Assembly: GCF_000169375.1 (NCBI RefSeq)
Contig: NZ_AAXY01000008.1
Span: 1-64,000 of the forward strand
Length of the DNA stretch: 64,000 bases
Direction: 5' to 3'
Source: Marinobacter sp. ELB17
Lineage (GTDB): Bacteria > Pseudomonadota > Gammaproteobacteria > Pseudomonadales > Oleiphilaceae
Below, piece by piece: positions 1 to 64,000 of this stretch. Position 1 is the first letter of the stretch. Each line of letters starts with the position of its first letter. Below the pieces are notes generated by a model. The model saw nothing but the letters and a program-made list of their open reading frames with translations, had not been told where the DNA came from and did no database searches. Made by a program: the position numbers and the translations under genes.

Positions 1-45
1 AATCTCTGCCCCTCTAAATCGGGCTGTCCCTCAAGCGAGATGCGC

Positions 46-73
46 ATTCTACAGACTTCTCGGAACAGGTCAA
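46..73 (-). promoter_or_regulatory. Stringent-type sigma70 promoter firing out of the left edge, probably an rRNA operon
   Basis: On the minus strand a TTGACC -35 box (68-73) is separated by 16 bp from a TAGAAT -10 box (46-51). A GCGC discriminator follows at once, and the DNA upstream of the -35 is A/T-rich like an UP element. This is the architecture of growth-rate-controlled rRNA/tRNA promoters. Transcription would leave the window at its left edge. In Pseudomonas aeruginosa an rRNA operon lies near pssA, as I recall, which fits. The RNA gene itself is outside the window, so its identity is inferred. Confidence 0.6.
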
Positions 74-206
74 CGGAGAAAGTGAAAAAGATTCCCCATG
101 TCTCGGTTTACCCTTACTTAGCGCTACAAACGCGCGCCCTTTGCAATTAGAAAAGGGGCCTAAGCCACTTATTTATACTCTACCCACAACTTACTTACAC
201 CCTATA

Positions 207-1055
207 TTACGCTGGGCGACGGGGCTTTTTACGAAATAAGGCCCGCACCGGCCCTGTCAGCGCATACACCAAGAAGGCGCTGAACAACACGGTGGCTGGA
301 TCCAGCGCAATGACCACAAAAATCAGCACCACCAGCAGAATCGCTGCGAACGGTACCCTACCCCGCATGTCGAGATCTTTGAAGCTCTGGTAAAGAACAT
401 TACTGACCATCAAAACGCCAGCACCGGCAACCACAAACAGTGTTAAAGCCGTTAACCAAGCTGCTGGCTCGAACGCATGAAAGCACCAGACCATTCCTGC
501 CACGGCCGCTGCTGCCGCAGGGCTTGGCAAGCCAACAAAGTACTTCTTATCGACCGACCCGATCTGAGTGTTGAAGCGAGCCAAGCGCAGAGCCGTTCCG
601 GCTACATAAATAAAGGTTACCGCCCAACCCAGCTTACCCAGACCATTAAGCGACCAAAAGAACGCCACCAACCCCGGCGCTACACCAAAGGCCACCATAT
701 CGGCCAGGGAATCATACTCTTCGCCAAATTTACTTTGGGTGTTAGTCATGCGCGCAACGCGCCCATCTAGCCCATCCAGAATCATAGACACGAAGATGGC
801 AATAGCAGCGTTGTCGAAAATGCCGTTGGCAGCAGAGACAATCGCGTAGAAGCCCGAAAACAAAGAGGCTGTAGTGAGCGCATTAGGCAGCAGGAAAATA
901 CCTTTATGGCGAACAGGCGCCCCTCCAACCAACTCTTCTTCAATAACCTCTCCCGGCGGGAGCTCGTGAACGTCTTCCGTACCTTGGCCGGCAGAAGCAG
1001 GCACATCTGGCTTGTTGGCCGGATTAGATTCGGCAGATTTCTTTTCGTCAGTCAT
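207..1055 (-). CDS. pssA: CDP-diacylglycerol--serine O-phosphatidyltransferase
   Basis: This integral membrane enzyme makes phosphatidylserine from CDP-diacylglycerol and serine, the first committed step to phosphatidylethanolamine. The 282-residue product has a hydrophilic, probably disordered N-terminus of about 50 residues, then several hydrophobic segments. The CDP-alcohol phosphatidyltransferase motif is complete: D94, D97-G98, A101-R102, G111, D115, D119. A GGAG ribosome site lies 9 nt upstream of the ATG. It is the last gene of the ilvB-ilvN-ilvC-pssA array, an order also seen in Pseudomonas. A terminator-like hairpin separates it from ilvC, so it may have its own promoter or depend on read-through. 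Confidence 0.93.
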   Translation of the reverse strand: MTDEKKSAESNPANKPDVPASAGQGTEDVHELPPGEVIEEELVGGAPVRHKGIFLLPNALTTASLFSGFYAIVSAANGIFDNAAIAIFVSMILDGLDGRVARMTNTQSKFGEEYDSLADMVAFGVAPGLVAFFWSLNGLGKLGWAVTFIYVAGTALRLARFNTQIGSVDKKYFVGLPSPAAAAAVAGMVWCFHAFEPAAWLTALTLFVVAGAGVLMVSNVLYQSFKDLDMRGRVPFAAILLVVLIFVVIALDPATVLFSAFLVYALTGPVRALFRKKPRRPA

Positions 1056-1094
1056 TCCAATTACTCCGGAAAGTATTTGGCCGCAGTATATACG

Positions 1095-1119
1095 AAAAAC
1101 GCGGCCACACGGGCCGCGT
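1095..1119 (-). terminator. Rho-independent terminator after ilvC
   Basis: On the minus strand an 8-bp perfect stem (ACGCGGCC / GGCCGCGT, 5-nt loop) is followed by a run of five T. It lies between the ilvC stop and the pssA start, so it could reduce pssA expression relative to ilvC rather than end the operon completely. Confidence 0.7.
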
Positions 1120-1144
1120 CTTACAAAACCGAAAGCCTGGGCTT

Positions 1145-2170
<1,026 letters not shown>

Positions 2171-2199
2171 CTATTGTTTGAGCGGCCCTGGGGGCCTGC

Positions 2200-2228
2200 G
2201 TTCTACGTTATGAATTCTTTAAAATCAA
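2200..2228 (-). promoter_or_regulatory. Candidate ilvC promoter
   Basis: A TTGATT -35 (2223-2228) and TAGAAC -10 (2200-2205) on the minus strand are 17 bp apart and end about 40 bp before the ilvC ATG. A 10-bp direct repeat, CAATAGCCTT at 2226-2235 and 2242-2251, overlaps the -35 and the ilvN stop codon and could be a regulator site. Promoter strength is moderate by consensus match only. Confidence 0.4.
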
Positions 2229-2249
2229 TAGCCTTGAAAACCAATAGCC

Positions 2250-2741
2250 TTAAAGGCTGAGCACTTTTTCACCGCGAGCAATACCGGATACACCGCTACG
2301 CACTACCTCCAGAACACCGGTTGCACCAATGGCCTGAATAAAGCCATCCAGCTTGGCACTGTCGCCCGCCAGCTGCACGGTATACACCGAACTGGTGACG
2401 TCAACGATCTGGCCACGGAAGATGTCTACGGTGCGTTTGATTTCAGCGCGCTGGGAGCCCGTTGCTTTCAGCTTCACCAGCATGAGTTCACGTTCGATAT
2501 GGGCACCCTCGGTGAGGTCAACGAGCTTGATCACTTCAATCAGCTTGTTCAGCTGCTTGGTAATCTGCTCAATCACCCGCTCGGAACCCGTAGTCGTTAC
2601 AGTCAAACGCGACATTGTCGGGTCTTCGGTGGGCGCAACCGTCAGGGTTTCAATGTTGTAGTTGCGCTGCGAAAACAGACCCACTACCCGCGACAGCGCA
2701 CCCGGCTCGTTTTCCAACAAAACAGAAATGATTCGACGCAT
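2250..2741 (-). CDS. ilvN: Acetolactate synthase small (regulatory) subunit
   Basis: This is the regulatory subunit that binds branched-chain amino acids through its N-terminal ACT domain and controls the IlvB catalytic subunit. The 163-residue form starts at MRRIISVLLEN, matching the family N-terminus. A longer reading of ten extra residues would overlap ilvB and is unlikely. A GGAGAAGG ribosome site inside the 3' end of ilvB precedes the ATG, and only 2 bp separate the ilvB stop from this start, so translation is probably coupled. The ACT motif ENEPGALSRV and the family C-terminal domain are both present. By its class it could also be named ilvH. Confidence 0.95.
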   Translation of the reverse strand: MRRIISVLLENEPGALSRVVGLFSQRNYNIETLTVAPTEDPTMSRLTVTTTGSERVIEQITKQLNKLIEVIKLVDLTEGAHIERELMLVKLKATGSQRAEIKRTVDIFRGQIVDVTSSVYTVQLAGDSAKLDGFIQAIGATGVLEVVRSGVSGIARGEKVLSL

Positions 2742-2743
2742 GG

Positions 2744-4462
2744 TTACACCTTCTCCGTTTTGCTGAGCCACATATCTTTCATTGAGCCACGGGCCACATG
2801 CATCGGGTAGACGTGTTCAGAAGGGTCCACGTAAATGTCCACGAACACCAGTTTGTCTTTCATGGCCAGTGCTTTTTTGAGCATGGGCTCCAGGTCTTCC
2901 TTACGCGTAATCTTAATACCCTCGTGGCCATAGGCCTCCGCGAGTTTGACGAAGTCCGGCAAGGAGTCCATGTAAGAATGCGAGTGACGTGCCCCGTAAT
3001 TCATATCCTGCCACTGTTTAACCATACCCAGAGCCTGATTATTCAGGTTGATGATCTTCACCGGCAAGTTGTATTGCTTGCAGGTCGACAGCTCCTGGAT
3101 ATTCATCTGGATACTGCCTTCGCCGGTGATGCAGAGCACTTCTTCATCCGGAAAGTTCAGCTTTATGCCCATCGCTGCCGGCAAGCCAAAGCCCATGGTG
3201 CCCAGACCACCGGAGCTGATCCAGCGGTTGGGCTTGTCAAACTTGTAGTACTGAGCGGCAAACATCTGGTGCTGCCCCACATCGGTGGTGACATAGGCAT
3301 CGCCGTTGGTCAGGCGGTGCAGCATTTCCACCACTTCCTGCGGCTTGATAACGTCATCACTTGTTTCATAGCGCATACCGTGAAAAGCGCGCCATTCGTC
3401 GATCTGCTTCCACCAGGATGCCAGCGCATCGGCGTCGGGCCTGACCTTGCTTTCCTTGATCAGCGACTGCATTTCTTTCAGCACAGAATCCACCGGCCCA
3501 ACAATGGGCACATCGGCGCTGATGGTTTTGGAAATTGACGCCGGATCGATGTCAATGTGAATAATGCGGGCACCAGGGCAGAACTTCTCGGTCGCGTTGG
3601 TAACGCGGTCGTCAAAGCGCGCACCGATAGCCAGAATAAGGTCCGCGTGATGCATAACCATATTGGCTTCGTAGGTGCCGTGCATGCCCAACCAACCAAT
3701 GTGCTGCTTGTCGCTCGCCGGATAACAACCTATACCCATCAAGGTATTCGTGATGGGGTAACCCAGGCCGCGCACCATTTCAGTCAGTTGGCCAGAAGCC
3801 TTACCCAGAATGACACCACCGCCCGCGTACACAATCGGTCGCTTGGCCGCCAGCAGCATGTCCACTGCTTTTTTGATCTGACCGGCGTGGCCACGAATGG
3901 CGGGATTATAAGACCGCAATTTGGTTTTTTTCGGAAACACATACTCGTAGCGATCATTAGGTGCGGTCATGTCCTTTGGAATGTCCACAACCACCGGGCC
4001 AGGTCGGCCGGTTGTCGCAATGTAGTAGGCCTTGCGAATAATTTCCGGAATTTCGGACGGGTGACGCACGCTGAGGTTGTGCTTCACCACCGGGCGGGAA
4101 ACACCGATCATGTCGGTTTCCTGGAAGGCATCTTCGCCAATCAGCGTTGATGCTACCTGCCCACACAAAACCACCATCGGAATGGAATCCATAAAAGCAG
4201 TCGCAATACCGGTGATGGTGTTTGTCGCACCGGGCCCCGAGGTAACCAGCACTGTACCCGCTTTGCCGGTAGCACGGGCATAGCCATCAGCCATGTGCAC
4301 CGCCGCCTGTTCGTGCCTGACCAGGATGTGCTTGACGGTATCCTGCCTGAACAGGGCATCGTATATATGCAGGGCTGCCCCACCCGGATAGCCATAAATG
4401 TTCTCTATGCCTTCATCCTGTAACGAACGGATGAGCATATCGGCGCCAGACAATAACTCCAC
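2744..4462 (-). CDS. ilvB: Acetolactate synthase large (catalytic) subunit
   Basis: This thiamine diphosphate, FAD and Mg-dependent enzyme condenses pyruvate with pyruvate or 2-oxobutyrate, the first common step of branched-chain amino acid synthesis. I place the start at GTG 4462, giving 572 residues. The family N-terminus [14 protein letters not shown] begins there and a GAGGG ribosome site precedes it. The reading frame stays open for 96 further upstream codons, but that stretch has no family similarity and lies in the leader RNA. The N-terminal TPP domain (YGYPGGA), the catalytic-Glu region (EDAFQETD) and the C-terminal GEGS...N cofactor motif are present. It could equally be named ilvI. 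Confidence 0.94.
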
Positions 4463-4756
4463 GTTTTCGACCCTCTTCTGCAAATGAGTTAATCGGGGTA
4501 CCACCCCGGCTACCTGGATATACGGTTGTGTGGCTTTTTGTGAAAGCTGAACCGATACTCCATGACGCCCAGCCAACAAAGGTTGTCTCCCGGCCAGCCG
4601 CCCTCCTGAGGGTTGCGGAGAACAGCCAGTCAACAGATTGCACGTAAGCAACAACCGTAACCGCAACGATGGGCGGTGTGTTAGGCGCGGTAATAAACGG
4701 GGGAAATATGAACGGGATTGCCGACTACATCCCCTCCCGCATTCAGGCAATTAGTA
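4463..4756 (-). promoter_or_regulatory. Long 5' leader of the ilvB operon, possible attenuator
   Basis: About 290 nt separate the predicted ilvB promoter from its GTG start. The segment around 4630-4690 is very rich in leucine codons (TTA, TTG, CTA, CTT, CTG) in the ilvB frame, and in a second frame it reads a run of Ile and Val codons. A perfect 6-bp hairpin with a 3-nt loop (4494-4508) lies just before the ilvB ribosome site. These are hallmarks of ribosome-mediated attenuation in branched-chain operons. I could not find an ATG-started leader peptide, so the mechanism remains an inference. Confidence 0.4.
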
Positions 4757-4784
4757 ATTCTGACAGCGGGAAACTCCCTGTCAA
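4757..4784 (-). promoter_or_regulatory. Sigma70 promoter of the ilvB operon
   Basis: A perfect TTGACA -35 box (4779-4784) is followed after 16 bp by CAGAAT (4757-4762), or after 17 bp by AGAATT, on the minus strand. It would give a transcript with a leader of nearly 300 nt before ilvB. Confidence 0.6.
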
Positions 4785-4939
4785 TAGCCGCTTTGGCTAA
4801 ATAGACTGTTACTTATTTGAACCAGGCAAAAGAAAAAAACCAAATGAGCTGGCATGATTGTCCCAATACGCTACGACTACAGCATAATTGGCCATTCAAC
4901 CGTTTCCTGCGACAGGTCAACCACAGCGGACAATAAACG

Positions 4940-5401
4940 ATGACGATACAACTAAAAATAATGGCTCTGTTATTGGCAATGGCGCCAGCCATGGCAAATG
5001 CAGCGACAGTATACAAGTGGACCGATGCAGACGGCGTTACCCACTTTGGCGATCGCCAACCCACAGGCACTCAAGCTGAACAGATTAGCGTAAGGTCTGG
5101 CCAGTCCAACTTCGTGAACAGTAACTCATCAGCCCAGCAGCAGGTGAATGAGCTGGAGCAGCGGCAGCAAGCCGCCAGCGAAGAATCACGCGCATTCGAT
5201 GCTGCGGCTACCCGCCAGGCGCAACGCAAAACAAACTGCGCCGTGGCGCAACAGAATCTTGAGATAATCAGCAACAACGCCCGTATCCGAATCACCGAGG
5301 ATGGCGAGCAACGATTCCTGACCCCAGACGAGATCTCGCAGCAAAAACAGACGTACGAAGGCATCGTTGAACAAAACTGCGGTGCTGAAAAAGCACTCTG
5401 A
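4940..5401 (+). CDS. DUF4124 domain-containing secreted protein
   Basis: A 153-residue protein of unknown function. A Sec signal peptide covers about residues 1-21 (hydrophobic core ending AMANA), followed directly by the DUF4124 signature with VYKWTDADG and HFGDRQP. The rest is charged and Gln-rich, predicted helical around residues 55-85, with two cysteines (near residues 102 and 148) that could form a periplasmic disulfide. The gene stands alone, divergent from the ilvB operon and convergent with clpB. Its ribosome site is weak (AGCGGA). DUF4124 proteins are common periplasmic proteins in gammaproteobacteria with no assigned role. Confidence 0.8.
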   Translation: MTIQLKIMALLLAMAPAMANAATVYKWTDADGVTHFGDRQPTGTQAEQISVRSGQSNFVNSNSSAQQQVNELEQRQQAASEESRAFDAAATRQAQRKTNCAVAQQNLEIISNNARIRITEDGEQRFLTPDEISQQKQTYEGIVEQNCGAEKAL

Positions 5402-5473
5402 ACCCGCCCGTAACGGGCATGTTCAGGGCACACTCAATGCATTGCAGCCTGACCATCACATATTCAAGGCCTG

Positions 5474-8048
5474 TTAGGCCTTACTAAACACCAGCGCGCC
5501 CTCTTCAACACGGGTGCGAATGGTATCCCCAGGGCCGAAGCTGCCTTGCAGCAACTGCTGCGCCAAGGGGTTTTCGATCATCCGCTGAATCGCCCGCTTC
5601 AGCGGCCTTGCGCCGTAAACCGGGTCGTAACCGACGTTGGCAAGCAACGTCATCGCGCTTTCGTCCAGCTCCAGAGCAATATCCTGCTGCTGCAAGCGCT
5701 TGTCGAGAAGCTCGATCTGCACTTTGGCGATGCCACGGATCTGGTTCGCTGCCAAGGGATGAAACACCACCACTTCGTCTACCCGGTTTATAAACTCGGG
5801 GCGAAAATGAGTGCCGACTTCGTCCATCACCAGGGCTTTCATGGCGTCGTAGTTTTCTTCTCCCGCATGCCGCTGGATGATTCCAGAGCCCAGGTTAGAC
5901 GTCATCACTATCACGGTGTTGCGGAAATCGACGGTGCGGCCTTGGCCGTCGGTCAGACGTCCATCGTCAAGAACCTGCAGCAGAATGTTGAACACATCCG
6001 GGTGCGCCTTCTCTACCTCGTCCAGCAAAAGCACGGAATAAGGTCGCCGGCGCACGGCTTCGGTCAGGTAACCACCCTCTTCATAGCCCACATAACCCGG
6101 GGGCGCACCGATAAGTCGCGCTACGGAGTGCTTCTCCATAAACTCCGACATGTCTATGCGTACCATGGCGTCGTCGGTATCAAACAGAAACGATGCCAAT
6201 GCCTTACACAACTCAGTTTTTCCGACACCGGTGGGGCCGAGGAATAAAAAGGAGCCGTTGGGACGATGGGGGTCCGACAGCCCGGCGCGGGAGCGGCGCA
6301 CGGCGTTGGCCACCGCTTCTACGGCCTCGTTTTGTCCGATCACCCGCTTGTGCAAGGCCTCTTCCATGCGCATCAATTTATCGCGTTCGCCCTCAAGCAT
6401 TTTCGACACCGGAATACCGGTCCACTTGGAGACGATTTCTGCAATTTCTTCCTCGGTCACCCGGTTGCGCAGCAGGTCATTTCCATCATCTCGGCTTGGC
6501 TTGCCATATCCAGCTGGCGCTCAAGCTCAGAATTCGGCCATACTGCAACTCGGACATTCGGCCAAGGTCACCGGCTCGCCGGGCACTCTCCAACTCGGTT
6601 CGCGCGTGTTCAAGCTCGCTTTTGATTTTCTGCGAGCCGTGTAAGGCGGCCTTTTCAGCGTTCCAAACTTCCTCTAAATCAGCGTATTCACGCTCCACCC
6701 CGTCAATCACGCTGGAGAGTTCTTCCAGACGTTTTTTCGATGCCGGATCAGTTTCTTTTTTCAGCGCTTCGCGCTCAATCTTCAGCTGAATCAGGCGGCG
6801 TTCCAGGCGGTCCAGCGGTTCCGGCTTGGAGTCCATTTCCATACGAATCTGGCTTCCAGCCTCGTCCACCAAATCAATGGCTTTGTCCGGCAGTTTACGG
6901 TCGGCAATGTAACGACTCGACAGTTTGGCGGCAGCAATAATGGCACTGTCGGTTATTTCAACACCGTGGTGCACCTCATAGCGCTCTTTCAGGCCACGCA
7001 GTATAGCAACGGTGTCTTCTTCGCTAGGCTCGTCTACCAGCACTTTCTGGAATCGGCGCTCAAGGGCAGCGTCTTTTTCAATGTGTTTCCGGTACTCATC
7101 CAGGGTGGTCGCGCCCACGCAGTGAAGCTCACCGCGGGCCAACGCCGGCTTCAACATGTTACCGGCATCCATCGAACCTTCGGCCTTACCGGCACCCACC
7201 ATGGTGTGAATTTCGTCAATAAACAGGATGATCTGACCTTCTTGTTTTGTTAGTTCTTTCAACACAGCTTTCAGGCGTTCTTCGAACTCACCGCGAAATT
7301 TAGCACCGGCAATTAGCGAGCCCATATCCAGAGACAATACGCGCTTGTTTTTCAGGCCTTCGGGTACTTCGCCATTCACAATACGCTGGGCAAGACCTTC
7401 CACAATGGCGGTTTTACCCACGCCAGGATCACCAATCAATACCGGATTGTTCTTACGACGGCGCTGCAGTACCTGAATAGTGCGGCGGATCTCGTCGTCA
7501 CGACCAATCACTGGGTCAAGCTTGCCCGACTCGGCCATTTCGGTCAGGTCGATGGTGTATTTATCCAATGCCTGGCGATTTTCTTCGGCGCCAGCGTCAT
7601 CAACGGATTCCCCACCGCGGGCGTTTTCGATGGCTTTTTCCAGCGCGGCCTTGTCCACACCTTGTTCGCGAAGAACCCGCCCCAGGCTACCGCGATCTTC
7701 CAGCGCTGCCAGCAACATCAGTTCGCTAGAGACAAACTGGTCTTTACGCTTTTGCGCGAGTTTGTCGGCAATGTTAAACAGGCGGCCCATATCGTTGGAC
7801 ATGGCAACGTCGCCAGCGCTGCCTTTCACTTCGGGCAGGCTCTCAATTTCTTTAATGACCGCTTGGCGAATTCGGGTGGGCTCGCCGCCAGCCTGTTTCA
7901 GCAGCGGTTTAATGGAGCTGGAATCTTGGTCTAACAGAGCCTGCATCAAGTGCAACGGCTCTATAAAATTGTGGTCTTTGCCAACAGCAAGGGACTGCGC
8001 GTCGGCCAGAGCGCTTTGCAGGCGGCTGGTTAGCTTGTCGATTCTCAT
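5474..8048 (-). pseudogene. clpB: ATP-dependent disaggregase ClpB, interrupted by two single-base frameshifts
   Basis: ClpB is the hexameric AAA+ disaggregase that works with DnaK after heat stress. The first frame runs from 8048 to 6486. It holds the N-terminal Clp domain, NBD1 (Walker A GDPGVGKT, residues 206-213) and most of the coiled-coil middle domain. The second frame runs from about 6475 to 5474 with the end of the middle domain and NBD2 ([15 protein letters not shown]). Restoring one base near 6530 and one near 6478 rebuilds the expected ClpB sequence across the join and a product of 858 residues, a normal length. Both missing bases look like contractions of a two-base homopolymer (CC to C, GG to G), so sequencing error is as likely as a true mutation. 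The start at [10 protein letters not shown] has a GGAG ribosome site. Confidence 0.85.
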
Positions 8049-8112
8049 GAAGGGCGCTCCGGTTCTTTGTGCAATGGGCCGGTATCGGCCTATTGAATCT
8101 GCTTTGTTACTT

Positions 8113-8141
8113 AATGTAGGGGCGAATAGGCAGACTTCAAG
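8113..8141 (-). promoter_or_regulatory. Sigma32 heat-shock promoter of clpB
   Basis: On the minus strand CTTGAA (8136-8141) is followed after 13 bp by CCCCTACATT (8113-8122). This closely matches the sigma32 (RpoH) consensus CTTGAA - about 13-14 bp - CCCCATnT. The position, roughly 65 bp before the clpB ATG, fits heat-shock control of this gene. Confidence 0.75.
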
Positions 8142-8211
8142 CTAGTAACCGATGGAGTGTCAGAAAATTGACGGGGGTCAGTTACGGCTAGCATTTAACA
8201 CAGCTGCTGCT

Positions 8212-8967
8212 TTAATGAAGCGCTATCAGCGTGGCCATTCGGCCGGTTTGGCCGTCGCGGCGGTAGGAGTAAAAGCGCTGGGCATCGCTAACGGTGCATA
8301 GGCCGCCACCATCTATCGAGCTAACGCCCGCTTGTTGCAAACGCTGCCTTGCCAGTTGGTAGATGTCGGCCATGTAGTGGCCGGGACGTGCGCCCCGGCT
8401 TGCGAACGCGCTGGATGCTTGCGAGCGGTGGTTGATAAACGCCTGGCGCACTTCTGGTCCTACTTCGAACTGGTCGGAGCCGATGGCAGGACCGAACCAG
8501 GCCATCAGATTTTCGGCGGGTTCGGCCATTGCTGCTATCAGGTTTTCTAACACGCCACCGCACAGGCTGCGCCAGCCGGCGTGGGCTGCGCCGACTATCG
8601 TTCCTTGGCGGTTGCAGAGTAGGACCGGCAGGCAGTCGGCGGTGAGGATGGCGCACACCACGCCGGGTTCACGGGTGTAGCTGGCGTCAGCGGGCGGAAG
8701 TTGGCTTAGGCTTTGTGCCTTAAGCTCAACCACGTCCGTGCCGTGCACCTGATTTAACCAGGCAAAGCCTTGTGCCGGCAGGCCAAGGTGATCCGCCAAT
8801 CGTTGGCGGTTGATGGCGACATGCTGAGGGCGATCGTTAACGTGATCGCCCAGATTCAGCTGATCCCAGGGCGCCGCGCTAACGCCGCCCTGGCGGGTGC
8901 TGCTGAACGCCTGTACGCTGGCCGGAGCTGGCCAGACAGGCGCTATTAACTGCAGATCAGAATTCAT
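8212..8967 (-). CDS. pgeF: Peptidoglycan editing factor PgeF (YfiH/laccase-domain family)
   Basis: This cytosolic family enzyme removes L-Ser wrongly built into the muropeptide precursor in place of L-Ala. Purine nucleoside phosphorylase and polyphenol oxidase activities have also been reported for family members. The 251-residue length is typical. The three metal ligands are visible as H75 (QVHGTD), C112 (TADCLP) and H129 (HAGWRS). The gene overlaps the end of rluD by 11 bp, implying translational coupling, and lies upstream of clpB in the order rluD-pgeF-clpB. Confidence 0.92.
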   Translation of the reverse strand: MNSDLQLIAPVWPAPASVQAFSSTRQGGVSAAPWDQLNLGDHVNDRPQHVAINRQRLADHLGLPAQGFAWLNQVHGTDVVELKAQSLSQLPPADASYTREPGVVCAILTADCLPVLLCNRQGTIVGAAHAGWRSLCGGVLENLIAAMAEPAENLMAWFGPAIGSDQFEVGPEVRQAFINHRSQASSAFASRGARPGHYMADIYQLARQRLQQAGVSSIDGGGLCTVSDAQRFYSYRRDGQTGRMATLIALH

Positions 8968-9934
8968 CGTTTTCCATATCTTTTACGTGCTTACGCAGTG
9001 CTGCCAGCAGCAGCTGGAAATCCTCTGGCAAGGGCACATCCCAACTCATTGTTTCGCCGGTTTGCGGGTGTTCCAGGGTCAGCTGACGCGCGTGCAGGGC
9101 CTGGCGATGAAAGCCAGACAGCACTTCGCGCAACTCTTCGGTAGTGCCTTTGGGCAAACGCAGGCGGCCGCCGTAGACAGGATCGCCCACCAGCGGGTGT
9201 TTCACGTGGGTCAGATGCACACGAATCTGGTGGGTACGTCCGCTTTCCAGTTTGCAGCGCACATGAGTGTGGGCCGAAAAGCGCTCAATCACGCGGTAGT
9301 GGGTAACGGCCGGCTTGCCGGATTTCACCACCGCCATCCTCTTACGTTCGGTGGGGTGGCGCCCGATTGGGGCATCCACAGTAGCGCCGCCGGTCAGTGT
9401 GCCTACTACAACGGCTTCGTATTCACGGCCCATGGTGCGGGTTTGCAGCTGGTTTACCAGCGAGGTGTGAGCAATCAGGCTGCGCGCCACTACCATGACG
9501 CCGGAAGTGTCTTTATCCAGGCGGTGCACAATGCCGGCGCGCGGCAGGTTTTCTACTTCCGGCGCTATATTCAGTATCGCGTTCACCAGGGTACCGTCGG
9601 CATGACCAGCCGCCGGGTGCACCACCAAACCGGCTGGCTTGTTGATGATCAGTATGTGCTCGTCTTCATAAACAATATCCAGGGTGATGGCTTCTGCCTG
9701 CCAGGTCACCTGCGCTTCCGGTTCGGCATCCAGCTCGAGCTTGTCACCCAGCATCACTTTATCACGGGGTTTGCACTGGCCGCCGTTCACAGTCAGGGCG
9801 CCGCTTTTTACCCAGGATTGCAGGCGCGAGCGTGAGTGCTCGGGCATTAGCTCTGCGGCGGCCTGGTCCAGGCGCTTGTCGCTCAGTTTGGGTGGTATTA
9901 CAAAACTGGCGATAATTCGGTTTTCAGCTGACAT
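8957..9934 (-). CDS. rluD: 23S rRNA pseudouridine(1911/1915/1917) synthase RluD
   Basis: RluD converts three uridines of helix 69 in 23S rRNA to pseudouridine during late 50S assembly. The 325-residue protein has an N-terminal S4 RNA-binding domain (about residues 18-70, RLDQAAAELMPEHSRSRLQ). The RluA-type catalytic domain follows, with the HRLDKDTSG motif at 137-145, whose D140 is the catalytic aspartate. It is divergent from bamD, the usual rluD/bamD arrangement. The C-terminus, KDMENDEF, overlaps the pgeF start. Confidence 0.94.
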   Translation of the reverse strand: MSAENRIIASFVIPPKLSDKRLDQAAAELMPEHSRSRLQSWVKSGALTVNGGQCKPRDKVMLGDKLELDAEPEAQVTWQAEAITLDIVYEDEHILIINKPAGLVVHPAAGHADGTLVNAILNIAPEVENLPRAGIVHRLDKDTSGVMVVARSLIAHTSLVNQLQTRTMGREYEAVVVGTLTGGATVDAPIGRHPTERKRMAVVKSGKPAVTHYRVIERFSAHTHVRCKLESGRTHQIRVHLTHVKHPLVGDPVYGGRLRLPKGTTEELREVLSGFHRQALHARQLTLEHPQTGETMSWDVPLPEDFQLLLAALRKHVKDMENDEF

Positions 9935-10009
9935 TAAGCCCCCAGGGCCTGGTTGTGTTACGTTTGGCTCATATTACGACAAACAGCCGGGCTTCTGTTG
10001 TGCTTCTAC

Positions 10010-10038
10010 TGCACATCCAGTGCCTTCCCCGTTACAAT
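10010..10038 (+). promoter_or_regulatory. Candidate bamD promoter
   Basis: TGCACA (10010-10015) and TACAAT (10033-10038) are separated by 17 bp. The -10 box matches five of six consensus bases and the -35 four of six. The -10 ends about 40 bp before the bamD ATG, a sensible 5' UTR. Confidence 0.45.
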
Positions 10039-10079
10039 GGCGGCTCTTTGAACTTTTCGACATTATACGGGATTCCGGC

Positions 10080-10913
10080 ATGAGATCAGTTGTCCGTTTA
10101 TGGGTAGTGTCCGTAGTGGTTGTGCTATTCAGTGCCTGCGCCTCAAATACGCAAGAGCAGGTATTGCCCGAGCAAACCTATTACGAGAACGCCCGCAGCG
10201 CCATGAATTCGGGCAATTTCAACGAAGCGGAAACCAATCTGGATGCTCTGGAAACTTACTATCCGTTTGGCCGTTACGCCGAGCAAGCCCAGCTTGACCT
10301 GATTTTTGCACGCTACCAGAACCTTGATCTGGAAGGCGCCCGCGCCGCGGCGGATCGCTTTCTGCGCCTGAATCCGCAAAGCGAACACGGCGACTACGCC
10401 CTATTCATGCGTGGCCTGGCCTCGTACAACCTGGACATTGGACTGGCCGCGCGCTACTTCCCGATAGAAGCCAACGCCCGTGCCCCAGGCGAACAGTTGC
10501 AGGCGTTCCGCGACTTTTCCGAGTTGCTCAACCGCTATCCTGACAGTTTGTACGCCGCCGATGCCCGCCAGCGGATGATTGCAGTGCGCAACCGCATGGC
10601 TGAGCTGGAACTTCACGCGGCGCGCTATTACATCACGCGGGAAGCCTACATTGCAGCCAATAACCGCGCCCGCTATGTGGTGGAGAATTACCCCAGCTCA
10701 CCCGTGGTGGAAGAAGCCATCATTATTCTGGCGGAAACATTTCGCTTTTTAGACATAAAAAAAGGCAGCCAAGACGCCATTGCGCTGCTGCGGACAAATT
10801 TTCCGGACAGCATAGCGTTTAACCAAAACGGGGAATTTGAGCCCGATATTCTGCGCAAAGAGAACCGCTCCCTTACCAGCGTGATCACTTTTGGCCTGAT
10901 GGGCGACGAATAA
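10080..10913 (+). CDS. bamD: Outer membrane assembly lipoprotein BamD
   Basis: BamD is an essential outer-membrane lipoprotein of the BAM complex that folds beta-barrel proteins, working with BamA. I start it at ATG 10080 (277 residues), where a lipoprotein signal peptide begins and ends in FSAC with the lipid-modified cysteine near residue 19. The frame is open further upstream, but that stretch is antisense to rluD and has no signal peptide. Five tetratricopeptide-like helical repeats follow (EQTYYENARSAMNSGNF, YPFGRYAEQAQLDL). A strong terminator follows. Confidence 0.94.
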   Translation: MRSVVRLWVVSVVVVLFSACASNTQEQVLPEQTYYENARSAMNSGNFNEAETNLDALETYYPFGRYAEQAQLDLIFARYQNLDLEGARAAADRFLRLNPQSEHGDYALFMRGLASYNLDIGLAARYFPIEANARAPGEQLQAFRDFSELLNRYPDSLYAADARQRMIAVRNRMAELELHAARYYITREAYIAANNRARYVVENYPSSPVVEEAIIILAETFRFLDIKKGSQDAIALLRTNFPDSIAFNQNGEFEPDILRKENRSLTSVITFGLMGDE

Positions 10914-10935
10914 CGTCGCTGTTTGCAAGTCGCGA

Positions 10936-10964
10936 AATCGGGGCCAATAACGGCCCCGATTTTT
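10936..10964 (+). terminator. Rho-independent terminator of bamD
   Basis: A 9-bp perfect G/C-rich stem (ATCGGGGCC at 10937-10945 with GGCCCCGAT at 10952-10960), a 6-nt loop, and a T run directly after. It lies about 25 bp past the bamD stop. Confidence 0.85.
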
Positions 10965-11033
10965 GTGATAGCCGACCAGCTACAGCTTTTTCAATCTCGT
11001 CTACCATCCAAACCTTATTGTGCCTAGTTCCAA

Positions 11034-11435
11034 TTACCAAATTGATCGAACGTGTTTGTACGCTCGGATTCGTTCGTCTACTGTAACCAGCGGTACGTTG
11101 AAGTGTCTGGCGAGCGCGGTGATCATTCGATCGGCAGGGTCTTTGTGGAAGTCACCCGGTAAGCGAGTTGATTCAACACCTACGACCTCGTCAACTGGCA
11201 CAAACCGCACTCCTTCAATCTCGCTGACAGTCTCTAACCAATCATCGAGATTCATTCCCAGGGTCAATCGGTCGCGCCCAACAAGCAAAGCAATCTCCCA
11301 TGCTGATATAGCTGACACCAGAATGATTCCATCCTCATTCTGCTGCTCGTGCTCTATGGCGGCCTTGGCGTTCGGAGAAAGCTGTCCATCACCATTTACC
11401 CACCATATCAAGGTGTGCGTATCGAGAGCGATCAA
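11034..11435 (-). CDS. vapC: PIN-domain toxin, VapC family
   Basis: A 133-residue PIN-domain ribonuclease, the toxin of a type II toxin-antitoxin pair. The acidic metal-binding residues are all visible: D5 (LDTHTLIWW), E47 (SAWEIALL), D99/D102 (DPADRMI) and D120 (TVDERI). Members cleave RNA, often tRNA. The start is a TTG that overlaps the antitoxin stop (TTGA), with no downstream ATG before residue 61, so translation is tightly coupled to the antitoxin. The pair lies between bamD and nadE in a small accessory patch. The RNA target cannot be read from sequence. Confidence 0.88.
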   Translation of the reverse strand: MIALDTHTLIWWVNGDGQLSPNAKAAIEHEQQNEDGIILVSAISAWEIALLVGRDRLTLGMNLDDWLETVSEIEGVRFVPVDEVVGVESTRLPGDFHKDPADRMITALARHFNVPLVTVDERIRAYKHVRSIW

Positions 11436-11668
11436 ACCAGCGCCTCCCAGTCATCCTCTGCTACCGGCTCGGTCGGATTCCGAAACTCCAAAACACTGCC
11501 GCGCAGCCGCTCAAGTGGCGAGCGCTGGTCATTCCGATAGCGTCGAATCTCTACTGTTGGCTGGCCTCGATCCGTAATCACCAACGAACCACCAGAGGCT
11601 TCTACCTTCCGGAAATACTCAAGGGCTTTGGCCTTGAATTGCGATTTTGTTACGAGCTCTTGGTTCAT
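11432..11668 (-). CDS. Antitoxin of the Phd/YefM-like family
   Basis: A 78-residue antitoxin paired with the PIN toxin just downstream (4-bp overlap). The N-terminus (LVTKSQFKAKALEYFRKV, ITDRGQPTVEI) has the Phd/YefM fold pattern: a DNA-binding strand-helix region followed by a flexible, acidic C-terminus that would wrap the toxin (NPTEPVAEDDWEAL). I chose ATG 11668. The frame also has GTG 11701 and ATG 11698, but these sit inside the palindromic operator and at or before the predicted transcription start. Autoregulation through that operator is expected for the family. Confidence 0.8.
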   Translation of the reverse strand: MNQELVTKSQFKAKALEYFRKVEASGGSLVITDRGQPTVEIRRYRNDQRSPLERLRGSVLEFRNPTEPVAEDDWEALV

Positions 11669-11697
11669 TGTCACACCGTAGTCATTGGCTATAGTCA

Positions 11698-11728
11698 TCA
11701 CTATATATCGATATAGTGACTACCGCAA
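11698..11728 (-). promoter_or_regulatory. Promoter with overlapping palindromic operator for the toxin-antitoxin pair
   Basis: A perfect 9-bp inverted repeat with a 4-bp spacer (11698-11719, arms TCACTATAT / ATATAGTGA) overlies a sigma70-like promoter on the minus strand: TTGCGG (11723-11728), 17 bp, TATAGT (11700-11705). A dimeric antitoxin bound here would cover the -10 and spacer, the classic autorepression layout. Confidence 0.65.
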
Positions 11729-11807
11729 GGGATCACTTGTAATTGGCCACTTTTACGCTTGACCCCTTCGGTTAATGGTTTGTGGAATATCCCGGGGAGG
11801 CATGGCC

Positions 11808-12101
11808 TCAGACCACAGCCGCCTCCTCGTCTTTCAGCGCCAGCTCCACGTGGAAGTGCGCCGGACCGGTCAGGTTGACCAAGGCGTCGAGACCAAACTT
11901 GTTGATGCGACCGTTCAGCAGGTCGTTCAGGCGGGGTTGGGTGATACCCAGGCGCTGTGCCGCCTCTTTCTGAGTGACGTCCCACTCCTTCACGCGCCTG
12001 GTGATCTGAATCATCAGCTCGGAGCGCAGGCGCATGTTCAGGGCTTCTTCAGGGGTGTCTTCAATCGCATCCCAAACACTTTCGAATCGTTCGTTTGCCA
12101 T
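11808..12101 (-). CDS. XRE-family transcriptional regulator (HigA2-like), no visible partner toxin
   Basis: The 97-residue form starts at MANERFESVWDAI with an AGGTGA ribosome site 6 nt upstream. A helix-turn-helix (TQKEAAQRLGITQPRLNDLL) lies at about residues 44-63. It resembles the short XRE antitoxins usually paired with a RelE/Gp49-like toxin, but no such toxin is found beside it. The frame is open upstream to GTG 12248, which has an even better ribosome site (GGGAGG, 6 nt). The extra 49 residues look unlike the family, so either a longer variant or a separate short leader ORF is possible. A 15-bp palindrome 46 bp upstream may be its operator. Confidence 0.75.
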   Translation of the reverse strand: MANERFESVWDAIEDTPEEALNMRLRSELMIQITRRVKEWDVTQKEAAQRLGITQPRLNDLLNGRINKFGLDALVNLTGPAHFHVELALKDEEAAVV

Positions 12102-12146
12102 GTCTGTCACCTGGTTAGGTTCCATGTAGTTCTGTTGGGTCTTAAT

Positions 12147-12161
12147 AAAGTTAGTAACTTT
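12147..12161. repeat. Perfect palindrome upstream of the XRE gene
   Basis: AAAGTTA G TAACTTT, a 7-bp inverted repeat with a single central base, lies 46 bp upstream of the XRE regulator start. Its size and place suit an operator for a dimeric helix-turn-helix protein, perhaps the XRE protein itself. Function is inferred. Confidence 0.45.
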
Positions 12162-12331
12162 GCGCCGCATTCCAATATCAGTTTTGAGCAAACCAGAGCA
12201 AACCTGATAGCGATAACCAGTGTTCTTGAGCGTCATTACCTTTGCCACAACGAGCCTCCCGTTTTCCCATTACTCGGTTACCCGATAGCTAGGCGCAATC
12301 TTCTTCGCAAATTCGGGGCCAATTGGTACTT

Positions 12332-13996
12332 TTATACGCCGCTTTTCCAGCCGTTAGTAATGGGATAACGGCGGTCTTTACCGAAGCCCCGCTCTGAAAC
12401 CCGCACACCTATTGGCGCCTGCCGGCGTTTGTATTCGTTAATATCCACCAGGCGAATCACCCGTTCTACGTCTGTGCGGTCAAAGCCTGCGGCAATAATC
12501 ACCTCGGCGCTTTCATCCTGTTCGACATAGCGTTGCAGAATGGCATCCAGAACGTCATAACCCGGCAGGTTGTCTTCGTCTTTCTGATCTGGCGCCAGCT
12601 CAGCCGACGGCGGCCGTGTAATCACCCGTTCGGGTATAACCGGCGCCACCGTATTGCGATAACGCGACAGCTCGAACACCTGTGTTTTAGCAACGTCTTT
12701 GAGCACATCAAAGCCGCCGGCCATATCGCCATAAAGCGTCGAGTAACCCACCGCCATCTCGCTTTTGTTGCCTGTGGTCAGCACCAAAGAGCCGAATTTG
12801 TTCGACAGCGACATCAGCAAAACACCCCGCAGGCGAGCCTGAAGATTCTCCTCGGTGGTGTCCACAGTGGTGCCGGTGAAGGGCTCGGCCAAGGTCGCCA
12901 TAAAGGTATCGTACATGGGTTCGATTGAGAACACATCGTAGTGCACGCCCATAGTGCTGGCCTGGGCCTCTGCGTCTTGCAGGCTGATATCCGAGGTGTA
13001 GCGAAACGGCATCATCACCGCCCGCACCTGCGCCTTGCCCAGCGCGTCTACCGCTATGGCCAACGTCAGCGCCGAGTCGATACCCCCTGACAAACCCAGT
13101 ACCACAGACTTGAAGCCATTTTTCCCCACATAATCCCGAACACCCATCACCAACGCTTGGTAAACCGCCGCGCTTGCGGACAGCGGCTGTGGTAATGGTT
13201 GAGTAACCGGCTGGCAGATTTCGCCACATTTAAAGTCTACAACGAACAGGCCCTGTTCAAACTGCGGCGCTTCTGCAGCAATTTCACCTTTGCCGTCGGC
13301 CACCAGCGAACCGCCATCAAACACCAACTCGTCCTGAGCGCCAACCAGGTTGACGTACACAATGGGCACGCCAGCGGCTTTGGCCTTACGCTGAACCAGA
13401 GCTTTACGCCGCAGCTGCTTGCCCTTGGAATACGGCGACGCATTCAGATTCAGCACCAGTTTTGCGCCAGCCGCTGCGGCAGTCTCAACCGGACCCTCTG
13501 CCCACAAGTCTTCACACACCGTAATACCGACATTGACGCCCCGCAAACTGACAACCGATGACTCAAAGCCACTGGCAAAATAGCGTTTTTCATCAAAAAC
13601 CTGATAGTTAGGCGGGCACTGTTTGAAATAACGATGGCTAATCTTGCCGTTTTCCATCACCAGCGCAGCATTATAGAGTTTGCCGTTTTCACGCACCGGC
13701 GCACCAAACACCACAACCGGTGCCAACCCTGCCCCGCAGATTTCATCGATTGCCGCTTGTACGCGAATGTCCAGGCTTGGCCGCAGCAGCAAATCCTCCG
13801 GCGGGTAGCCGGTCAACGCCAGCTCGGGGAATACCACAATGTCAGCCTGGTGCTGGTCATCGGCTTGCCTTACCGCCGCAACAATCCGCTGGGCATTGCC
13901 GGGTATATCACCGACCAAAAAATCCTGTTGAACCATCACCAAGCGCAAAGGGCCCGGTGTTTGTGGGGATCGGGGCTGATCCGCTGTTAACGACAT
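12332..13996 (-). CDS. nadE: Glutamine-dependent NAD+ synthetase
   Basis: This enzyme performs the last step of NAD synthesis, amidating deamido-NAD with ammonia drawn from glutamine. The 554-residue protein is the two-domain form. The N-terminal nitrilase-type glutaminase has the E58-K125-C161 catalytic triad (PELALTG, RYFKQCPP, TVCEDLW). The C-terminal NAD synthase ATP-pyrophosphatase domain has the P-loop SGGIDS at 303-308. It is transcribed away from pilS, with its own -10 box just upstream. The end at TNGWKSGV is complete. Confidence 0.95.
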   Translation of the reverse strand: MSLTADQPRSPQTPGPLRLVMVQQDFLVGDIPGNAQRIVAAVRQADDQHQADIVVFPELALTGYPPEDLLLRPSLDIRVQAAIDEICGAGLAPVVVFGAPVRENGKLYNAALVMENGKISHRYFKQCPPNYQVFDEKRYFASGFESSVVSLRGVNVGITVCEDLWAEGPVETAAAAGAKLVLNLNASPYSKGKQLRRKALVQRKAKAAGVPIVYVNLVGAQDELVFDGGSLVADGKGEIAAEAPQFEQGLFVVDFKCGEICQPVTQPLPQPLSASAAVYQALVMGVRDYVGKNGFKSVVLGLSGGIDSALTLAIAVDALGKAQVRAVMMPFRYTSDISLQDAEAQASTMGVHYDVFSIEPMYDTFMATLAEPFTGTTVDTTEENLQARLRGVLLMSLSNKFGSLVLTTGNKSEMAVGYSTLYGDMAGGFDVLKDVAKTQVFELSRYRNTVAPVIPERVITRPPSAELAPDQKDEDNLPGYDVLDAILQRYVEQDESAEVIIAAGFDRTDVERVIRLVDINEYKRRQAPIGVRVSERGFGKDRRYPITNGWKSGV

Positions 13997-14032
13997 AGGT
14001 CGGTTCCTGTTACTGATGCCTTAAAAAAGGCT

Positions 14033-14061
14033 ATTATAAACGCGCAGCCGCGCCAAGTCTG
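14033..14061 (-). promoter_or_regulatory. Candidate nadE promoter
   Basis: A perfect TATAAT -10 (14033-14038, minus strand) lies about 37 bp before the nadE ATG. The hexamer 17 bp upstream is CAGACT (14056-14061), a weak -35, so an activator may be involved. Confidence 0.45.
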
Positions 14062-14125
14062 CGGCAGCACCCTTAGTGGGCGTAAGCACCTCCACCGGCA
14101 GCCAAAGGCTGCCTCCACCGTGTAT

Positions 14126-15835
14126 ATGGCACTATTTATGACAGCGTCTTCCACGCCGCCCACGCTCTCCAATCCGTCAACACTTTCCACAACGACGGCG
14201 CCCGCAGCCAGCGCCGGCGACTTGCTGAGTACACGCCAGCGCGGCGAGCTGTTTCGGGTCTATAACTACTATCGTCTGGTGCTGGGCATATTGCTTATCG
14301 GGCTACTGCTGGTGGATACCACCAGTTTTGACGGTCGCTTCCGCCAACTGGACTACTTTCAGGCGGGCGTAATCGCTTATCTGGCCGTAAACGCGTTTAT
14401 AGCGGTGTTAATGATTGCCGGTTTCCAGCCCAGTGAGCGCCACATCAGCGTCTCCATTTTGCTGGATATACTGATTATTCATGGCCTGCTGGTCAGCAGT
14501 TCCGGCATCACCAATGGCATGGCAAACCTGGTGATCGTGTCAGTCGCCGCTGGCAACATCATGACGCCAGGGCGCATGGGTACATTTTACGCTGCCTTAG
14601 CCACTCTCAGTTCACTGGCCATTGCACTTTGGGCCATGCTGGAACAGGGCAAAAGCGCCGATGACGTGGTGCGGGCCGGGTCATTGGGTATTGTTTATTT
14701 TGTGACCGCCGCCGCTTTGCAATACATCGCCATCCGCCTGCGCCGCAGCGAAACTCTTGCCAACAGTCACGCCCGAAGCCTCGCCGAGCTGGAACAGATT
14801 AACCAACAAATCATTCAGCGCATGCGCACCGGTATACTGGTGTTAGACCGTGAAGGCCAGGTTCGCCTAATGAACGCCGCTGCCAACGAGATGCTGGCAG
14901 GGTATACGGTTTCTGCGCAGCTAGCAGAAACTGAAAAAACAGCGGGCGCACACCTTCTGCCCGCAAGCCTGCTAGCAGGATTCAAAAGCTGGCTGCTGCA
15001 CCCGCAACAAAGCACCGCGCCATTTCAGCCCACAAGCACGTTGCCCCCCATACAAGCCACGTTTGCGCACCTGAACCAAAACGGCGGCGAGCTGGTATTG
15101 ATGTTTCTGGAAGACATCAGCCGCGTAACCCAGCAGGCTCAACAAATAAAGCTCGCCTCACTGGGCCAATTAACGGCCAACATCGCCCATGAAATTCGCA
15201 ACCCGCTGGGGGCGATCAGCCACGCAGCGCAGCTCTTGGACGAGTCGCCGAATATGGATACGGCCGACCAAAAGATGCTGGCGATTATTCATCGCCACTC
15301 AAAACGTGTGAACGCCATTATAGAGAATGTGCTGGGTGTGTCTCGCCGCGAAACCTCAGCCGCCGAGCCGATTGATCTACAGCCCTGGTTAGAACAGTTT
15401 CGTGACGATTTTTTGCAAACCCACAGTCAACATAAACCCGTGCTTATCCGCCTTAGCGTCCAGCCTGGCGCTTACCCCACGGCACGTTTCGACACCAGCC
15501 AGTTGGAACAAATTCTGATCAACCTATGCGACAATGGATTACGCTACAGCCAATTGCACTCTGGCGAGGCTAAAATAGAAATACTTGCCGGAATCGCCGC
15601 CGACGGCGCCCGCGCCTACATTGATATCAAGGATTACGGCCCGGGAATTGCCAAAGAAAACACGTCGTCTGTATTCGAACCGTTTTTTACAACCGACAAA
15701 AGTGGCACCGGCCTGGGCCTTTATCTGGCAAAAGAATTGTGTGAGGCGAATCAGGCCCACCTGTCGCTGATTAACGCCGAACGGCCAGGTTGCTGCTTTC
15801 GCATTATGTTTGCCCATCCCGGGCGTGTAATCTGA
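14126..15835 (+). CDS. pilS: Type IV pilus sensor histidine kinase PilS
   Basis: PilS is the inner-membrane kinase that senses pilin levels and phosphorylates PilR to control pilA. About six hydrophobic segments occupy roughly residues 50-205. A PAS-like domain follows (MRTGILVLDREGQVRLMNAA), then the dimerisation/phosphoacceptor motif NIAHEIRNPLG and the ATPase boxes INLCDNGLRY, DYGPGIA and GTGLGLYLAKEL. The start is uncertain: ATG 14126 and ATG 14138 are both possible, and neither has a clear ribosome site. pilR follows after 8 bp, so the two genes form an operon. Confidence 0.92.
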   Translation: MALFMTASSTPPTLSNPSTLSTTTAPAASAGDLLSTRQRGELFRVYNYYRLVLGILLIGLLLVDTTSFDGRFRQLDYFQAGVIAYLAVNAFIAVLMIAGFQPSERHISVSILLDILIIHGLLVSSSGITNGMANLVIVSVAAGNIMTPGRMGTFYAALATLSSLAIALWAMLEQGKSADDVVRAGSLGIVYFVTAAALQYIAIRLRRSETLANSHARSLAELEQINQQIIQRMRTGILVLDREGQVRLMNAAANEMLAGYTVSAQLAETEKTAGAHLLPASLLAGFKSWLLHPQQSTAPFQPTSTLPPIQATFAHLNQNGGELVLMFLEDISRVTQQAQQIKLASLGQLTANIAHEIRNPLGAISHAAQLLDESPNMDTADQKMLAIIHRHSKRVNAIIENVLGVSRRETSAAEPIDLQPWLEQFRDDFLQTHSQHKPVLIRLSVQPGAYPTARFDTSQLEQILINLCDNGLRYSQLHSGEAKIEILAGIAADGARAYIDIKDYGPGIAKENTSSVFEPFFTTDKSGTGLGLYLAKELCEANQAHLSLINAERPGCCFRIMFAHPGRVI

Positions 15836-15843
15836 AGGGAAAT

Positions 15844-17229
15844 ATGACCAAACTCACTGCGCTGATCGTAGACGACGAACCTGACATCCGTGACCTGCTA
15901 GAGATCACCCTCAGCCGCATGGGCTTGAACACGGTCACCGCAGGCACTCTGGCAGAGGGCATCGCGGGCATGCAAAAGCACACCCCAAGTGTGTGCCTGA
16001 CCGATATGAACCTGCCAGATGGCAAAGGCATCGAGCTGGTGCAATGGATTCAGCAGCATGCGCCCAACACGCCGGTCGCCGTTATAACCGCCTACGGCAG
16101 TATGGACATCGCCATTGAATCCTTGAAAGCAGGTGCTTTTGATTTTGTGTCAAAGCCCGTTGAACTACCGCGGCTGCGGGAGCTGGTCAACACCGCCCTG
16201 AAACTGGCCCAAAACCCAGAGCCTGCGCAAGAAGACAATAGCGACCCAGGTTTGCTGCTGGGTAATTCCGCCCAGATTCTTACCCTACGCAACCAGGCTC
16301 GCAAACTGGCCCGCAGCCAGGCGCCGGTCTTTATTCAAGGCGAATCTGGCAGCGGTAAAGAGCTGGTCGCGCGCACCATTCACCAGCAGGGCCCTAGATG
16401 TGATGGGCCGTTCATAGCCGTAAACTGTGGCGCCATTCCGTCTGAATTGATGGAAAGCGAGTTTTTCGGCCACAAAAAGGGCAGTTTCACCGGTGCCGTC
16501 GATAACAAAGCAGGCCTGTTTCAAAGCGCCAGTGGCGGCACCCTGTTTCTGGACGAAATCGCCGACTTACCGCTGCCCATGCAAGTAAAACTGCTGCGAG
16601 CTATTCAGGAAAAAGCGGTACGCCCGGTTGGCGACAGCCACGAAGTGCCAGTCGATATCCGCGTGCTTAGCGCAACCCATAAAGACCTTCCGAGGCTGGT
16701 AAAAGATGGTCTGTTCCGCCAGGACCTGTTCTATCGCATCAACGTGATTGAAATCCGCGTGCCGCCGCTGCGCGAACGCAGCGGCGACATTGCGCTGCTT
16801 GCCAGGCACATACTGCTGCGCATCGCCCGCGAATACGAGTGCACACCCATCGCTCTTACCGATGCCGCCGTCGACTATTTAAAGGGCTATCATTTCCCGG
16901 GTAATGTGCGTGAGCTCGAGAACATATTGGAGCGGGCGTTCACTCTGTGTGACGGCGATTTTATTGATAGCGGCGACCTTCAGCTTGGCAGCTCTTGTAG
17001 CAGCATGGGTACGCCTTCGGTGGCACCGACAGCTGAGGGAATGGCAATGGCGGATATCGAAATTTTGGGGCAAGGCCTGGGCCTCGAGGGATATCTCGAT
17101 AGCATAGAGCGTAAGGCTATTGAGCAGGCGCTGGAAGCAACGCGCTGGAATAAAACGGCTGCGGCGAAAAAGCTGGGGATTAGTTTTCGGGCGTTGCGGT
17201 ATAAGTTGAAGAAGTTGGGATTGGATTAA
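15844..17229 (+). CDS. pilR: Type IV pilus response regulator PilR (sigma54 activator)
   Basis: This 461-residue NtrC-family regulator activates sigma54-dependent pilin transcription when phosphorylated by PilS. The receiver domain has its phosphoacceptor D54 (LTDMNLPDG). The AAA+ domain has Walker A GESGSGKE (166-173) and the sigma54-contact loop GSFTGA (213-218). A Fis-type helix-turn-helix ends the protein (NKTAAAKKLGISFRALRYKL). ATG 15844 has an AAGGGA ribosome site. The start is 8 bp after pilS. Confidence 0.95.
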   Translation: MTKLTALIVDDEPDIRDLLEITLSRMGLNTVTAGTLAEGIAGMQKHTPSVCLTDMNLPDGKGIELVQWIQQHAPNTPVAVITAYGSMDIAIESLKAGAFDFVSKPVELPRLRELVNTALKLAQNPEPAQEDNSDPGLLLGNSAQILTLRNQARKLARSQAPVFIQGESGSGKELVARTIHQQGPRCDGPFIAVNCGAIPSELMESEFFGHKKGSFTGAVDNKAGLFQSASGGTLFLDEIADLPLPMQVKLLRAIQEKAVRPVGDSHEVPVDIRVLSATHKDLPRLVKDGLFRQDLFYRINVIEIRVPPLRERSGDIALLARHILLRIAREYECTPIALTDAAVDYLKGYHFPGNVRELENILERAFTLCDGDFIDSGDLQLGSSCSSMGTPSVAPTAEGMAMADIEILGQGLGLEGYLDSIERKAIEQALEATRWNKTAAAKKLGISFRALRYKLKKLGLD

Positions 17230-17232
17230 CAA

Positions 17233-17255
17233 ACTACAGTGCTCGATACTGTAGT
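17233..17255. repeat. 8-bp inverted repeat just after pilR
   Basis: ACTACAGT at 17233-17240 and ACTGTAGT at 17248-17255 form a perfect stem with a 7-nt loop, starting 4 bp after the pilR stop. No T run follows, so it is either a weak or Rho-assisted terminator, or a 3' stabilising hairpin. Confidence 0.45.
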
Positions 17256-17304
17256 CTGAAGTTGCTCAGGAAGAGCAAACTCTCATATAAAAAGGATTTT
17301 TACC

Positions 17305-17649
17305 ATGAAAACCCAGGTTCGAGGTGGTGGCTTTACTCTGCCAAGTTATAATCAAATCGTACGTTCCAATACGGCGAATAGCGTTCGCAATGAGTTATTT
17401 GGGCTTTTGAACTTCGCCCGTTTAGGAGCCATGCATCGCCAGCACATCGTTACAGTCTGCCCACTGAATAGCCATAATAGCTGCCACGGGCATCTCCCTT
17501 TCCGATACAAGCCTGAAGGCCCTAACTTTGGCAACAAGCCATTTTCTGAGAGACTAACTGATTTATGTAACGTCACCCGGCGCTCGGAGGAGCAACTTCT
17601 GACCGTACCTGAAGGCCATATCGAACTGGAAAACCACCTAGGGGGATAG
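17305..17649 (+). pseudogene. Relic of a FimT/GspH-type pilin lacking its hydrophobic helix
   Basis: The 114-residue frame has a good ribosome site (AAAGGA) and begins MKTQVRGGGFTL, a normal prepilin peptidase site. It then jumps to PSYNQIVRSN, a stretch that normally follows the roughly 20-residue hydrophobic helix. Next come RNELFGLLNFAR, AMHRQHIVTVCPL and a Cys pair region, in the order seen in FimT/GspH pilins (compare ARSEAIKRNRVVTIC in the fimU gene at 25519-26079). The part after about residue 60 is unlike a pilin. Without the helix the product could not insert in the membrane or assemble in a pilus. I read it as a decayed fimT-like copy next to the intact fimT, with the deletion in frame. 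Confidence 0.55.
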
Positions 17650-17836
17650 GCGCGAGGTAGTAAAATGGCCGGAGATTAGCTTTCCGATCCTGCGGTCAAA
17701 GTTAAAGAAGTTGAGGGTAAAATGGGAGGCACCTGATCATCCATCACACAAGCCCTTAACCTGCAGCATTCCTAGCTCGCCAAGAATAAGTCGAGCCTCA
17801 ACACACTGATAAAATTAGTGACAAGGATGTCATCAA

Positions 17837-18406
17837 ATGCGATATTTCATATCAATGCGGGGCTTTTCTTTGCTCGAATTGCTAATTGTGCTTTCCATTT
17901 TTTCGATACTTACAACGATTGCATTTGCTAATCTCACCCCCTCCATTGCAGAACATCAGACCGAAAGAAAAACCAGAGATCTGTTGAAGTTATTTAACTT
18001 AGCCAAAACCACTGCGATTAGCGACAGCATATTAACGACAATATGCCCAATCGATGATGGTGGTCAGTGTTCTAAAAACTGGAACCTCTATCCGATCGCA
18101 CTGTTCCTTGACCCCAACAATGACAGGGAGCTCAAGAACACAGGAGCGCTAATTCAAATACTCCCCCAAACTCCAAACGTGCGACTTGATGTTGCTCCCA
18201 ATTGGAAGAGTTACTTCCAATACGACAGATTAGGCACATCCCATGGCAGCATGGGCAATGTGTCAATTTGCAATACAGGAAGTACGCTTTACTCCAGCAG
18301 GCAATTGGTAATCAGCCTTTCTGGGCGCGCCCGCCTGAGCGTGGACCGTAATTATGACGGAATAGCTGAGCGCAGTGATGGCACGACTGTCCAGTGCTCT
18401 GACTGA
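17837..18406 (+). CDS. fimT: FimT/GspH-type minor pilin
   Basis: A 189-residue prepilin with a short leader and a type III cleavage site, MRG^FSLLELLIVL, with the conserved +5 glutamate, then the hydrophobic helix and a GspH-like globular domain. Four cysteines (TTICPID, GGQCSK, SICNTG, VQCSD) could form two disulfides. FimT-type minor pilins are periplasmic or pilus-tip components, and some bind DNA during uptake. The start at 17837 has an AAGGA ribosome site. The gene runs toward pilE, opposite to the fimU-pilE operon, and follows the pilin relic. Base composition is more A/T-rich than the housekeeping flanks. Confidence 0.8.
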   Translation: MRYFISMRGFSLLELLIVLSIFSILTTIAFANLTPSIAEHQTERKTRDLLKLFNLAKTTAISDSILTTICPIDDGGQCSKNWNLYPIALFLDPNNDRELKNTGALIQILPQTPNVRLDVAPNWKSYFQYDRLGTSHGSMGNVSICNTGSTLYSSRQLVISLSGRARLSVDRNYDGIAERSDGTTVQCSD

Positions 18407-18419
18407 ACAGCACTGCCTG

Positions 18420-18440
18420 CACCGACACCGACACCGACAC
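18420..18440. repeat. Short tandem repeat between fimT and pilE
   Basis: Three copies of CACCGA followed by CAC lie just past the fimT stop, in the 48-bp gap between the convergent fimT and pilE genes. It is probably a slippage product. No hairpin terminator is evident here. Confidence 0.5.
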
Positions 18441-18454
18441 TTAATCAACCAGCA

Positions 18455-18877
18455 TTACCAACAGCTAGCGCTAGTCCCCGTTTTCTGTCCTATCTGATTA
18501 ATAGTGAACGTAGCGCACTGGGCGTCGTCCGCCTGACTACCAACAGCCGTTGCCGTAATCGAATAGCACGTGAATGGAGGCCCACCTGCACAAGCGGCGT
18601 TACCCACTGACAAAGCATAGTAGCCTTCAGGAGAGCTTTGGCCGTCGCTGTTGGTCACCAACGCACCAAGATCCCCACTGCCGGCATAGGAGTTGTTTGT
18701 CGCAAAAAATTGTTCCTGACGAGCTGCCGCTTCCGACAGCGCAATTTTTGCGTCTGACCGGCGTGTTTTTTGAATACTATCTTGATAACTCGGTAAGGCA
18801 ATCGCTGCAATGATGCCAATGATAGCCACCGCTATGAGCAGTTCAAGAAGCGTAAAACCCTGACTTCGACACTTCAT
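18455..18877 (-). CDS. pilE: Type IV minor pilin PilE
   Basis: A 140-residue prepilin with leader MKCRSQG and cleavage before [15 protein letters not shown], then the conserved long N-terminal helix ([21 protein letters not shown]) and a globular domain with a C-terminal disulfide loop (Cys near residues 125 and 139). ATG 18877 has an AGGAG ribosome site 7 nt upstream. The frame is open 15 codons further, but with no ribosome site. It is the last gene of the fimU-pilV-pilW-pilX-pilY1-pilE set, matching the P. aeruginosa order. It should act with PilY1 in the tip complex that primes pilus assembly. Confidence 0.88.
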
Positions 18878-18928
18878 TACGTTCTCCTGGGAAAGGCGAG
18901 GAGTTGTTTGACTCCTCGCCAATAGAGA

Positions 18929-21900
18929 TTATTGGAGGTTCACTTCTCTCCAAGACTGGCGGGAGCTGCTGGTAGAACCTACCTTCGCGTCGGTGAGCTG
19001 CAACTGCCCGGTCGAACTCTGGGTTACTATGGTTACAATGCTGTCGCTACTATTCCCAAGCTTGCTGGCCGCATCGTTGCTGACAGCAGTTGGCCCCGAA
19101 GCTAATCCTTGGCCGAGATCTATATACGGCGATGCAACTTCATCATCCGCAACCTTACTGGAATCTTCAGGTGAGAAGACTTCGAAAGGTGGTGCCACAC
19201 CGGCCTGAAAATCAATACCGAATAGACGGCTTGTGCCCTCAGGTTTACATGACAGCGCAGACGGCGTGTATTCCGTAAAGAACAACACCGAGCGCACCGA
19301 ATCCGACGAGCTTAGGTTGCGCCCCGTCGGATCGGAGCCGTCTTTTTTGAGATCTCGGTACCAACCTAGCCTTTGACGCGGCAACTCGTACTTGAGCTGA
19401 TTGAAACTGTCCACGATCGTACCATCAGGCATACTGACTGAAGAGCCGGATTCTGATATAGCACCAGTATCTCTCACCTCGATACCGGTCACATTCTTCA
19501 GTTCGCCAGTAGTCACGGTAGCGTCCGTCTCGGTTCCAGAGGCGACAGGCTCGTAAATACCAAAATATCGATTTTGCTCTGTCGTAACGTTATCTTCGGC
19601 GGCGAAAAGGCGACCTGTACCGAAATAGACCCAACGGCGGCCTTGACTGTCTTTGGTCAGATACGGTCTGGCAACAACCGGACGATTGGTATCAATCAGC
19701 GTGCTTGTCGTGGTCAATCCGGTCAGATCAAGGCGTAATCGCTCCACGGATCCGGTTGAAGTCGCTGCGGGATCACCCGATATAACACCAAAGTAGGCAG
19801 TATTGTCTACATAGTTGTCTTCCCAGTCCACAACGCCTATATCTCCGACAAAACTATTGGAATATCCCCCACCCAGCGTCTTGGGATACCCGCCGAGGAA
19901 CGACCGAGCCTCCAGGTCATAGACGAAAATCTTTGCCTGCTGTTCACTAACTACCTTTTCAATATCCGTCGGTCCAGACCCAAAGACCAGATACCAGTTG
20001 TTGACAGCCGGTGACTCATAGCTCGTTCCTTGCACCCGCTGCTTGAACAACGCTGGAACACTGGTGGTGAACCCAAGGTCAGGGTGTGAAATTTCAGCCA
20101 TCAACTCAGGCGGCTGCTCTGGATCAGTAACGTCCATTACGATGTAGGTTGATCGCAGCGTCTGGTCATCCGTGCCGTCCGCATTCGAATCCACCTGAGT
20201 CGTGCCGCCGCCCAAGCGCATTCCCACCACCAATACTGTTCCCCAGCCATTCGGATGCGTTGCGTCATCAGGAAACACATTTGCATCAAATGTAAGAGGT
20301 TGCCCGTCAACGTAATATGTATGCGCATAGCTAGGGTTGGTCAACCACTGCAGATGTGGAAGCGCCGCCTTAGGAATATATGACCACAATTCAGAACCCA
20401 ATGGGTGAGCCACTGTGGTGGTGGCGTCGGCAAAGCTGTTAGTCGTTTCAAAACTCCTCGCGGAATCATTCCAGAAACCAGCGTTAAAGGCATGCAACAT
20501 CCCATCATTGGCGCCCACGTAAACCACGTTGCGGCGATCTTTATACTGCGCTCTGAATTCCGCGTAAGTACTGTCCTGGTGCAAAACGTCGTAGTTGCTG
20601 GAAGGCTTTGCAACCAATGCAGGCGTCGAGTTTACGATATCTCCCAAGCGCCTAACCTCCGAGCTCCCATCTCCGTCTAGATCAATAGTCCGATTACGAA
20701 ACCCGGCGATACCTTCTTCACCACGGATAAAGCGAACCACTTTGTTGGAAAGTTCACCACTTCCCGTATCCAGATAATTCAGGAACGTATCGTCAAACGC
20801 CGTGCGGTAGACAATTTTAGCTGAGTTCAAAGCAGTCAACTTGTTATTAAGCGCATCAAAGGCTGTGACACGGTCCTCTTTCGCTAATGCCAGTTGATCC
20901 TCTGCCTCAGAAACATCAGCAGCTGATGCGCCCTCCGATTTCAATCTGTCCAACTCCGCCTGCTTCAGCAAAACACTATCACTGGCTGCTCCAGCCTGTG
21001 CCTGTGCCACGTCATATTCGCTTTGCGCGGTGTCCAAGTCAGATTTAGCAGCCTGTTCCGCAGCCACTAGGCCGGCAAGATCTGTGCTTAGCAATGCCGT
21101 GAAGCCAAGTGTATTCTTGCCATCAATGGAAGATAGAATGTAGCGCCCGGTTGATGCGTTGGCACTGTAGACTCTCTGCGTGACAGGGTCAGATATCGCA
21201 CTTAATTGGTCCTGCGCCCGCCAGAGGGACTTAAGATCTTCCAACCTAACGGTTTCGACAGGCGTACCGGTGCTTGTATCCGGAGGGGTTAGACTGTCTC
21301 CAGATAAAAATAGCTCAACTTCGGTTTTATCATCGACGACATTGTAGGAATAGATTGCAACCCGATCGACATCGTAGCCATCAAGCTGGGCATTTTGGTT
21401 CGTGTCCTCTCGAAGCAGACCAAATCGGTCAATAAATAAGCCAAACAGACTTCCGGTCCAAGTCACCTCGGCTCCAGCGGCATCCTCGATTGAAGGACTG
21501 TAGAGCGCTTGAAAAACAGCACCCTCGCCACGAGCATTGTTTGCCAATACGGAGGCTGCCGAAGAGCTTGATGACCGATTGAAAATGTTGAGAAAAATCG
21601 ATCCGAGTGCCGCGTCAAGCGTAGTCGAGTCATTAGCAAATAACGTTGCTTTTGTGCCACCAGCAATCGCAATCTTGTTCAATAAAGACTTATCAACACC
21701 CGTTGGCAGTCCAAAGCCTACAACGTAGGTGCGCACGCCTTGGCTGAGCAGTGCCGCCGCTTCATCAGCTACGGCATCAACCGCAGACGTTACATCCGTA
21801 GTCTTGGAACCAGACTTGTTTACCGAGGGCAAGCCGTCGGTCACCAGCACCACATAGTCCTGTGTGCCACAGAAATTGGGGGTAGGCGCCAACGTTGATA

Positions 21901-22885
21901 CGCCAGAAGCTGCCTCCCCGTTTGACAACGTTCCCCCAAAATACTTACTGGCGCTTTCCAGTGTTCCAGCCAAGGGTGTTAGCCCGGCGTTACGCAGCGG
22001 GGTATCCGATGATGAAGAAAACTGCGACGTATTAAGTTTGTTCAACAATCGAGTCTTATGGGCGGCGTCCACGTCGTCGATCGCAACGTGTAACATTCCC
22101 TGCCCTGGTGACGAATTAGAAAACCATGACAAGCTCACATACTGCCATGTCAGGTAGGTACCGAAATCAAGAATGTTTTGGGCAAAGTCGCTATCGGACG
22201 CCTCAAATCGACTACTAAACAGGTACTGTGAAAACCCCGCAGCGCCAGAATCACTCGTATTCGTTTTTCTCTGGTAGCAGTCATAATTATCCCAAGGACC
22301 CGAAGCAGTCTCAGAGCCGTTATCAAAGTCTGCTGTACTAGAATAACAAAACGCATTACCAAGATTACTCGATGAATAGAAAGGCAGAGCGACGTTATAG
22401 TAAATATAGGCGCCAGAATTTGTTGGATTACTTACTCGGTTCCGTTTTGTCACAGACGCACGATCACCTGTGAACGTCGCATCGTAGTTATTCGGATTAA
22501 AGCTCGCATCGTATTGACTATCGTGCAAATACCTCTTATTGATACCCGATTGCTTATAGGCCATTAAACCGATTCGCGTTCGATCACCGAAATTGTTCAC
22601 TATGGCTTTAACAGCTGTTCGGGCAATCTCTGATTTACTGCCCGAATTAGCACTTCCGACGGCGCGCCCTGTGGGCGCTTCGTCCATACTGTTGGAGTTG
22701 TCCAAGACAACCAGGACGTTGGGCTTATCGCCAGAGGCACTTACATTAATTAACGGGGGAACCGCTACAAAATCGGCGGCATTTTCAGCGTAAGAATAAC
22801 TTGCTGAAAGAAGTAGGCTTAACGTGGCCGCAAGGCCAGTCAGCAACCTTGCTGTAAAACTCGGAATCCAAAAAAAGAATGACAT
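18929..22885 (-). CDS. pilY1: Type IV pilus tip adhesin/assembly factor PilY1
   Basis: This 1318-residue secreted protein has a signal peptide (about residues 1-33, ending SYSYA). Its N-terminal von Willebrand A-like domain has a MIDAS-type motif, DNSNSMD (62-68). The C-terminal beta-propeller (about 745-1300) includes NVVYVGANDGMLHAF and a calcium loop DSNADGTDD (899-907), the counterpart of the P. aeruginosa PilY1 calcium site. Two more D/N-rich loops lie at 494-507 and 735-743. Residues about 606-692 form an Ala/Gln/Asp-rich heptad-like coiled coil between the two domains. PilY1 sits at the pilus tip, promotes extension against retraction, and mediates adhesion and surface sensing. It is transcribed with the minor pilins. 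Confidence 0.92.
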   Translation of the reverse strand: MSFFFWIPSFTARLLTGLAATLSLLLSASYSYAENAADFVAVPPLINVSASGDKPNVLVVLDNSNSMDEAPTGRAVGSANSGSKSEIARTAVKAIVNNFGDRTRIGLMAYKQSGINKRYLHDSQYDASFNPNNYDATFTGDRASVTKRNRVSNPTNSGAYIYYNVALPFYSSSNLGNAFCYSSTADFDNGSETASGPWDNYDCYQRKTNTSDSGAAGFSQYLFSSRFEASDSDFAQNILDFGTYLTWQYVSLSWFSNSSPGQGMLHVAIDDVDAAHKTRLLNKLNTSQFSSSSDTPLRNAGLTPLAGTLESASKYFGGTLSNGEAASGVSTLAPTPNFCGTQDYVVLVTDGLPSVNKSGSKTTDVTSAVDAVADEAAALLSQGVRTYVVGFGLPTGVDKSLLNKIAIAGGTKATLFANDSTTLDAALGSIFLNIFNRSSSSSAASVLANNARGEGAVFQALYSPSIEDAAGAEVTWTGSLFGLFIDRFGLLREDTNQNAQLDGYDVDRVAIYSYNVVDDKTEVELFLSGDSLTPPDTSTGTPVETVRLEDLKSLWRAQDQLSAISDPVTQRVYSANASTGRYILSSIDGKNTLGFTALLSTDLAGLVAAEQAAKSDLDTAQSEYDVAQAQAGAASDSVLLKQAELDRLKSEGASAADVSEAEDQLALAKEDRVTAFDALNNKLTALNSAKIVYRTAFDDTFLNYLDTGSGELSNKVVRFIRGEEGIAGFRNRTIDLDGDGSSEVRRLGDIVNSTPALVAKPSSNYDVLHQDSTYAEFRAQYKDRRNVVYVGANDGMLHAFNAGFWNDSARSFETTNSFADATTTVAHPLGSELWSYIPKAALPHLQWLTNPSYAHTYYVDGQPLTFDANVFPDDATHPNGWGTVLVVGMRLGGGTTQVDSNADGTDDQTLRSTYIVMDVTDPEQPPELMAEISHPDLGFTTSVPALFKQRVQGTSYESPAVNNWYLVFGSGPTDIEKVVSEQQAKIFVYDLEARSFLGGYPKTLGGGYSNSFVGDIGVVDWEDNYVDNTAYFGVISGDPAATSTGSVERLRLDLTGLTTTSTLIDTNRPVVARPYLTKDSQGRRWVYFGTGRLFAAEDNVTTEQNRYFGIYEPVASGTETDATVTTGELKNVTGIEVRDTGAISESGSSVSMPDGTIVDSFNQLKYELPRQRLGWYRDLKKDGSDPTGRNLSSSDSVRSVLFFTEYTPSALSCKPEGTSRLFGIDFQAGVAPPFEVFSPEDSSKVADDEVASPYIDLGQGLASGPTAVSNDAASKLGNSSDSIVTIVTQSSTGQLQLTDAKVGSTSSSRQSWREVNLQ

Positions 22886-22917
22886 AACAGTCTCCAGAGA
22901 CGGGATTCGTCCCAGAT

Positions 22918-23247
22918 TTAATAAATCGTGACTTCTATCAAGTAATCATTCCTAAACTTGAGCATAACTTCAGATTTCGACTCACTGACCGGTTGGCTCT
23001 TTTCCCTTTGATCCCGCACTTTCGCAGCGGCCGGAACCTCAAACACGCCAACCGACGTAATCAATTTTCGATCATTGGAATATTCAATAAGGTCACCACG
23101 CAAGAAACGCTCACCGGAAACAGAAGACGGTGCTTCTGTCACGGAAGTTATCGTGGTTACTGCTCCAACACCCGATGACAAAAAGCCTAATCCAACCAAA
23201 CAGGCTGAACAAAAAAGCATCCGCTTGAGACTTCCGCGATTTTTCAT
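22918..23247 (-). CDS. Small secreted protein of unknown function in the minor-pilin operon
   Basis: I do not recognise this 109-residue protein. It has a clear Sec signal peptide (positive start MKNRGSLKR, hydrophobic core, likely cleavage after GVGA near residue 29). A short soluble domain rich in Ser, Glu, Arg and Val follows, ending in EVMLKFRNDYLIEVTIY. An AGGAG ribosome site precedes the ATG. It lies between pilX and pilY1 on the same strand, with 30-32 bp gaps on each side, so it is almost certainly in the operon. The P. aeruginosa operon has its small extra gene, pilY2, after pilY1 rather than before it. A role as a PilY1 or PilX partner in the periplasm is inferred from place alone. 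Confidence 0.7.
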   Translation of the reverse strand: MKNRGSLKRMLFCSACLVGLGFLSSGVGAVTTITSVTEAPSSVSGERFLRGDLIEYSNDRKLITSVGVFEVPAAAKVRDQREKSQPVSESKSEVMLKFRNDYLIEVTIY

Positions 23248-23277
23248 GATTACTCTCCTGATGAACCACTAACGTGA

Positions 23278-23889
23278 TCATTGCAATACCTTGAAGGTAG
23301 ATTGAAGCATCACCCGGGCGCCACCATTGGCACCTTCAACAAAGCTCGATATGCGATACATGTACGCCCAGTCTGCACCGTAAGGTGGCGGAGCAACCGG
23401 CGTTGCTGACGCGTTAGGGTCGGCCACGACGTAGCACAGGAACTCGATGATGTAGCGCGGTTTGTTCGTTAACTCTGGAAAATTCTGGCTGGAGGCCACT
23501 GACCGAGCACTAGAAGACCAGGTCGCAGGGTCCCTATGAGGTTCAGAGCTACTGTCAAACACACAAGCGCTGGCGGAAGAGTATGTGCCGTTAAAGCACC
23601 TGCCCCCATTACAAATATCAGTGAAACAGTCGCCCCCGGCGCCGCATCCCGCTGCAAAGTCTGCTTCATTGAACCCTTGGCTTATGGATTGCGCCGCCCT
23701 TTCACCCTCGGCTAACACCGCTTCCGCTGCCTGGAACGCACGTTGTCGATCCTGATAATTGGTCGCCATTTTCTGGCCAAGGGATACGCCGCCAATAGAG
23801 CCGACCGCTACGATCGTCAAAATCAGAAGCAATAAGAGGCTTACCAACAAGGTATTACCGCGCTGTGACTGCATCATGACGTGGCTCAC
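23278..23889 (-). CDS. pilX: Type IV minor pilin PilX
   Basis: A PilX-type minor pilin of 203 residues from GTG 23889, which overlaps the pilW stop by 4 bp (GTGA); ATG 23877 or 23874 would shorten it. The leader ends QSQRG and the mature chain starts [19 protein letters not shown]. As in other PilX proteins it lacks the usual Phe+1/Glu+5 pair. Several cysteines lie in the globular part (CGAGGDCFTDICNGGRC). It belongs to the tip-priming complex with PilV, PilW, FimU and PilY1. Confidence 0.85.
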   Translation of the reverse strand: MSHVMMQSQRGNTLLVSLLLLLILTIVAVGSIGGVSLGQKMATNYQDRQRAFQAAEAVLAEGERAAQSISQGFNEADFAAGCGAGGDCFTDICNGGRCFNGTYSSASACVFDSSSEPHRDPATWSSSARSVASSQNFPELTNKPRYIIEFLCYVVADPNASATPVAPPPYGADWAYMYRISSFVEGANGGARVMLQSTFKVLQ

Positions 23890-24950
23890 TTATTACGGAT
23901 TTTGATGGTTGACACAAACTGTTGACGCAGAAATCGGTCATCCGGCGTGTAGTCTGTTCCCGCAAAACGGAACGGTTGTGGCTGGCTGGCAATCGCAGCC
24001 AGAGACCTTACCAGCATGTTCAGTCGCACCACCGTCACATCACTCCAGTCAGTTACGTCATCCGAATCAACATAACGCTCCGGGGCGCCGTCACCGTTCA
24101 AATCTTCCCCGTAAATGAACTGTATATTCTCAACACCCTGAACCAACTCTTCACTGGCGACCGCAGCAGAGCCGGACTGTATCACTCGTCGATACAGCGA
24201 AGGCACGCCGTTAGGGGCTAAATCAACGTAATACCCGTGGGCTTGAGCCCGCATCACAGTGGCGCCACGATCAGGGCTATACCGATAGTCAACCGAAGGA
24301 GCGACGCCACAACTGGAACCCAGTGCTTTTTGACAGTTACCCGGACTCACGCTTCCGCCCGGATTATGATTCACCTTGTTCGTTCCATTGCCAGTGTGCT
24401 GCATAACAGAAGTGTGGTTGCAGTCGGTAACGACGAGTATGTCGCCATTCGCGAAATCGTGTGAGCCGGCAACATCAATCACTGCGGATGAGGTATTGTG
24501 CGAAGTTACATTGAATTGCCCCGTTGAGTCGTCGGCCCGCCGTATGGTCAGGAGGTCACTTCCGGGAACCGCCGCCGCATTCACAACCGGACCTAAGCTA
24601 TTCGGAAACTCAGGGCTTGGATAACCTGCGTCGTCGCCATCCCAGCCACGAACCGCTCTGGTGAAGTCGATTTGCCACCCGCTGCCACCAACGGGGTTGA
24701 GAGTGTTCACAAATTTACCTTCTGTACTGCACCCCCAAAAGCCCGCCATTCGCACATCTCTGTTCAATTGGTCCAAGGCAAAGCGAGCATTTTCCTGCAT
24801 CCACCCGAGTTCCTCGTTGAAGGCGTAAGTCCGCTTTGAGGAAAGATATACCTGAGAAGCTCCCAGCAATAGCAGTAGCCCCAGCCCAATGGATATCATC
24901 AACTCAATCAAGCTGAAACCTGACTGCTTTTTTGGTAAGAGAAACATCAT
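23886..24950 (-). CDS. pilW: Type IV minor pilin PilW
   Basis: A 354-residue prepilin, longer than other minor pilins, as is normal for PilW. The leader is MMFLLPKKQSG and the mature start FSLIELMISIGLGLLLLLG, with Glu at +5. The region WMQENARFALDQLNRDVRMAGFWGC is the PilW signature. The large globular domain carries several cysteines. It is 7 bp downstream of pilV and overlaps pilX by 4 bp. PilW joins the minor-pilin complex that initiates pilus assembly and presents PilY1. Confidence 0.9.
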   Translation of the reverse strand: MMFLLPKKQSGFSLIELMISIGLGLLLLLGASQVYLSSKRTYAFNEELGWMQENARFALDQLNRDVRMAGFWGCSTEGKFVNTLNPVGGSGWQIDFTRAVRGWDGDDAGYPSPEFPNSLGPVVNAAAVPGSDLLTIRRADDSTGQFNVTSHNTSSAVIDVAGSHDFANGDILVVTDCNHTSVMQHTGNGTNKVNHNPGGSVSPGNCQKALGSSCGVAPSVDYRYSPDRGATVMRAQAHGYYVDLAPNGVPSLYRRVIQSGSAAVASEELVQGVENIQFIYGEDLNGDGAPERYVDSDDVTDWSDVTVVRLNMLVRSLAAIASQPQPFRFAGTDYTPDDRFLRQQFVSTIKIRNK

Positions 24951-24957
24951 CTAGCCC

Positions 24958-25473
24958 TCAAAAAGCGGTCCGAAACGAGACCTGTTTAATAATGGGAGTC
25001 CCACTGCCGATCTTGTCTTGCCCTGCCTTCGTCGCAGCTTCAACGCGTGCGTTGTCGAATTGAAGGGTGACTATAAATGCCGGTTCTGCGCCGCCGGTTT
25101 TAACAATCGATCCTTTGCCATCAGGGAGCACCGCCGCCAGATCCGCTCTCCAACTGCCTAAGTCGAAATCTGCTATTTGAATCGCAGTGCAATTCGCCGA
25201 CGGTGAATAGCAATTGCTGAACGAAGGCACCGCATCAGAAAAATCGATCTGATAGTTGTCAACCTGCGACTGATTCGCTCGCATGCGATCCATTATGTCG
25301 TATGCCAAAACATTCGCTCTGGATTGATAGAGGACACTCTGATTCATTTGAAGAGCGCGAGTTTGTAGTCCAGCGATACCGAGGATACCAACGGAAAGGA
25401 CCAACAAAGAGACCAACACCTCTATCAAACCGACACCGGTAGATCGCCTAATACTTTTATGCTCTTTTAGTCT
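24958..25473 (-). CDS. pilV: Type IV minor pilin PilV
   Basis: A 171-residue prepilin if read from GTG 25473, which has a GGAG ribosome site 9 nt upstream. The alternative ATG at 25506 adds 11 residues but has no ribosome site and gives an unusually long leader. Cleavage after RRSTG leaves VGLIEVLVSLLVLSVGILGIAGLQ, the PilV/GspI-like N-terminus with Glu at +5. The motif MNQSVLYQSRANVLAYDIMDRMRAN is typical of PilV. The gene lies between fimU and pilW. It is a core minor pilin of the priming complex. Confidence 0.88.
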   Translation of the reverse strand, partial: RLKEHKSIRRSTGVGLIEVLVSLLVLSVGILGIAGLQTRALQMNQSVLYQSRANVLAYDIMDRMRANQSQVDNYQIDFSDAVPSFSNCYSPSANCTAIQIADFDLGSWRADLAAVLPDGKGSIVKTGGAEPAFIVTLQFDNARVEAATKAGQDKIGSGTPIIKQVSFRTAF

Positions 25474-25518
25474 CACTGTTCGTTTCTCCGCTCTACTTTT
25501 AATCATCGAATGTCGTTG

Positions 25519-26079
25519 CTAAGGACAGGTCAGATCATTGCCAAGAATGTCTTCCCGGATACTGTTCGAGTCTGTATCTGATGCAAACCGCAGCGTTCCG
25601 GAGCTCTGAATAATCAAGCCGCGAGCACCAGAAGCCTGATTGTCTTCGCCACAAACCTTAAAGGTACCTCTTTGGTCAACCGTGTATCCCTGCCCATTAA
25701 ATTGAATAAAGCCAGCGCTGGCGTCACTCCAAGTCATAGAAAAGTCAGTATTCACCGTGTCACGAACCTGCAGCATCGTCTCCCCGATGGTATAGGCTCC
25801 GTCAGCGTTCGCGTCACCAAATACAATCCAACCCTGCTGCCAATTTCCGCCACAGGAAGCCTGATTAGCACTGGCACAAATAGTGACGACCCGATTTCGT
25901 TTAATCGCTTCTGATCGCGCATAGCGAATAGCGCCAGTAGCTTCCTGCAAGTATGAAGTCGTGCGGTTCGAGGAGAGCAACGATATAAAACTGGGCGAAG
26001 CAAGTGCTACCAGAATACCGAGCAATGCAATTGTCACTAAAAGCTCAATGAGCGTAAAACCAAGTGTTTTTCTAATCAT
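25519..26079 (-). CDS. fimU: FimU/FimT-type minor pilin (first gene of the minor-pilin operon)
   Basis: A 186-residue GspH-like prepilin: leader MIRKTLG, mature FTLIELLVTIALLGILVALASPSF, then RYARSEAIKRNRVVTIC and GGNWQQGWIVFGD, the strongly conserved GspH/FimT core. Cysteines near residues 79, 86, 152 and 185 may pair. Its first place in the minor-pilin set matches fimU in P. aeruginosa, so I prefer that name over fimT. It follows ispH by 194 bp. I found no convincing sigma54 or sigma70 promoter in that gap. Confidence 0.88.
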   Translation of the reverse strand: MIRKTLGFTLIELLVTIALLGILVALASPSFISLLSSNRTTSYLQEATGAIRYARSEAIKRNRVVTICASANQASCGGNWQQGWIVFGDANADGAYTIGETMLQVRDTVNTDFSMTWSDASAGFIQFNGQGYTVDQRGTFKVCGEDNQASGARGLIIQSSGTLRFASDTDSNSIREDILGNDLTCP

Positions 26080-26273
26080 AGGTAACTACATCCGGTTAGT
26101 CCGCTGTTAGAAAGTATCAGTATTTCCGGGCATTGGAATGCGTTAGATGATGGGCGGTGCAATTCAAGGGATAAGCGGCGGAAACTCTAAAAATTGTGGA
26201 TTTACTCACATTCTCACCGCGGCTTCTATAACGGTCGGCGAGCACAAACCATCACATTTACGGATCGGCGGCA

Positions 26274-27230
26274 TCAGTCGTCTATTTGGACAGCATCAAT
26301 CCGCAACTCTTTCGGCATAGAAAACACAATATTCTCTTCACGCCCGGCAATCTCCTCCGGCACATCACCGCCGAGTTCACGCAGGCGGGCAATCACGGCA
26401 CTTACCAGTACTTCAGGGGCCGAAGCTCCAGCGGTTACGCCGATGGATTTTTTGCCGTCTAGCCAGGCGGGGTCAATTTGTGCGGCTTCGTCGATCAGAT
26501 AGGCCGGTGTGCCCATGCGCTCCGCCAGCTCGCGCAGGCGGTTGGAATTGGAGCTGTTGGGGGAGCCCACCACCAGCATCAGGTCGCACTCGTCGGCCAT
26601 TTGTTTGACGGCGTCTTGGCGGTTTTGGGTGGCGTAGCAGATGTCGTCTTTGCGCGGGCCTTCAATTTTTGGGAACTTTGCCCGCAAGGCATCGATTACC
26701 CGCGCGGTATCGTCCATCGACAGGGTGGTCTGGGTGACATAAGCCAGTTTTTCAGGGTTTTTGACGTCCAGCTTTGCTACGTCGGCTTCGTTCTCCACCA
26801 GGTAGATATCGCCGCCGTTGGCAAAGTTATACTGACCCATGGTGCCTTCCACTTCCGGGTGGCCATGGTGGCCAATCAGCACGCATTCGCTGCCGTCACG
26901 GCTGTAACGCATGACTTCTATGTGAACTTTGGTGACCAGTGGGCAGGTAGCGTCGAAGACTTTCAGGCCGCGGTCGGCTGCCTCTTTTTGCACGGCTTGA
27001 GACACTCCGTGGGCGCTGAAAATCACCAGTTTGTCGTCTGGCACTTCGCTTAGTTCTTCCACGAAGATGGCGCCGCGCTTGCGCAGGTTATCTACCACGG
27101 ATTTGTTGTGCACCACTTCATGGCGTACATAAATAGGTGCGCCAAACACGTCCAGAGCGCGATTAACGATATCAATGGCGCGGTCGACACCGGCGCAGAA
27201 TCCACGGGGGTTTGCCAGACGAATTTGCAT
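26274..27230 (-). CDS. ispH: 4-hydroxy-3-methylbut-2-enyl diphosphate reductase
   Basis: IspH performs the last step of the MEP isoprenoid pathway, reducing HMBPP to IPP and DMAPP with a [4Fe-4S] cluster. The 318-residue chain has the three cluster cysteines in [10 protein letters not shown] (C12), [12 protein letters not shown] and [11 protein letters not shown]. The start [12 protein letters not shown] is the family standard. It ends the ribF-ileS-lspA-fkpB-ispH run, 27 bp after fkpB. Confidence 0.96.
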
Positions 27231-27257
27231 AGTGTTCCTATCTCAGGCCACAGGAGT

Positions 27258-27710
27258 TCAGTGCGCAGGGCCTACCGGCTCTACGTCTATAATTTCTACG
27301 TCGAAGGTTAGTGTACGCCCAGACAGCGGGTGGTTGAAGTCCACTTCTACTTCGTCGCCCTCTACCCAGCTGATGGTACCCGGCAGCTCTTGCTGACGCG
27401 CGTCGGCAAAGGAGACCACCACACCTGGCTCCAGCACCATGTCGGCACCGAACACATGGCGCTTCATCACCTGTAAGTTGTTGGGGTTGCGCTGGCCAAA
27501 GGCTTTTTCCGGTGGCACCTGATAGCTGGCTTTGTCACCGGCTTTCATGCCCATCAGATAGGCTTCAAAATTCTCTGGCAGACTTTCATCGCCAATGTCC
27601 AGGGTGGCCGGGTTTTTGTCGAAGGTGGTATCAACCACTTCGCCGCTGTCGAATTTCAGGGCAAAATGCAGGGTAACCCGAGTGCCTTTATCTACAGGGA
27701 GCTCTTTCAT
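27258..27710 (-). CDS. fkpB: FKBP-type peptidyl-prolyl isomerase (SlpA/FkpB type)
   Basis: A 150-residue cytosolic FKBP-type prolyl isomerase and chaperone of the SlyD-like class. It has an FKBP core with an inserted IF domain (residues about 70-125), VTLHFALKFDSGEVVDTTF at the N-terminus, and FNHPLSGRTLTFDVEI near the end, the SlyD/SlpA signature. It lacks the His-rich tail of SlyD. Its position between lspA and ispH is conserved across gammaproteobacteria and supports the FkpB name. Confidence 0.92.
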   Translation of the reverse strand: MKELPVDKGTRVTLHFALKFDSGEVVDTTFDKNPATLDIGDESLPENFEAYLMGMKAGDKASYQVPPEKAFGQRNPNNLQVMKRHVFGADMVLEPGVVVSFADARQQELPGTISWVEGDEVEVDFNHPLSGRTLTFDVEIIDVEPVGPAH

Positions 27711-27715
27711 AGTAG

Positions 27716-28246
27716 TCAGTCGCCTTTTGTGCCCGCATCGGCGGGTTTGCGAAACGTATCGAGTATTATCATGGCGGCGCCAATGGTGATGGCGGTGTCG
27801 GCCAGATTAAAGGCCGGGAAGTGCCAGTTCTGCCAATAAAAATGGAGAAAATCCACCACGTAACCGTGCACCACACGGTCATACACATTACCCAAAGCGC
27901 CACCAAGAATCAGCGCGAAGGCAATGGCAGACCAGGTTTCATGGCGCTCCAGCTTTCTCAGCCATAGCACCAGCACTACGCTGACCACCAACGCCAGGAT
28001 CACAAAGAACCAGCGCTGCCAGCCTGCGGCACCGGCTAAAAAACTAAAGGCGGCGCCAGTGTTGTGCAGCAGCGTAAAGTTAAACAGTGGCATCACCGGT
28101 ACCGGGTTGCCGTAGCTGAGCATGGCGGTGGCCATTGCCTTGGTGCCCAGATCAATAGCGATCACCAGCGCAGTCAGCCACAACCACCTCAGTTTGCCCG
28201 CGCGGGGCTTAACGCTAACGTCGGATTTTCCCATGGCAGAGCCCAT
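27716..28246 (-). CDS. lspA: Lipoprotein signal peptidase (signal peptidase II)
   Basis: An inner-membrane aspartyl protease that removes signal peptides from prolipoproteins such as the BamD and PilP products encoded here. The 176-residue protein has four transmembrane helices. The conserved motifs are HNTGAAFSFL and GGALGNVYDRVVHGYVVDFL, holding the two catalytic aspartates. The ATG overlaps the ileS stop by one base (TGATG), implying coupling. An in-frame ATG four codons on is an alternative. Confidence 0.95.
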   Translation of the reverse strand: MGSAMGKSDVSVKPRAGKLRWLWLTALVIAIDLGTKAMATAMLSYGNPVPVMPLFNFTLLHNTGAAFSFLAGAAGWQRWFFVILALVVSVVLVLWLRKLERHETWSAIAFALILGGALGNVYDRVVHGYVVDFLHFYWQNWHFPAFNLADTAITIGAAMIILDTFRKPADAGTKGD

Positions 28247-31065
28247 CAGGCGAAAGCGCGGGTTTCACCCGAGCCATACACGTTGGTAACACAGCGACCG
28301 CACAAATCGGGGAGGTCTGCGTGGCTACCTACGTCGGCGCGGTGGTGCCAGCAGCGCTCGCACTTGGTATTGCTGGCGGGGCGCACCTGCACCAACAGCC
28401 CTTCATAACCGGTTTGTTCGGCGTCAACCGCCTCGCTTGCCGGCTTCACGTCAGCTTCCGAGGTAATCAGCACAAAGCGCAACTCTTCGCCCAGATGCTT
28501 TAGTTTCTCGGCCAACTCGCCATCGCAGAACAACGTTACTTCTGCGCTTAGGGAACCCTTGATAACGCCTTGCTTGCGGGCGTCTTCCAGGCGTTTGTTC
28601 ACCGCTTCTTTCACGGCGGAAATGTCGCGCCAGTAATCACGGCCCAGCTCCACGCTCTGCGGCATTTCACTCAGGCCTTGGTACCAGGTTTCGTAGAATA
28701 CGGTGTCGCCGCGCTCACCCGGCAGGTGCTGCCAGATTTCATCGGCGGTAAAGCTCAAAATCGGCGCAATCCAGCGCACCAAAGCTTCGGCTACATGGTA
28801 AAGCGCGGTCTGGCACGAACGCCGAGCCAGGCTGTCAGCTTGGGTCGTATACTGGCGATCTTTGATGATGTCGAGATAAAAGCCGCCCAGAATGGATTCA
28901 CAGAAGTTGTACACCTTCTGGTAAATCCGCAGGAAGGCGTAGTTTTCATAATCTTCGTGGATTTCATTCTGCAATTGCAGAGCGCGATCCACCATCCAGC
29001 GGTCCAGCGCCATCATGTCGGCCGGGGCGACTGTGTGCTTGGTTGGATCGAAACCTGTCAGGTTACTCATCAGGAAGCGCGCGGTGTTGCGGATGCGGCG
29101 ATAACCGTCGGCACTTTGCCGTAGAATGTCTTTGGAGACCGTCATTTCACCGCTGTAATCGGTCGCCGCTACCCACAGGCGCAGAATGTCGGCGCCCAGA
29201 TCGTTAGTCACCTCTTGCGGCGCGATCACGTTGCCCAAGGATTTAGACATTTTGTAACCCTTGCCATCCACGGTAAAGCCGTGGGTGAGCACCTGCTTGT
29301 ACGGTGCCACGCCGTTGATGGCAATGGAAGTTTTCAGGGACGATTGAAACCAGCCGCGGTGCTGGTCAGAACCTTCCAGGTACAAATCGGCCGGGAACTG
29401 GCTCAGCTCTTCGCGCACCCGCAATACCGATTCGTGGGTCACACCGGAGTCAAACCATACGTCCAGGGTGTCCAACACTTTCTCGTAGTGATCGGCGTCG
29501 TCGCCCAGAATCTCGCGGGCATCCAGGTCATACCAGGCATCAATGCCATCGATTTCGATAGCCTGAGCCACTTTTTCGATCAGGCTCTGGGTGTTCGGGT
29601 GCAGATTCTGGGTTTCTTTGTGGATAAACAAGGTAATCGGCACGCCCCAGGTGCGCTGGCGCGATACGCACCAGTCCGGCGACTGGCGCACCATGGCTTC
29701 GATGCGGTTCTGACCCCAGGTAGGCACCCAGCGAACGCCCTTAATCGCTTCCAGAGCGTCGGCGCGCAGGTTTTCTTTTTCCATGCTGATAAACCACTGC
29801 GGTGTGGCGCGGTAAATCAGCGGTGTTTTGGTGCGCCAGCAATGGGGAAAGCTGTGGCGGAACTTTTCTTTGCGTACCAGCTTGCCTTCCCGGGTCAACG
29901 CGTCGCAGACCGGGTCATCCGCCTTGTACACGTGAACGCCAGCGAACTCGCCGGTCGCACTGGTGTAGGTGCCATCGGCCTGAACCATGTTCAGGGTGCC
30001 AATGCCGTAGGTTTTGCCCACCACAAAGTCCTCCACACCGTGGTCTGGCGCGGTGTGAACGGCGCCGGTACCTGCGTCGGTAGACACGTGATCGCCCAGA
30101 ATCACCGGGACGTGTTTGTCATAAACCGGGTGTTGCAGCGCCAAATGCTCCAGCTGGGCACCGGTGCATTGTGCCAGCACTTGGTAACCGGCCACATCCC
30201 AGCGTGCCATAACGCCCTCTACCATAGCGCTGGCCAGAATCATTCGCTCCGGACCGGCGCCGACATCGGCTTGCACCAGCGAGTAATCCAGCTCGGCGCC
30301 CAATGACACCGCCTGATTGGCGGGAATGGTCCAGGGCGTGGTTGTCCAGATGACGACGGACACATCGCCTTCACCGGCGCTGGTATTGAACAGCGACAGG
30401 GCTTTGGTTTGATCCACTGCGGTAAAGCGCACGTCGATCTGGGTAGAGGTCTTGTCCTGATACTCTACTTCCGCTTCGGCCAGAGCCGACTGCCCTACCA
30501 CGCTCCAGTAGACCGGTTTGTAACCGCGCACCAGGTGGCCCTTGTCTACAATTTTACCCAGCGCACGCACAATGCCCGCTTCTACTTTCGGGTCCATGGT
30601 CAGGTAAGGCTTGTCCCACTCACCCATCACGCCCAGGCGGATAAAGTCGGCTTTCTGGCCGGCAATCTGCTTGGTGGCGTAATCGCGGCAGGCCTGGCGG
30701 AAGGTTTTGTAATCTACCTTCACACCGGCTTTGCCGATTTTCTGCTCTACTTTGTGCTCGATAGGCAAGCCATGGCAATCCCAACCGGGCACGTAAGGCG
30801 CATCAAAGCCCATGAAGCCACGGGACTTAACAATGATATCCTTCAGGATTTTGTTAACCGCGTGCCCAATGTGAATGCTGCCGTTGGCGTAAGGAGGGCC
30901 ATCGTGAAGAATGAACTTGTTACGCCCGGCGCGCTGTTCGCGCAAGTTGCCGTAAACGTTCAGGTCCTGCCAGCGTTTGAGCATTTCAGGCTCGCGGTTG
31001 GCCAGGTTACCGCGCATGGGAAAAGCGGTTTCCGGCAGATTCAGAGTGTGCTTGTAGTCGCTCAT
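28246..31065 (-). CDS. ileS: Isoleucyl-tRNA synthetase
   Basis: A class I aminoacyl-tRNA synthetase of 939 residues that charges tRNA-Ile and edits valine. The HIGH motif (GSIHIGH) is near residue 63 and KMSKS (KMSKSLGN) near 605. The editing domain lies between them. The C-terminus carries a zinc ribbon ([10 protein letters not shown] ... CGRCVTNV). This zinc-ribbon form is the usual bacterial housekeeping enzyme. It lies 34 bp after ribF and overlaps lspA by one base. Confidence 0.97.
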
Positions 31066-31099
31066 GATGGCTGTGCGTGCTCTATTGGGTCAGTTTAAG

Positions 31100-32080
31100 T
31101 CAGTCTGTGTTCGCAGTACGGTTCGCAGCTAGGCTCTCAGCAAGCCAGCGCCGGGCGCTGCTGAAATCTTTGGCAATCTGGGTTTTCAGGGCGCCAACCG
31201 ATTCAAAGCGGACTTCATCACGCAGGCCGTGGTGAAAGGTGACGTCAAGCCTCTGCCCGTAAAGCATACCGGCGTAATCAAACAGGTGCACTTCCAGTGC
31301 CGGGTGTTTGCCGTCGACGGTCGGCCGCAAGCCAATATTGGCGATGCCGTCGTGCAGGGTGCCATCGGCCAACCTTACCTTTACCACGTAAACACCCCGC
31401 AAGGCGGGTATTTGGGCCAGGCGGATATTCGCCGTTGGTGCGCCAATCTCACGCCCCAGCTGGCGCCCATAAACAATGCGGCCAGCAATGTGATATTTCC
31501 ACCCCAGAAAATGTTCGGCGCTATCCAACTGGTTATCAGCCAGCAGTTTACGGATGCGGGTGCTGCTAACGCGGTCGCCCTCGATCACCACAGTGCGGGT
31601 GTTTTCAACTGTAAAGCCGGCGTCAGCGCCCACTTTCTCCAAAAAATTAAAATCACCGGAACGATCACAACCAAAACGGAAGTCGTCTCCCACCACCAGG
31701 TGCTTCACCGCCAGGCCTTGAATCAGCAGGCTATCCACAAAGCCCCAGGCCGAAAACTGGCGGAACTGCTCGTCAAAACGCAGGCACAGCACCGCATCAA
31801 TACCCTGCCCTCGCAAAGCTTCCACTTTCTGGCGGAAACCGGTCAACCGCGGCGGCGCATCCACACCGCGAAAGAACTCCTGAGGCTGGGGTTCAAAAAT
31901 CACCACCACCGAGGGCAGGTTGTGCTTTGCGGCTTGTGTTTTTACCTGTTCCAGAATCGCCTGATGGCCGCGGTGCACGCCGTCAAAGTTGCCCACGGTA
32001 GCCACACAGCCACGCGCCAGTGGGCCTTCGCCCGATTGCGACAGCGTTTTCAGGTTGGTCAGGCCGCGAATCAAGCGCAT
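31100..32080 (-). CDS. ribF: Bifunctional riboflavin kinase/FAD synthetase
   Basis: RibF phosphorylates riboflavin to FMN and adenylates FMN to FAD. Read from ATG 32080 it has 326 residues; a TTG three codons upstream is less likely. The N-terminal nucleotidyltransferase domain has GNFDGVHRGHQ, and the C-terminal flavokinase domain has GRQLGREIGAPTANI and VHLFDYAGMLYG. It sits between murJ and ileS in the order typical of gammaproteobacteria. The riboflavin synthesis genes are 10 kb to the right. Confidence 0.94.
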   Translation of the reverse strand: MRLIRGLTNLKTLSQSGEGPLARGCVATVGNFDGVHRGHQAILEQVKTQAAKHNLPSVVVIFEPQPQEFFRGVDAPPRLTGFRQKVEALRGQGIDAVLCLRFDEQFRQFSAWGFVDSLLIQGLAVKHLVVGDDFRFGCDRSGDFNFLEKVGADAGFTVENTRTVVIEGDRVSSTRIRKLLADNQLDSAEHFLGWKYHIAGRIVYGRQLGREIGAPTANIRLAQIPALRGVYVVKVRLADGTLHDGIANIGLRPTVDGKHPALEVHLFDYAGMLYGQRLDVTFHHGLRDEVRFESVGALKTQIAKDFSSARRWLAESLAANRTANTD

Positions 32081-32192
32081 GCAAAGCAAACCTCTTTGCT
32101 AGTGAATATTGCCAATGAATAGCGGCAATAAAATCGTGCCAAGAATTACAGCCAATAAGCGCTTGGCACATGATAAGGCGCGGGATTATACC

Positions 32193-33818
32193 TCACCTGT
32201 GGCGAAAATGTCTGATACGCACCCCGGCCAGCGCCAGTGTAACAAAGTACGCAAGTGTGCCTGCAATCACCAGTATTGCCATATCCTGGGAACGCTGAAA
32301 GCCGCCGGCCGCCAGCCACTGATTCACCGGCGCGTTCAGCCACAAAATCACCGCCACCAGCGCGCCGTTCGCCAGCGCGAGCTGCAGCCCAAACTTGCCC
32401 CAGCCGGGCTGGCTGCGCCAGGCGCCGATGGCCTTCAAACCGCGCCACAGCAAAAAGGCGTTGAGCCAGGCCGACAGCGATGTGGCCAGCGCCAGGCCTG
32501 CGTGCGCCAAGGGGAAGATCAGTATCAGGTTGAACACCATATTAGCGACCATGGCGATGATGCCAATTTTTACCGGGGTGCGAATGTCCTGGCGGGCAAA
32601 AAAGCCCGGCGCCAGCACCTTGATCACCATGAATGCCAGCAGGCCCGCGGAATAAGCGCGCAGGCTTTGAGCCGACATGGCCACATCGCGATCAGTCACT
32701 TCGCCATAGTGAAACAGAGTGGCAATGAGCGGCTCAGCCAGCAATCCCAAGGCCAGCGCAGACGGCACACCAATAATCAACACCGCCCGCACCGCCCAAT
32801 CCAGAGTGGCGGAGAACTGATCCGCCGAGTCCGCCGTGTGCTTACGAGATAAGCTGGGCAAAATCACCGTTGCAATGGCTATGCCGAACACCCCTAAAGG
32901 CAACTCCGCAAGGCGGTCGGAATAGTACAGCCAGGACACACTGCCGGTTTGCAAAAACGAGGCAAGAACGGTGTCCAGCAGCAGGTTTATCTGGCTTACC
33001 GATACGCCGAACAGCGCCGGCACCATCAGCTTCAGAATCCGGCTAACGCCCTCATGGCGGTAATCCACCCGTGGCCGCGGCATCAAACCCAGACGCATCA
33101 AAAACGGTAGTTGGAAAAACAGCTGTAAGGCACCGGCAATCAACACACCCCAGGCCAGCGCCATTATCGGCTCGTTCATGAGCGGCGCTAGCCAGACGGC
33201 GGCAGCAATCATCGCGAGATTCAGCAACACCGGCGTAAACGCGGGAACGGCAAAGCGATCGTAGCTGTTGAGAATGCCACCGGCGAACGCCGTCAACGAG
33301 ATCAGCAATAAATAAGGGAAGGTGATCCGTAACATGTCGCTGGCCAGTGCGAATTTTATGTCGTCGCCCAAAAAACCCGGGGCAAACACCGCCGTCAGCA
33401 CCGGCGCGCCAAGCATGGCCACCAGAATGACCCCCAACAGCACCAGGCCCAACGAGCCGGCAACCGCATCCACCAGGCGCTTTACTTCGGTTGCCGGCTG
33501 GTTTTCACGATAAGACGACAGCACGGGCACGAACGCTTGCGAAAACGCACCTTCGGCAAACAATCGGCGTAGAAAATTAGGAATCTTGAAGGCCACAAAA
33601 AACGCGTCCGCACCGGCACCAGCACCAAAATAGCGAGCGATCACCATATCCCGCACCAGCCCCAGCACCCGCGACGTCATGGTCATCACCCCTACGACAC
33701 CAGACGAACGCAGCAGGCCCGGCGCAGGTTTAATCGCGCTCACGGCGGGCACCGACGGCTCTGATGGGCGCGGCGATTCGGGTGTCGGGCCTTGGGGCCC
33801 GGGAGACTGTTCAGACAT
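32193..33818 (-). CDS. murJ: Lipid II flippase MurJ
   Basis: An integral membrane protein that flips lipid II to the periplasmic face for peptidoglycan synthesis. From ATG 33818 it is 541 residues, with a Pro-rich hydrophilic N-terminus of about 40 residues before the family start (VVGVMTMTSRVLGLVRDMVIARYFG). Around fourteen hydrophobic segments follow. FFVAFKIPNFLRRLFAEGAFSQAFVPVL is the MurJ signature. No strong ribosome site is visible at this ATG, so the start is approximate. It is divergent from rpsT and upstream of ribF. Confidence 0.92.
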   Translation of the reverse strand: MSEQSPGPQGPTPESPRPSEPSVPAVSAIKPAPGLLRSSGVVGVMTMTSRVLGLVRDMVIARYFGAGAGADAFFVAFKIPNFLRRLFAEGAFSQAFVPVLSSYRENQPATEVKRLVDAVAGSLGLVLLGVILVAMLGAPVLTAVFAPGFLGDDIKFALASDMLRITFPYLLLISLTAFAGGILNSYDRFAVPAFTPVLLNLAMIAAAVWLAPLMNEPIMALAWGVLIAGALQLFFQLPFLMRLGLMPRPRVDYRHEGVSRILKLMVPALFGVSVSQINLLLDTVLASFLQTGSVSWLYYSDRLAELPLGVFGIAIATVILPSLSRKHTADSADQFSATLDWAVRAVLIIGVPSALALGLLAEPLIATLFHYGEVTDRDVAMSAQSLRAYSAGLLAFMVIKVLAPGFFARQDIRTPVKIGIIAMVANMVFNLILIFPLAHAGLALATSLSAWLNAFLLWRGLKAIGAWRSQPGWGKFGLQLALANGALVAVILWLNAPVNQWLAAGGFQRSQDMAILVIAGTLAYFVTLALAGVRIRHFRHR

Positions 33819-33896
33819 GGTGTTTTGGCCGACAAAAATAGAGAAGCGGGAGTTTATCACAAGCCCTGCCTCCGCTGGCATTGATCACTTTTTGAC

Positions 33897-33925
33897 TTGA
33901 CAAGTCTCATCGTTGGCGGCATAGT
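33897..33925 (+). promoter_or_regulatory. Sigma70 promoter of rpsT
   Basis: A perfect TTGACA -35 (33897-33902), a 17-bp spacer and a CATAGT -10 (33920-33925). The predicted transcript has a roughly 145-nt leader before rpsT, long enough to host the autoregulation by S20 known in E. coli. Confidence 0.65.
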
Positions 33926-34075
33926 TCCGCGTCATTTATTTCGACGCGCTGGATCTGGCGCGCCCGCGATGAAAGAGAGTTGCGATACGGGTGACTGAAG
34001 GGTCACTGCAACTGCATCTGGCGCTCTCAAACCAAATATTCAGCAACGAATTCAAGTACTTTCAGGAGTTTTACG

Positions 34076-34345
34076 GTGGCAAATTCCCCGCAATCCAAAA
34101 AGCGTGCACGTCAAAACGAGAACAGTCGCAAGCACAACACCAGCCTGCGTTCCATGGCTCGTACGTACATGAAAAAGATTCACGTTCAAATCGCTGAAGG
34201 CAATTATGAAGGCGCGAAAGCTGCTTTTCTGCAAGCCCAGCCGATTCTGGACAGCATGATTAACAAGGGTATCTTCCCCAAGAACAAGGTTGCTCGCATT
34301 AAGAGCCGCCTGAATATCAAGGTGAAGGCACTGCAAGCGGCGTAA
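34076..34345 (+). CDS. rpsT: 30S ribosomal protein S20
   Basis: An 89-residue, very basic primary 16S rRNA-binding protein of the small subunit. The family pattern is complete: ANSPQSKKRARQNE at the start, SLRSMARTYMKKI, and NKVARIKSRLNIKVKAL at the end. The start codon is GTG with an AGGAG ribosome site 8 nt upstream. A weak start codon is also typical of E. coli rpsT. It is a single-gene unit between its promoter and a strong terminator, divergent from murJ as in other gammaproteobacteria. Confidence 0.96.
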   Translation: MANSPQSKKRARQNENSRKHNTSLRSMARTYMKKIHVQIAEGNYEGAKAAFLQAQPILDSMINKGIFPKNKVARIKSRLNIKVKALQAA

Positions 34346-34361
34346 GCCACTTTGGTGCACG

Positions 34362-34389
34362 AAAAACCGGCCAGTTGGCCGGTTTTTTT
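34362..34389. terminator. Bidirectional Rho-independent terminator between rpsT and proB
   Basis: A-rich arm, CCGGCC / GGCCGG stem with an AGTT loop, then seven T. The flanking A and T runs make it work in both directions, serving rpsT (+) and the convergent proB (-). Confidence 0.9.
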
Positions 34390-34435
34390 ATGTCTGCAGA
34401 AACGGCAAGGAATAACGCTAAGAAACTATCATTAT

Positions 34436-35563
34436 CTAAGAGGCAATCACCATGTTGTCGCGGTGAATCAGCTCTTCACCGGTCATAAAGCCCAGCAATT
34501 CCATGATGCGATCACTAGACTGGCCAGCAATCAAACGTGCAGCAGCGGCGTCGTAATTCACCAGGCCACGAGCCACTTCGTTACCCTGCTCATCCAGACA
34601 CGCCACCATCTCGCCGCGGCGGAATTCACCACTGATACGGGTAACGCCTACAGGCAGCAAGCTGCGACCACCCTGTCGCAACACCCGCGCCGCGCCATCA
34701 TCAATCACTAAAGCACCACGGGTTTGCAGGTGACTGGCCAGCCACTGTTTGCGAGCCGCTACACGGCCCTGCTCCGGCAATAAAAGCGTACCCAACGCTT
34801 CGCGTTCGCGCAGCCGGCCCAGAACATTGTCGATGCGCCCGCCCACAATCACCGTGAAGGCTCCTGAGCGTGCTGCTAGCCGCGCCGCACGAAGCTTAGT
34901 CTGCATACCCCCGCGACCCAGCGCGCCGGCGCTACTGCCGGCCATGACATCCAGGTCGCGGTTACTGGCGAAGCACTCGTTCACCAATGTTGCGTCGCTG
35001 TGTTTGCGCGGGTCTTTATCAAACAGACCCAGCTGATCTGTGAGGATAATCAGGCCGTCAGCTTCGACCACGTTGGCCACCAACGCACCTAGGGTGTCGT
35101 TATCACCAAAACGGATTTCATCGGTCACCACCGTATCGTTCTCGTTCACGATCGGCACTACGCCCAGCTCCAATAACGCCCGCAGGGTGCTGCGGCCATT
35201 CAGATAACGCTTGCGATCAGACAGGTCGTCGTGGGTCAGAAGAATCTGGGCGGTGTGTATGCCGTGGCGCTTGAACTGTGCCTCCCAGGTTTGTACCAAT
35301 CCCATCTGCCCTACGGCCGCGGCTGCCTGCAATTCATGCGCCTGCTGTGGCCGGCGAGTCCAGCCTAACCGGCTCATGCCCTCGGCAACAGCGCCGGATG
35401 ACACCACCACCAACTCGACACCGGCTTGCATTAGCGCCGCCATCTGGTCTACCCAGCAGCCCAGAGCAGGCACATCGAGGCCTTTACCGTCGTTGGTTAG
35501 CAGAGCACTTCCGATTTTTACCACCAGGCGGCGGGCCTGTTGCAGCTGGGCGCGTTCAGTCAT
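34436..35563 (-). CDS. proB: Glutamate 5-kinase
   Basis: This enzyme phosphorylates glutamate, the first and feedback-inhibited step of proline synthesis. From ATG 35563 it has 375 residues. The amino-acid kinase domain ([46 protein letters not shown]) is followed by a C-terminal PUA domain from about residue 285. A GTG directly after the obgE stop would add ten residues but lacks a ribosome site. It ends the rplU-rpmA-obgE-proB run. proA is not in the window. Confidence 0.95.
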
Positions 35564-35593
35564 GATTTTAATACGGTCTCTTACAGGTGCCAC

Positions 35594-36802
<1,209 letters not shown>

Positions 36803-36885
36803 TTATGGTATTGGCTGCTGATCTTTACGATGCTGGCTGAAGCTCTTGCTGATAACTGTGCACTAAAAGCGAAACCCTACAAACC

Positions 36886-36921
36886 AAAAAACCCCGCAGC
36901 CTCAATGAAGCAGTGCGGGGC
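36886..36921 (-). terminator. Rho-independent terminator after rpmA
   Basis: On the minus strand a CCCCGCA / TGCGGGG stem of 7 bp with a 13-15 nt loop is followed by TTTTTT. It ends the rplU-rpmA unit about 20 bp past the rpmA stop; obgE would then rely on read-through or its own promoter. Confidence 0.8.
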
Positions 36922-36937
36922 TTTCGGAGACCACTAC

Positions 36938-37198
36938 TTATGCAGCTGAGACGATGCTTACATATTTGCGGTTCTTAGGGCCTTTTACTTCAAACTTCAC
37001 CTGACCTTCGGCTTTGGCGAACAAGGTGTGATCCTTGCCCAGTCCAACGTTAATGCCTGGATGAAAACGGGTTCCACGCTGACGAACAATGATGCTGCCT
37101 GCGGATACGCTTTCGCCGCCGTAGCGCTTCACACCAAGTCGTTTCGACTCGGAATCGCGACCGTTACGGGTACTGCCTGCTGCTTTTTTATGAGCCAT
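36938..37198 (-). CDS. rpmA: 50S ribosomal protein L27
   Basis: An 86-residue basic protein whose N-terminus reaches the peptidyl-transferase centre. The start [19 protein letters not shown] is the form seen in Gram-negative bacteria, without the cleavable extension of Firmicutes. The core [22 protein letters not shown] is fully conserved. It follows rplU by 34 bp. Confidence 0.98.
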
Positions 37199-37232
37199 GA
37201 TAAGCCTCCTGATTAAGGGGTGATTCCCGGGA

Positions 37233-37544
37233 TTAGCCCTGGATACCCGTGATCTTTACTTCAGTAAACCACTGGCGGTGGCCCTGACGCTTCATAGAAT
37301 GCTTCCGGCGACGGAACTTGATGATCTGGATCTTGTCGTGACGACCGTGGCTGACGACTTCTGCAGTCACTTTGGCGCCGTCAACAACCGGTGCGCCTAC
37401 TTTAACATCGTCGCCGTTGGCGATCAGCAAAACACGGTCGAATTCAATGTTACTACCGGTTTCTACTTCCAGCTTCTCCAGCTTCAGAGTTTCGCCTTCC
37501 TTTACACGGTGCTGTTTGCCACCGCTAACAATAACTGCGTACAT
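37233..37544 (-). CDS. rplU: 50S ribosomal protein L21
   Basis: A 103-residue 23S rRNA-binding protein. The start at [14 protein letters not shown] is the invariant family N-terminus and has a GGAGAG ribosome site. Conserved blocks include [19 protein letters not shown] and [16 protein letters not shown], the basic loop. It heads the rplU-rpmA unit, divergent from ispB, behind a strong promoter with a leader of about 110 nt. Confidence 0.98.
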
Positions 37545-37653
37545 GTCTGCTCTCCGCGATTGACCCATCCCTGCTCTTATCCACCTGGTTCTAAGGGAAG
37601 CGCTTTGGCAACCCTATAGCAGGGAGCGCAGGTTGGGATGAGTTGGGCGCGTG

Positions 37654-37682
37654 ATTGTACGAAAAGCCGCCACGCAATACAA
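37654..37682 (-). promoter_or_regulatory. Promoter of rplU-rpmA
   Basis: TTGTAT (37677-37682) and TACAAT (37654-37659) with 17 bp between them on the minus strand. The discriminator is G/C-rich (CACGCGCC), as expected for a ribosomal protein promoter under stringent control. Confidence 0.65.
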
Positions 37683-37711
37683 GCTGTGTTGACACTCTTG
37701 ACCGAGTTACG

Positions 37712-37740
37712 TTGACACTCTTCGCCTTGTTACCTAGCAT
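37712..37740 (+). promoter_or_regulatory. Promoter of ispB with a duplicated -35 region
   Basis: A perfect TTGACA (37712-37717), 17 bp, then TAGCAT (37735-37740). The 12-mer GTTGACACTCTT is present twice, at 37688-37699 and 37711-37722, with a 23-bp step close to two helical turns. The upstream copy overlaps the upstream side of the divergent rplU promoter. Confidence 0.55.
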
Positions 37741-37798
37741 TGCCGCGACCTGCCTGTTTTATCGACAGCAACAACACCGCCAAACACCGGAACCCTTC

Positions 37799-38767
37799 AT
37801 GACAGCCCAACGCATCTACGACACCGTGGCAGACGACTTCAGCCGCGTTAACGAACTGATTATCCAGCGTTTGTCATCCGATGTTCCGATGGTCGAAAAA
37901 ATTGCGCAGTACATTATTGAAAGCGGTGGCAAGCGCTTGCGGCCCCTGCTGGTCCTGCTCGCAAGCCGCGCTACCGGCTATAACGAAGACAATCACCTGA
38001 AACTGGCCGCTGTTATCGAATTTTTGCACACCGCCACCCTGCTCCATGACGACGTGGTGGACACCTCCGACATGCGCCGCGGGCGCAGCACCGCCAACGC
38101 CAAGTGGGGCAACGCACCCAGCGTGCTGGTGGGCGACTTTCTATACGCCCGCGCCTTTGAAATGATGGTCGAGCTGGAAAGTCTGCCGATTATGAAGGTG
38201 CTATCACACGCCACCGCGGTGATTGCCGAAGGCGAAGTGATGCAACTGATGAATGTGAAGAATCCAGACTTGACCGAAAACCAGTACATGCAAGTGATTC
38301 ATAACAAAACGGCGATGCTGTTCGAGGCATCGTCGCACTCCGGCGCCTTGCTAGCCGGCGCAAACCACGCCCAGGAAGAAGCGCTGAAGAATTATGGAAA
38401 GCACTTGGGGCTGGCATTTCAACTAGTGGACGACGTACTGGACTATCGCGGTGACGCCGAAACCATGGGTAAAAACGTGGGTGACGATCTGGCCGAGGGT
38501 AAAACAACATTACCGCTGATTTATGCCATAGCCAACAGCAACGATGACGAAAAAAAGCTGATTCGCCGTGCGATCCGCAAGGGCGGGCTAGACGATCTAC
38601 AACCGGTGCTGGCGATTATAAACACCACCGGCGCGCTGAATTACGCCATGGACAAAGCCAAAAATCAGGCGCAGCAGGCCAAGGACTGCTTGCAAAGTCT
38701 ACCCGCTAGCGAACACCTCGACGCGCTCCACCTGCTGACCGACATTGCGGTTGCCCGCATCAGTTAA
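37799..38767 (+). CDS. ispB: Octaprenyl diphosphate synthase
   Basis: A trans-prenyltransferase that builds the C40-type side chain of ubiquinone from IPP and FPP. The 322-residue form from ATG 37799 starts at the family N-terminus (MTAQRIYDTVADDF). The two aspartate-rich motifs are LLHDDVVDTSDMRRG (D84, D85, D88) and QLVDDVLDYRGD. The frame is open 48 codons upstream, but that stretch spans the promoter. The location divergent from rplU is conserved in gammaproteobacteria. The exact chain length of the product is not readable from sequence. Confidence 0.95.
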   Translation: MTAQRIYDTVADDFSRVNELIIQRLSSDVPMVEKIAQYIIESGGKRLRPLLVLLASRATGYNEDNHLKLAAVIEFLHTATLLHDDVVDTSDMRRGRSTANAKWGNAPSVLVGDFLYARAFEMMVELESLPIMKVLSHATAVIAEGEVMQLMNVKNPDLTENQYMQVIHNKTAMLFEASSHSGALLAGANHAQEEALKNYGKHLGLAFQLVDDVLDYRGDAETMGKNVGDDLAEGKTTLPLIYAIANSNDDEKKLIRRAIRKGGLDDLQPVLAIINTTGALNYAMDKAKNQAQQAKDCLQSLPASEHLDALHLLTDIAVARIS

Positions 38768-38803
38768 ACAGCAGCCACCCGGCAATCAAAACCCTTTACC
38801 CAC

Positions 38804-38838
38804 AAAAAAACCTGCATCGCAACGATGCAGGTTTTTTT
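38804..38838. terminator. Bidirectional Rho-independent terminator between ispB and the DUF2057 gene
   Basis: A 9-bp perfect stem (CCTGCATCG at 38811-38819, CGATGCAGG at 38823-38831), a 3-nt loop, a preceding A run and seven following T. It serves the convergent genes on both sides. Confidence 0.9.
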
Positions 38839-38868
38839 GTGGCACGCAGCCTTTCCAAAACGTGAGCG

Positions 38869-39531
38869 TTATTCGAAAGCCCAGCGCAGGAAGTTTTTCT
38901 TTTCTTCGTCTGAGGCGTTTGCCCACACAGCTTTCAAAGTGTCCAGCGCATTGCCTTGCGCTGCGACTGATGTCGCTTGAACGCCTGCTGTTCCCGGAAT
39001 AGGTGTTCTGGCCAGTGCCTGGCTTGGCACGTAATTCGTTGATACGGTCGCTACCTGGCCAGCACTGCTTACAATCTCCGCTGAAAAATCTTTCATCTCA
39101 CGCTCGGCTTCTCTACGCGTTGTCGGCTTGTTAAAGCGGAACTCGTAGACGGTGCCGGCTTTGGCGTCGAAGCTGGCCAGATTCGGCTTGCTTTCAACAA
39201 TATCAACCTTGGACTCGCCATTATCCACGACGGTGGTCTTTGCCCAGATGGTTTTGTAAACAAACACCACATCGTTCTGGCCGGGCAAAAGAGCGTAGTC
39301 GAGCGCCAGATCGTCCATCAGGAAGTTGCCCACGGAGCGCCCGTTAACCTGGGTTACCCGAATTTCTCCCGGTGCTCTCAACGTCGCCGCATTCACGGCC
39401 TGGGCCGGGTTACCTTGCCAGGTTTCTACACGGCTCATGGAGCTGGAACAGCCAGCAAGAACGACCAGCATAACGGCAGGAAGCAGCAACCTGAAAACAG
39501 AAAACGAGCCAGACAGACGGCAATGATTCAT
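38869..39531 (-). CDS. DUF2057-like lipoprotein
   Basis: A 220-residue lipoprotein of unknown function, read from ATG 39531 with a strong AAGGAG ribosome site. The signal peptide ends VVLAGC, with the lipid-modified cysteine near residue 28. The mature part (APGEIRVTQVNGR, LLPGQNDVVFVYKT, GTVYEFRF) resembles DUF2057/YccT-type periplasmic proteins. The C-terminus (DEEKKNFLRWAFE) is a short helix also typical of that family. It stands alone, convergent with ispB. The family assignment is from general resemblance. Confidence 0.7.
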   Translation of the reverse strand: MNHCRLSGSFSVFRLLLPAVMLVVLAGCSSSMSRVETWQGNPAQAVNAATLRAPGEIRVTQVNGRSVGNFLMDDLALDYALLPGQNDVVFVYKTIWAKTTVVDNGESKVDIVESKPNLASFDAKAGTVYEFRFNKPTTRREAEREMKDFSAEIVSSAGQVATVSTNYVPSQALARTPIPGTAGVQATSVAAQGNALDTLKAVWANASDEEKKNFLRWAFE

Positions 39532-39673
39532 TGGATCTCCTTGATGCAACAATAAAGAAAAGGTGCAAAATCAACTGTATTGGCTACAGCCAGTTTTTGT
39601 TCTACGCATTCTGACCAGCGGCCGTGAGCAGGGCAAGCGCCGCAGGGCCAGTTTTACAAAAACTATGCCGTTG

Positions 39674-40204
39674 TCAGGAAAAAACCTGCGGCATAATCCA
39701 TAAATCAATCAGGTAAAGGCAAACCAAGGCCATTATGGCGGCCACTACATCATCCACCATAATACCGAAGCCCCCAGGCAGGCGCTCGTCCAGCCAGTTA
39801 ATGGGCCACGGCTTTATAACATCAAAAAAACGGAACATGACGAAAGCAAGTAATACGCCAACGATGTGGTCTGGAAACAGCCCCAGGGCAATCCACATGC
39901 CCACAAACTCGTCCCAGACAATACCGCCGTGATCGTGCACTTTCAGATCGCGGGCGGTTTTTCCGCACAGCCACACACCCACGATAAACGCCAGAGCCAC
40001 AATGGCCCAGTATATGGGCTGGGGTAGCCAGGAAAACGTATACCAGATAGGAATGGCCGCCAGGCTGCCCCAGGTTCCGGGTGCACGGGGCATTGCGCCG
40101 CTGCCAAAGCCAAACGCAAGAAGGTGAACAGGATCGCGCAAAAATCCGGGGGGCAATAGGCCTTCCGGCAAATCCGGTTCTGTTGAAAAGTCGTTCTGGC
40201 TCAT
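39674..40204 (-). CDS. pgpA: Phosphatidylglycerophosphatase A
   Basis: An inner-membrane phosphatase that converts phosphatidylglycerol phosphate to phosphatidylglycerol. The 176-residue protein has a short hydrophilic N-terminus, then the PgpA signature GFGSGAMPRAPGTWGSL and the KVHDHGGIVWDEFVGMWIAL motif with acidic metal ligands. Three or four transmembrane segments follow. It is 41 bp downstream of thiL, the conserved thiL-pgpA arrangement. Confidence 0.93.
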   Translation of the reverse strand: MSQNDFSTEPDLPEGLLPPGFLRDPVHLLAFGFGSGAMPRAPGTWGSLAAIPIWYTFSWLPQPIYWAIVALAFIVGVWLCGKTARDLKVHDHGGIVWDEFVGMWIALGLFPDHIVGVLLAFVMFRFFDVIKPWPINWLDERLPGGFGIMVDDVVAAIMALVCLYLIDLWIMPQVFS

Positions 40205-40245
40205 CGGGGCCCTGATGAAGGATGAAGAATGTCAGCCACCCGCTG

Positions 40246-41211
40246 CTAAGTGATCGAAAAGTGATCGAAGCCCGGACGCCGTAAATAAACCATACCTGCG
40301 TCTGCATTTAGCCGCAAGCCTGGCTCCTGCTGCACCTGCCCGATCACCGTCAGTTGCCGTTGCAATCCGCGGCTGGCGGCGGCCCAGCACTGTTCGGGGA
40401 CGGTTACGCAGAGTTCGTAATCGTCGCCGGACTGCAATGCAAACCCTGCCGCTGCGTCGCCCTTGATCCGCCGCAGGGCTGCCGATAGAGGTAGTGCTGC
40501 AAGATCGATGGTTGCACCCACGCCAGAGGCTCGCAAAATATGCAGCAAATCGGCATGCAACCCATCAGAGATATCAACCGCTGCTGAAGCCACCGAACGC
40601 AGCGCAATACCCAGTTCCAGCCGTGGCTGCGGATAATGATAGCGCTGCAGTACACTGGCTGCGTCAGTCGCGGGAGCCGTGTCGTACAAAAAGTCCAGCG
40701 CCGCACCGGCATCACCCAGTTGGCCGCTAACGCACACCAAGTCTCCCTCACGTGCGCCGTCGCGACGCAGAGCCTGGCCCTGGGGAACGGTGCCATGCAC
40801 TTGCAGGCTCAGCGTTAGGGGGCCTCGAGTCGTATCACCACCCGCCAGCGCAATGCCAAACTGTTGGCTGGCCTCAGCCAGCCCGGCGGCAAAGCCTTCC
40901 AACCAGGCCTCATCGGCGGCAGGCAAGGTCAGAGCCAGTGTAAAGCACACCGGCTGTGCGCCCATAGCGGCCAGATCACTCACCGCAACAGCGAGCGAGC
41001 GCCATCCCAAAAAGCGCGAACAATAACCAACGGGGAAGTGCACGCCTTCAACTAGCGTGTCCACTGAAAACACCAGGTCCTGGTGGGCAGGCACACGCTG
41101 AATAGCGCAATCGTCACCCACTCCAAGCAACAAACCGGAGCCGTCTAAGGCGGGCTTCGCCGCCTTCGCCATTGGCGAAAAGTAGCGGCGAATCAGCTCA
41201 AACTCGCCCAT
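40246..41211 (-). CDS. thiL: Thiamine-monophosphate kinase
   Basis: ThiL phosphorylates thiamine monophosphate to the cofactor thiamine diphosphate, used for example by the acetolactate synthase encoded here. From ATG 41211 (MGEFELIRRYFSP) it is 321 residues; a GTG at 41220 overlapping the nusB stop (TAGTG) adds three. The AIR-synthase-like fold is seen in LGVGDDCAIQ, FSVDTLVEGVHF, LAGGDTTRGP and VDISDGLHADLLHIL. It lies between nusB and pgpA, the usual order. Confidence 0.94.
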   Translation of the reverse strand: MGEFELIRRYFSPMAKAAKPALDGSGLLLGVGDDCAIQRVPAHQDLVFSVDTLVEGVHFPVGYCSRFLGWRSLAVAVSDLAAMGAQPVCFTLALTLPAADEAWLEGFAAGLAEASQQFGIALAGGDTTRGPLTLSLQVHGTVPQGQALRRDGAREGDLVCVSGQLGDAGAALDFLYDTAPATDAASVLQRYHYPQPRLELGIALRSVASAAVDISDGLHADLLHILRASGVGATIDLAALPLSAALRRIKGDAAAGFALQSGDDYELCVTVPEQCWAAASRGLQRQLTVIGQVQQEPGLRLNADAGMVYLRRPGFDHFSIT

Positions 41212-41219
41212 GGCAGCCA

Positions 41220-41720
41220 CTAGCGCTGGCGGATTTCAGCCAGCCGCAGCCGCCGGCTTAGTTTGTCCAGTATGCTGTTTACAAACCGGTGACCCTCGGT
41301 ACCGCCAAAGCGTTTCGCCATTTCAATGCCTTCATTAATGACGACCTTGTAGGGCACATCCAGGCGAAATTTCAGCTCATAGGCGCCTAAGCGCACAATG
41401 GCCAGTTCTACCGGATCTACTTCTTGCAGCGGGCGATCCAAAAAAGGCTCGATCAAGCGGTCCAGTTCAGCCTGCTCACGGCTGGTGCCGTGCAGCAGGT
41501 CACGAAAATACAACAGGTCCACTTTGCTCATGTCGTTATCGACCATGAACTCGGCTTCAATGTTAGAAATTGCGCTTTTGCTGAAATGGCGCTGGTATAA
41601 CCCCTGCATCGCCATTCCACGGGCGCGGCGGCGATCACCGGCTTTGGGCTGGGCGGATTTTCCCGGGCTCGAAGTTGGCTCGGGGGTTGAACCGGGAATA
41701 GTATCTTCGGGTAGGCTCAT
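41220..41720 (-). CDS. nusB: Transcription antitermination/rRNA processing factor NusB
   Basis: NusB with NusE (S10) binds boxA RNA and prevents premature termination in rRNA operons. The 166-residue chain has a Pro/Ser-rich N-terminal extension of about 30 residues before the all-helical core (RRRARGMAMQGLYQRHFSKS ... EYELKF-type AYELKFRLDVPYKVVINEGIEMAKRFGG). It overlaps the ribH stop region by one base and is probably co-translated. The NusB target may include the rRNA operon presumed beyond the left edge. Confidence 0.94.
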   Translation of the reverse strand: MSLPEDTIPGSTPEPTSSPGKSAQPKAGDRRRARGMAMQGLYQRHFSKSAISNIEAEFMVDNDMSKVDLLYFRDLLHGTSREQAELDRLIEPFLDRPLQEVDPVELAIVRLGAYELKFRLDVPYKVVINEGIEMAKRFGGTEGHRFVNSILDKLSRRLRLAEIRQR

Positions 41721-42196
41721 TACTCACCCAGCTTCTTGAACAGGCTGACCATTTCAAGCGCTGTAATAGCCGCTTCTGCGCCTTTATTACCGGCCTTGGT
41801 GCCTGAACGTTCAATAGCCTGTTCGATGGAATCCACAGTCAGAACACCAAAGGCTACCGGAATATCGGTTTCCAGGCTGACGGCACCCAAACCACTGGCA
41901 GCTTCGCCAGCAACGTACTCAAAGTGCGGCGTGCCACCACGAATAACAGCGCCCAGGGCGATAATGGCGTCGTAATTGCCCGTTTCTGCAACGCGCTTGA
42001 CCGCCAACGGCATTTCGTAAGCACCCGGTACACGAATCACAACAATGTCTTCATCCGCGATACCGTGGCGGGTCAGGGTATCCAGAGCACCGTCCACCAG
42101 GCTCTCTACCACAAAACCGTTAAAACGCCCCACAACCAGAGCATAACGGCCGCTGCAGTGGATAAAATCGCCTTCAATTACTTGAACTTCCGCCAT
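41720..42196 (-). CDS. ribH: 6,7-dimethyl-8-ribityllumazine synthase
   Basis: RibH condenses the RibD-derived pyrimidine with the RibB-derived butanone phosphate to make lumazine. The 158-residue protein has [52 protein letters not shown] and [18 protein letters not shown], all conserved and including the catalytic His in TPHFEYV. It forms 60-mer capsids or pentamers in relatives. It sits between the ribB gene and nusB. Confidence 0.96.
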
Positions 42197-42240
42197 CGGT
42201 GGCTCCTGTCAGGCTGCCGCAGCATACGGCAGCGGATTGA

Positions 42241-43356
42241 TCATTCGGGGATATAAGGCACGTATTCGACCACTTCCAAATCAAAGCCGGAAATGGCGGA
42301 GAATTTCATCGGCGGGCTTAACAGGCGCATTTTGCCCACACCAATATCACGCAGAATTTGCGAACCAGTGCCTACCGTAAAGTACACGCCAGAGCTGTCT
42401 TTGCCGGCACCGCTACGACCATGTTCATAGAATTCCTGAATACGGTCTTCCAGGTTGTAACTGTCTTCAGCGCCGTTAAGCAAAACCACAACACCGAGCT
42501 TCTCAGCAGCCACCTTTTGCAGCGCCCGATGCAACGGCCAACTACGAGAATCGCGCCGGCGGGCTCCCAGCAAGTCGCGCAGGGTATCGGTAATGTGTAC
42601 ACGCACATGCACCGACTGCTCCGGGGAAATATCCCCCATGGTTAAGGCCAGATGAATGGTGCCATGAATGCTGTCACGGTATGTGTGCAGCTTAAACAGG
42701 CCGTATTCGGTGTCCAGCTCGTTTTGCTCTATGCATTCAACCGTGCGTTCGTTGGTGGTGCGATAGTGAATCAGGTCTGCGATGGTGCCGATTTTCAGGT
42801 TGTGCTCGGCGGCAAAGGCTTCGAGATCTTCGCGCCGCGCCATAGAGCCATCATCTTTCATGATTTCACAGATCACGCCCGCCGGCTCACAACCCGCCAA
42901 CGCAGCCAGGTCGCAGCAAGCTTCGGTGTGGCCAGCGCGGCTGAGCACGCCGCCGGCGTCTGACATCAGCGGAAAAATATGGCCCGGCTGCACCAGATCT
43001 GATGCTTGGGCATCGCGGCCTACAGCGGCTTGCACGGTACGAGCGCGGTCGGCAGCTGAAATTCCGGTGGTAACACCCTCCGCCGCTTCAATAGACGCGG
43101 TGAACTTAGTACCAAAACCAGAAGCATTCTGGTTAACCATCAGCGACAGCCCCAGCTGCCTACAGCGATCGCGGGTCATCGGCATACAGATCAGCCCACG
43201 ACCAAAACGCGCCATAAAATTGATATGCTCGGCCTCGCAATGCTCGGCCGCCATGACCAGATCGCCCTCGTTCTCGCGATCCTCGTCGTCCATCAAAATA
43301 ACCATTTTGCCCTGACGAATATCTTCAACAATATCTTCGATCGTATTCAGTGCCAT
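42241..43356 (-). CDS. ribB: 3,4-dihydroxy-2-butanone-4-phosphate synthase fused to a degenerate GTP cyclohydrolase II domain (RibBX type)
   Basis: The N-terminal half (about residues 1-200) is a complete RibB with MDDEDRENEGDLVMAAEH, LICMPMTRDRC and HTEACCDLAALAG. It makes the four-carbon unit of riboflavin. The C-terminal half resembles RibA but the zinc-binding cysteine cluster (consensus C...C.C) is absent: the region reads VRVHITDTLRDLLGARRRDS with no cysteine. GTP cyclohydrolase II activity is therefore unlikely, as in RibBX-type hybrids known in Proteobacteria, and another ribA must exist elsewhere. From ATG 43356 it is 371 residues. A plain ribBA label would overstate its function. 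Confidence 0.9.
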   Translation of the reverse strand: MALNTIEDIVEDIRQGKMVILMDDEDRENEGDLVMAAEHCEAEHINFMARFGRGLICMPMTRDRCRQLGLSLMVNQNASGFGTKFTASIEAAEGVTTGISAADRARTVQAAVGRDAQASDLVQPGHIFPLMSDAGGVLSRAGHTEACCDLAALAGCEPAGVICEIMKDDGSMARREDLEAFAAEHNLKIGTIADLIHYRTTNERTVECIEQNELDTEYGLFKLHTYRDSIHGTIHLALTMGDISPEQSVHVRVHITDTLRDLLGARRRDSRSWPLHRALQKVAAEKLGVVVLLNGAEDSYNLEDRIQEFYEHGRSGAGKDSSGVYFTVGTGSQILRDIGVGKMRLLSPPMKFSAISGFDLEVVEYVPYIPE

Positions 43357-43408
43357 ACGCGGTTGCACCCTTGCAGCGCTCCTGCCCGGAGCCACCGTGA
43401 ATTGATAG

Positions 43409-44524
43409 TTAGCGACGCGCCAGAATCAGCCTCTGGTCGGCGCCTAGCTGACGCCGGTCAAGCACCTGCCATTGTATTTTGTCTGCCATGGATTCCAGCG
43501 GCAAATTGGCCGTTGGCCGCCCGGTACTGCCAAGGAATACCGGGGCCTGATAGAGCCAGAGTTCATCCACCAGATTCTCACTGATAAAGCTGCCTGCCAG
43601 AGTTGGCCCGGCCTCTACCAGCACTTCGTTGATGCCTATATCGCCCAGCGTGTCCAACATTTCAGCCACGTTTACGCCCTTGTCGTGCCAGGCCACGCCG
43701 CGTAGGCGTATGCCCAACGCAGCCAGATCTTGAGCCGCGCTGGTCGCCAGCGAGGCAGTAGCACAGAATACCTGTACTTTACCGCCGCGGAAGATCTTCG
43801 CAGATGCTGGCGTGCGGGTATCGCGGTCGGCAATTACCCGTAGCGGTTGCCGCCCGGGCTCGGTGGCGCTGCCAATATCGCCCATTTCTTCGCGCCGCAC
43901 CGTTAGCGACGGATCATCCGCCAGCACCGTACCCACTCCGGTCAGAATGGCGTCGCTCATGGCGCGCAGGCGCTGAACGTCACTGCGCGACTCTGGCCCG
44001 GTAATCCATTGGCTCTCACCCGATGCCATAGCCGTGCGGCCGTCCAGACTGGCGGCCATTTTTAGCCGTACCCATGGGCGCCCGCTAGTCATACGCTTCA
44101 TAAAGCCCGGGTTTAACTTAGCGGCCTCGCCTGCCAACAAACCCACGTGAACGCGAATACCGGCAGCCCTGAGCATCTCCAGCCCGCGCCCGGACACATT
44201 GGGGTTTGGGTCCAGCGTAGCAGCAAAAACCCGTGCCACGCCGGCTTCTATCAGCGCTTTGGCGCAGGGAGGTGTGCGCCCGAAATGACTGCAGGGCTCC
44301 AGTGTGACATACGCCGTAGAGCCGCGGGCGGAAGTACCGGCCTGGCTCAAAGCACGCACTTCAGCGTGGGCTTCTCCAGCGCGTTCGTGCCAGCTTTCAC
44401 CTAGAATGCGATCCCCGCGGGCAATCACGCAGCCCACACGGGGGTTCGGGTGAGTGGAATAACGGCCACGCCAGGCCAGCTGAACAGCACGGGCCATAAA
44501 GGCCCGGTCGCGAGTGGTGATCAT
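43409..44524 (-). CDS. ribD: Bifunctional riboflavin deaminase/reductase RibD
   Basis: RibD carries out steps two and three of riboflavin synthesis. The 371-residue protein has an N-terminal zinc deaminase domain ([30 protein letters not shown]) and a C-terminal reductase domain ([50 protein letters not shown]). The ATG overlaps the nrdR stop by 4 bp. The next gene is ribB, only 52 bp on. The riboflavin synthase gene ribE, which normally lies between them, is absent. Confidence 0.95.
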
Positions 44525-45036
44525 GACTTTCTTTCCGCGCCCGAATCCGCCAGTGCCTTAGCTACGTCTGCCACCGAATCACCATTGCCGGCGGTAAGAC
44601 GCTCGATTTCTTCCTTGAATTCGTTCACATCCTGAAAACTGCGATACACCGAAGCAAATCGCACATAGGCTACTTTGTCTAGCTGGCGCAGCTCAGTCAT
44701 CACCTCTTCACCCAAACGCATAGATTTTACTTCGCGCTCGCCGGTGGCACGCAGCTGCGCCTTGATGTGGCTCAGCGCGGTATCTATTTGCTCGATACTA
44801 ACCGGGCGTTTTTCAAGCGCCTTCATCAACCCGGAACGCAGTTTTTCTTCGTCAAAAGGCTGGCGGGTGCCGTCCTGTTTCACGACCCGCGGCATAACCA
44901 GCTCGGCGGTTTCAAAGGTAGTGAACCGTTCGCGGCACGAAAAACATTCCCTGCGGCGACGCACCTGATTTCCCTCTGCCACCAGGCGCGAGTCAATCAC
45001 TTTGGTATCGTCTTCACCACAGAATGGACAATGCAT
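44521..45036 (-). CDS. nrdR: Transcriptional repressor NrdR
   Basis: A 171-residue zinc ribbon/ATP-cone repressor of ribonucleotide reductase genes. The zinc ribbon is [17 protein letters not shown] ... [17 protein letters not shown]. The ATP cone follows ([22 protein letters not shown]). The C-terminal tail after about residue 150 is variable. It heads the nrdR-ribD-ribB-ribH-nusB-thiL-pgpA series, 69 bp after glyA. An AGAG-type ribosome site (CTCCAGAGTTTCTGATT region) precedes the ATG. Confidence 0.95.
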
Positions 45037-45105
45037 AATCAGAAACTCTGGAGAGAACCCCAGGCCCAGCCCAAACGGGCCTGGCCTGGAGTAACAACTG
45101 GCAAC

Positions 45106-46359
45106 TTACGCGTATACCGGGAAGCGGGCGCACATGGCTTCAACCTGCCCGCGCACACGGTCAATCACGGCTTCGTCGTTCAGGTCGGCAAGAATGTCAC
45201 AAATCCAGCCGGAAAGTTCGCGACATTCCGCTTCGGCAAAACCACGAGTGGTAATAGCTGGCGTACCAATGCGCAGACCCGACGTAACAAAAGGCGAGCG
45301 CGGGTCGTTCGGTACCGCGTTTTTGTTCACGGTAATATGAGCCCGGCCCAGTGCTGCATCGGCGTCTTTACCGGTGATGTCCTGTTTGATCAGGCTTAAC
45401 AGGAACAGATGGTTTTTGGTGCCGCCGGACACCACGTCAAAACCGCGATCAACAAACACTTCGGCCATGGCCGCAGCGTTTTTAACCACTTGCTGCTGAT
45501 ACGTCTTGAACTCGGGGCTCATGGCTTCTTTGAAGCAGATCGCTTTGGCCGCAATCACGTGCATCAGCGGGCCACCTTGGCCACCGGGGAATACCGCGGA
45601 GTTCAGCTTCTTGTGCAGAGCTTCGTCATCACAGGCCAGAATCAGCCCGCCGCGGGGGCCGCGCAGGGTTTTGTGGGTGGTGGTGGTCAGCACGTGGGCG
45701 TGGGGGACTGGGTCAGGGTAAACACCCGCTGCCACCAGACCAGCTACGTGAGCCATGTCGACAAACAGGTAGGCACCCACTTTATCGGCAATCTCGCGGA
45801 AACGGGCGAAATCAAGATACTGCGAATAAGCGGAGAAGCCGGCAATGATCATCTTCGGCTTGTGCTCCACCGCCAACGCTTCCACGTCGTCGTAATTGAT
45901 CAGACCTGTGTCGGTGTCGATACCATATTGAACAGCGTTGTAAATTTTGCCGGAGAAATTCACGCTGGCGCCGTGGGTCAGGTGGCCACCGTGAGCCAGG
46001 CTCATGCCCAGTACCGTATCGCCCGCATTCAGCAGAGCTAGAAACACCGCCGAGTTGGCCTGTGAACCAGAGTGCGGCTGCACGTTGGCGTAGGCCGCTC
46101 CGAACAATTCTTTGGCGCGATCAATAGCCAGCTGCTCGGCAATATCTACAAACTCACAACCGCCGTAGTAACGCTTGCCGGGATAACCTTCCGCGTACTT
46201 GTTGGTCAAATCACTGCCCTGCGCCTCCATCACCCGCGGACTAGTGTAGTTCTCCGACGCAATCAGCTCGATATGAGCTTCCTGGCGATGGCTCTCCGCC
46301 TGCATGGCGTTCCAGAGCTCGTCGTCAAAACCGGCGATTTTCATATCACGATTAAACAT
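45106..46359 (-). CDS. glyA: Serine hydroxymethyltransferase
   Basis: A PLP enzyme that interconverts serine and glycine and charges tetrahydrofolate with one-carbon units. From ATG 46359 ([16 protein letters not shown]) it is 417 residues, the family length; the frame is open 26 codons further without family similarity. The motifs [15 protein letters not shown]-like [28 protein letters not shown] and the PLP-lysine region [14 protein letters not shown] are intact. A GAGG ribosome site lies about 10 nt upstream. It is often placed before nrdR in this lineage. Confidence 0.96.
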
Positions 46360-46515
46360 GGATGCGCTGCCTCTGTGTGCTTGGCTGACCGTAAAATTTA
46401 GCCCACTATCATAGCTCATTGTCGGGGGTAAAATCACCCTTTAAACCGCCAGCGACTGTTGACGCAGGCCAACACATGATTCCGTACTGTTCAAATCGGA
46501 GACAGATTTGCGCTC

Positions 46516-46540
46516 GGGGACAGGTTTCAAATCTGTCCCC
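46516..46540. repeat. REP-like palindrome, copy 1
   Basis: A 25-bp near-perfect palindrome, GGGGACAGGTTTC then AAATCTGTCCCC. A degenerate third half-copy (GGAGACAGATTTG) lies just upstream at about 46498-46510. It lies in the 326-bp glyA-ettA gap (46360-46685), which shows no gene. Such palindromes resemble REP elements mobilised by RAYT (Y1-type) transposases; the class is inferred. Confidence 0.65.
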
Positions 46541-46561
46541 GATCTGTGAAACCTGCTGCCT

Positions 46562-46586
46562 GGGGACAGATTTCGAACCTGTCCCC
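46562..46586. repeat. REP-like palindrome, copy 2
   Basis: GGGGACAGATTTC then GAACCTGTCCCC, 25 bp, starting 21 bp after copy 1 ends, in the same orientation-independent form. The pair could fold into two adjacent hairpins in any RNA crossing the ettA 5' region. Confidence 0.65.
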
Positions 46587-46685
46587 AAATACAGTGAAAT
46601 CTACTTCAATTGCTATAACTGGGCCATTTCGCTACCTTAATGCGGTTAATTCCGCACATTTGAAACCCCGGAGGATTCCACTCTT

Positions 46686-48347
46686 ATGGCCCAGTACGTA
46701 TACACAATGAACCGCGTTGGCAAAGTGGTTCCGCCCAAACGCGAGATACTCAAGGACATTTCCCTGAGTTTTTTCCCGGGCGCCAAAATTGGCGTGCTCG
46801 GCTTGAACGGGTCTGGCAAATCCACTCTGCTGCGCATTATGGCCGGCATTGATCAGGATTATTCCGGCGAAGCCCGCCCCCAGCCCGGCATTAATGTGGG
46901 TTATTTGCCCCAGGAGCCAGAGCTGGACGACAGCAAGACCGTTAAGGACATTGTCGACGAAGCCGTAGCCGATGTTCACAACGCGCTAGCAGAACTCGAC
47001 CAAGTGTACGCCGCTTATGCCGAACCGGATGCCGACTTTGACACCCTGGCCAAAAAGCAGGAAAGACTGGAGGCTGTGATTCAGGCCACCGACGGCCACG
47101 ACATTGAACGCAAAATGGAAGTCGCCGCCGATGCTCTGCGCCTGCCTGCCTGGGACCAGATGGTAAAAAACCTGTCCGGTGGCGAACGCCGCCGCGTTGC
47201 CTTGTGCCGCCTGCTGCTGTCGGGCCCGGACATGCTACTGCTGGACGAGCCCACTAACCATCTGGATGCCGAATCGGTTGCCTGGCTGGAGCGCTTTCTG
47301 CACGACTACGAAGGCACCGTTGTAGCCATCACTCACGACCGTTACTTCCTGGATAACGTTGCTGGCTGGATTCTGGAGCTGGATCGCGGCCACGGCATTC
47401 CGTTTGAAGGCAACTACAGTCAATGGCTGGAAAACAAACAGAATCGCCTGGAGATGGAATCCAAGCAAGAAGCCTCACATCAAAAAGCTGTGAAACACGA
47501 GCTGGAATGGGTGCGCAGTAACGCCAAAGGCCGCCAGTCCAAGAGCAAGGCCCGCCTGGCGCGCTTTGAGGAAATGAGCTCGCAGGAATTCCAGAAGCGC
47601 AATGAAACCAATGAACTATATATTCCGCCCGGGCCCCGTTTAGGTGACGAGGTGATTGAAGTGAACGGCATTAGCAAAGCTTTTGGCGATCACCTGCTGT
47701 ATGAAAACGTGTCGTTACGAGTACCACAGGGTGCCATAGTGGGCATCATCGGCGGAAACGGCGCAGGTAAATCCACACTGTTCCGCATGATCATCGGCGC
47801 AGACCAACCCGATGCCGGCACCATTACCGTCGGCGAGACCGTAAAGCTGGCTTATGTGGACCAGAACCGCGATCTGGACGGCAGCAAAACCGTTTGGGAG
47901 CTGCTCAGCGAAGGCCGGGACATTATCAAGATAGGCAACTACGAAACGCCGTCGCGGGCCTATGCCGGCCGTTTTAACTTCAAAGGCTCCGACCAGCAAA
48001 AGCGGGTGGGCGACTTGTCCGGTGGCGAGCGCAATCGCCTGCACCTGGCCAGCCTGTTAAAAGAAGGCGGCAACGTGCTGCTGCTGGACGAACCTACTAA
48101 CGATCTGGACGTAGAAACCTTGCGTGCTCTGGAAGAAGCCCTGTTGAACTTCCCTGGTTCGGCTTTGGTGATCTCTCACGACCGCTGGTTTCTAGACCGG
48201 GTAGCTACTCACATTTTGGCGTTTGAAGACGACGGCGAAGTGATTTATTACGAAGGCAACTTCAACGACTACGACGAAGACCACAAGAAACGCAAAGGCG
48301 ATTCTGCCATGGTGCCACAACGCATGAAGTACAAAAAGTTAGCGTGA
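46686..48347 (+). CDS. ettA: Energy-dependent translational throttle protein EttA (ABC-F)
   Basis: A cytosolic ABC-F ATPase that binds the ribosomal E site and gates entry into elongation according to ATP/ADP level. The 553-residue protein has two ABC domains: Walker A GLNGSGKST and GGNGAGKST, signatures LSGGERRRV and LSGGERNRL, and LLLDEPTNHLD / LLLDEPTNDLD. Between them is the P-site tRNA interaction region with KSKARLARFEEM. A GGAGG ribosome site precedes the ATG. It converges with the PilZ gene with a single base between stops, and both sides carry REP-like palindromes. Confidence 0.95.
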   Translation: MAQYVYTMNRVGKVVPPKREILKDISLSFFPGAKIGVLGLNGSGKSTLLRIMAGIDQDYSGEARPQPGINVGYLPQEPELDDSKTVKDIVDEAVADVHNALAELDQVYAAYAEPDADFDTLAKKQERLEAVIQATDGHDIERKMEVAADALRLPAWDQMVKNLSGGERRRVALCRLLLSGPDMLLLDEPTNHLDAESVAWLERFLHDYEGTVVAITHDRYFLDNVAGWILELDRGHGIPFEGNYSQWLENKQNRLEMESKQEASHQKAVKHELEWVRSNAKGRQSKSKARLARFEEMSSQEFQKRNETNELYIPPGPRLGDEVIEVNGISKAFGDHLLYENVSLRVPQGAIVGIIGGNGAGKSTLFRMIIGADQPDAGTITVGETVKLAYVDQNRDLDGSKTVWELLSEGRDIIKIGNYETPSRAYAGRFNFKGSDQQKRVGDLSGGERNRLHLASLLKEGGNVLLLDEPTNDLDVETLRALEEALLNFPGSALVISHDRWFLDRVATHILAFEDDGEVIYYEGNFNDYDEDHKKRKGDSAMVPQRMKYKKLA

Positions 48348-48348
48348 T

Positions 48349-48747
48349 CTAGTCAGCTTTGGGAGTCTGCCCGCCCATGGGCGTCAGCAGATTCCCTAAT
48401 TCCCGCTCCAACAGAGCAGGATCCCCAAGATTCAGCTCCACCAGCCGGCGCAAATGCGTGGCGCTATCCATATCTATGTACTGCACCTGAAACCCCAAAT
48501 GCTGGTCTTCGACGTGGCGCAACACCACCGCCATCACAATACCAGCCTCGGTACCGTTCAGAAATACGGTTATCTCACAGGGTTCATCCACTGCCACAAC
48601 CCATTGCGGCGGACGTTGCAAAAGCACGCCTTTCAGCGAAATATCCAGCACCTGAGCCTGCCAGATCTGCTCGTGCCACTGCACTTCGCAGGCGGCATCA
48701 AACTCAATGCGGTGAAAACGGCGTTGCTCGGTAGCGGGGGTTGTCAC
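48349..48747 (-). CDS. PilZ-domain protein
   Basis: A 132-residue single-domain PilZ protein. The cyclic-di-GMP binding residues are present as R9-R-F-H-R13 (RxxxR) and D35-I-S37-L-K-G40 (D/NxSxxG), so it should bind the messenger. Its target is unknown; motility or surface attachment control is typical. It is not the PilZ that sits in Pseudomonas beside holB. It is transcribed toward ettA. Upstream lies a REP-like palindrome, then radA on the same strand. Confidence 0.88.
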   Translation of the reverse strand: MTTPATEQRRFHRIEFDAACEVQWHEQIWQAQVLDISLKGVLLQRPPQWVVAVDEPCEITVFLNGTEAGIVMAVVLRHVEDQHLGFQVQYIDMDSATHLRRLVELNLGDPALLERELGNLLTPMGGQTPKAD

Positions 48748-48892
48748 AAAGAACTCCTGAAGACGGACTTACTCGTGACTATAGACTGGCTCAAGACAAA
48801 CCGAAAGCGCCAATAGTTGGCAGCGTGACTGCTGCTCTCCGCTCTATTGGACGGAGCCTCCCACTTCTTAGGCAACAACCGGCCCCCGGACC

Positions 48893-48917
48893 GGGGACAG
48901 ATTTAAAATCCGTCCCT
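48893..48917. repeat. REP-like palindrome, copy 3
   Basis: GGGGACAGATTTA then AAATCCGTCCCT, the same palindrome family as the two copies 2.3 kb to the left, with a few mismatches. It lies in the 208-bp gap between the PilZ gene and radA, so the ettA-PilZ pair is bracketed by copies. Confidence 0.55.
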
Positions 48918-48955
48918 AACCTTGCTCTTTCACCAATATGTTTGCGCAGATTTTG

Positions 48956-50335
48956 CTAAAGTTCGTCGAGAGCCGTCAGCGCGTCACTCAGCTTTGTCAC
49001 CGGAATAACCTTCATGCCGTTAATGGCTTTACGCGGGGCATTGCCTTTTGGCACCAGCGCGTGGGTAAAGCCGTGCTTGGCCGCCTCGTTAATACGCTCC
49101 TGGCCGTTGGGCACCGGGCGAATTTCGCCAGACAGACCTACTTCGCCAAAAATCATCAAATCTTGCGGTAGCGCACGGTCGCGGAATGACGACACAACGG
49201 CCGCCAAAAGTGCTAGATCGGCACTGGTTTCAGCGACTTTCACGCCGCCCACCACGTTCACAAACACATCCTGATCCGCCACGTGCATGCCACCATGACG
49301 ATGTAGAACCGCCAGCAACATGGCCAGCCGGTTTTGATCTAGCCCCACTGCCACTCGCCGGGGATAACTACCCTGAGCCATATCGACCAGCGCCTGAATT
49401 TCCACCAGCATGGGCCGGGTGCCTTCCCACACCACCATCACCACACTGCCGGGCGCAGCTTCTTCGCCACGATTCAAAAAAATAGCGGATGGGTTTTTCA
49501 CTTCTTTCAGGCCCTGCTCCAGCATGGCGAACACGCCCAGCTCGTTCACCGCACCAAAGCGGTTTTTAATACCGCGCAAGGTGCGATAGCGGCTATCGCT
49601 TGAGCCTTCCAGCAAAATGGAGCAATCAATCATGTGCTCCAGCACTTTTGGCCCGGCCAGGCTGCCGTCTTTCGTGACGTGCCCCACTAATAGCAAAATG
49701 GTGCCGGTCTGTTTTGCAAAGCGGGTCAGAAACGCCGCGCTTTCACGTACCTGTGACACGCTGCCGGGCGCCGATTCGGAATCGGCCACGTGCATCACCT
49801 GAATACTGTCGATCACCAGAATTCGTGGTTTTTCCACTTCAACAATCTGTAACAGCCGCTCGACGCTGGTCTCTGACAGCAATTTCAAATCTGAGGTGGG
49901 CAGGCCAAGCCGCTTGGCGCGCATGGCCACCTGTTGCAGAGATTCCTCGCCGGTTACGTAAAGCGCCGATACCGAGCTTGCCAAGTTGCACACAGCCTGT
50001 AACAGCAGGGTGCTCTTACCGGCGCCGGGGTGCCCGCCCATCAACACCGCCGAACCTTCTACCAGGCCACCGCCCAGAACCCTGTCAAATTCGGCCATGC
50101 CGGTGCTCAGGCGAACCTGTTCCGCCAAACTGACATCATTCAGGCTCTGCACCGCCGACAGGCTGCCGGCAAAACCTTCGAAGCGGGAACCGCGGGCGCT
50201 TTTATTGGCCGGTGCCGAAAAGCCGCGCACCTCACTGAGAGTGTTCCACTCTTTACAGGCCGTACACTGGCCCTGCCACTTGGAGTAGTCGGCACCACAG
50301 TCGGTGCAGACAAACGCGGTTTTCACTTTGGCCAT
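48956..50335 (-). CDS. radA: DNA repair protein RadA
   Basis: A RecA-like ATPase that drives branch migration in recombinational repair. The 459-residue chain has an N-terminal zinc finger (CTDCGADYSKWQGQCTACKEW), Walker A GHPGAGKSTLL, the KNRFG motif (IKNRFGAVNELG) and a C-terminal Lon-protease-like domain. The start MAKVKTAFVCTDCG is the family standard. It follows hemE on the same strand by 54 bp. Confidence 0.96.
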   Translation of the reverse strand: MAKVKTAFVCTDCGADYSKWQGQCTACKEWNTLSEVRGFSAPANKSARGSRFEGFAGSLSAVQSLNDVSLAEQVRLSTGMAEFDRVLGGGLVEGSAVLMGGHPGAGKSTLLLQAVCNLASSVSALYVTGEESLQQVAMRAKRLGLPTSDLKLLSETSVERLLQIVEVEKPRILVIDSIQVMHVADSESAPGSVSQVRESAAFLTRFAKQTGTILLLVGHVTKDGSLAGPKVLEHMIDCSILLEGSSDSRYRTLRGIKNRFGAVNELGVFAMLEQGLKEVKNPSAIFLNRGEEAAPGSVVMVVWEGTRPMLVEIQALVDMAQGSYPRRVAVGLDQNRLAMLLAVLHRHGGMHVADQDVFVNVVGGVKVAETSADLALLAAVVSSFRDRALPQDLMIFGEVGLSGEIRPVPNGQERINEAAKHGFTHALVPKGNAPRKAINGMKVIPVTKLSDALTALDEL

Positions 50336-50364
50336 AAATCAGCTCTGGTACTGTTCGTTTTAAT

Positions 50365-50400
50365 GGTGCTCTTAGTTTTGGTGGTGCTCTTAGTTTTGGT
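50365..50400. repeat. 18-bp tandem duplication covering the hemE stop codon
   Basis: Two perfect copies of an 18-bp unit (50365-50382 and 50383-50400). On the hemE strand each copy reads His-Gln-Asn-stop, so the end of hemE and its TAA are duplicated in tandem. The second stop is a silent back-up. Likely replication slippage. Confidence 0.8.
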
Positions 50401-51457
50401 GGTACTGCGGGCTCAGCTCTACCACCGCTTCTATGAACGCGCCGGCGTGGGCAGGGTCTACATCCGGCGTAATGCCGTGGCCCAGATTAAAAATGTGGCC
50501 CGTGCCATGGCCAAAGCGGCGCAAGATATCGCCCACTTCTTCACGGATGCGCGCGGGCGGCGCGTACAGCATGGTCGGGTCCATATTGCCCTGCAGCGCG
50601 ACCTTGTCGCCAACTCGAGCGCGGGCGCTGCCAATGTCAGTAGTCCAGTCCAGTCCCACGGCATCCGCGCCGCAATCGGCAATCGACTCAAGCCACTGGC
50701 CGCCGTTCTTGGTGAACACAATCACCGGCACCTTACGGCCTTCGCTTTCCAGATTCAGGCCAGCGATGATTTTGCGCATGTACTTCAGGGAGAACTCTTC
50801 ATAGGCCCAGGTGCTGAGTACGCCGCCCCAGGTGTCAAAAATTTGCACCACTTGGGCGCCGGCGCGAATCTGCCCGTTCAGGTAATCGGTAACCGCATCC
50901 GCCAAGTGGTCCAGCAACTTATGCATGACTTCGGGCTGGCCGTACATCAGTTTTTTGGCTTCGCGGAAATCTTTCGACGAGCCGCCTTCCACCATATAAG
51001 TGGCCAAGGTCCAAGGGCTGCCGGAGAAACCAATCAGCGGCACCCGTCCGTTCAGCGCACTGCGGATCGTCGACACCGCGTTCATCACGTAATCCAGATC
51101 GACCTCAGCGTTGATTTTTGGCAGCGCGTCTACATCAGCGGCAGAACGGATGGTGTGTTTGAACTTCGGGCCTTCACCGGTTTCAAAATACAGACCCAGA
51201 CCCAGCGCGTCAGGAATGGTCAGAATGTCAGAAAACAGAATGGCTGCGTCCAGCGGGAAACGCTCCAGCGGTTGCAGAGTCACTTCACAGGCCAGCGGCG
51301 TGTTTTTGCACAAACTGAGAAAGTCACCGGCCTTGGCGCGGGTGGCGCGATATTCCGGCAGATAGCGACCGGCCTGGCGCATCATCCAGACCGGCGTGCG
51401 GTCTACGGGCTGGCCCATCAAGGCGCGAAGGAAACGATCGTTTTTCAGTTCAGTCAT
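50390..51457 (-). CDS. hemE: Uroporphyrinogen decarboxylase
   Basis: HemE decarboxylates uroporphyrinogen III to coproporphyrinogen III in heme synthesis. The 355-residue chain begins [37 protein letters not shown], holding the conserved arginine binding loop, with [20 protein letters not shown] and [14 protein letters not shown] later. The C-terminus ends at SPQYHQN inside a tandem duplication. A terminator separates it from gltD upstream. It completes the gltB-gltD-hemE order seen in Pseudomonas. Confidence 0.96.
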
Positions 51458-51530
51458 AAAAATGTCCAGCGTTCTCAGTCATTAAAGGGTCATTACATTC
51501 AGCAGTCAATGATACCCCGTTTGTATCAAT

Positions 51531-51563
51531 AAAAAAGGGCGACCTGTTTTTGACAGGTCGCCC
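51531..51563 (-). terminator. Rho-independent terminator after gltD
   Basis: An 11-bp perfect stem (GGGCGACCTGT / ACAGGTCGCCC) with a 5-nt loop, followed on the minus strand by TTTTTT. It ends the gltB-gltD unit before hemE. Confidence 0.92.
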
Positions 51564-51586
51564 TCCGCTTCACATCAACGCCGATT

Positions 51587-53089
<1,503 letters not shown>

Positions 53090-56000
53090 TTATTCCGGGC
53101 GCGCCCGGGTATTGGCCAGCAGGCTACGCAAGTTTGCGGCCTTGGGCTTCACCAGCCAGAACCGGCCAATGTAATCGTCGAAATTCGCCAGCAGATGCTG
53201 GCCCCACTCACTGGCAGTTTCCGCAATGTGTCCACGAATAATGCTGCGCAGGTGGTTGCGATAGGCTTCCATACTTTCACTGGAGATTCGCTGTATCTCC
53301 ACAAGCTCATGGTTGTATTTATCAACAAAGGTATTGTCCTGGTCCAGAACATAAGCAAAACCACCGGTCATACCTGCGCCAAAGTTGTGTCCGGTTTGAC
53401 CCAGCACTGTCACCAGGCCGCCCGTCATATATTCACAGCAATGGTCACCTGCACCTTCTACCACCGAATGGGCGCCGGAATTGCGCACGGCAAAGCGTTC
53501 GCCGGCCGTACCTGCCGCAAACAAATTACCGCCGGTAGCACCATACAGACAGGTATTACCGATAATCGCAGTTTCCCGAGCCTTGAAAACACTGCCGCGG
53601 GGGGGGTAAAGCACCAGTTTGCCGCCGGTCATGCCTTTACCCACATAATCGTTGGCGTCGCCTTCTAATATCAGGTTCAGGCCGGCGACGTTCCACACAC
53701 CAAAGCTCTGACCAGCCGTACCGGTCAAATCCAGCGTAATGGGGGCATCTGCCATACTTTGGTTGCCATGCAGAGCGGCTATTTCACCCGACAGCCGTGC
53801 ACCAATAGAGCGGTCACAGTTAGTTACTCGATAACTCCAGGCACCACCGCTCTTGTTGTCGATGGCACTGCGGACGTCGCTGAGCATTTTTTCCGCAAGC
53901 GTACCCTTATCAAAAGGTTCGTTGCGTGGGACCTGGCAGGTTTGCGGTTTATCCGCTGGAATCTGATCGTTGTTTAGCAAGCGGTTCAGGTCCAGTTTGC
54001 GCTGGCGTTCGGTATCACCCGGCAGACGCACCAGAAGGTCTGTGCGGCCTACCAGCTCCTGCAGGGAGCGCACTCCCAGCCGTGCCATCCATTCACGGGT
54101 TTCTTCCGCTACAAACCGGAAGAAGTTCATAGCCATTCCCACCGTGCCTTTGAAGTGTTCGTCACGCAGTTGCTCATTCTGGGTTGCCACACCGGTGGCG
54201 CAGTTGTTCAGGTGGCAAATTCGCAGGAATTTACAACCCAGCGCTACCATCGGCGTGGTGCCAAACGCAAAGCTCTCGGCACCCAGGATGGCGGCCTTCA
54301 CCACATCCAGGCCGGTTTTTATGCCACCGTCGGTTTGCAGGCGAACTCTACCGCGCAAATCGTTGGCTCGCAGGGCCTGCTGAGTTTCCGCCAGCCCCAG
54401 TTCCCAGGGCGAACCGGCGTAGCGGATTGACGTCAATGGGCTTGCCGCCGTGCCACCGTCGTAACCCGACACCGTAATCAGATCCGCATAAGCTTTCACG
54501 ACGCCCGCTGCGATAGTGCCCACACCAGGCTCAGACACCAGCTTCACCGACACTAACGCTTGCGGGTTAACCTGCTTTAAATCAAAAATCAGCTGGGCCA
54601 GATCCTCGATCGAATAAATGTCGTGGTGTGGTGGCGGCGAAATCAGCGTTACGCCCGGCACCGAATAACGCAAACGAGCAATTAGCGCGTTCACTTTACC
54701 GCCTGGCAGTTGTCCACCCTCACCCGGCTTAGCGCCTTGGGCAATCTTAATCTGCATAACGTCGGCGCTGCGCAAATATTCAGCGGTAACGCCAAAACGG
54801 CCTGAGGCTACCTGCTTTATTTTTGAACGTTTTTCGTTGCCATAGCGAGCCGGGTCTTCGCCGCCCTCACCGGAATTTGAGCGTCCACCCAGGGTGTTCA
54901 TGGCCACCGCCAGGGCCTCATGGGCCTCTGGCGACAGTGCACCCAGGGACATCCCCGCCGAATCAAATCGGGTAAAAATCTGCTCTACCGGCTCAACCTC
55001 GGCCAAGTCCACCGGCTGAATGCCTTCGCGGAACCCGAGCAGGTCCCGCAGGGTGGCCACCGGCCGATGATTGACCAACCCGGCGTACTCCTGATACTGA
55101 CGATAGTCGCCACTGGTAACGGCATCTTGCAACTTGGCCACAATATCCGGATTGAAGGCGTGGTATTCCTGACCGTGCACGTATTTCAGAATACCACCCG
55201 GTGATAGTGGCTTGCGCGGCTTCCACGCCAGCTTGGCCAGTTGCTCCTGGTCGTGCTGAAAGTCGTAGAAATCGGCGCCCTGAATCCGGCAGGGCACGCC
55301 CTTGAAGCACAGATCGGCCACTTCATCGGCCAGACCGATGGCCTCAAACAACTGGGCTCCGCGATAGGAGGCAATAGTGGAAATGCCCATTTTGGACAGG
55401 ATTTTCAGCAGGCCCTTGTTAATACCCTTGCGGTAGTTATTCTTGGCGTCGATAGGGTCCACCAGCATTTCGCCGGTGCGAATCAGGTCATTAAGCACCT
55501 GGTACGCCAGGTATGGGTAAACCGCTGTGGCGCCAAAACCGAATAGCACCGCAAAATGGTGAGGATCTCGCGCCCAGCCGGTTTCTACCACAATGTTGGA
55601 GTCGCAGCGTAAGCCCTGAGCGACAAGATGATGGTGCACGGCGCCGGTAGCCATGAGCGCGTTCACTGGCAGGTGGCCCTGCTGCAAGACGCTGTCACGT
55701 AGAAGAATTTGCGATTTGCCATCGCGCACCGCCTGTTCTGCAGTGGCGCACACGCGCCTGATTGCCTGCTGGAGACCTTCCTCCGGGACATAGCTCAGCG
55801 CAATCGCTTCTACCGCAAAGCCGGGACGGTCACTCACCAACATACGCTGAAATTTTGCCGGCGACAGAACCGGGGTATTTAGAATCACCCGATCGGCGTG
55901 CTCAGCCGCTTCTTCGAACACATTGCGCTCGGCTCCCAGGCAGGTTTCCAGCGACATCACGATGGCTTCGCGCAGCGGATCAATGGGAGGGTTGGTGACC

Positions 56001-57538
56001 TGGGCGAACTTTTGGCGGAAATAGTCAGCTAAGTGACGCACTTTACTGGACAACACAGCCATTGGCGTGTCGTCGCCCATGGAACCTACTGCTTCCTGAC
56101 CGTTCTCGCCCAGAGGGCGCAGAATCTGGTCGCGTTCTTCAAATGACACGTTGAACATCTTCTGGTGAATCAAAAGCTCGTCGGCGCCCAGCAGTTCGAA
56201 ATCCGGGGCGTCCTGATGCAGTGTGGACTCTACCCGCAGGGCGTTTTCCCGCAGCCAGCGTTTATACGGCTGAGCCGTTTTCAAACGTTGATCGATATCG
56301 CGGGTGTGCAGAATCTCGCCGGTTTCTGTATCAATGGCCAGCATCTGCCCGGGGCCAACGCGACCCTTGGCTACCACGTCATCCGGCTTGTAACCGTAGG
56401 TACCGATTTCCGAGGCGACGGTGAGAAAATCGTTTTTGGTGTGCACCCAACGCGCCGGGCGCAGGCCGTTGCGGTCAAGCATACACAAAGCGTAGCGGCC
56501 GTCGGTCAATACCAGGCCGGCAGGGCCGTCCCAGGGTTCCATGTGCATGGAGTTGTATTCGTAAAAGGCGCGCAGGTCTGCGTCCATGGTGTCTACGTTT
56601 TGCCATGCCGGCGGCACCATCATCCGCGCAGCGCGGAACAGATCGACACCGCCTGCCAGCAGCAATTCCAGCATGTTGTCCATGCTAGAGGAATCGGAGC
56701 CGGTCAGGTTAACCAGAGGTTGCAGCGTTTTCAGGTCCGGCAGGCGCGGCGAACTGAATTTGGCTGCACGGGCAATCGCCCAATTACGGTTGCCATCAAT
56801 GGTGTTGATCTCGCCGTTGTGGGCAAGATAACGGAATGGCTGCGCCAGCGGCCAGCGCGGCATGGTGTTGGTTGAAAAGCGCTGGTGGAATACGCAAATG
56901 GCGGTCTGCAGATCCGGGTCGTCCAGATCGCGATAGAAATTCGCCAGGTCTGCAGGCATCATCAAGCCTTTATAGGCCAGCGTGCGGTGCGACAGGCTGC
57001 AAATATAGAATTCGCTGTCGTCAGCCAGATCACGCTCGGCAAAACGGCGGCCAACAAACAAACTAATGGCAAAGTTACTTTCTGGTTTGCCCGCAGGCAA
57101 TACAAACACTTGCTCAATGCGTGGCATACAATCCAGCGCCATGGGGCCCAGGCAAGAAGTATCGACCGGCACATCGCGCCATCCCATCACCTCCAGCCCC
57201 TGCTCACACAGACGCCTTTCCAGAACCGCCTTCGCGGCCGCCGCCTGGCCTTCTTCGGAGCTCAGAAACACCTGGCCCACAGCGAACAGATCACCAGGCT
57301 CTTTGCCAAACTGCGCACGGGCAACCTTGCGCAGAAAACTGTCCGGGCTTTGCAACAACAGCCCGCAACCATCGCCGGTTTTACCATCGGCGGCAATACC
57401 GCCGCGGTGAGTCATACACGTTAGCGACTCAATGGCGGTTTGTAGTAATTGATGGCTGGCTTCGCCCTTGGTGTGAGCAATCAGGCCAAAGCCACAGTTA
57501 TCTTTGAATTCACCGAGTTGGTACAAGCCAGTTGTCAT
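53090..57538 (-). CDS. gltB: Glutamate synthase large subunit
   Basis: The alpha subunit of NADPH-GOGAT, which makes two glutamates from glutamine and 2-oxoglutarate. I start at ATG 57538, giving 1482 residues and a 14-residue propeptide before the catalytic Cys15 ([10 protein letters not shown]), the N-terminal nucleophile after processing. The glutaminase domain covers about 15-430. A central domain, the FMN synthase domain ([25 protein letters not shown]) and the [3Fe-4S] cysteines ([15 protein letters not shown]) follow. The C-terminal GXGXG beta-helix ends the protein. The frame continues 27 codons upstream without family similarity. Confidence 0.96.
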
Positions 57539-57758
57539 AAGCGCAATCTCTCTGTAAAAGCCTTTATTATCAATGAGCCAGCGAAAATAGCGCAAATAGC
57601 TCCATGACATTTTTAACATAGGTACCGCAGTTTACGCAGATGAAAATTCGCTGCTCAAACGGCAATTTAAAATTTTTAACGTTATGCACCAGTACGGATC
57701 ACGAAAACCAGGGAATTCTACCAGCGCACCAAAACGGGTCGATTTTGGACATTCAGGG

Positions 57759-59363
57759 CTACAAACTCCTGTTCTCACGCACCCAAGGTTCCCCCGACAC
57801 CAGGTCAGCAGGAAGAGTTTGCGCCGCCTGCTGCGCGGCATCCTTACTGGGGTAAGTGCCTTGAAACACCATGAACCACTGTTTACCGTTACGCTCACCA
57901 CGGGTATACACCATCGCATCTACCTGCGGGTAACGACGCAAAATATTCAATGCGGTCTGCTCCAGGTTGCCGGCAACCAGCTGGATGGTCCAGCCGCCAC
58001 TGCTGCGGCGCTGCAGCAAGGGCACGAAGCGATCCGGCCTGGCCGGCGTAAAAGCTGCTTGAGCAGGCACTGTCCCCGCTGCTATTCGCGGCGAAGGTAC
58101 AGGTTGAGCTTTAGACACCACTGCCAACTCGGGCTCAGGCTCAATTAACGTTGCAGGTTCGGGCTCTGGATTATCGATAACCTGTTTTCTAGTGGAGTCA
58201 CTGCCTGTAATGGAACTTTCTCCTGTCGCAAGCTGGTTGCCTGAGCGCGATGCTGGCTGCGCGATGACTTCGGGCTGCATCACCGGCTCTTGCTCTAATT
58301 TTGGCTCTGAATCATCCGTAGCGACGACCGGCTCTGGTGCGCCCTGGCCCGTTGGCGGCGTTGGCTGTGCTGCCGTGCCTTGCTCTGGTGCTACCTCCGG
58401 GCCGATCGTTATGCTCTTGCGCACGCGCTCTAGCGTTTGCGCCTGGGCGCTGTCGTCTTCTTCGCTCATCACAGTGTCGTACTGGCGGGAAACAAACCAC
58501 CAAGAAGCCGCCAGCAAAACCAGTGCCAGTAACGGCCATCCCAACGTACGCCAGGGCATTCTGGCACGGTGCCGCGTAGGAGCAGCCCGCCCTGCCATAT
58601 CCAGCCATACAGAGGGAGTTATACGTTGAATCGCGTAAAAGTTACCCAGACTGCGGGTATAAATTTGCTTTAAGCGATCTGGGCTTAACAGCTCACCGGC
58701 ATTACCGCCAGCAAGCTTCACCCTAGGATGCAGATATTCCGCCAGTTCATCCCGGCTTAAAGGCGCCAGTGTAATCTGGTGCACGGTTCCCGAAGCCTGC
58801 TGCGCAAGCTCCATCATGCCAGGCAGCGCTTCCGTGCCGGCGAACACCGGTAAAGCTGCCAAACTACGATTGGCGCCCCAAAAACCGTTAAGCAAAAGAT
58901 TCAACACCTCTGCCGGCGCCTGCTCGGCGTTATCGATCAGCAGTACCATGCGCTGGCCTTTGCCGGCACGCTGCTCAGACCATTTAAAAAACTGCAACAG
59001 GGCAGCTTTGGGGCCGGCCTCTAAATCCAGGCAGCGGGCCACTATAGACAAATCCCGCACCAGTGCCTGAGGGCTACCCAACGCTGCACTACCCAGGCGA
59101 TGAAACTCCAGCCGCGACGATTCACTGCGCACCAGTTCTGCCAGCAGGCGGGTTTTTCCTAGCCCGGATGGGGCGCTAACCAACACGGCCATGTCGCCGA
59201 AACCACTCATCTGACGTAAGGATTCAAGGGCAGATTGGCGCTGCGCGCCGGCAAAAAACGGAGCTTCCATCGCGGAAGGATCTGCCCGCAAACCAAAGCG
59301 CTCCTGCAGGCGGGGGAAAAGACCCCCGACTTCCTGACTGTTCAGATTGTCATCGTTGACCAT
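57759..59363 (-). CDS. DamX-like protein: AAA+ ATPase, transmembrane helix and SPOR domain
   Basis: A 534-residue bitopic membrane protein. The cytoplasmic N-terminal half is an ExeA-like AAA+ ATPase with Walker A APSGLGKT (64-71) and Walker B VLLIDNAE (about 139-146). A single transmembrane helix lies near 278-300 (LLALVLLAASWWFVS). A Pro/Glu/Gln-rich periplasmic linker leads to a C-terminal SPOR domain (about 455-530; WTIQLVAGNLEQTALNIL, KQWFMVFQGTYPSKDAAQ), which binds septal peptidoglycan with denuded glycans. A cell division role like DamX is likely. The aroB-this gene-gltB order matches Pseudomonas. Confidence 0.88.
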   Translation of the reverse strand: MVNDDNLNSQEVGGLFPRLQERFGLRADPSAMEAPFFAGAQRQSALESLRQMSGFGDMAVLVSAPSGLGKTRLLAELVRSESSRLEFHRLGSAALGSPQALVRDLSIVARCLDLEAGPKAALLQFFKWSEQRAGKGQRMVLLIDNAEQAPAEVLNLLLNGFWGANRSLAALPVFAGTEALPGMMELAQQASGTVHQITLAPLSRDELAEYLHPRVKLAGGNAGELLSPDRLKQIYTRSLGNFYAIQRITPSVWLDMAGRAAPTRHRARMPWRTLGWPLLALVLLAASWWFVSRQYDTVMSEEDDSAQAQTLERVRKSITIGPEVAPEQGTAAQPTPPTGQGAPEPVVATDDSEPKLEQEPVMQPEVIAQPASRSGNQLATGESSITGSDSTRKQVIDNPEPEPATLIEPEPELAVVSKAQPVPSPRIAAGTVPAQAAFTPARPDRFVPLLQRRSSGGWTIQLVAGNLEQTALNILRRYPQVDAMVYTRGERNGKQWFMVFQGTYPSKDAAQQAAQTLPADLVSGEPWVRENRSL

Positions 59364-59388
59364 GGCGATATCGTCTCGGGCTCTGGGT

Positions 59389-60480
59389 TCAACGCTGGCA
59401 AAAAGCGTTCAGGGTTGCTTCAAGGTTTTTGCGCGCAGTTTTGGCGGTCACAACCGCTTCGCCCACCGCCTGCAACAGAACCAGCCTGAGCCGCCCATCT
59501 ACATTCTTTTTATCCACTGCCATCAGCTCTATGAAGTCGTCCGGGCGCATAGCTGCAGGCGCCAGCGGCGGCAATCCGGCACGGCTGATCAGGCTGTAAA
59601 TCTGCTGGCATTCGGCAGCACTGATAAAACCTTCGCGGGCGGAAAGATCCGCTGCCATCAACATGCCGGTGCCAACGGCTTCTCCGTGTAACCAATTGCC
59701 ATAGCCGGCGAAAGTCTCGATAGCGTGGCCGAAGGTGTGGCCAAGATTAAGTATTGCTCTTAGGCCGCCTTCGCGTTCATCAATGGCCACCACTTCCGCT
59801 TTGCAGACGCAAGAACGGTAGATGGCCTGTGCGACCTGCCGCGGATCCTTTTCAAGCAAAGACCCAAGATTCTGATCCAGCCAGTGCAGAAAAGGCAGAT
59901 CGCGAATCAGACCGTACTTGATGACTTCCGCCATCCCGGCTCGGACTTCCCGGTCTGGCAGCGTCACCAGGGTACCGGTATCAATCAGCACGGCTCGGGG
60001 CTGATGGAAAGCCCCTATCATGTTTTTACCCAAGGGGTGATTGATCCCGGTTTTGCCACCAACGGAGGAATCCACCTGCGACAGCAGCGTTGTTGGAATC
60101 TGGATGAACGCTACGCCGCGCTGGTAGCTCGCCGCCGCAAACCCGGTCATGTCCCCCACTACGCCTCCGCCCAGAGCTACCAGGGTCGTCGTGCGATTGT
60201 GCCTGTGCTGCAGTAGCGCATCAAAAATCAGATTCAGGGTTTGCCAGTCTTTGTGTTTTTCGCCATCCGGCAAAATCACCGAATCTACCTGCTTACCTGC
60301 AAAACAGGCTTTTGCCTGCTCCAGATAGAGCGGGGCCACGGTGTTATTAGACACAATCATCACCTGGGAACCGCCAACATAACGCGTCAAGTCATATTGC
60401 CCCAACAGCTGCTCGCCAATCAGTATCGGATAGCTTCGTTCGCCCAGGTCTACCTCAAGTTCACGGAGTAATTCAAGCAT
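59389..60480 (-). CDS. aroB: 3-dehydroquinate synthase
   Basis: AroB cyclises DAHP to 3-dehydroquinate, step two of the shikimate pathway, using NAD and a divalent metal. The 363-residue chain has [41 protein letters not shown] (NAD and substrate site) and the metal ligands in [25 protein letters not shown]. It overlaps the aroK stop by 8 bp and precedes the DamX-like gene by 25 bp, the widespread aroK-aroB-damX order. Confidence 0.96.
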
Positions 60481-61039
60481 GATGACGACCTTCCTTTCGA
60501 ATCTGGCGTATGTGACGGGGTGTTTTTGGGTTCAGCAGATTAACCAGTTGGCGCACCACCAATCGCGGGCTTTTGCGATCTGTATACATGGTGATGGTCG
60601 CCAGCTCGGTGTAAATAGGATCACGGATCGCGAATAGATGGCGCAGTACCGCTTCCGGATCCGCTGTTTGCAACAGCGGGCGATTTCGGTCTTTACGGGT
60701 GCGTTCTAACTGGTGCTCGACCGATGTGCGCAAGTAAACAATCACCGAATTACGACGCAATAGTTCATGATTCACGTCACGCATAACCGCGCCTCCACCG
60801 GTCGCCAGAATGATACCGGCCTCGGTAGACAGCTCGCTCAGCATGGCGGTTTCGCGCTGGCGGAACCCGTCTTCACCCTCTACATCGAAAATCCAGGGAA
60901 TATTGGCACCGCAGCGCTCTTCAATAATTCGGTCGGTATCCAAAAAGCGGTAGTCCAGCTCACGCGCTAACATACGGCCGATGGTACTTTTACCGGCCCC
61001 CATGGGACCAACCAGAATAACTCGCTTGGGCAACAACAT
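60473..61039 (-). CDS. aroK: Shikimate kinase
   Basis: A 188-residue cytosolic P-loop kinase that phosphorylates shikimate. Walker A is GPMGAGKST (11-19), the substrate region is [14 protein letters not shown] and the GGG motif is ATGGGAVM. The LID arginine is in [13 protein letters not shown]. It begins about 90 bp after a terminator that closes pilQ, so aroK-aroB likely has a promoter in the gap. aroB starts inside its 3' end. Confidence 0.96.
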
Positions 61040-61131
61040 AACGTCCGCTCAATAAGGTTCAAGCCGGTCAGAATAGCATAGGGGCAGTCATTCTATAAGA
61101 ATGTCCGGTTCTGCCGCGGGTTTCACACGCA

Positions 61132-61167
61132 CAAAAAAACCGCCGTTTTTAGGCGGCGGTTTTTTTT
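61132..61167 (-). terminator. Rho-independent terminator after pilQ
   Basis: CCGCCG / CGGCGG stem (61140-61145 and 61154-61159) flanked by A and T runs. On the minus strand it is followed by eight T. It closes the pil operon about 13 bp past the pilQ stop and could act in either direction. Confidence 0.85.
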
Positions 61168-61179
61168 GTTGCAGATAAC

Positions 61180-63246
61180 TTAACGAACCAGGTCGTTTTT
61201 GATGATTTTCGGGGTAATGAAAATCAGCAGTTCGCTACGCAGCTCGGTAGTCTGAGTGCGCTTGAACAACCTGCCCAGGTAGGGAATATCGCCCAAGAAC
61301 GGTGTCTTGGTGGTGGTTTCGGTGTTGGTCGATTCGAAAATACCGCCCAAAACGATGGTTTCACCGTTGGCGACCAGCACCTGAGTCGTCACCGAGTTGG
61401 TGTTGATGGCCGGGCCGTTGGGGGTGTCTTCGCCACGGGAGTCCTGAGTCACCTCAAGGTCCATGATGATTTTGTCATCCGGCGTGATCTGCGGCGTTAC
61501 TTCAAGCGACAACACAGCTTCTTTAAATGATGTGCTGGTGGCGCCGCTGCTGCTGGCTTCCTGAAACGGAATTTCCTGACCCGATTTAATAGACGCCGTC
61601 TGGCGATCCGCGGTAACAACTCTAGGCTGGGACACGATTTCCGCTTTGCCATCGCTTTCCAGCGCAGACAGCTCGAGGTCGACCAGGAAGTCACCTCCGC
61701 TGAACCCAACGGCAAACGATGAGGCGCCATCGCCAGATACACCAAGATCTACCGCCAGAGCACCCGGGAAGGTAACCGAGGTTGAATTTGCAGCCCCGGC
61801 GCCCATTACACCACCGACTGTTTCTAAAGAACCGCCTACCACCGTCGAGTTATTACCATTATTGCCATAAGATGCACCGCCCCAGCGAACGCCCAGGCTC
61901 TCGGCCACGTTGGTTTGCGCACGCACAATCCTGGCTTCAATAGAAACCTGACGCACAGCTACGTCCCAAGTGGACACCAGGCGGCGAATTTCGTTTAGCT
62001 TTTCAACGGTTTCACGCACACTGATGGTGTTAGTTCGGGAGTCTGAGGAAATGAAACCGCGACTGGAAATCAGCTCTTGGTCGGCCTGCACCAGCGCTAC
62101 TACTTCGGCAGCTTTTGCGTAATTGACCTGAATGATGTCCAAACGAAGCGGGGCAAGCTCGGCGATCTGCTTGGTTGTTTCCAGTTCCAGCCGTTCACGG
62201 GCGGCGATTTCATCGGCGGGCGCTACCAATAATACATTGCCAATCTGGCGCTTATCCAAACCTTTGGTTTTCAAAATTAGATCCAACGCCTGATCCCAAG
62301 GCACATTCTGCAAGCGCAGCGTGATGCTACCACCAACGGTATCGCTGGCCACCAGATTCAAACCGGTAAAGTCGGCAATCAGCTGAAGTACCGAGCGAAC
62401 TTCAATGTCTTGAAAGTTTAGCGAGAGCTTGTCGCCGGAATATGGGAACTTCTCTTCGCGACGGACTTCTGCTTCTTCTGCGCTCAGCCGTTCAACACTC
62501 ACGGTAAATTCGTTGCCAGACTGGTACGCAATGTAGTCATAGTCGCCTTCCGGACGAATCTCTATAACCGCACTGCCACCCTCAATAAAGGTGTCGATCC
62601 GTTGTACCGGCGTGGCAAAATCTGTCACGTCCAAACGGCGGCGCAGGCGCTCGGGCACAGTCAGGTCCGGCATGGTCAGTCGAATTTTTCCGCCCAGTTC
62701 GCTCAGGTTAACCTGAGTCGTCGCACTGGCCAGACGCACAACCACACGGCCTTCACCTTGTGCACCGCGACGAAAATCAACGTCTGCCAACGCCGGCGCT
62801 GCGTCCGCTGACGAGGCAACAGGGCTGGCACCGTCAGATCCCGCAACGTCACTGGTTACATCTGCGGAATCGCCGCCAATAATCATCACCAACGCGTTGT
62901 TATTGCGCTGAGTGGTGTAAGGAACCAGCTCAATCAGGTTGAAAATAAGGCGGGTACGGTCGTTGGTTTCAACAACGGTCATGCTTTGCGCATTTCCGCT
63001 GCCCAGCGGCAAGCTGCGGGCACCCAAGGCACTGGTGGTGTCTTTCAGGTCTACCGCAATACGAGCGGGGCGCTCAATGGTGTAACCCGTCGGTTCAGGC
63101 GGTGGGCCGTCAAACTGCAAAGTCACTTCCAGCCGATCCCCGGGTAAAGAGGAAAACGACACATCCTGCAAAGTGGCAGCGCTAGCCAGGCTGGACAACA
63201 ACCCAACGGTTACCGCGCAGACAATTACGTTGAGTTTTTTGAACAT
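61180..63246 (-). CDS. pilQ: Type IV pilus secretin PilQ
   Basis: PilQ forms the outer-membrane channel through which the pilus passes. Read from ATG 63246 it has 688 residues and a standard signal peptide (MFKKLNVIVCAVTVGLLSS, cleavage after SASA-like SLASA). A GAGG ribosome site lies 6 nt upstream. A second ATG at 63297 overlaps the pilP stop (TAATG) and would add 17 residues before the signal. Two AMIN domains (about 25-110 and 150-260) bind peptidoglycan. An STN/N0 domain (LSLNFQDIEVRSVLQLIADF), an N1 domain and the C-terminal secretin domain (PFLGDIPYLGRLFK) follow. Confidence 0.94.
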   Translation of the reverse strand: MFKKLNVIVCAVTVGLLSSLASAATLQDVSFSSLPGDRLEVTLQFDGPPPEPTGYTIERPARIAVDLKDTTSALGARSLPLGSGNAQSMTVVETNDRTRLIFNLIELVPYTTQRNNNALVMIIGGDSADVTSDVAGSDGASPVASSADAAPALADVDFRRGAQGEGRVVVRLASATTQVNLSELGGKIRLTMPDLTVPERLRRRLDVTDFATPVQRIDTFIEGGSAVIEIRPEGDYDYIAYQSGNEFTVSVERLSAEEAEVRREEKFPYSGDKLSLNFQDIEVRSVLQLIADFTGLNLVASDTVGGSITLRLQNVPWDQALDLILKTKGLDKRQIGNVLLVAPADEIAARERLELETTKQIAELAPLRLDIIQVNYAKAAEVVALVQADQELISSRGFISSDSRTNTISVRETVEKLNEIRRLVSTWDVAVRQVSIEARIVRAQTNVAESLGVRWGGASYGNNGNNSTVVGGSLETVGGVMGAGAANSTSVTFPGALAVDLGVSGDGASSFAVGFSGGDFLVDLELSALESDGKAEIVSQPRVVTADRQTASIKSGQEIPFQEASSSGATSTSFKEAVLSLEVTPQITPDDKIIMDLEVTQDSRGEDTPNGPAINTNSVTTQVLVANGETIVLGGIFESTNTETTTKTPFLGDIPYLGRLFKRTQTTELRSELLIFITPKIIKNDLVR

Positions 63247-63296
63247 CGCTAGCCTCGGCTTCAAGCATTTTTGTGCATTCACGTTGCTGTTATTCA

Positions 63297-63869
63297 TTAT
63301 TGTGCCGCTCCATCGCTATCACCTTCGTCCAGCGACAGTTGGCGCGGGCGTTCTACCCATCCGCCACGGCCGTCGGGCACGATTTCCAACAGTTCGACGC
63401 GGGTCTCGCCTACACCCACAATTCGACCGTAGTTTTTACCGATAAAATTGCCGCTGTTTATACGGTGAATGCCGCCACTGCTGTCTTTTACCAAGGCAAA
63501 CAGCGTGCCTGCACTGTTGCGCAGGGTACCCACCATATCCAGTTCTTTCAGATCAAAGTTCTCCAGCACTTCCCGCGGCCGGTCCATATCCGGCTTTACG
63601 TCATTCATCGCTTGCTGTTCCTGCTCGCTGATCATCGTCAGCTGCACGTCGATGGGTGGCTCAAACGGCGAGCGCTGATCTGACGCCGAATAGCTAAACG
63701 CCTCGTAAGCGTTGAACTCCGGCAATGGTTCGACAAACCCCCGGGGTTTTGCCCGAGTTTCCTCCATAAACACGTCGAGATCGGAAAAGCCGCTGCTCTG
63801 TGAACAGGCTGTCAGCGACAATACCAGGCACAAACCCAGACAGGCTTTTCCGGCATGGTTTACCGTCAT
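63297..63869 (-). CDS. pilP: Type IV pilus inner-membrane lipoprotein PilP
   Basis: PilP links the PilM-N-O alignment complex to the PilQ secretin. From ATG 63869 it is 190 residues with a lipoprotein signal peptide ending LSLTAC. A GGAG ribosome site fits this ATG; the ATG at 63875 overlaps the pilO stop (ATGA) but sits too close to the ribosome site. The beta-domain has LKELDMVGTLRNSAGTLFALVKDSSGGIHRINSGNFIGKNYG-type features, seen as LDMVGTLRN, FALVKDSSG and NFIGKNYGRI. It overlaps pilQ's longer reading by a base. Confidence 0.93.
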   Translation of the reverse strand: MTVNHAGKACLGLCLVLSLTACSQSSGFSDLDVFMEETRAKPRGFVEPLPEFNAYEAFSYSASDQRSPFEPPIDVQLTMISEQEQQAMNDVKPDMDRPREVLENFDLKELDMVGTLRNSAGTLFALVKDSSGGIHRINSGNFIGKNYGRIVGVGETRVELLEIVPDGRGGWVERPRQLSLDEGDSDGAAQ

Positions 63870-63871
63870 GC

Positions 63872-64000
63872 TCATTCTCCGGCCCGGTAGCGATAGGTAC
63901 GGGCAACAACCTGCATGTCCAGCTGATCGTTGTCCGCTCCGGTGGGTTTAATGGTCAAATCATGCAAAGTCACGATTCGCGGCAAGCTCGCCACGCTGCT
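63872..64000 (-). CDS. pilO: 3' end of type IV pilus assembly gene pilO (cut by the window edge)
   Basis: The last 42 codons before the TGA (63872-63874) read in one open frame: RIVTLHDLTIKP near the start of the visible part and VVARTYRYRAGE at the end. These match the C-terminal beta-strands of PilO, the bitopic inner-membrane partner of PilN and PilP. The position directly before pilP confirms it. The 5' part lies outside the window. Confidence 0.88.
   Translation of the reverse strand, partial: SSVASLPRIVTLHDLTIKPTGADNDQLDMQVVARTYRYRAGE

Follow-up and report, generated by a model that had tools for sequence, protein, structure and literature searches.

Type IVa pili carry the adhesin PilY1 at their tip, and to our knowledge little is known about the maturation of its large, variable N-terminal half. 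In Marinobacter sp. ELB17, a small open reading frame (ORF) lies inside a minor-pilin operon, in the slot between pilX and pilY1. What does this gene encode, and does it belong to the adhesin that follows it? We investigated these questions in a stretch of 64,000 nucleotides of this genome (contig NZ_AAXY01000008.1, positions 1 to 64,000; hereafter the window) and in related genomes.

A small secreted protein gene in the tip operon

The minus-strand ORF at 22918-23247 is confirmed as a real gene. It starts with ATG, encodes 109 residues and has 11 homologues; we named this family of small secreted proteins A5. The sequence upstream of the ATG (...CATCAGGAGAGTAATCATG) contains a good Shine-Dalgarno site (AGGAG), 7 nt before the start. 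The N-terminus of the protein, MKNRGSLKRMLFCSACLVGLGFLSSGVGA, combines basic residues with a hydrophobic core and V-x-A and reads by eye as a Sec/SPase I leader. The putative signal peptide covers about residues 1-30 (23158-23247, minus strand), which have low pLDDT values in the structure prediction. After the leader, the protein has no Cys, His or Trp. These features bear out the original prediction of a 109-residue Sec-exported protein with a strong ribosome site inside a minor-pilin operon.

All genes of this operon are on the minus strand. The first is a FimT/FimU (GspH-type) minor pilin (25519-26079; PF12019, 2.7e-21), followed by the minor pilins PilV (24958-25506; PF22150, 1.6e-8; named from its position), PilW (23886-24950; by domain scan) and PilX (23278-23889; PF14341, 1.9e-13, and PF13681, 1.2e-11). 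Behind the small gene are PilY1, the presumed partner (18929-22885, 1318 aa; PF05567, 1e-16, and VWA, 4e-6), and, as the last gene, a PilE-like pilin (18455-18922; PF16732 and PF07963; named from its position). The spacers are 30 nt from pilX to the small gene and 32 nt from the small gene to pilY1. In our scan of 22700-26500, the sole sigma-70-like site (26476-26447) is upstream of the operon, with none inside it. The five terminator-like sites in the same region are at background level (4.3 in shuffled sequences); one of them is inside the small ORF on the same strand (23210-23190, 8 pairs, 3 G-C). The window's PilY1 is the only PF05567 match in the source genome, a PilQ match over the cut-off is found at 61198-62436 in the window, and the genome has two PilT-family matches over the cut-off. 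Thus, this operon is likely the sole type IVa pilus tip set of the genome. A second GspH/FimT-type pilin gene (17837-18406, plus strand) is convergent with the tip operon, and near it lies a response-regulator-like ORF (15790-17229, plus strand) with an AAA+ region recognised by eye.

In Pseudomonas aeruginosa PAO1, a figure legend gives consecutive accessions for pilX-pilY1-pilY2-pilE (PMC10374093), which fits the earlier statement that no gene occupies the pilX-pilY1 slot there.

A divergent family upstream of pilY1

The small protein had been called unrecognised, and we found no Pfam or NCBIfam family for it. Searches of Pfam, NCBIfam and PHROGs with the window protein gave nothing above noise (best E 0.038 and 0.19). 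Nor did a scan of the first nine of the twelve members known at the end of this study assign a family in Pfam (best E 0.057) or NCBIfam (best E 0.038); at E up to 1, the Pfam matches of the nine are two noise hits only. Neither a PF07963 match nor an N-terminal prepilin methylation motif, as in type IV pilin/GspH proteins, was found in the small protein. Searches by tblastn in plasmids and with the small protein sequence alone in 60 other genomes of the family returned no match. BLAST of the other 123 genomes of the genus returned none except one match that we judged to be due to chance (G081; E 0.0066, 36% identity over 50 residues of a 58-aa frame).

We then investigated the pilY1 loci. PilY1 matches are present in 54 of the 61 family genomes, and 60 surrounding regions were taken from them; a script was used to read their pilX-pilY1 gaps, and at L038 no closed PilY1 frame is present. 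A profile scan found A5 in none of the 60 regions, and the profile likewise matched none of the 21 other genomes of the genus from which PilY1 regions were taken. The original prediction had counted absence from close relatives with functional pili against itself, and absence, from relatives with pilY1 genes and perhaps working pili, is what these genus loci show.

When the window PilY1 was compared with 390 genomes of the order, the best matches were in other families. Reading the gaps at 20 loci with a window-like PilY1 revealed eight divergent homologues of the small protein, 19-30% identical to the window copy (for example, VTTVGTYQITAGVTVNDRRP in L127 versus ITSVGVFEVPAAAKVRDQRE in the window). 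Since the 20 loci had been selected by PilY1 similarity, the pilY1 adjacency of these eight proves nothing alone. A nine-sequence profile run over the 390 genomes gave 12 strong matches (E < 1e-17), one copy per genome, in five families. Three of them (G329, G349 and G387) were new to the profile, so that nine copies were found via PilY1 and three by the profile alone. Matches in G200, G335 and G355 (E 0.005-0.007, frames of 285-306 aa) were judged to be chance and are outside the count of 12. All 12 copies lie directly upstream of pilY1, ending 19-119 nt before its frame, and each of the 12 genomes has a window-type PilY1 match; the proposed check of whether homologues always neighbour pilY1 is thereby answered for 12 of 12 copies. 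The 12-row alignment has an invariant G and an invariant D-x-R, and the T of T..G is present in at least 90% of the rows. The conserved T64, G67, D79 and R81 fall within the OB-like domain described below.

The 12-row profile had no match in the 368 other genomes drawn from the rest of the class. A scan of genome contigs with a three-row alignment retrieved two loci, in a Pseudomonadales MAG record and the record of Gammaproteobacteria bacterium 42_54_T18, which are identical to G182 and G425. One family is represented by 15 genomes, of which seven have the small gene; of the remaining eight, G443 alone shows a window-type PilY1, in a gene that runs off the end of its contig.

Judged by sequence similarity, the small protein is a member of a divergent family and not an orphan. 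Because the relatives in the genus carry another PilY1 type together with another small gene or none, the gene is lineage-specific and no general part of the pilus. Among the literature matches listed (titles and abstract starts), no protein in the pilX-pilY1 slot of gammaproteobacteria appeared, and within the reach of our searches both the A5 family and its association with a single PilY1 type are new.

Coupling to one PilY1 variant

We compared 100 PilY1 frames that resemble the window PilY1 in their C-terminal part; 12 of them have the small gene. Thirteen frames align with residues 1-400 of the window PilY1 above 50 bits, namely the 12 with the gene and G443, where the contig end cuts the locus off; the 50-bit line was set after the values were known, and with L192 (40 bits, no gene), which falls under it, counted in, the proportion becomes 12 of 14. 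Within the C-terminal lineage of the window PilY1, presence of the gene could be assessed for 53 PilY1s: it accompanies all 12 that have the window's N-terminal (vWFa) variant and none of the other 41. Against an N-terminal profile built from the first 650 residues of the 12 PilY1s, these 41 match from about position 405-420 on (448-450 in four short ones) and show before that start only patches of up to 20 bits. The stretch of about residues 60-290 (22016-22708, minus strand; boundaries approximate, from the profile comparison) is clearly matched only in PilY1s with the small gene, plus the truncated G443 from position 264. This stretch falls within a split vWFa domain, for which the best match is 340-422 with VWA and 57-112 with VWA_2; the whole part that the 41 lack is located in and around that domain. 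Acinetobacter ComC/PilY1-type adhesins are described as differing by vWFa-domain insertions (PMC10374093).

In a tree of C-terminal PilY1 sequences, the window sequence groups with G258, G182, G425 and G443 (100/99). The six f28 sequences form another group (100/100) that joins the window group weakly (84/66), and the two f5 sequences are unplaced. A single clade for all PilY1s with the small gene is not rejected (p-AU 0.311), so the 12 of 12 are not 12 independent observations, and the link between the small gene and the vWFa variant may represent one evolutionary event. Two genomes with a small-gene PilY1 (G166 and G243) also carry a second PilY1 of 796-856 aa that lacks the N-terminal part (L140 and L191), with no small gene beside it.

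Probable cassette exchange at ispH

The ispH gene (26274-27230, minus strand) forms the native flank of the tip cassette and is 88.6% identical to its same-genus copy. The cassette proteins behave differently. FimT, PilV, PilW, PilX and PilY1 have their best scores with other-family loci carrying the small gene, and PilE has its best score with the truncated sister L125. PilW is 49.9% identical to its counterpart in another family versus 31.6% for the best genus locus, PilX 49.7% versus 35.8%, and PilY1 scores 1212 bits versus 431 bits. The other-family loci had been picked by PilY1 similarity, which is a bias, but under plain descent the genus loci should still win. The comparison suggests that the pilins, the small gene and PilY1 were probably exchanged as a block at ispH. 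Alternatively, selective retention might have produced the same distribution.

Within the genus, the ispH locus carries at least four kinds of tip cassette, as distinguished by small gene and PilY1 type. Two same-genus genomes (L033 and L078) have two PilY1-type frames per region with pilins upstream of each, that is, tandem tip operons.

Other small genes in or near the slot

Among the 21 other genus genomes, ten have a secreted CxxC protein in the pilX-pilY1 slot, seven have a protein behind pilY1, at the PilY2 position (six by the limits of the script and L082 by coordinates), and four have neither (L073, L074, L081 and L090). Occupation of the pilX-pilY1 slot by a small gene is thus not unusual.

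The CxxC proteins are about 125 aa long, contain an invariant CxxC (not CxxCH, the haem site of cytochrome c) and precede short PilY1s of 945-1066 aa (L033, L034, L075, L076, L077, L079, L084, L086, L089, L091 and L092). The family is found in 33 of 124 genus genomes, and a search of the PDB with it gave nothing significant. Proteins at the PilY2 position are encoded at L039, L042, L044, L045, L083, L085, L087 and others. They had no sequence match to PilY2 of P. aeruginosa (PDB 3TDQ) at E up to 1 or up to 10, so the label 'PilY2-like' refers to their position. Their weak matches (E 0.02-0.3) include periplasmic OB proteins of the SilF type, with an FXR1 domain ranked first (E 0.02); the SilF matches would fit an OB-like fold for these proteins as well.

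No locus is common to two of the three lists (A5, CxxC and positional PilY2-like), and the positional PilY2-like profile has no match in the source genome. In hhalign comparisons, A5 aligned with 12 positional PilY2-like proteins at 21% probability over 24 columns, and at 2.2% over 23 columns with the leaders removed, when 2 of 150 column shuffles scored as well. A5 and the CxxC family aligned at 18% (2 of 150 shuffles as good without leaders), and 3 of 150 shuffles equalled the comparison of the CxxC and positional PilY2-like families without leaders. These shuffle figures are rough, as one shuffle reached an absurd score of 132.7. With the leaders removed, hhalign near shuffle level gives no sequence link between the three families.

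Predicted fold of the small protein

We then investigated the structure of the small protein by prediction. AlphaFold2, run on the window protein with a three-row alignment, places strands at residues 46-56, 61-64, 67-70, 76-79, 92-99 and 102-108. Together with the fold matches and alignments, this model suggests a six-stranded OB-like domain at residues 46-108 (22924-23112, minus strand). The pLDDT averages 70.4 and is close to 90 in most of the domain; two of the five models reach 70, the other three only 48-51. For the homologue at L159, all five models reach 70.7-73.8, and the best one has six matching strands.

Foldseek gave no significant match for either model (best E 0.14 and 0.15), and many of its rows are what we take to be known OB folds; PilY2 appears with E 0.37 and 0.47 and is not among the best 50 rows for the L159 model. 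By VIA-align, the window model matches CusF (Z 5.8), EF-P (Z 5.8) and PilY2 3TDQ (Z 4.9; 55 residues, 2.8 Å), and the L159 model matches CusF (Z 5.8), EF-P (Z 5.6) and 3TDQ (Z 4.4; 58 residues, 3.4 Å). The models point to an OB-like protein for which PilY2 is one match, tied with unrelated OB folds and with no special kinship evident.

Two other relationships were considered and rejected. A sequence similarity to CfaE (E 0.007, a 46-position stretch) concerns a piece of a larger fimbrial subunit and has no positional support. CusF-like metal binding is unlikely, since the ligands, presumably His, Trp and Cys, are missing after the leader.

Proposed role and alternatives

We lean slightly towards the small protein being an exported periplasmic accessory protein for maturation or stability, dedicated to one PilY1 lineage. 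It would be translated from the mRNA of PilY1, shortly ahead of PilY1 itself, enter the periplasm through Sec and bind PilY1 at its N-terminal (vWFa) half soon after export. Binding might help PilY1 to fold, to load metal or to escape proteolysis, and PilY1 would then cap the priming complex of FimU, PilV, PilW and PilX. By analogy, the small protein would work like TfcP, the stabiliser of PilY1.1, and perhaps like PilY2. We propose this role because the gene is upstream of pilY1 in 12 of 12 copies, goes with one vWFa type, encodes a leader recognisable by eye and is separated from its co-directional neighbours by short spacers, and because TfcP sets a precedent. Several points speak against it: 41 PilY1s of the same C-terminal lineage do without the gene, the gene could equally go with the cassette pilins, and an OB fold, itself predicted, points to no particular function. 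The original prediction of a chaperone or tip partner is partly supported: secretion and pilY1 adjacency in 12 of 12 copies fit it, and the lineage-specific distribution and a slot that is not unusual qualify it, as does the predicted OB-like fold with solved PilY2 among its matches.

Instead, the gene might be a diverged pilY2 that has changed place from behind pilY1 to in front, encoding the same OB-fold protein with the same role. The predicted OB-like fold of two members, with 3TDQ among the matches, would agree with such a move, as would the mutual exclusion of A5 and the positional PilY2-like genes, whose profile has no match in the source genome, and the short alignable stretch of the profiles. 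We consider it unlikely, as the gene position differs, 3TDQ scores no better than CusF, EF-P and eIF5A in VIA-align and is insignificant in Foldseek, and the hhalign probability collapses without the leaders and is equalled by the CxxC family. Still less probable is a structural tip component that remains attached to PilX or PilY1 when the pilus is extended: its gene lies between pilX and pilY1 and was seemingly co-inherited with the whole pilin cassette, but Pfam shows no pilin leader or adhesin domain in the protein. A bystander, fixed once in the cassette by chance and either doing something unrelated to PilY1 biogenesis or doing almost nothing, would suit the low identity of the eight homologues to the window copy and the possible single origin. 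However, a dispensable gene should decay, and this one has held its position in 12 genomes from five families, with an invariant G and D-x-R, which makes the bystander very improbable.

The dedicated accessory protein that we favour can be extended, tentatively, to a broader picture in which many PilY1 types each have a secreted helper in exchangeable cassettes, matched to the vWFa half. The helpers could be OB-like, CxxC or, behind pilY1, PilY2-type proteins. If this is true, an adhesin swap would require a chaperone swap. With a further helper family in this slot that accompanies a single PilY1 type, the need of PilY1 variants for matched helpers becomes testable.

Comparison with known systems

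CusF, which with SilF represents the periplasmic OB proteins that bind metal, is among the top structural matches of A5 (Z 5.8), but A5 shares only 12% identity with it, has none of the His, Trp and Cys residues after the leader and is encoded among pilus genes. The CxxC protein of the same genus occupies the same slot, is similar in size and leader and goes with its own PilY1 type (945-1066 aa), whereas its sequence is different and includes the conserved CxxC.

PilY2 (PA4555 of P. aeruginosa) is likewise a small protein of the pilY1 operon and is among the structural matches, and we know of no account of how it acts. In P. aeruginosa, piliation reportedly depends on it (PMC10191384). The PilY2 gene lies after pilY1, between pilY1 and pilE, whereas the A5 gene lies before pilY1 in 12 of 12 copies. 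3TDQ has no match to the A5 profile at E up to 10, and its fold match to A5 is no better than those of unrelated OB proteins.

We know of only one characterised PilY1 helper, TfcP of Myxococcus xanthus. Its gene is described as lying directly before pilY1.1 and as confined to this type of cluster (PMC13190605), and the protein as a noncanonical cytochrome c that is required for PilY1.1 stability at low calcium and was not detected in purified pili (PMC8833165). A5, predicted to be OB-like, lacks Cys and His in the part that follows the leader and thus differs from this cytochrome c. Both proteins are nevertheless encoded directly upstream of pilY1 and accompany one PilY1 type only, which for A5 means 12 of 12 copies and a single N-terminal type.
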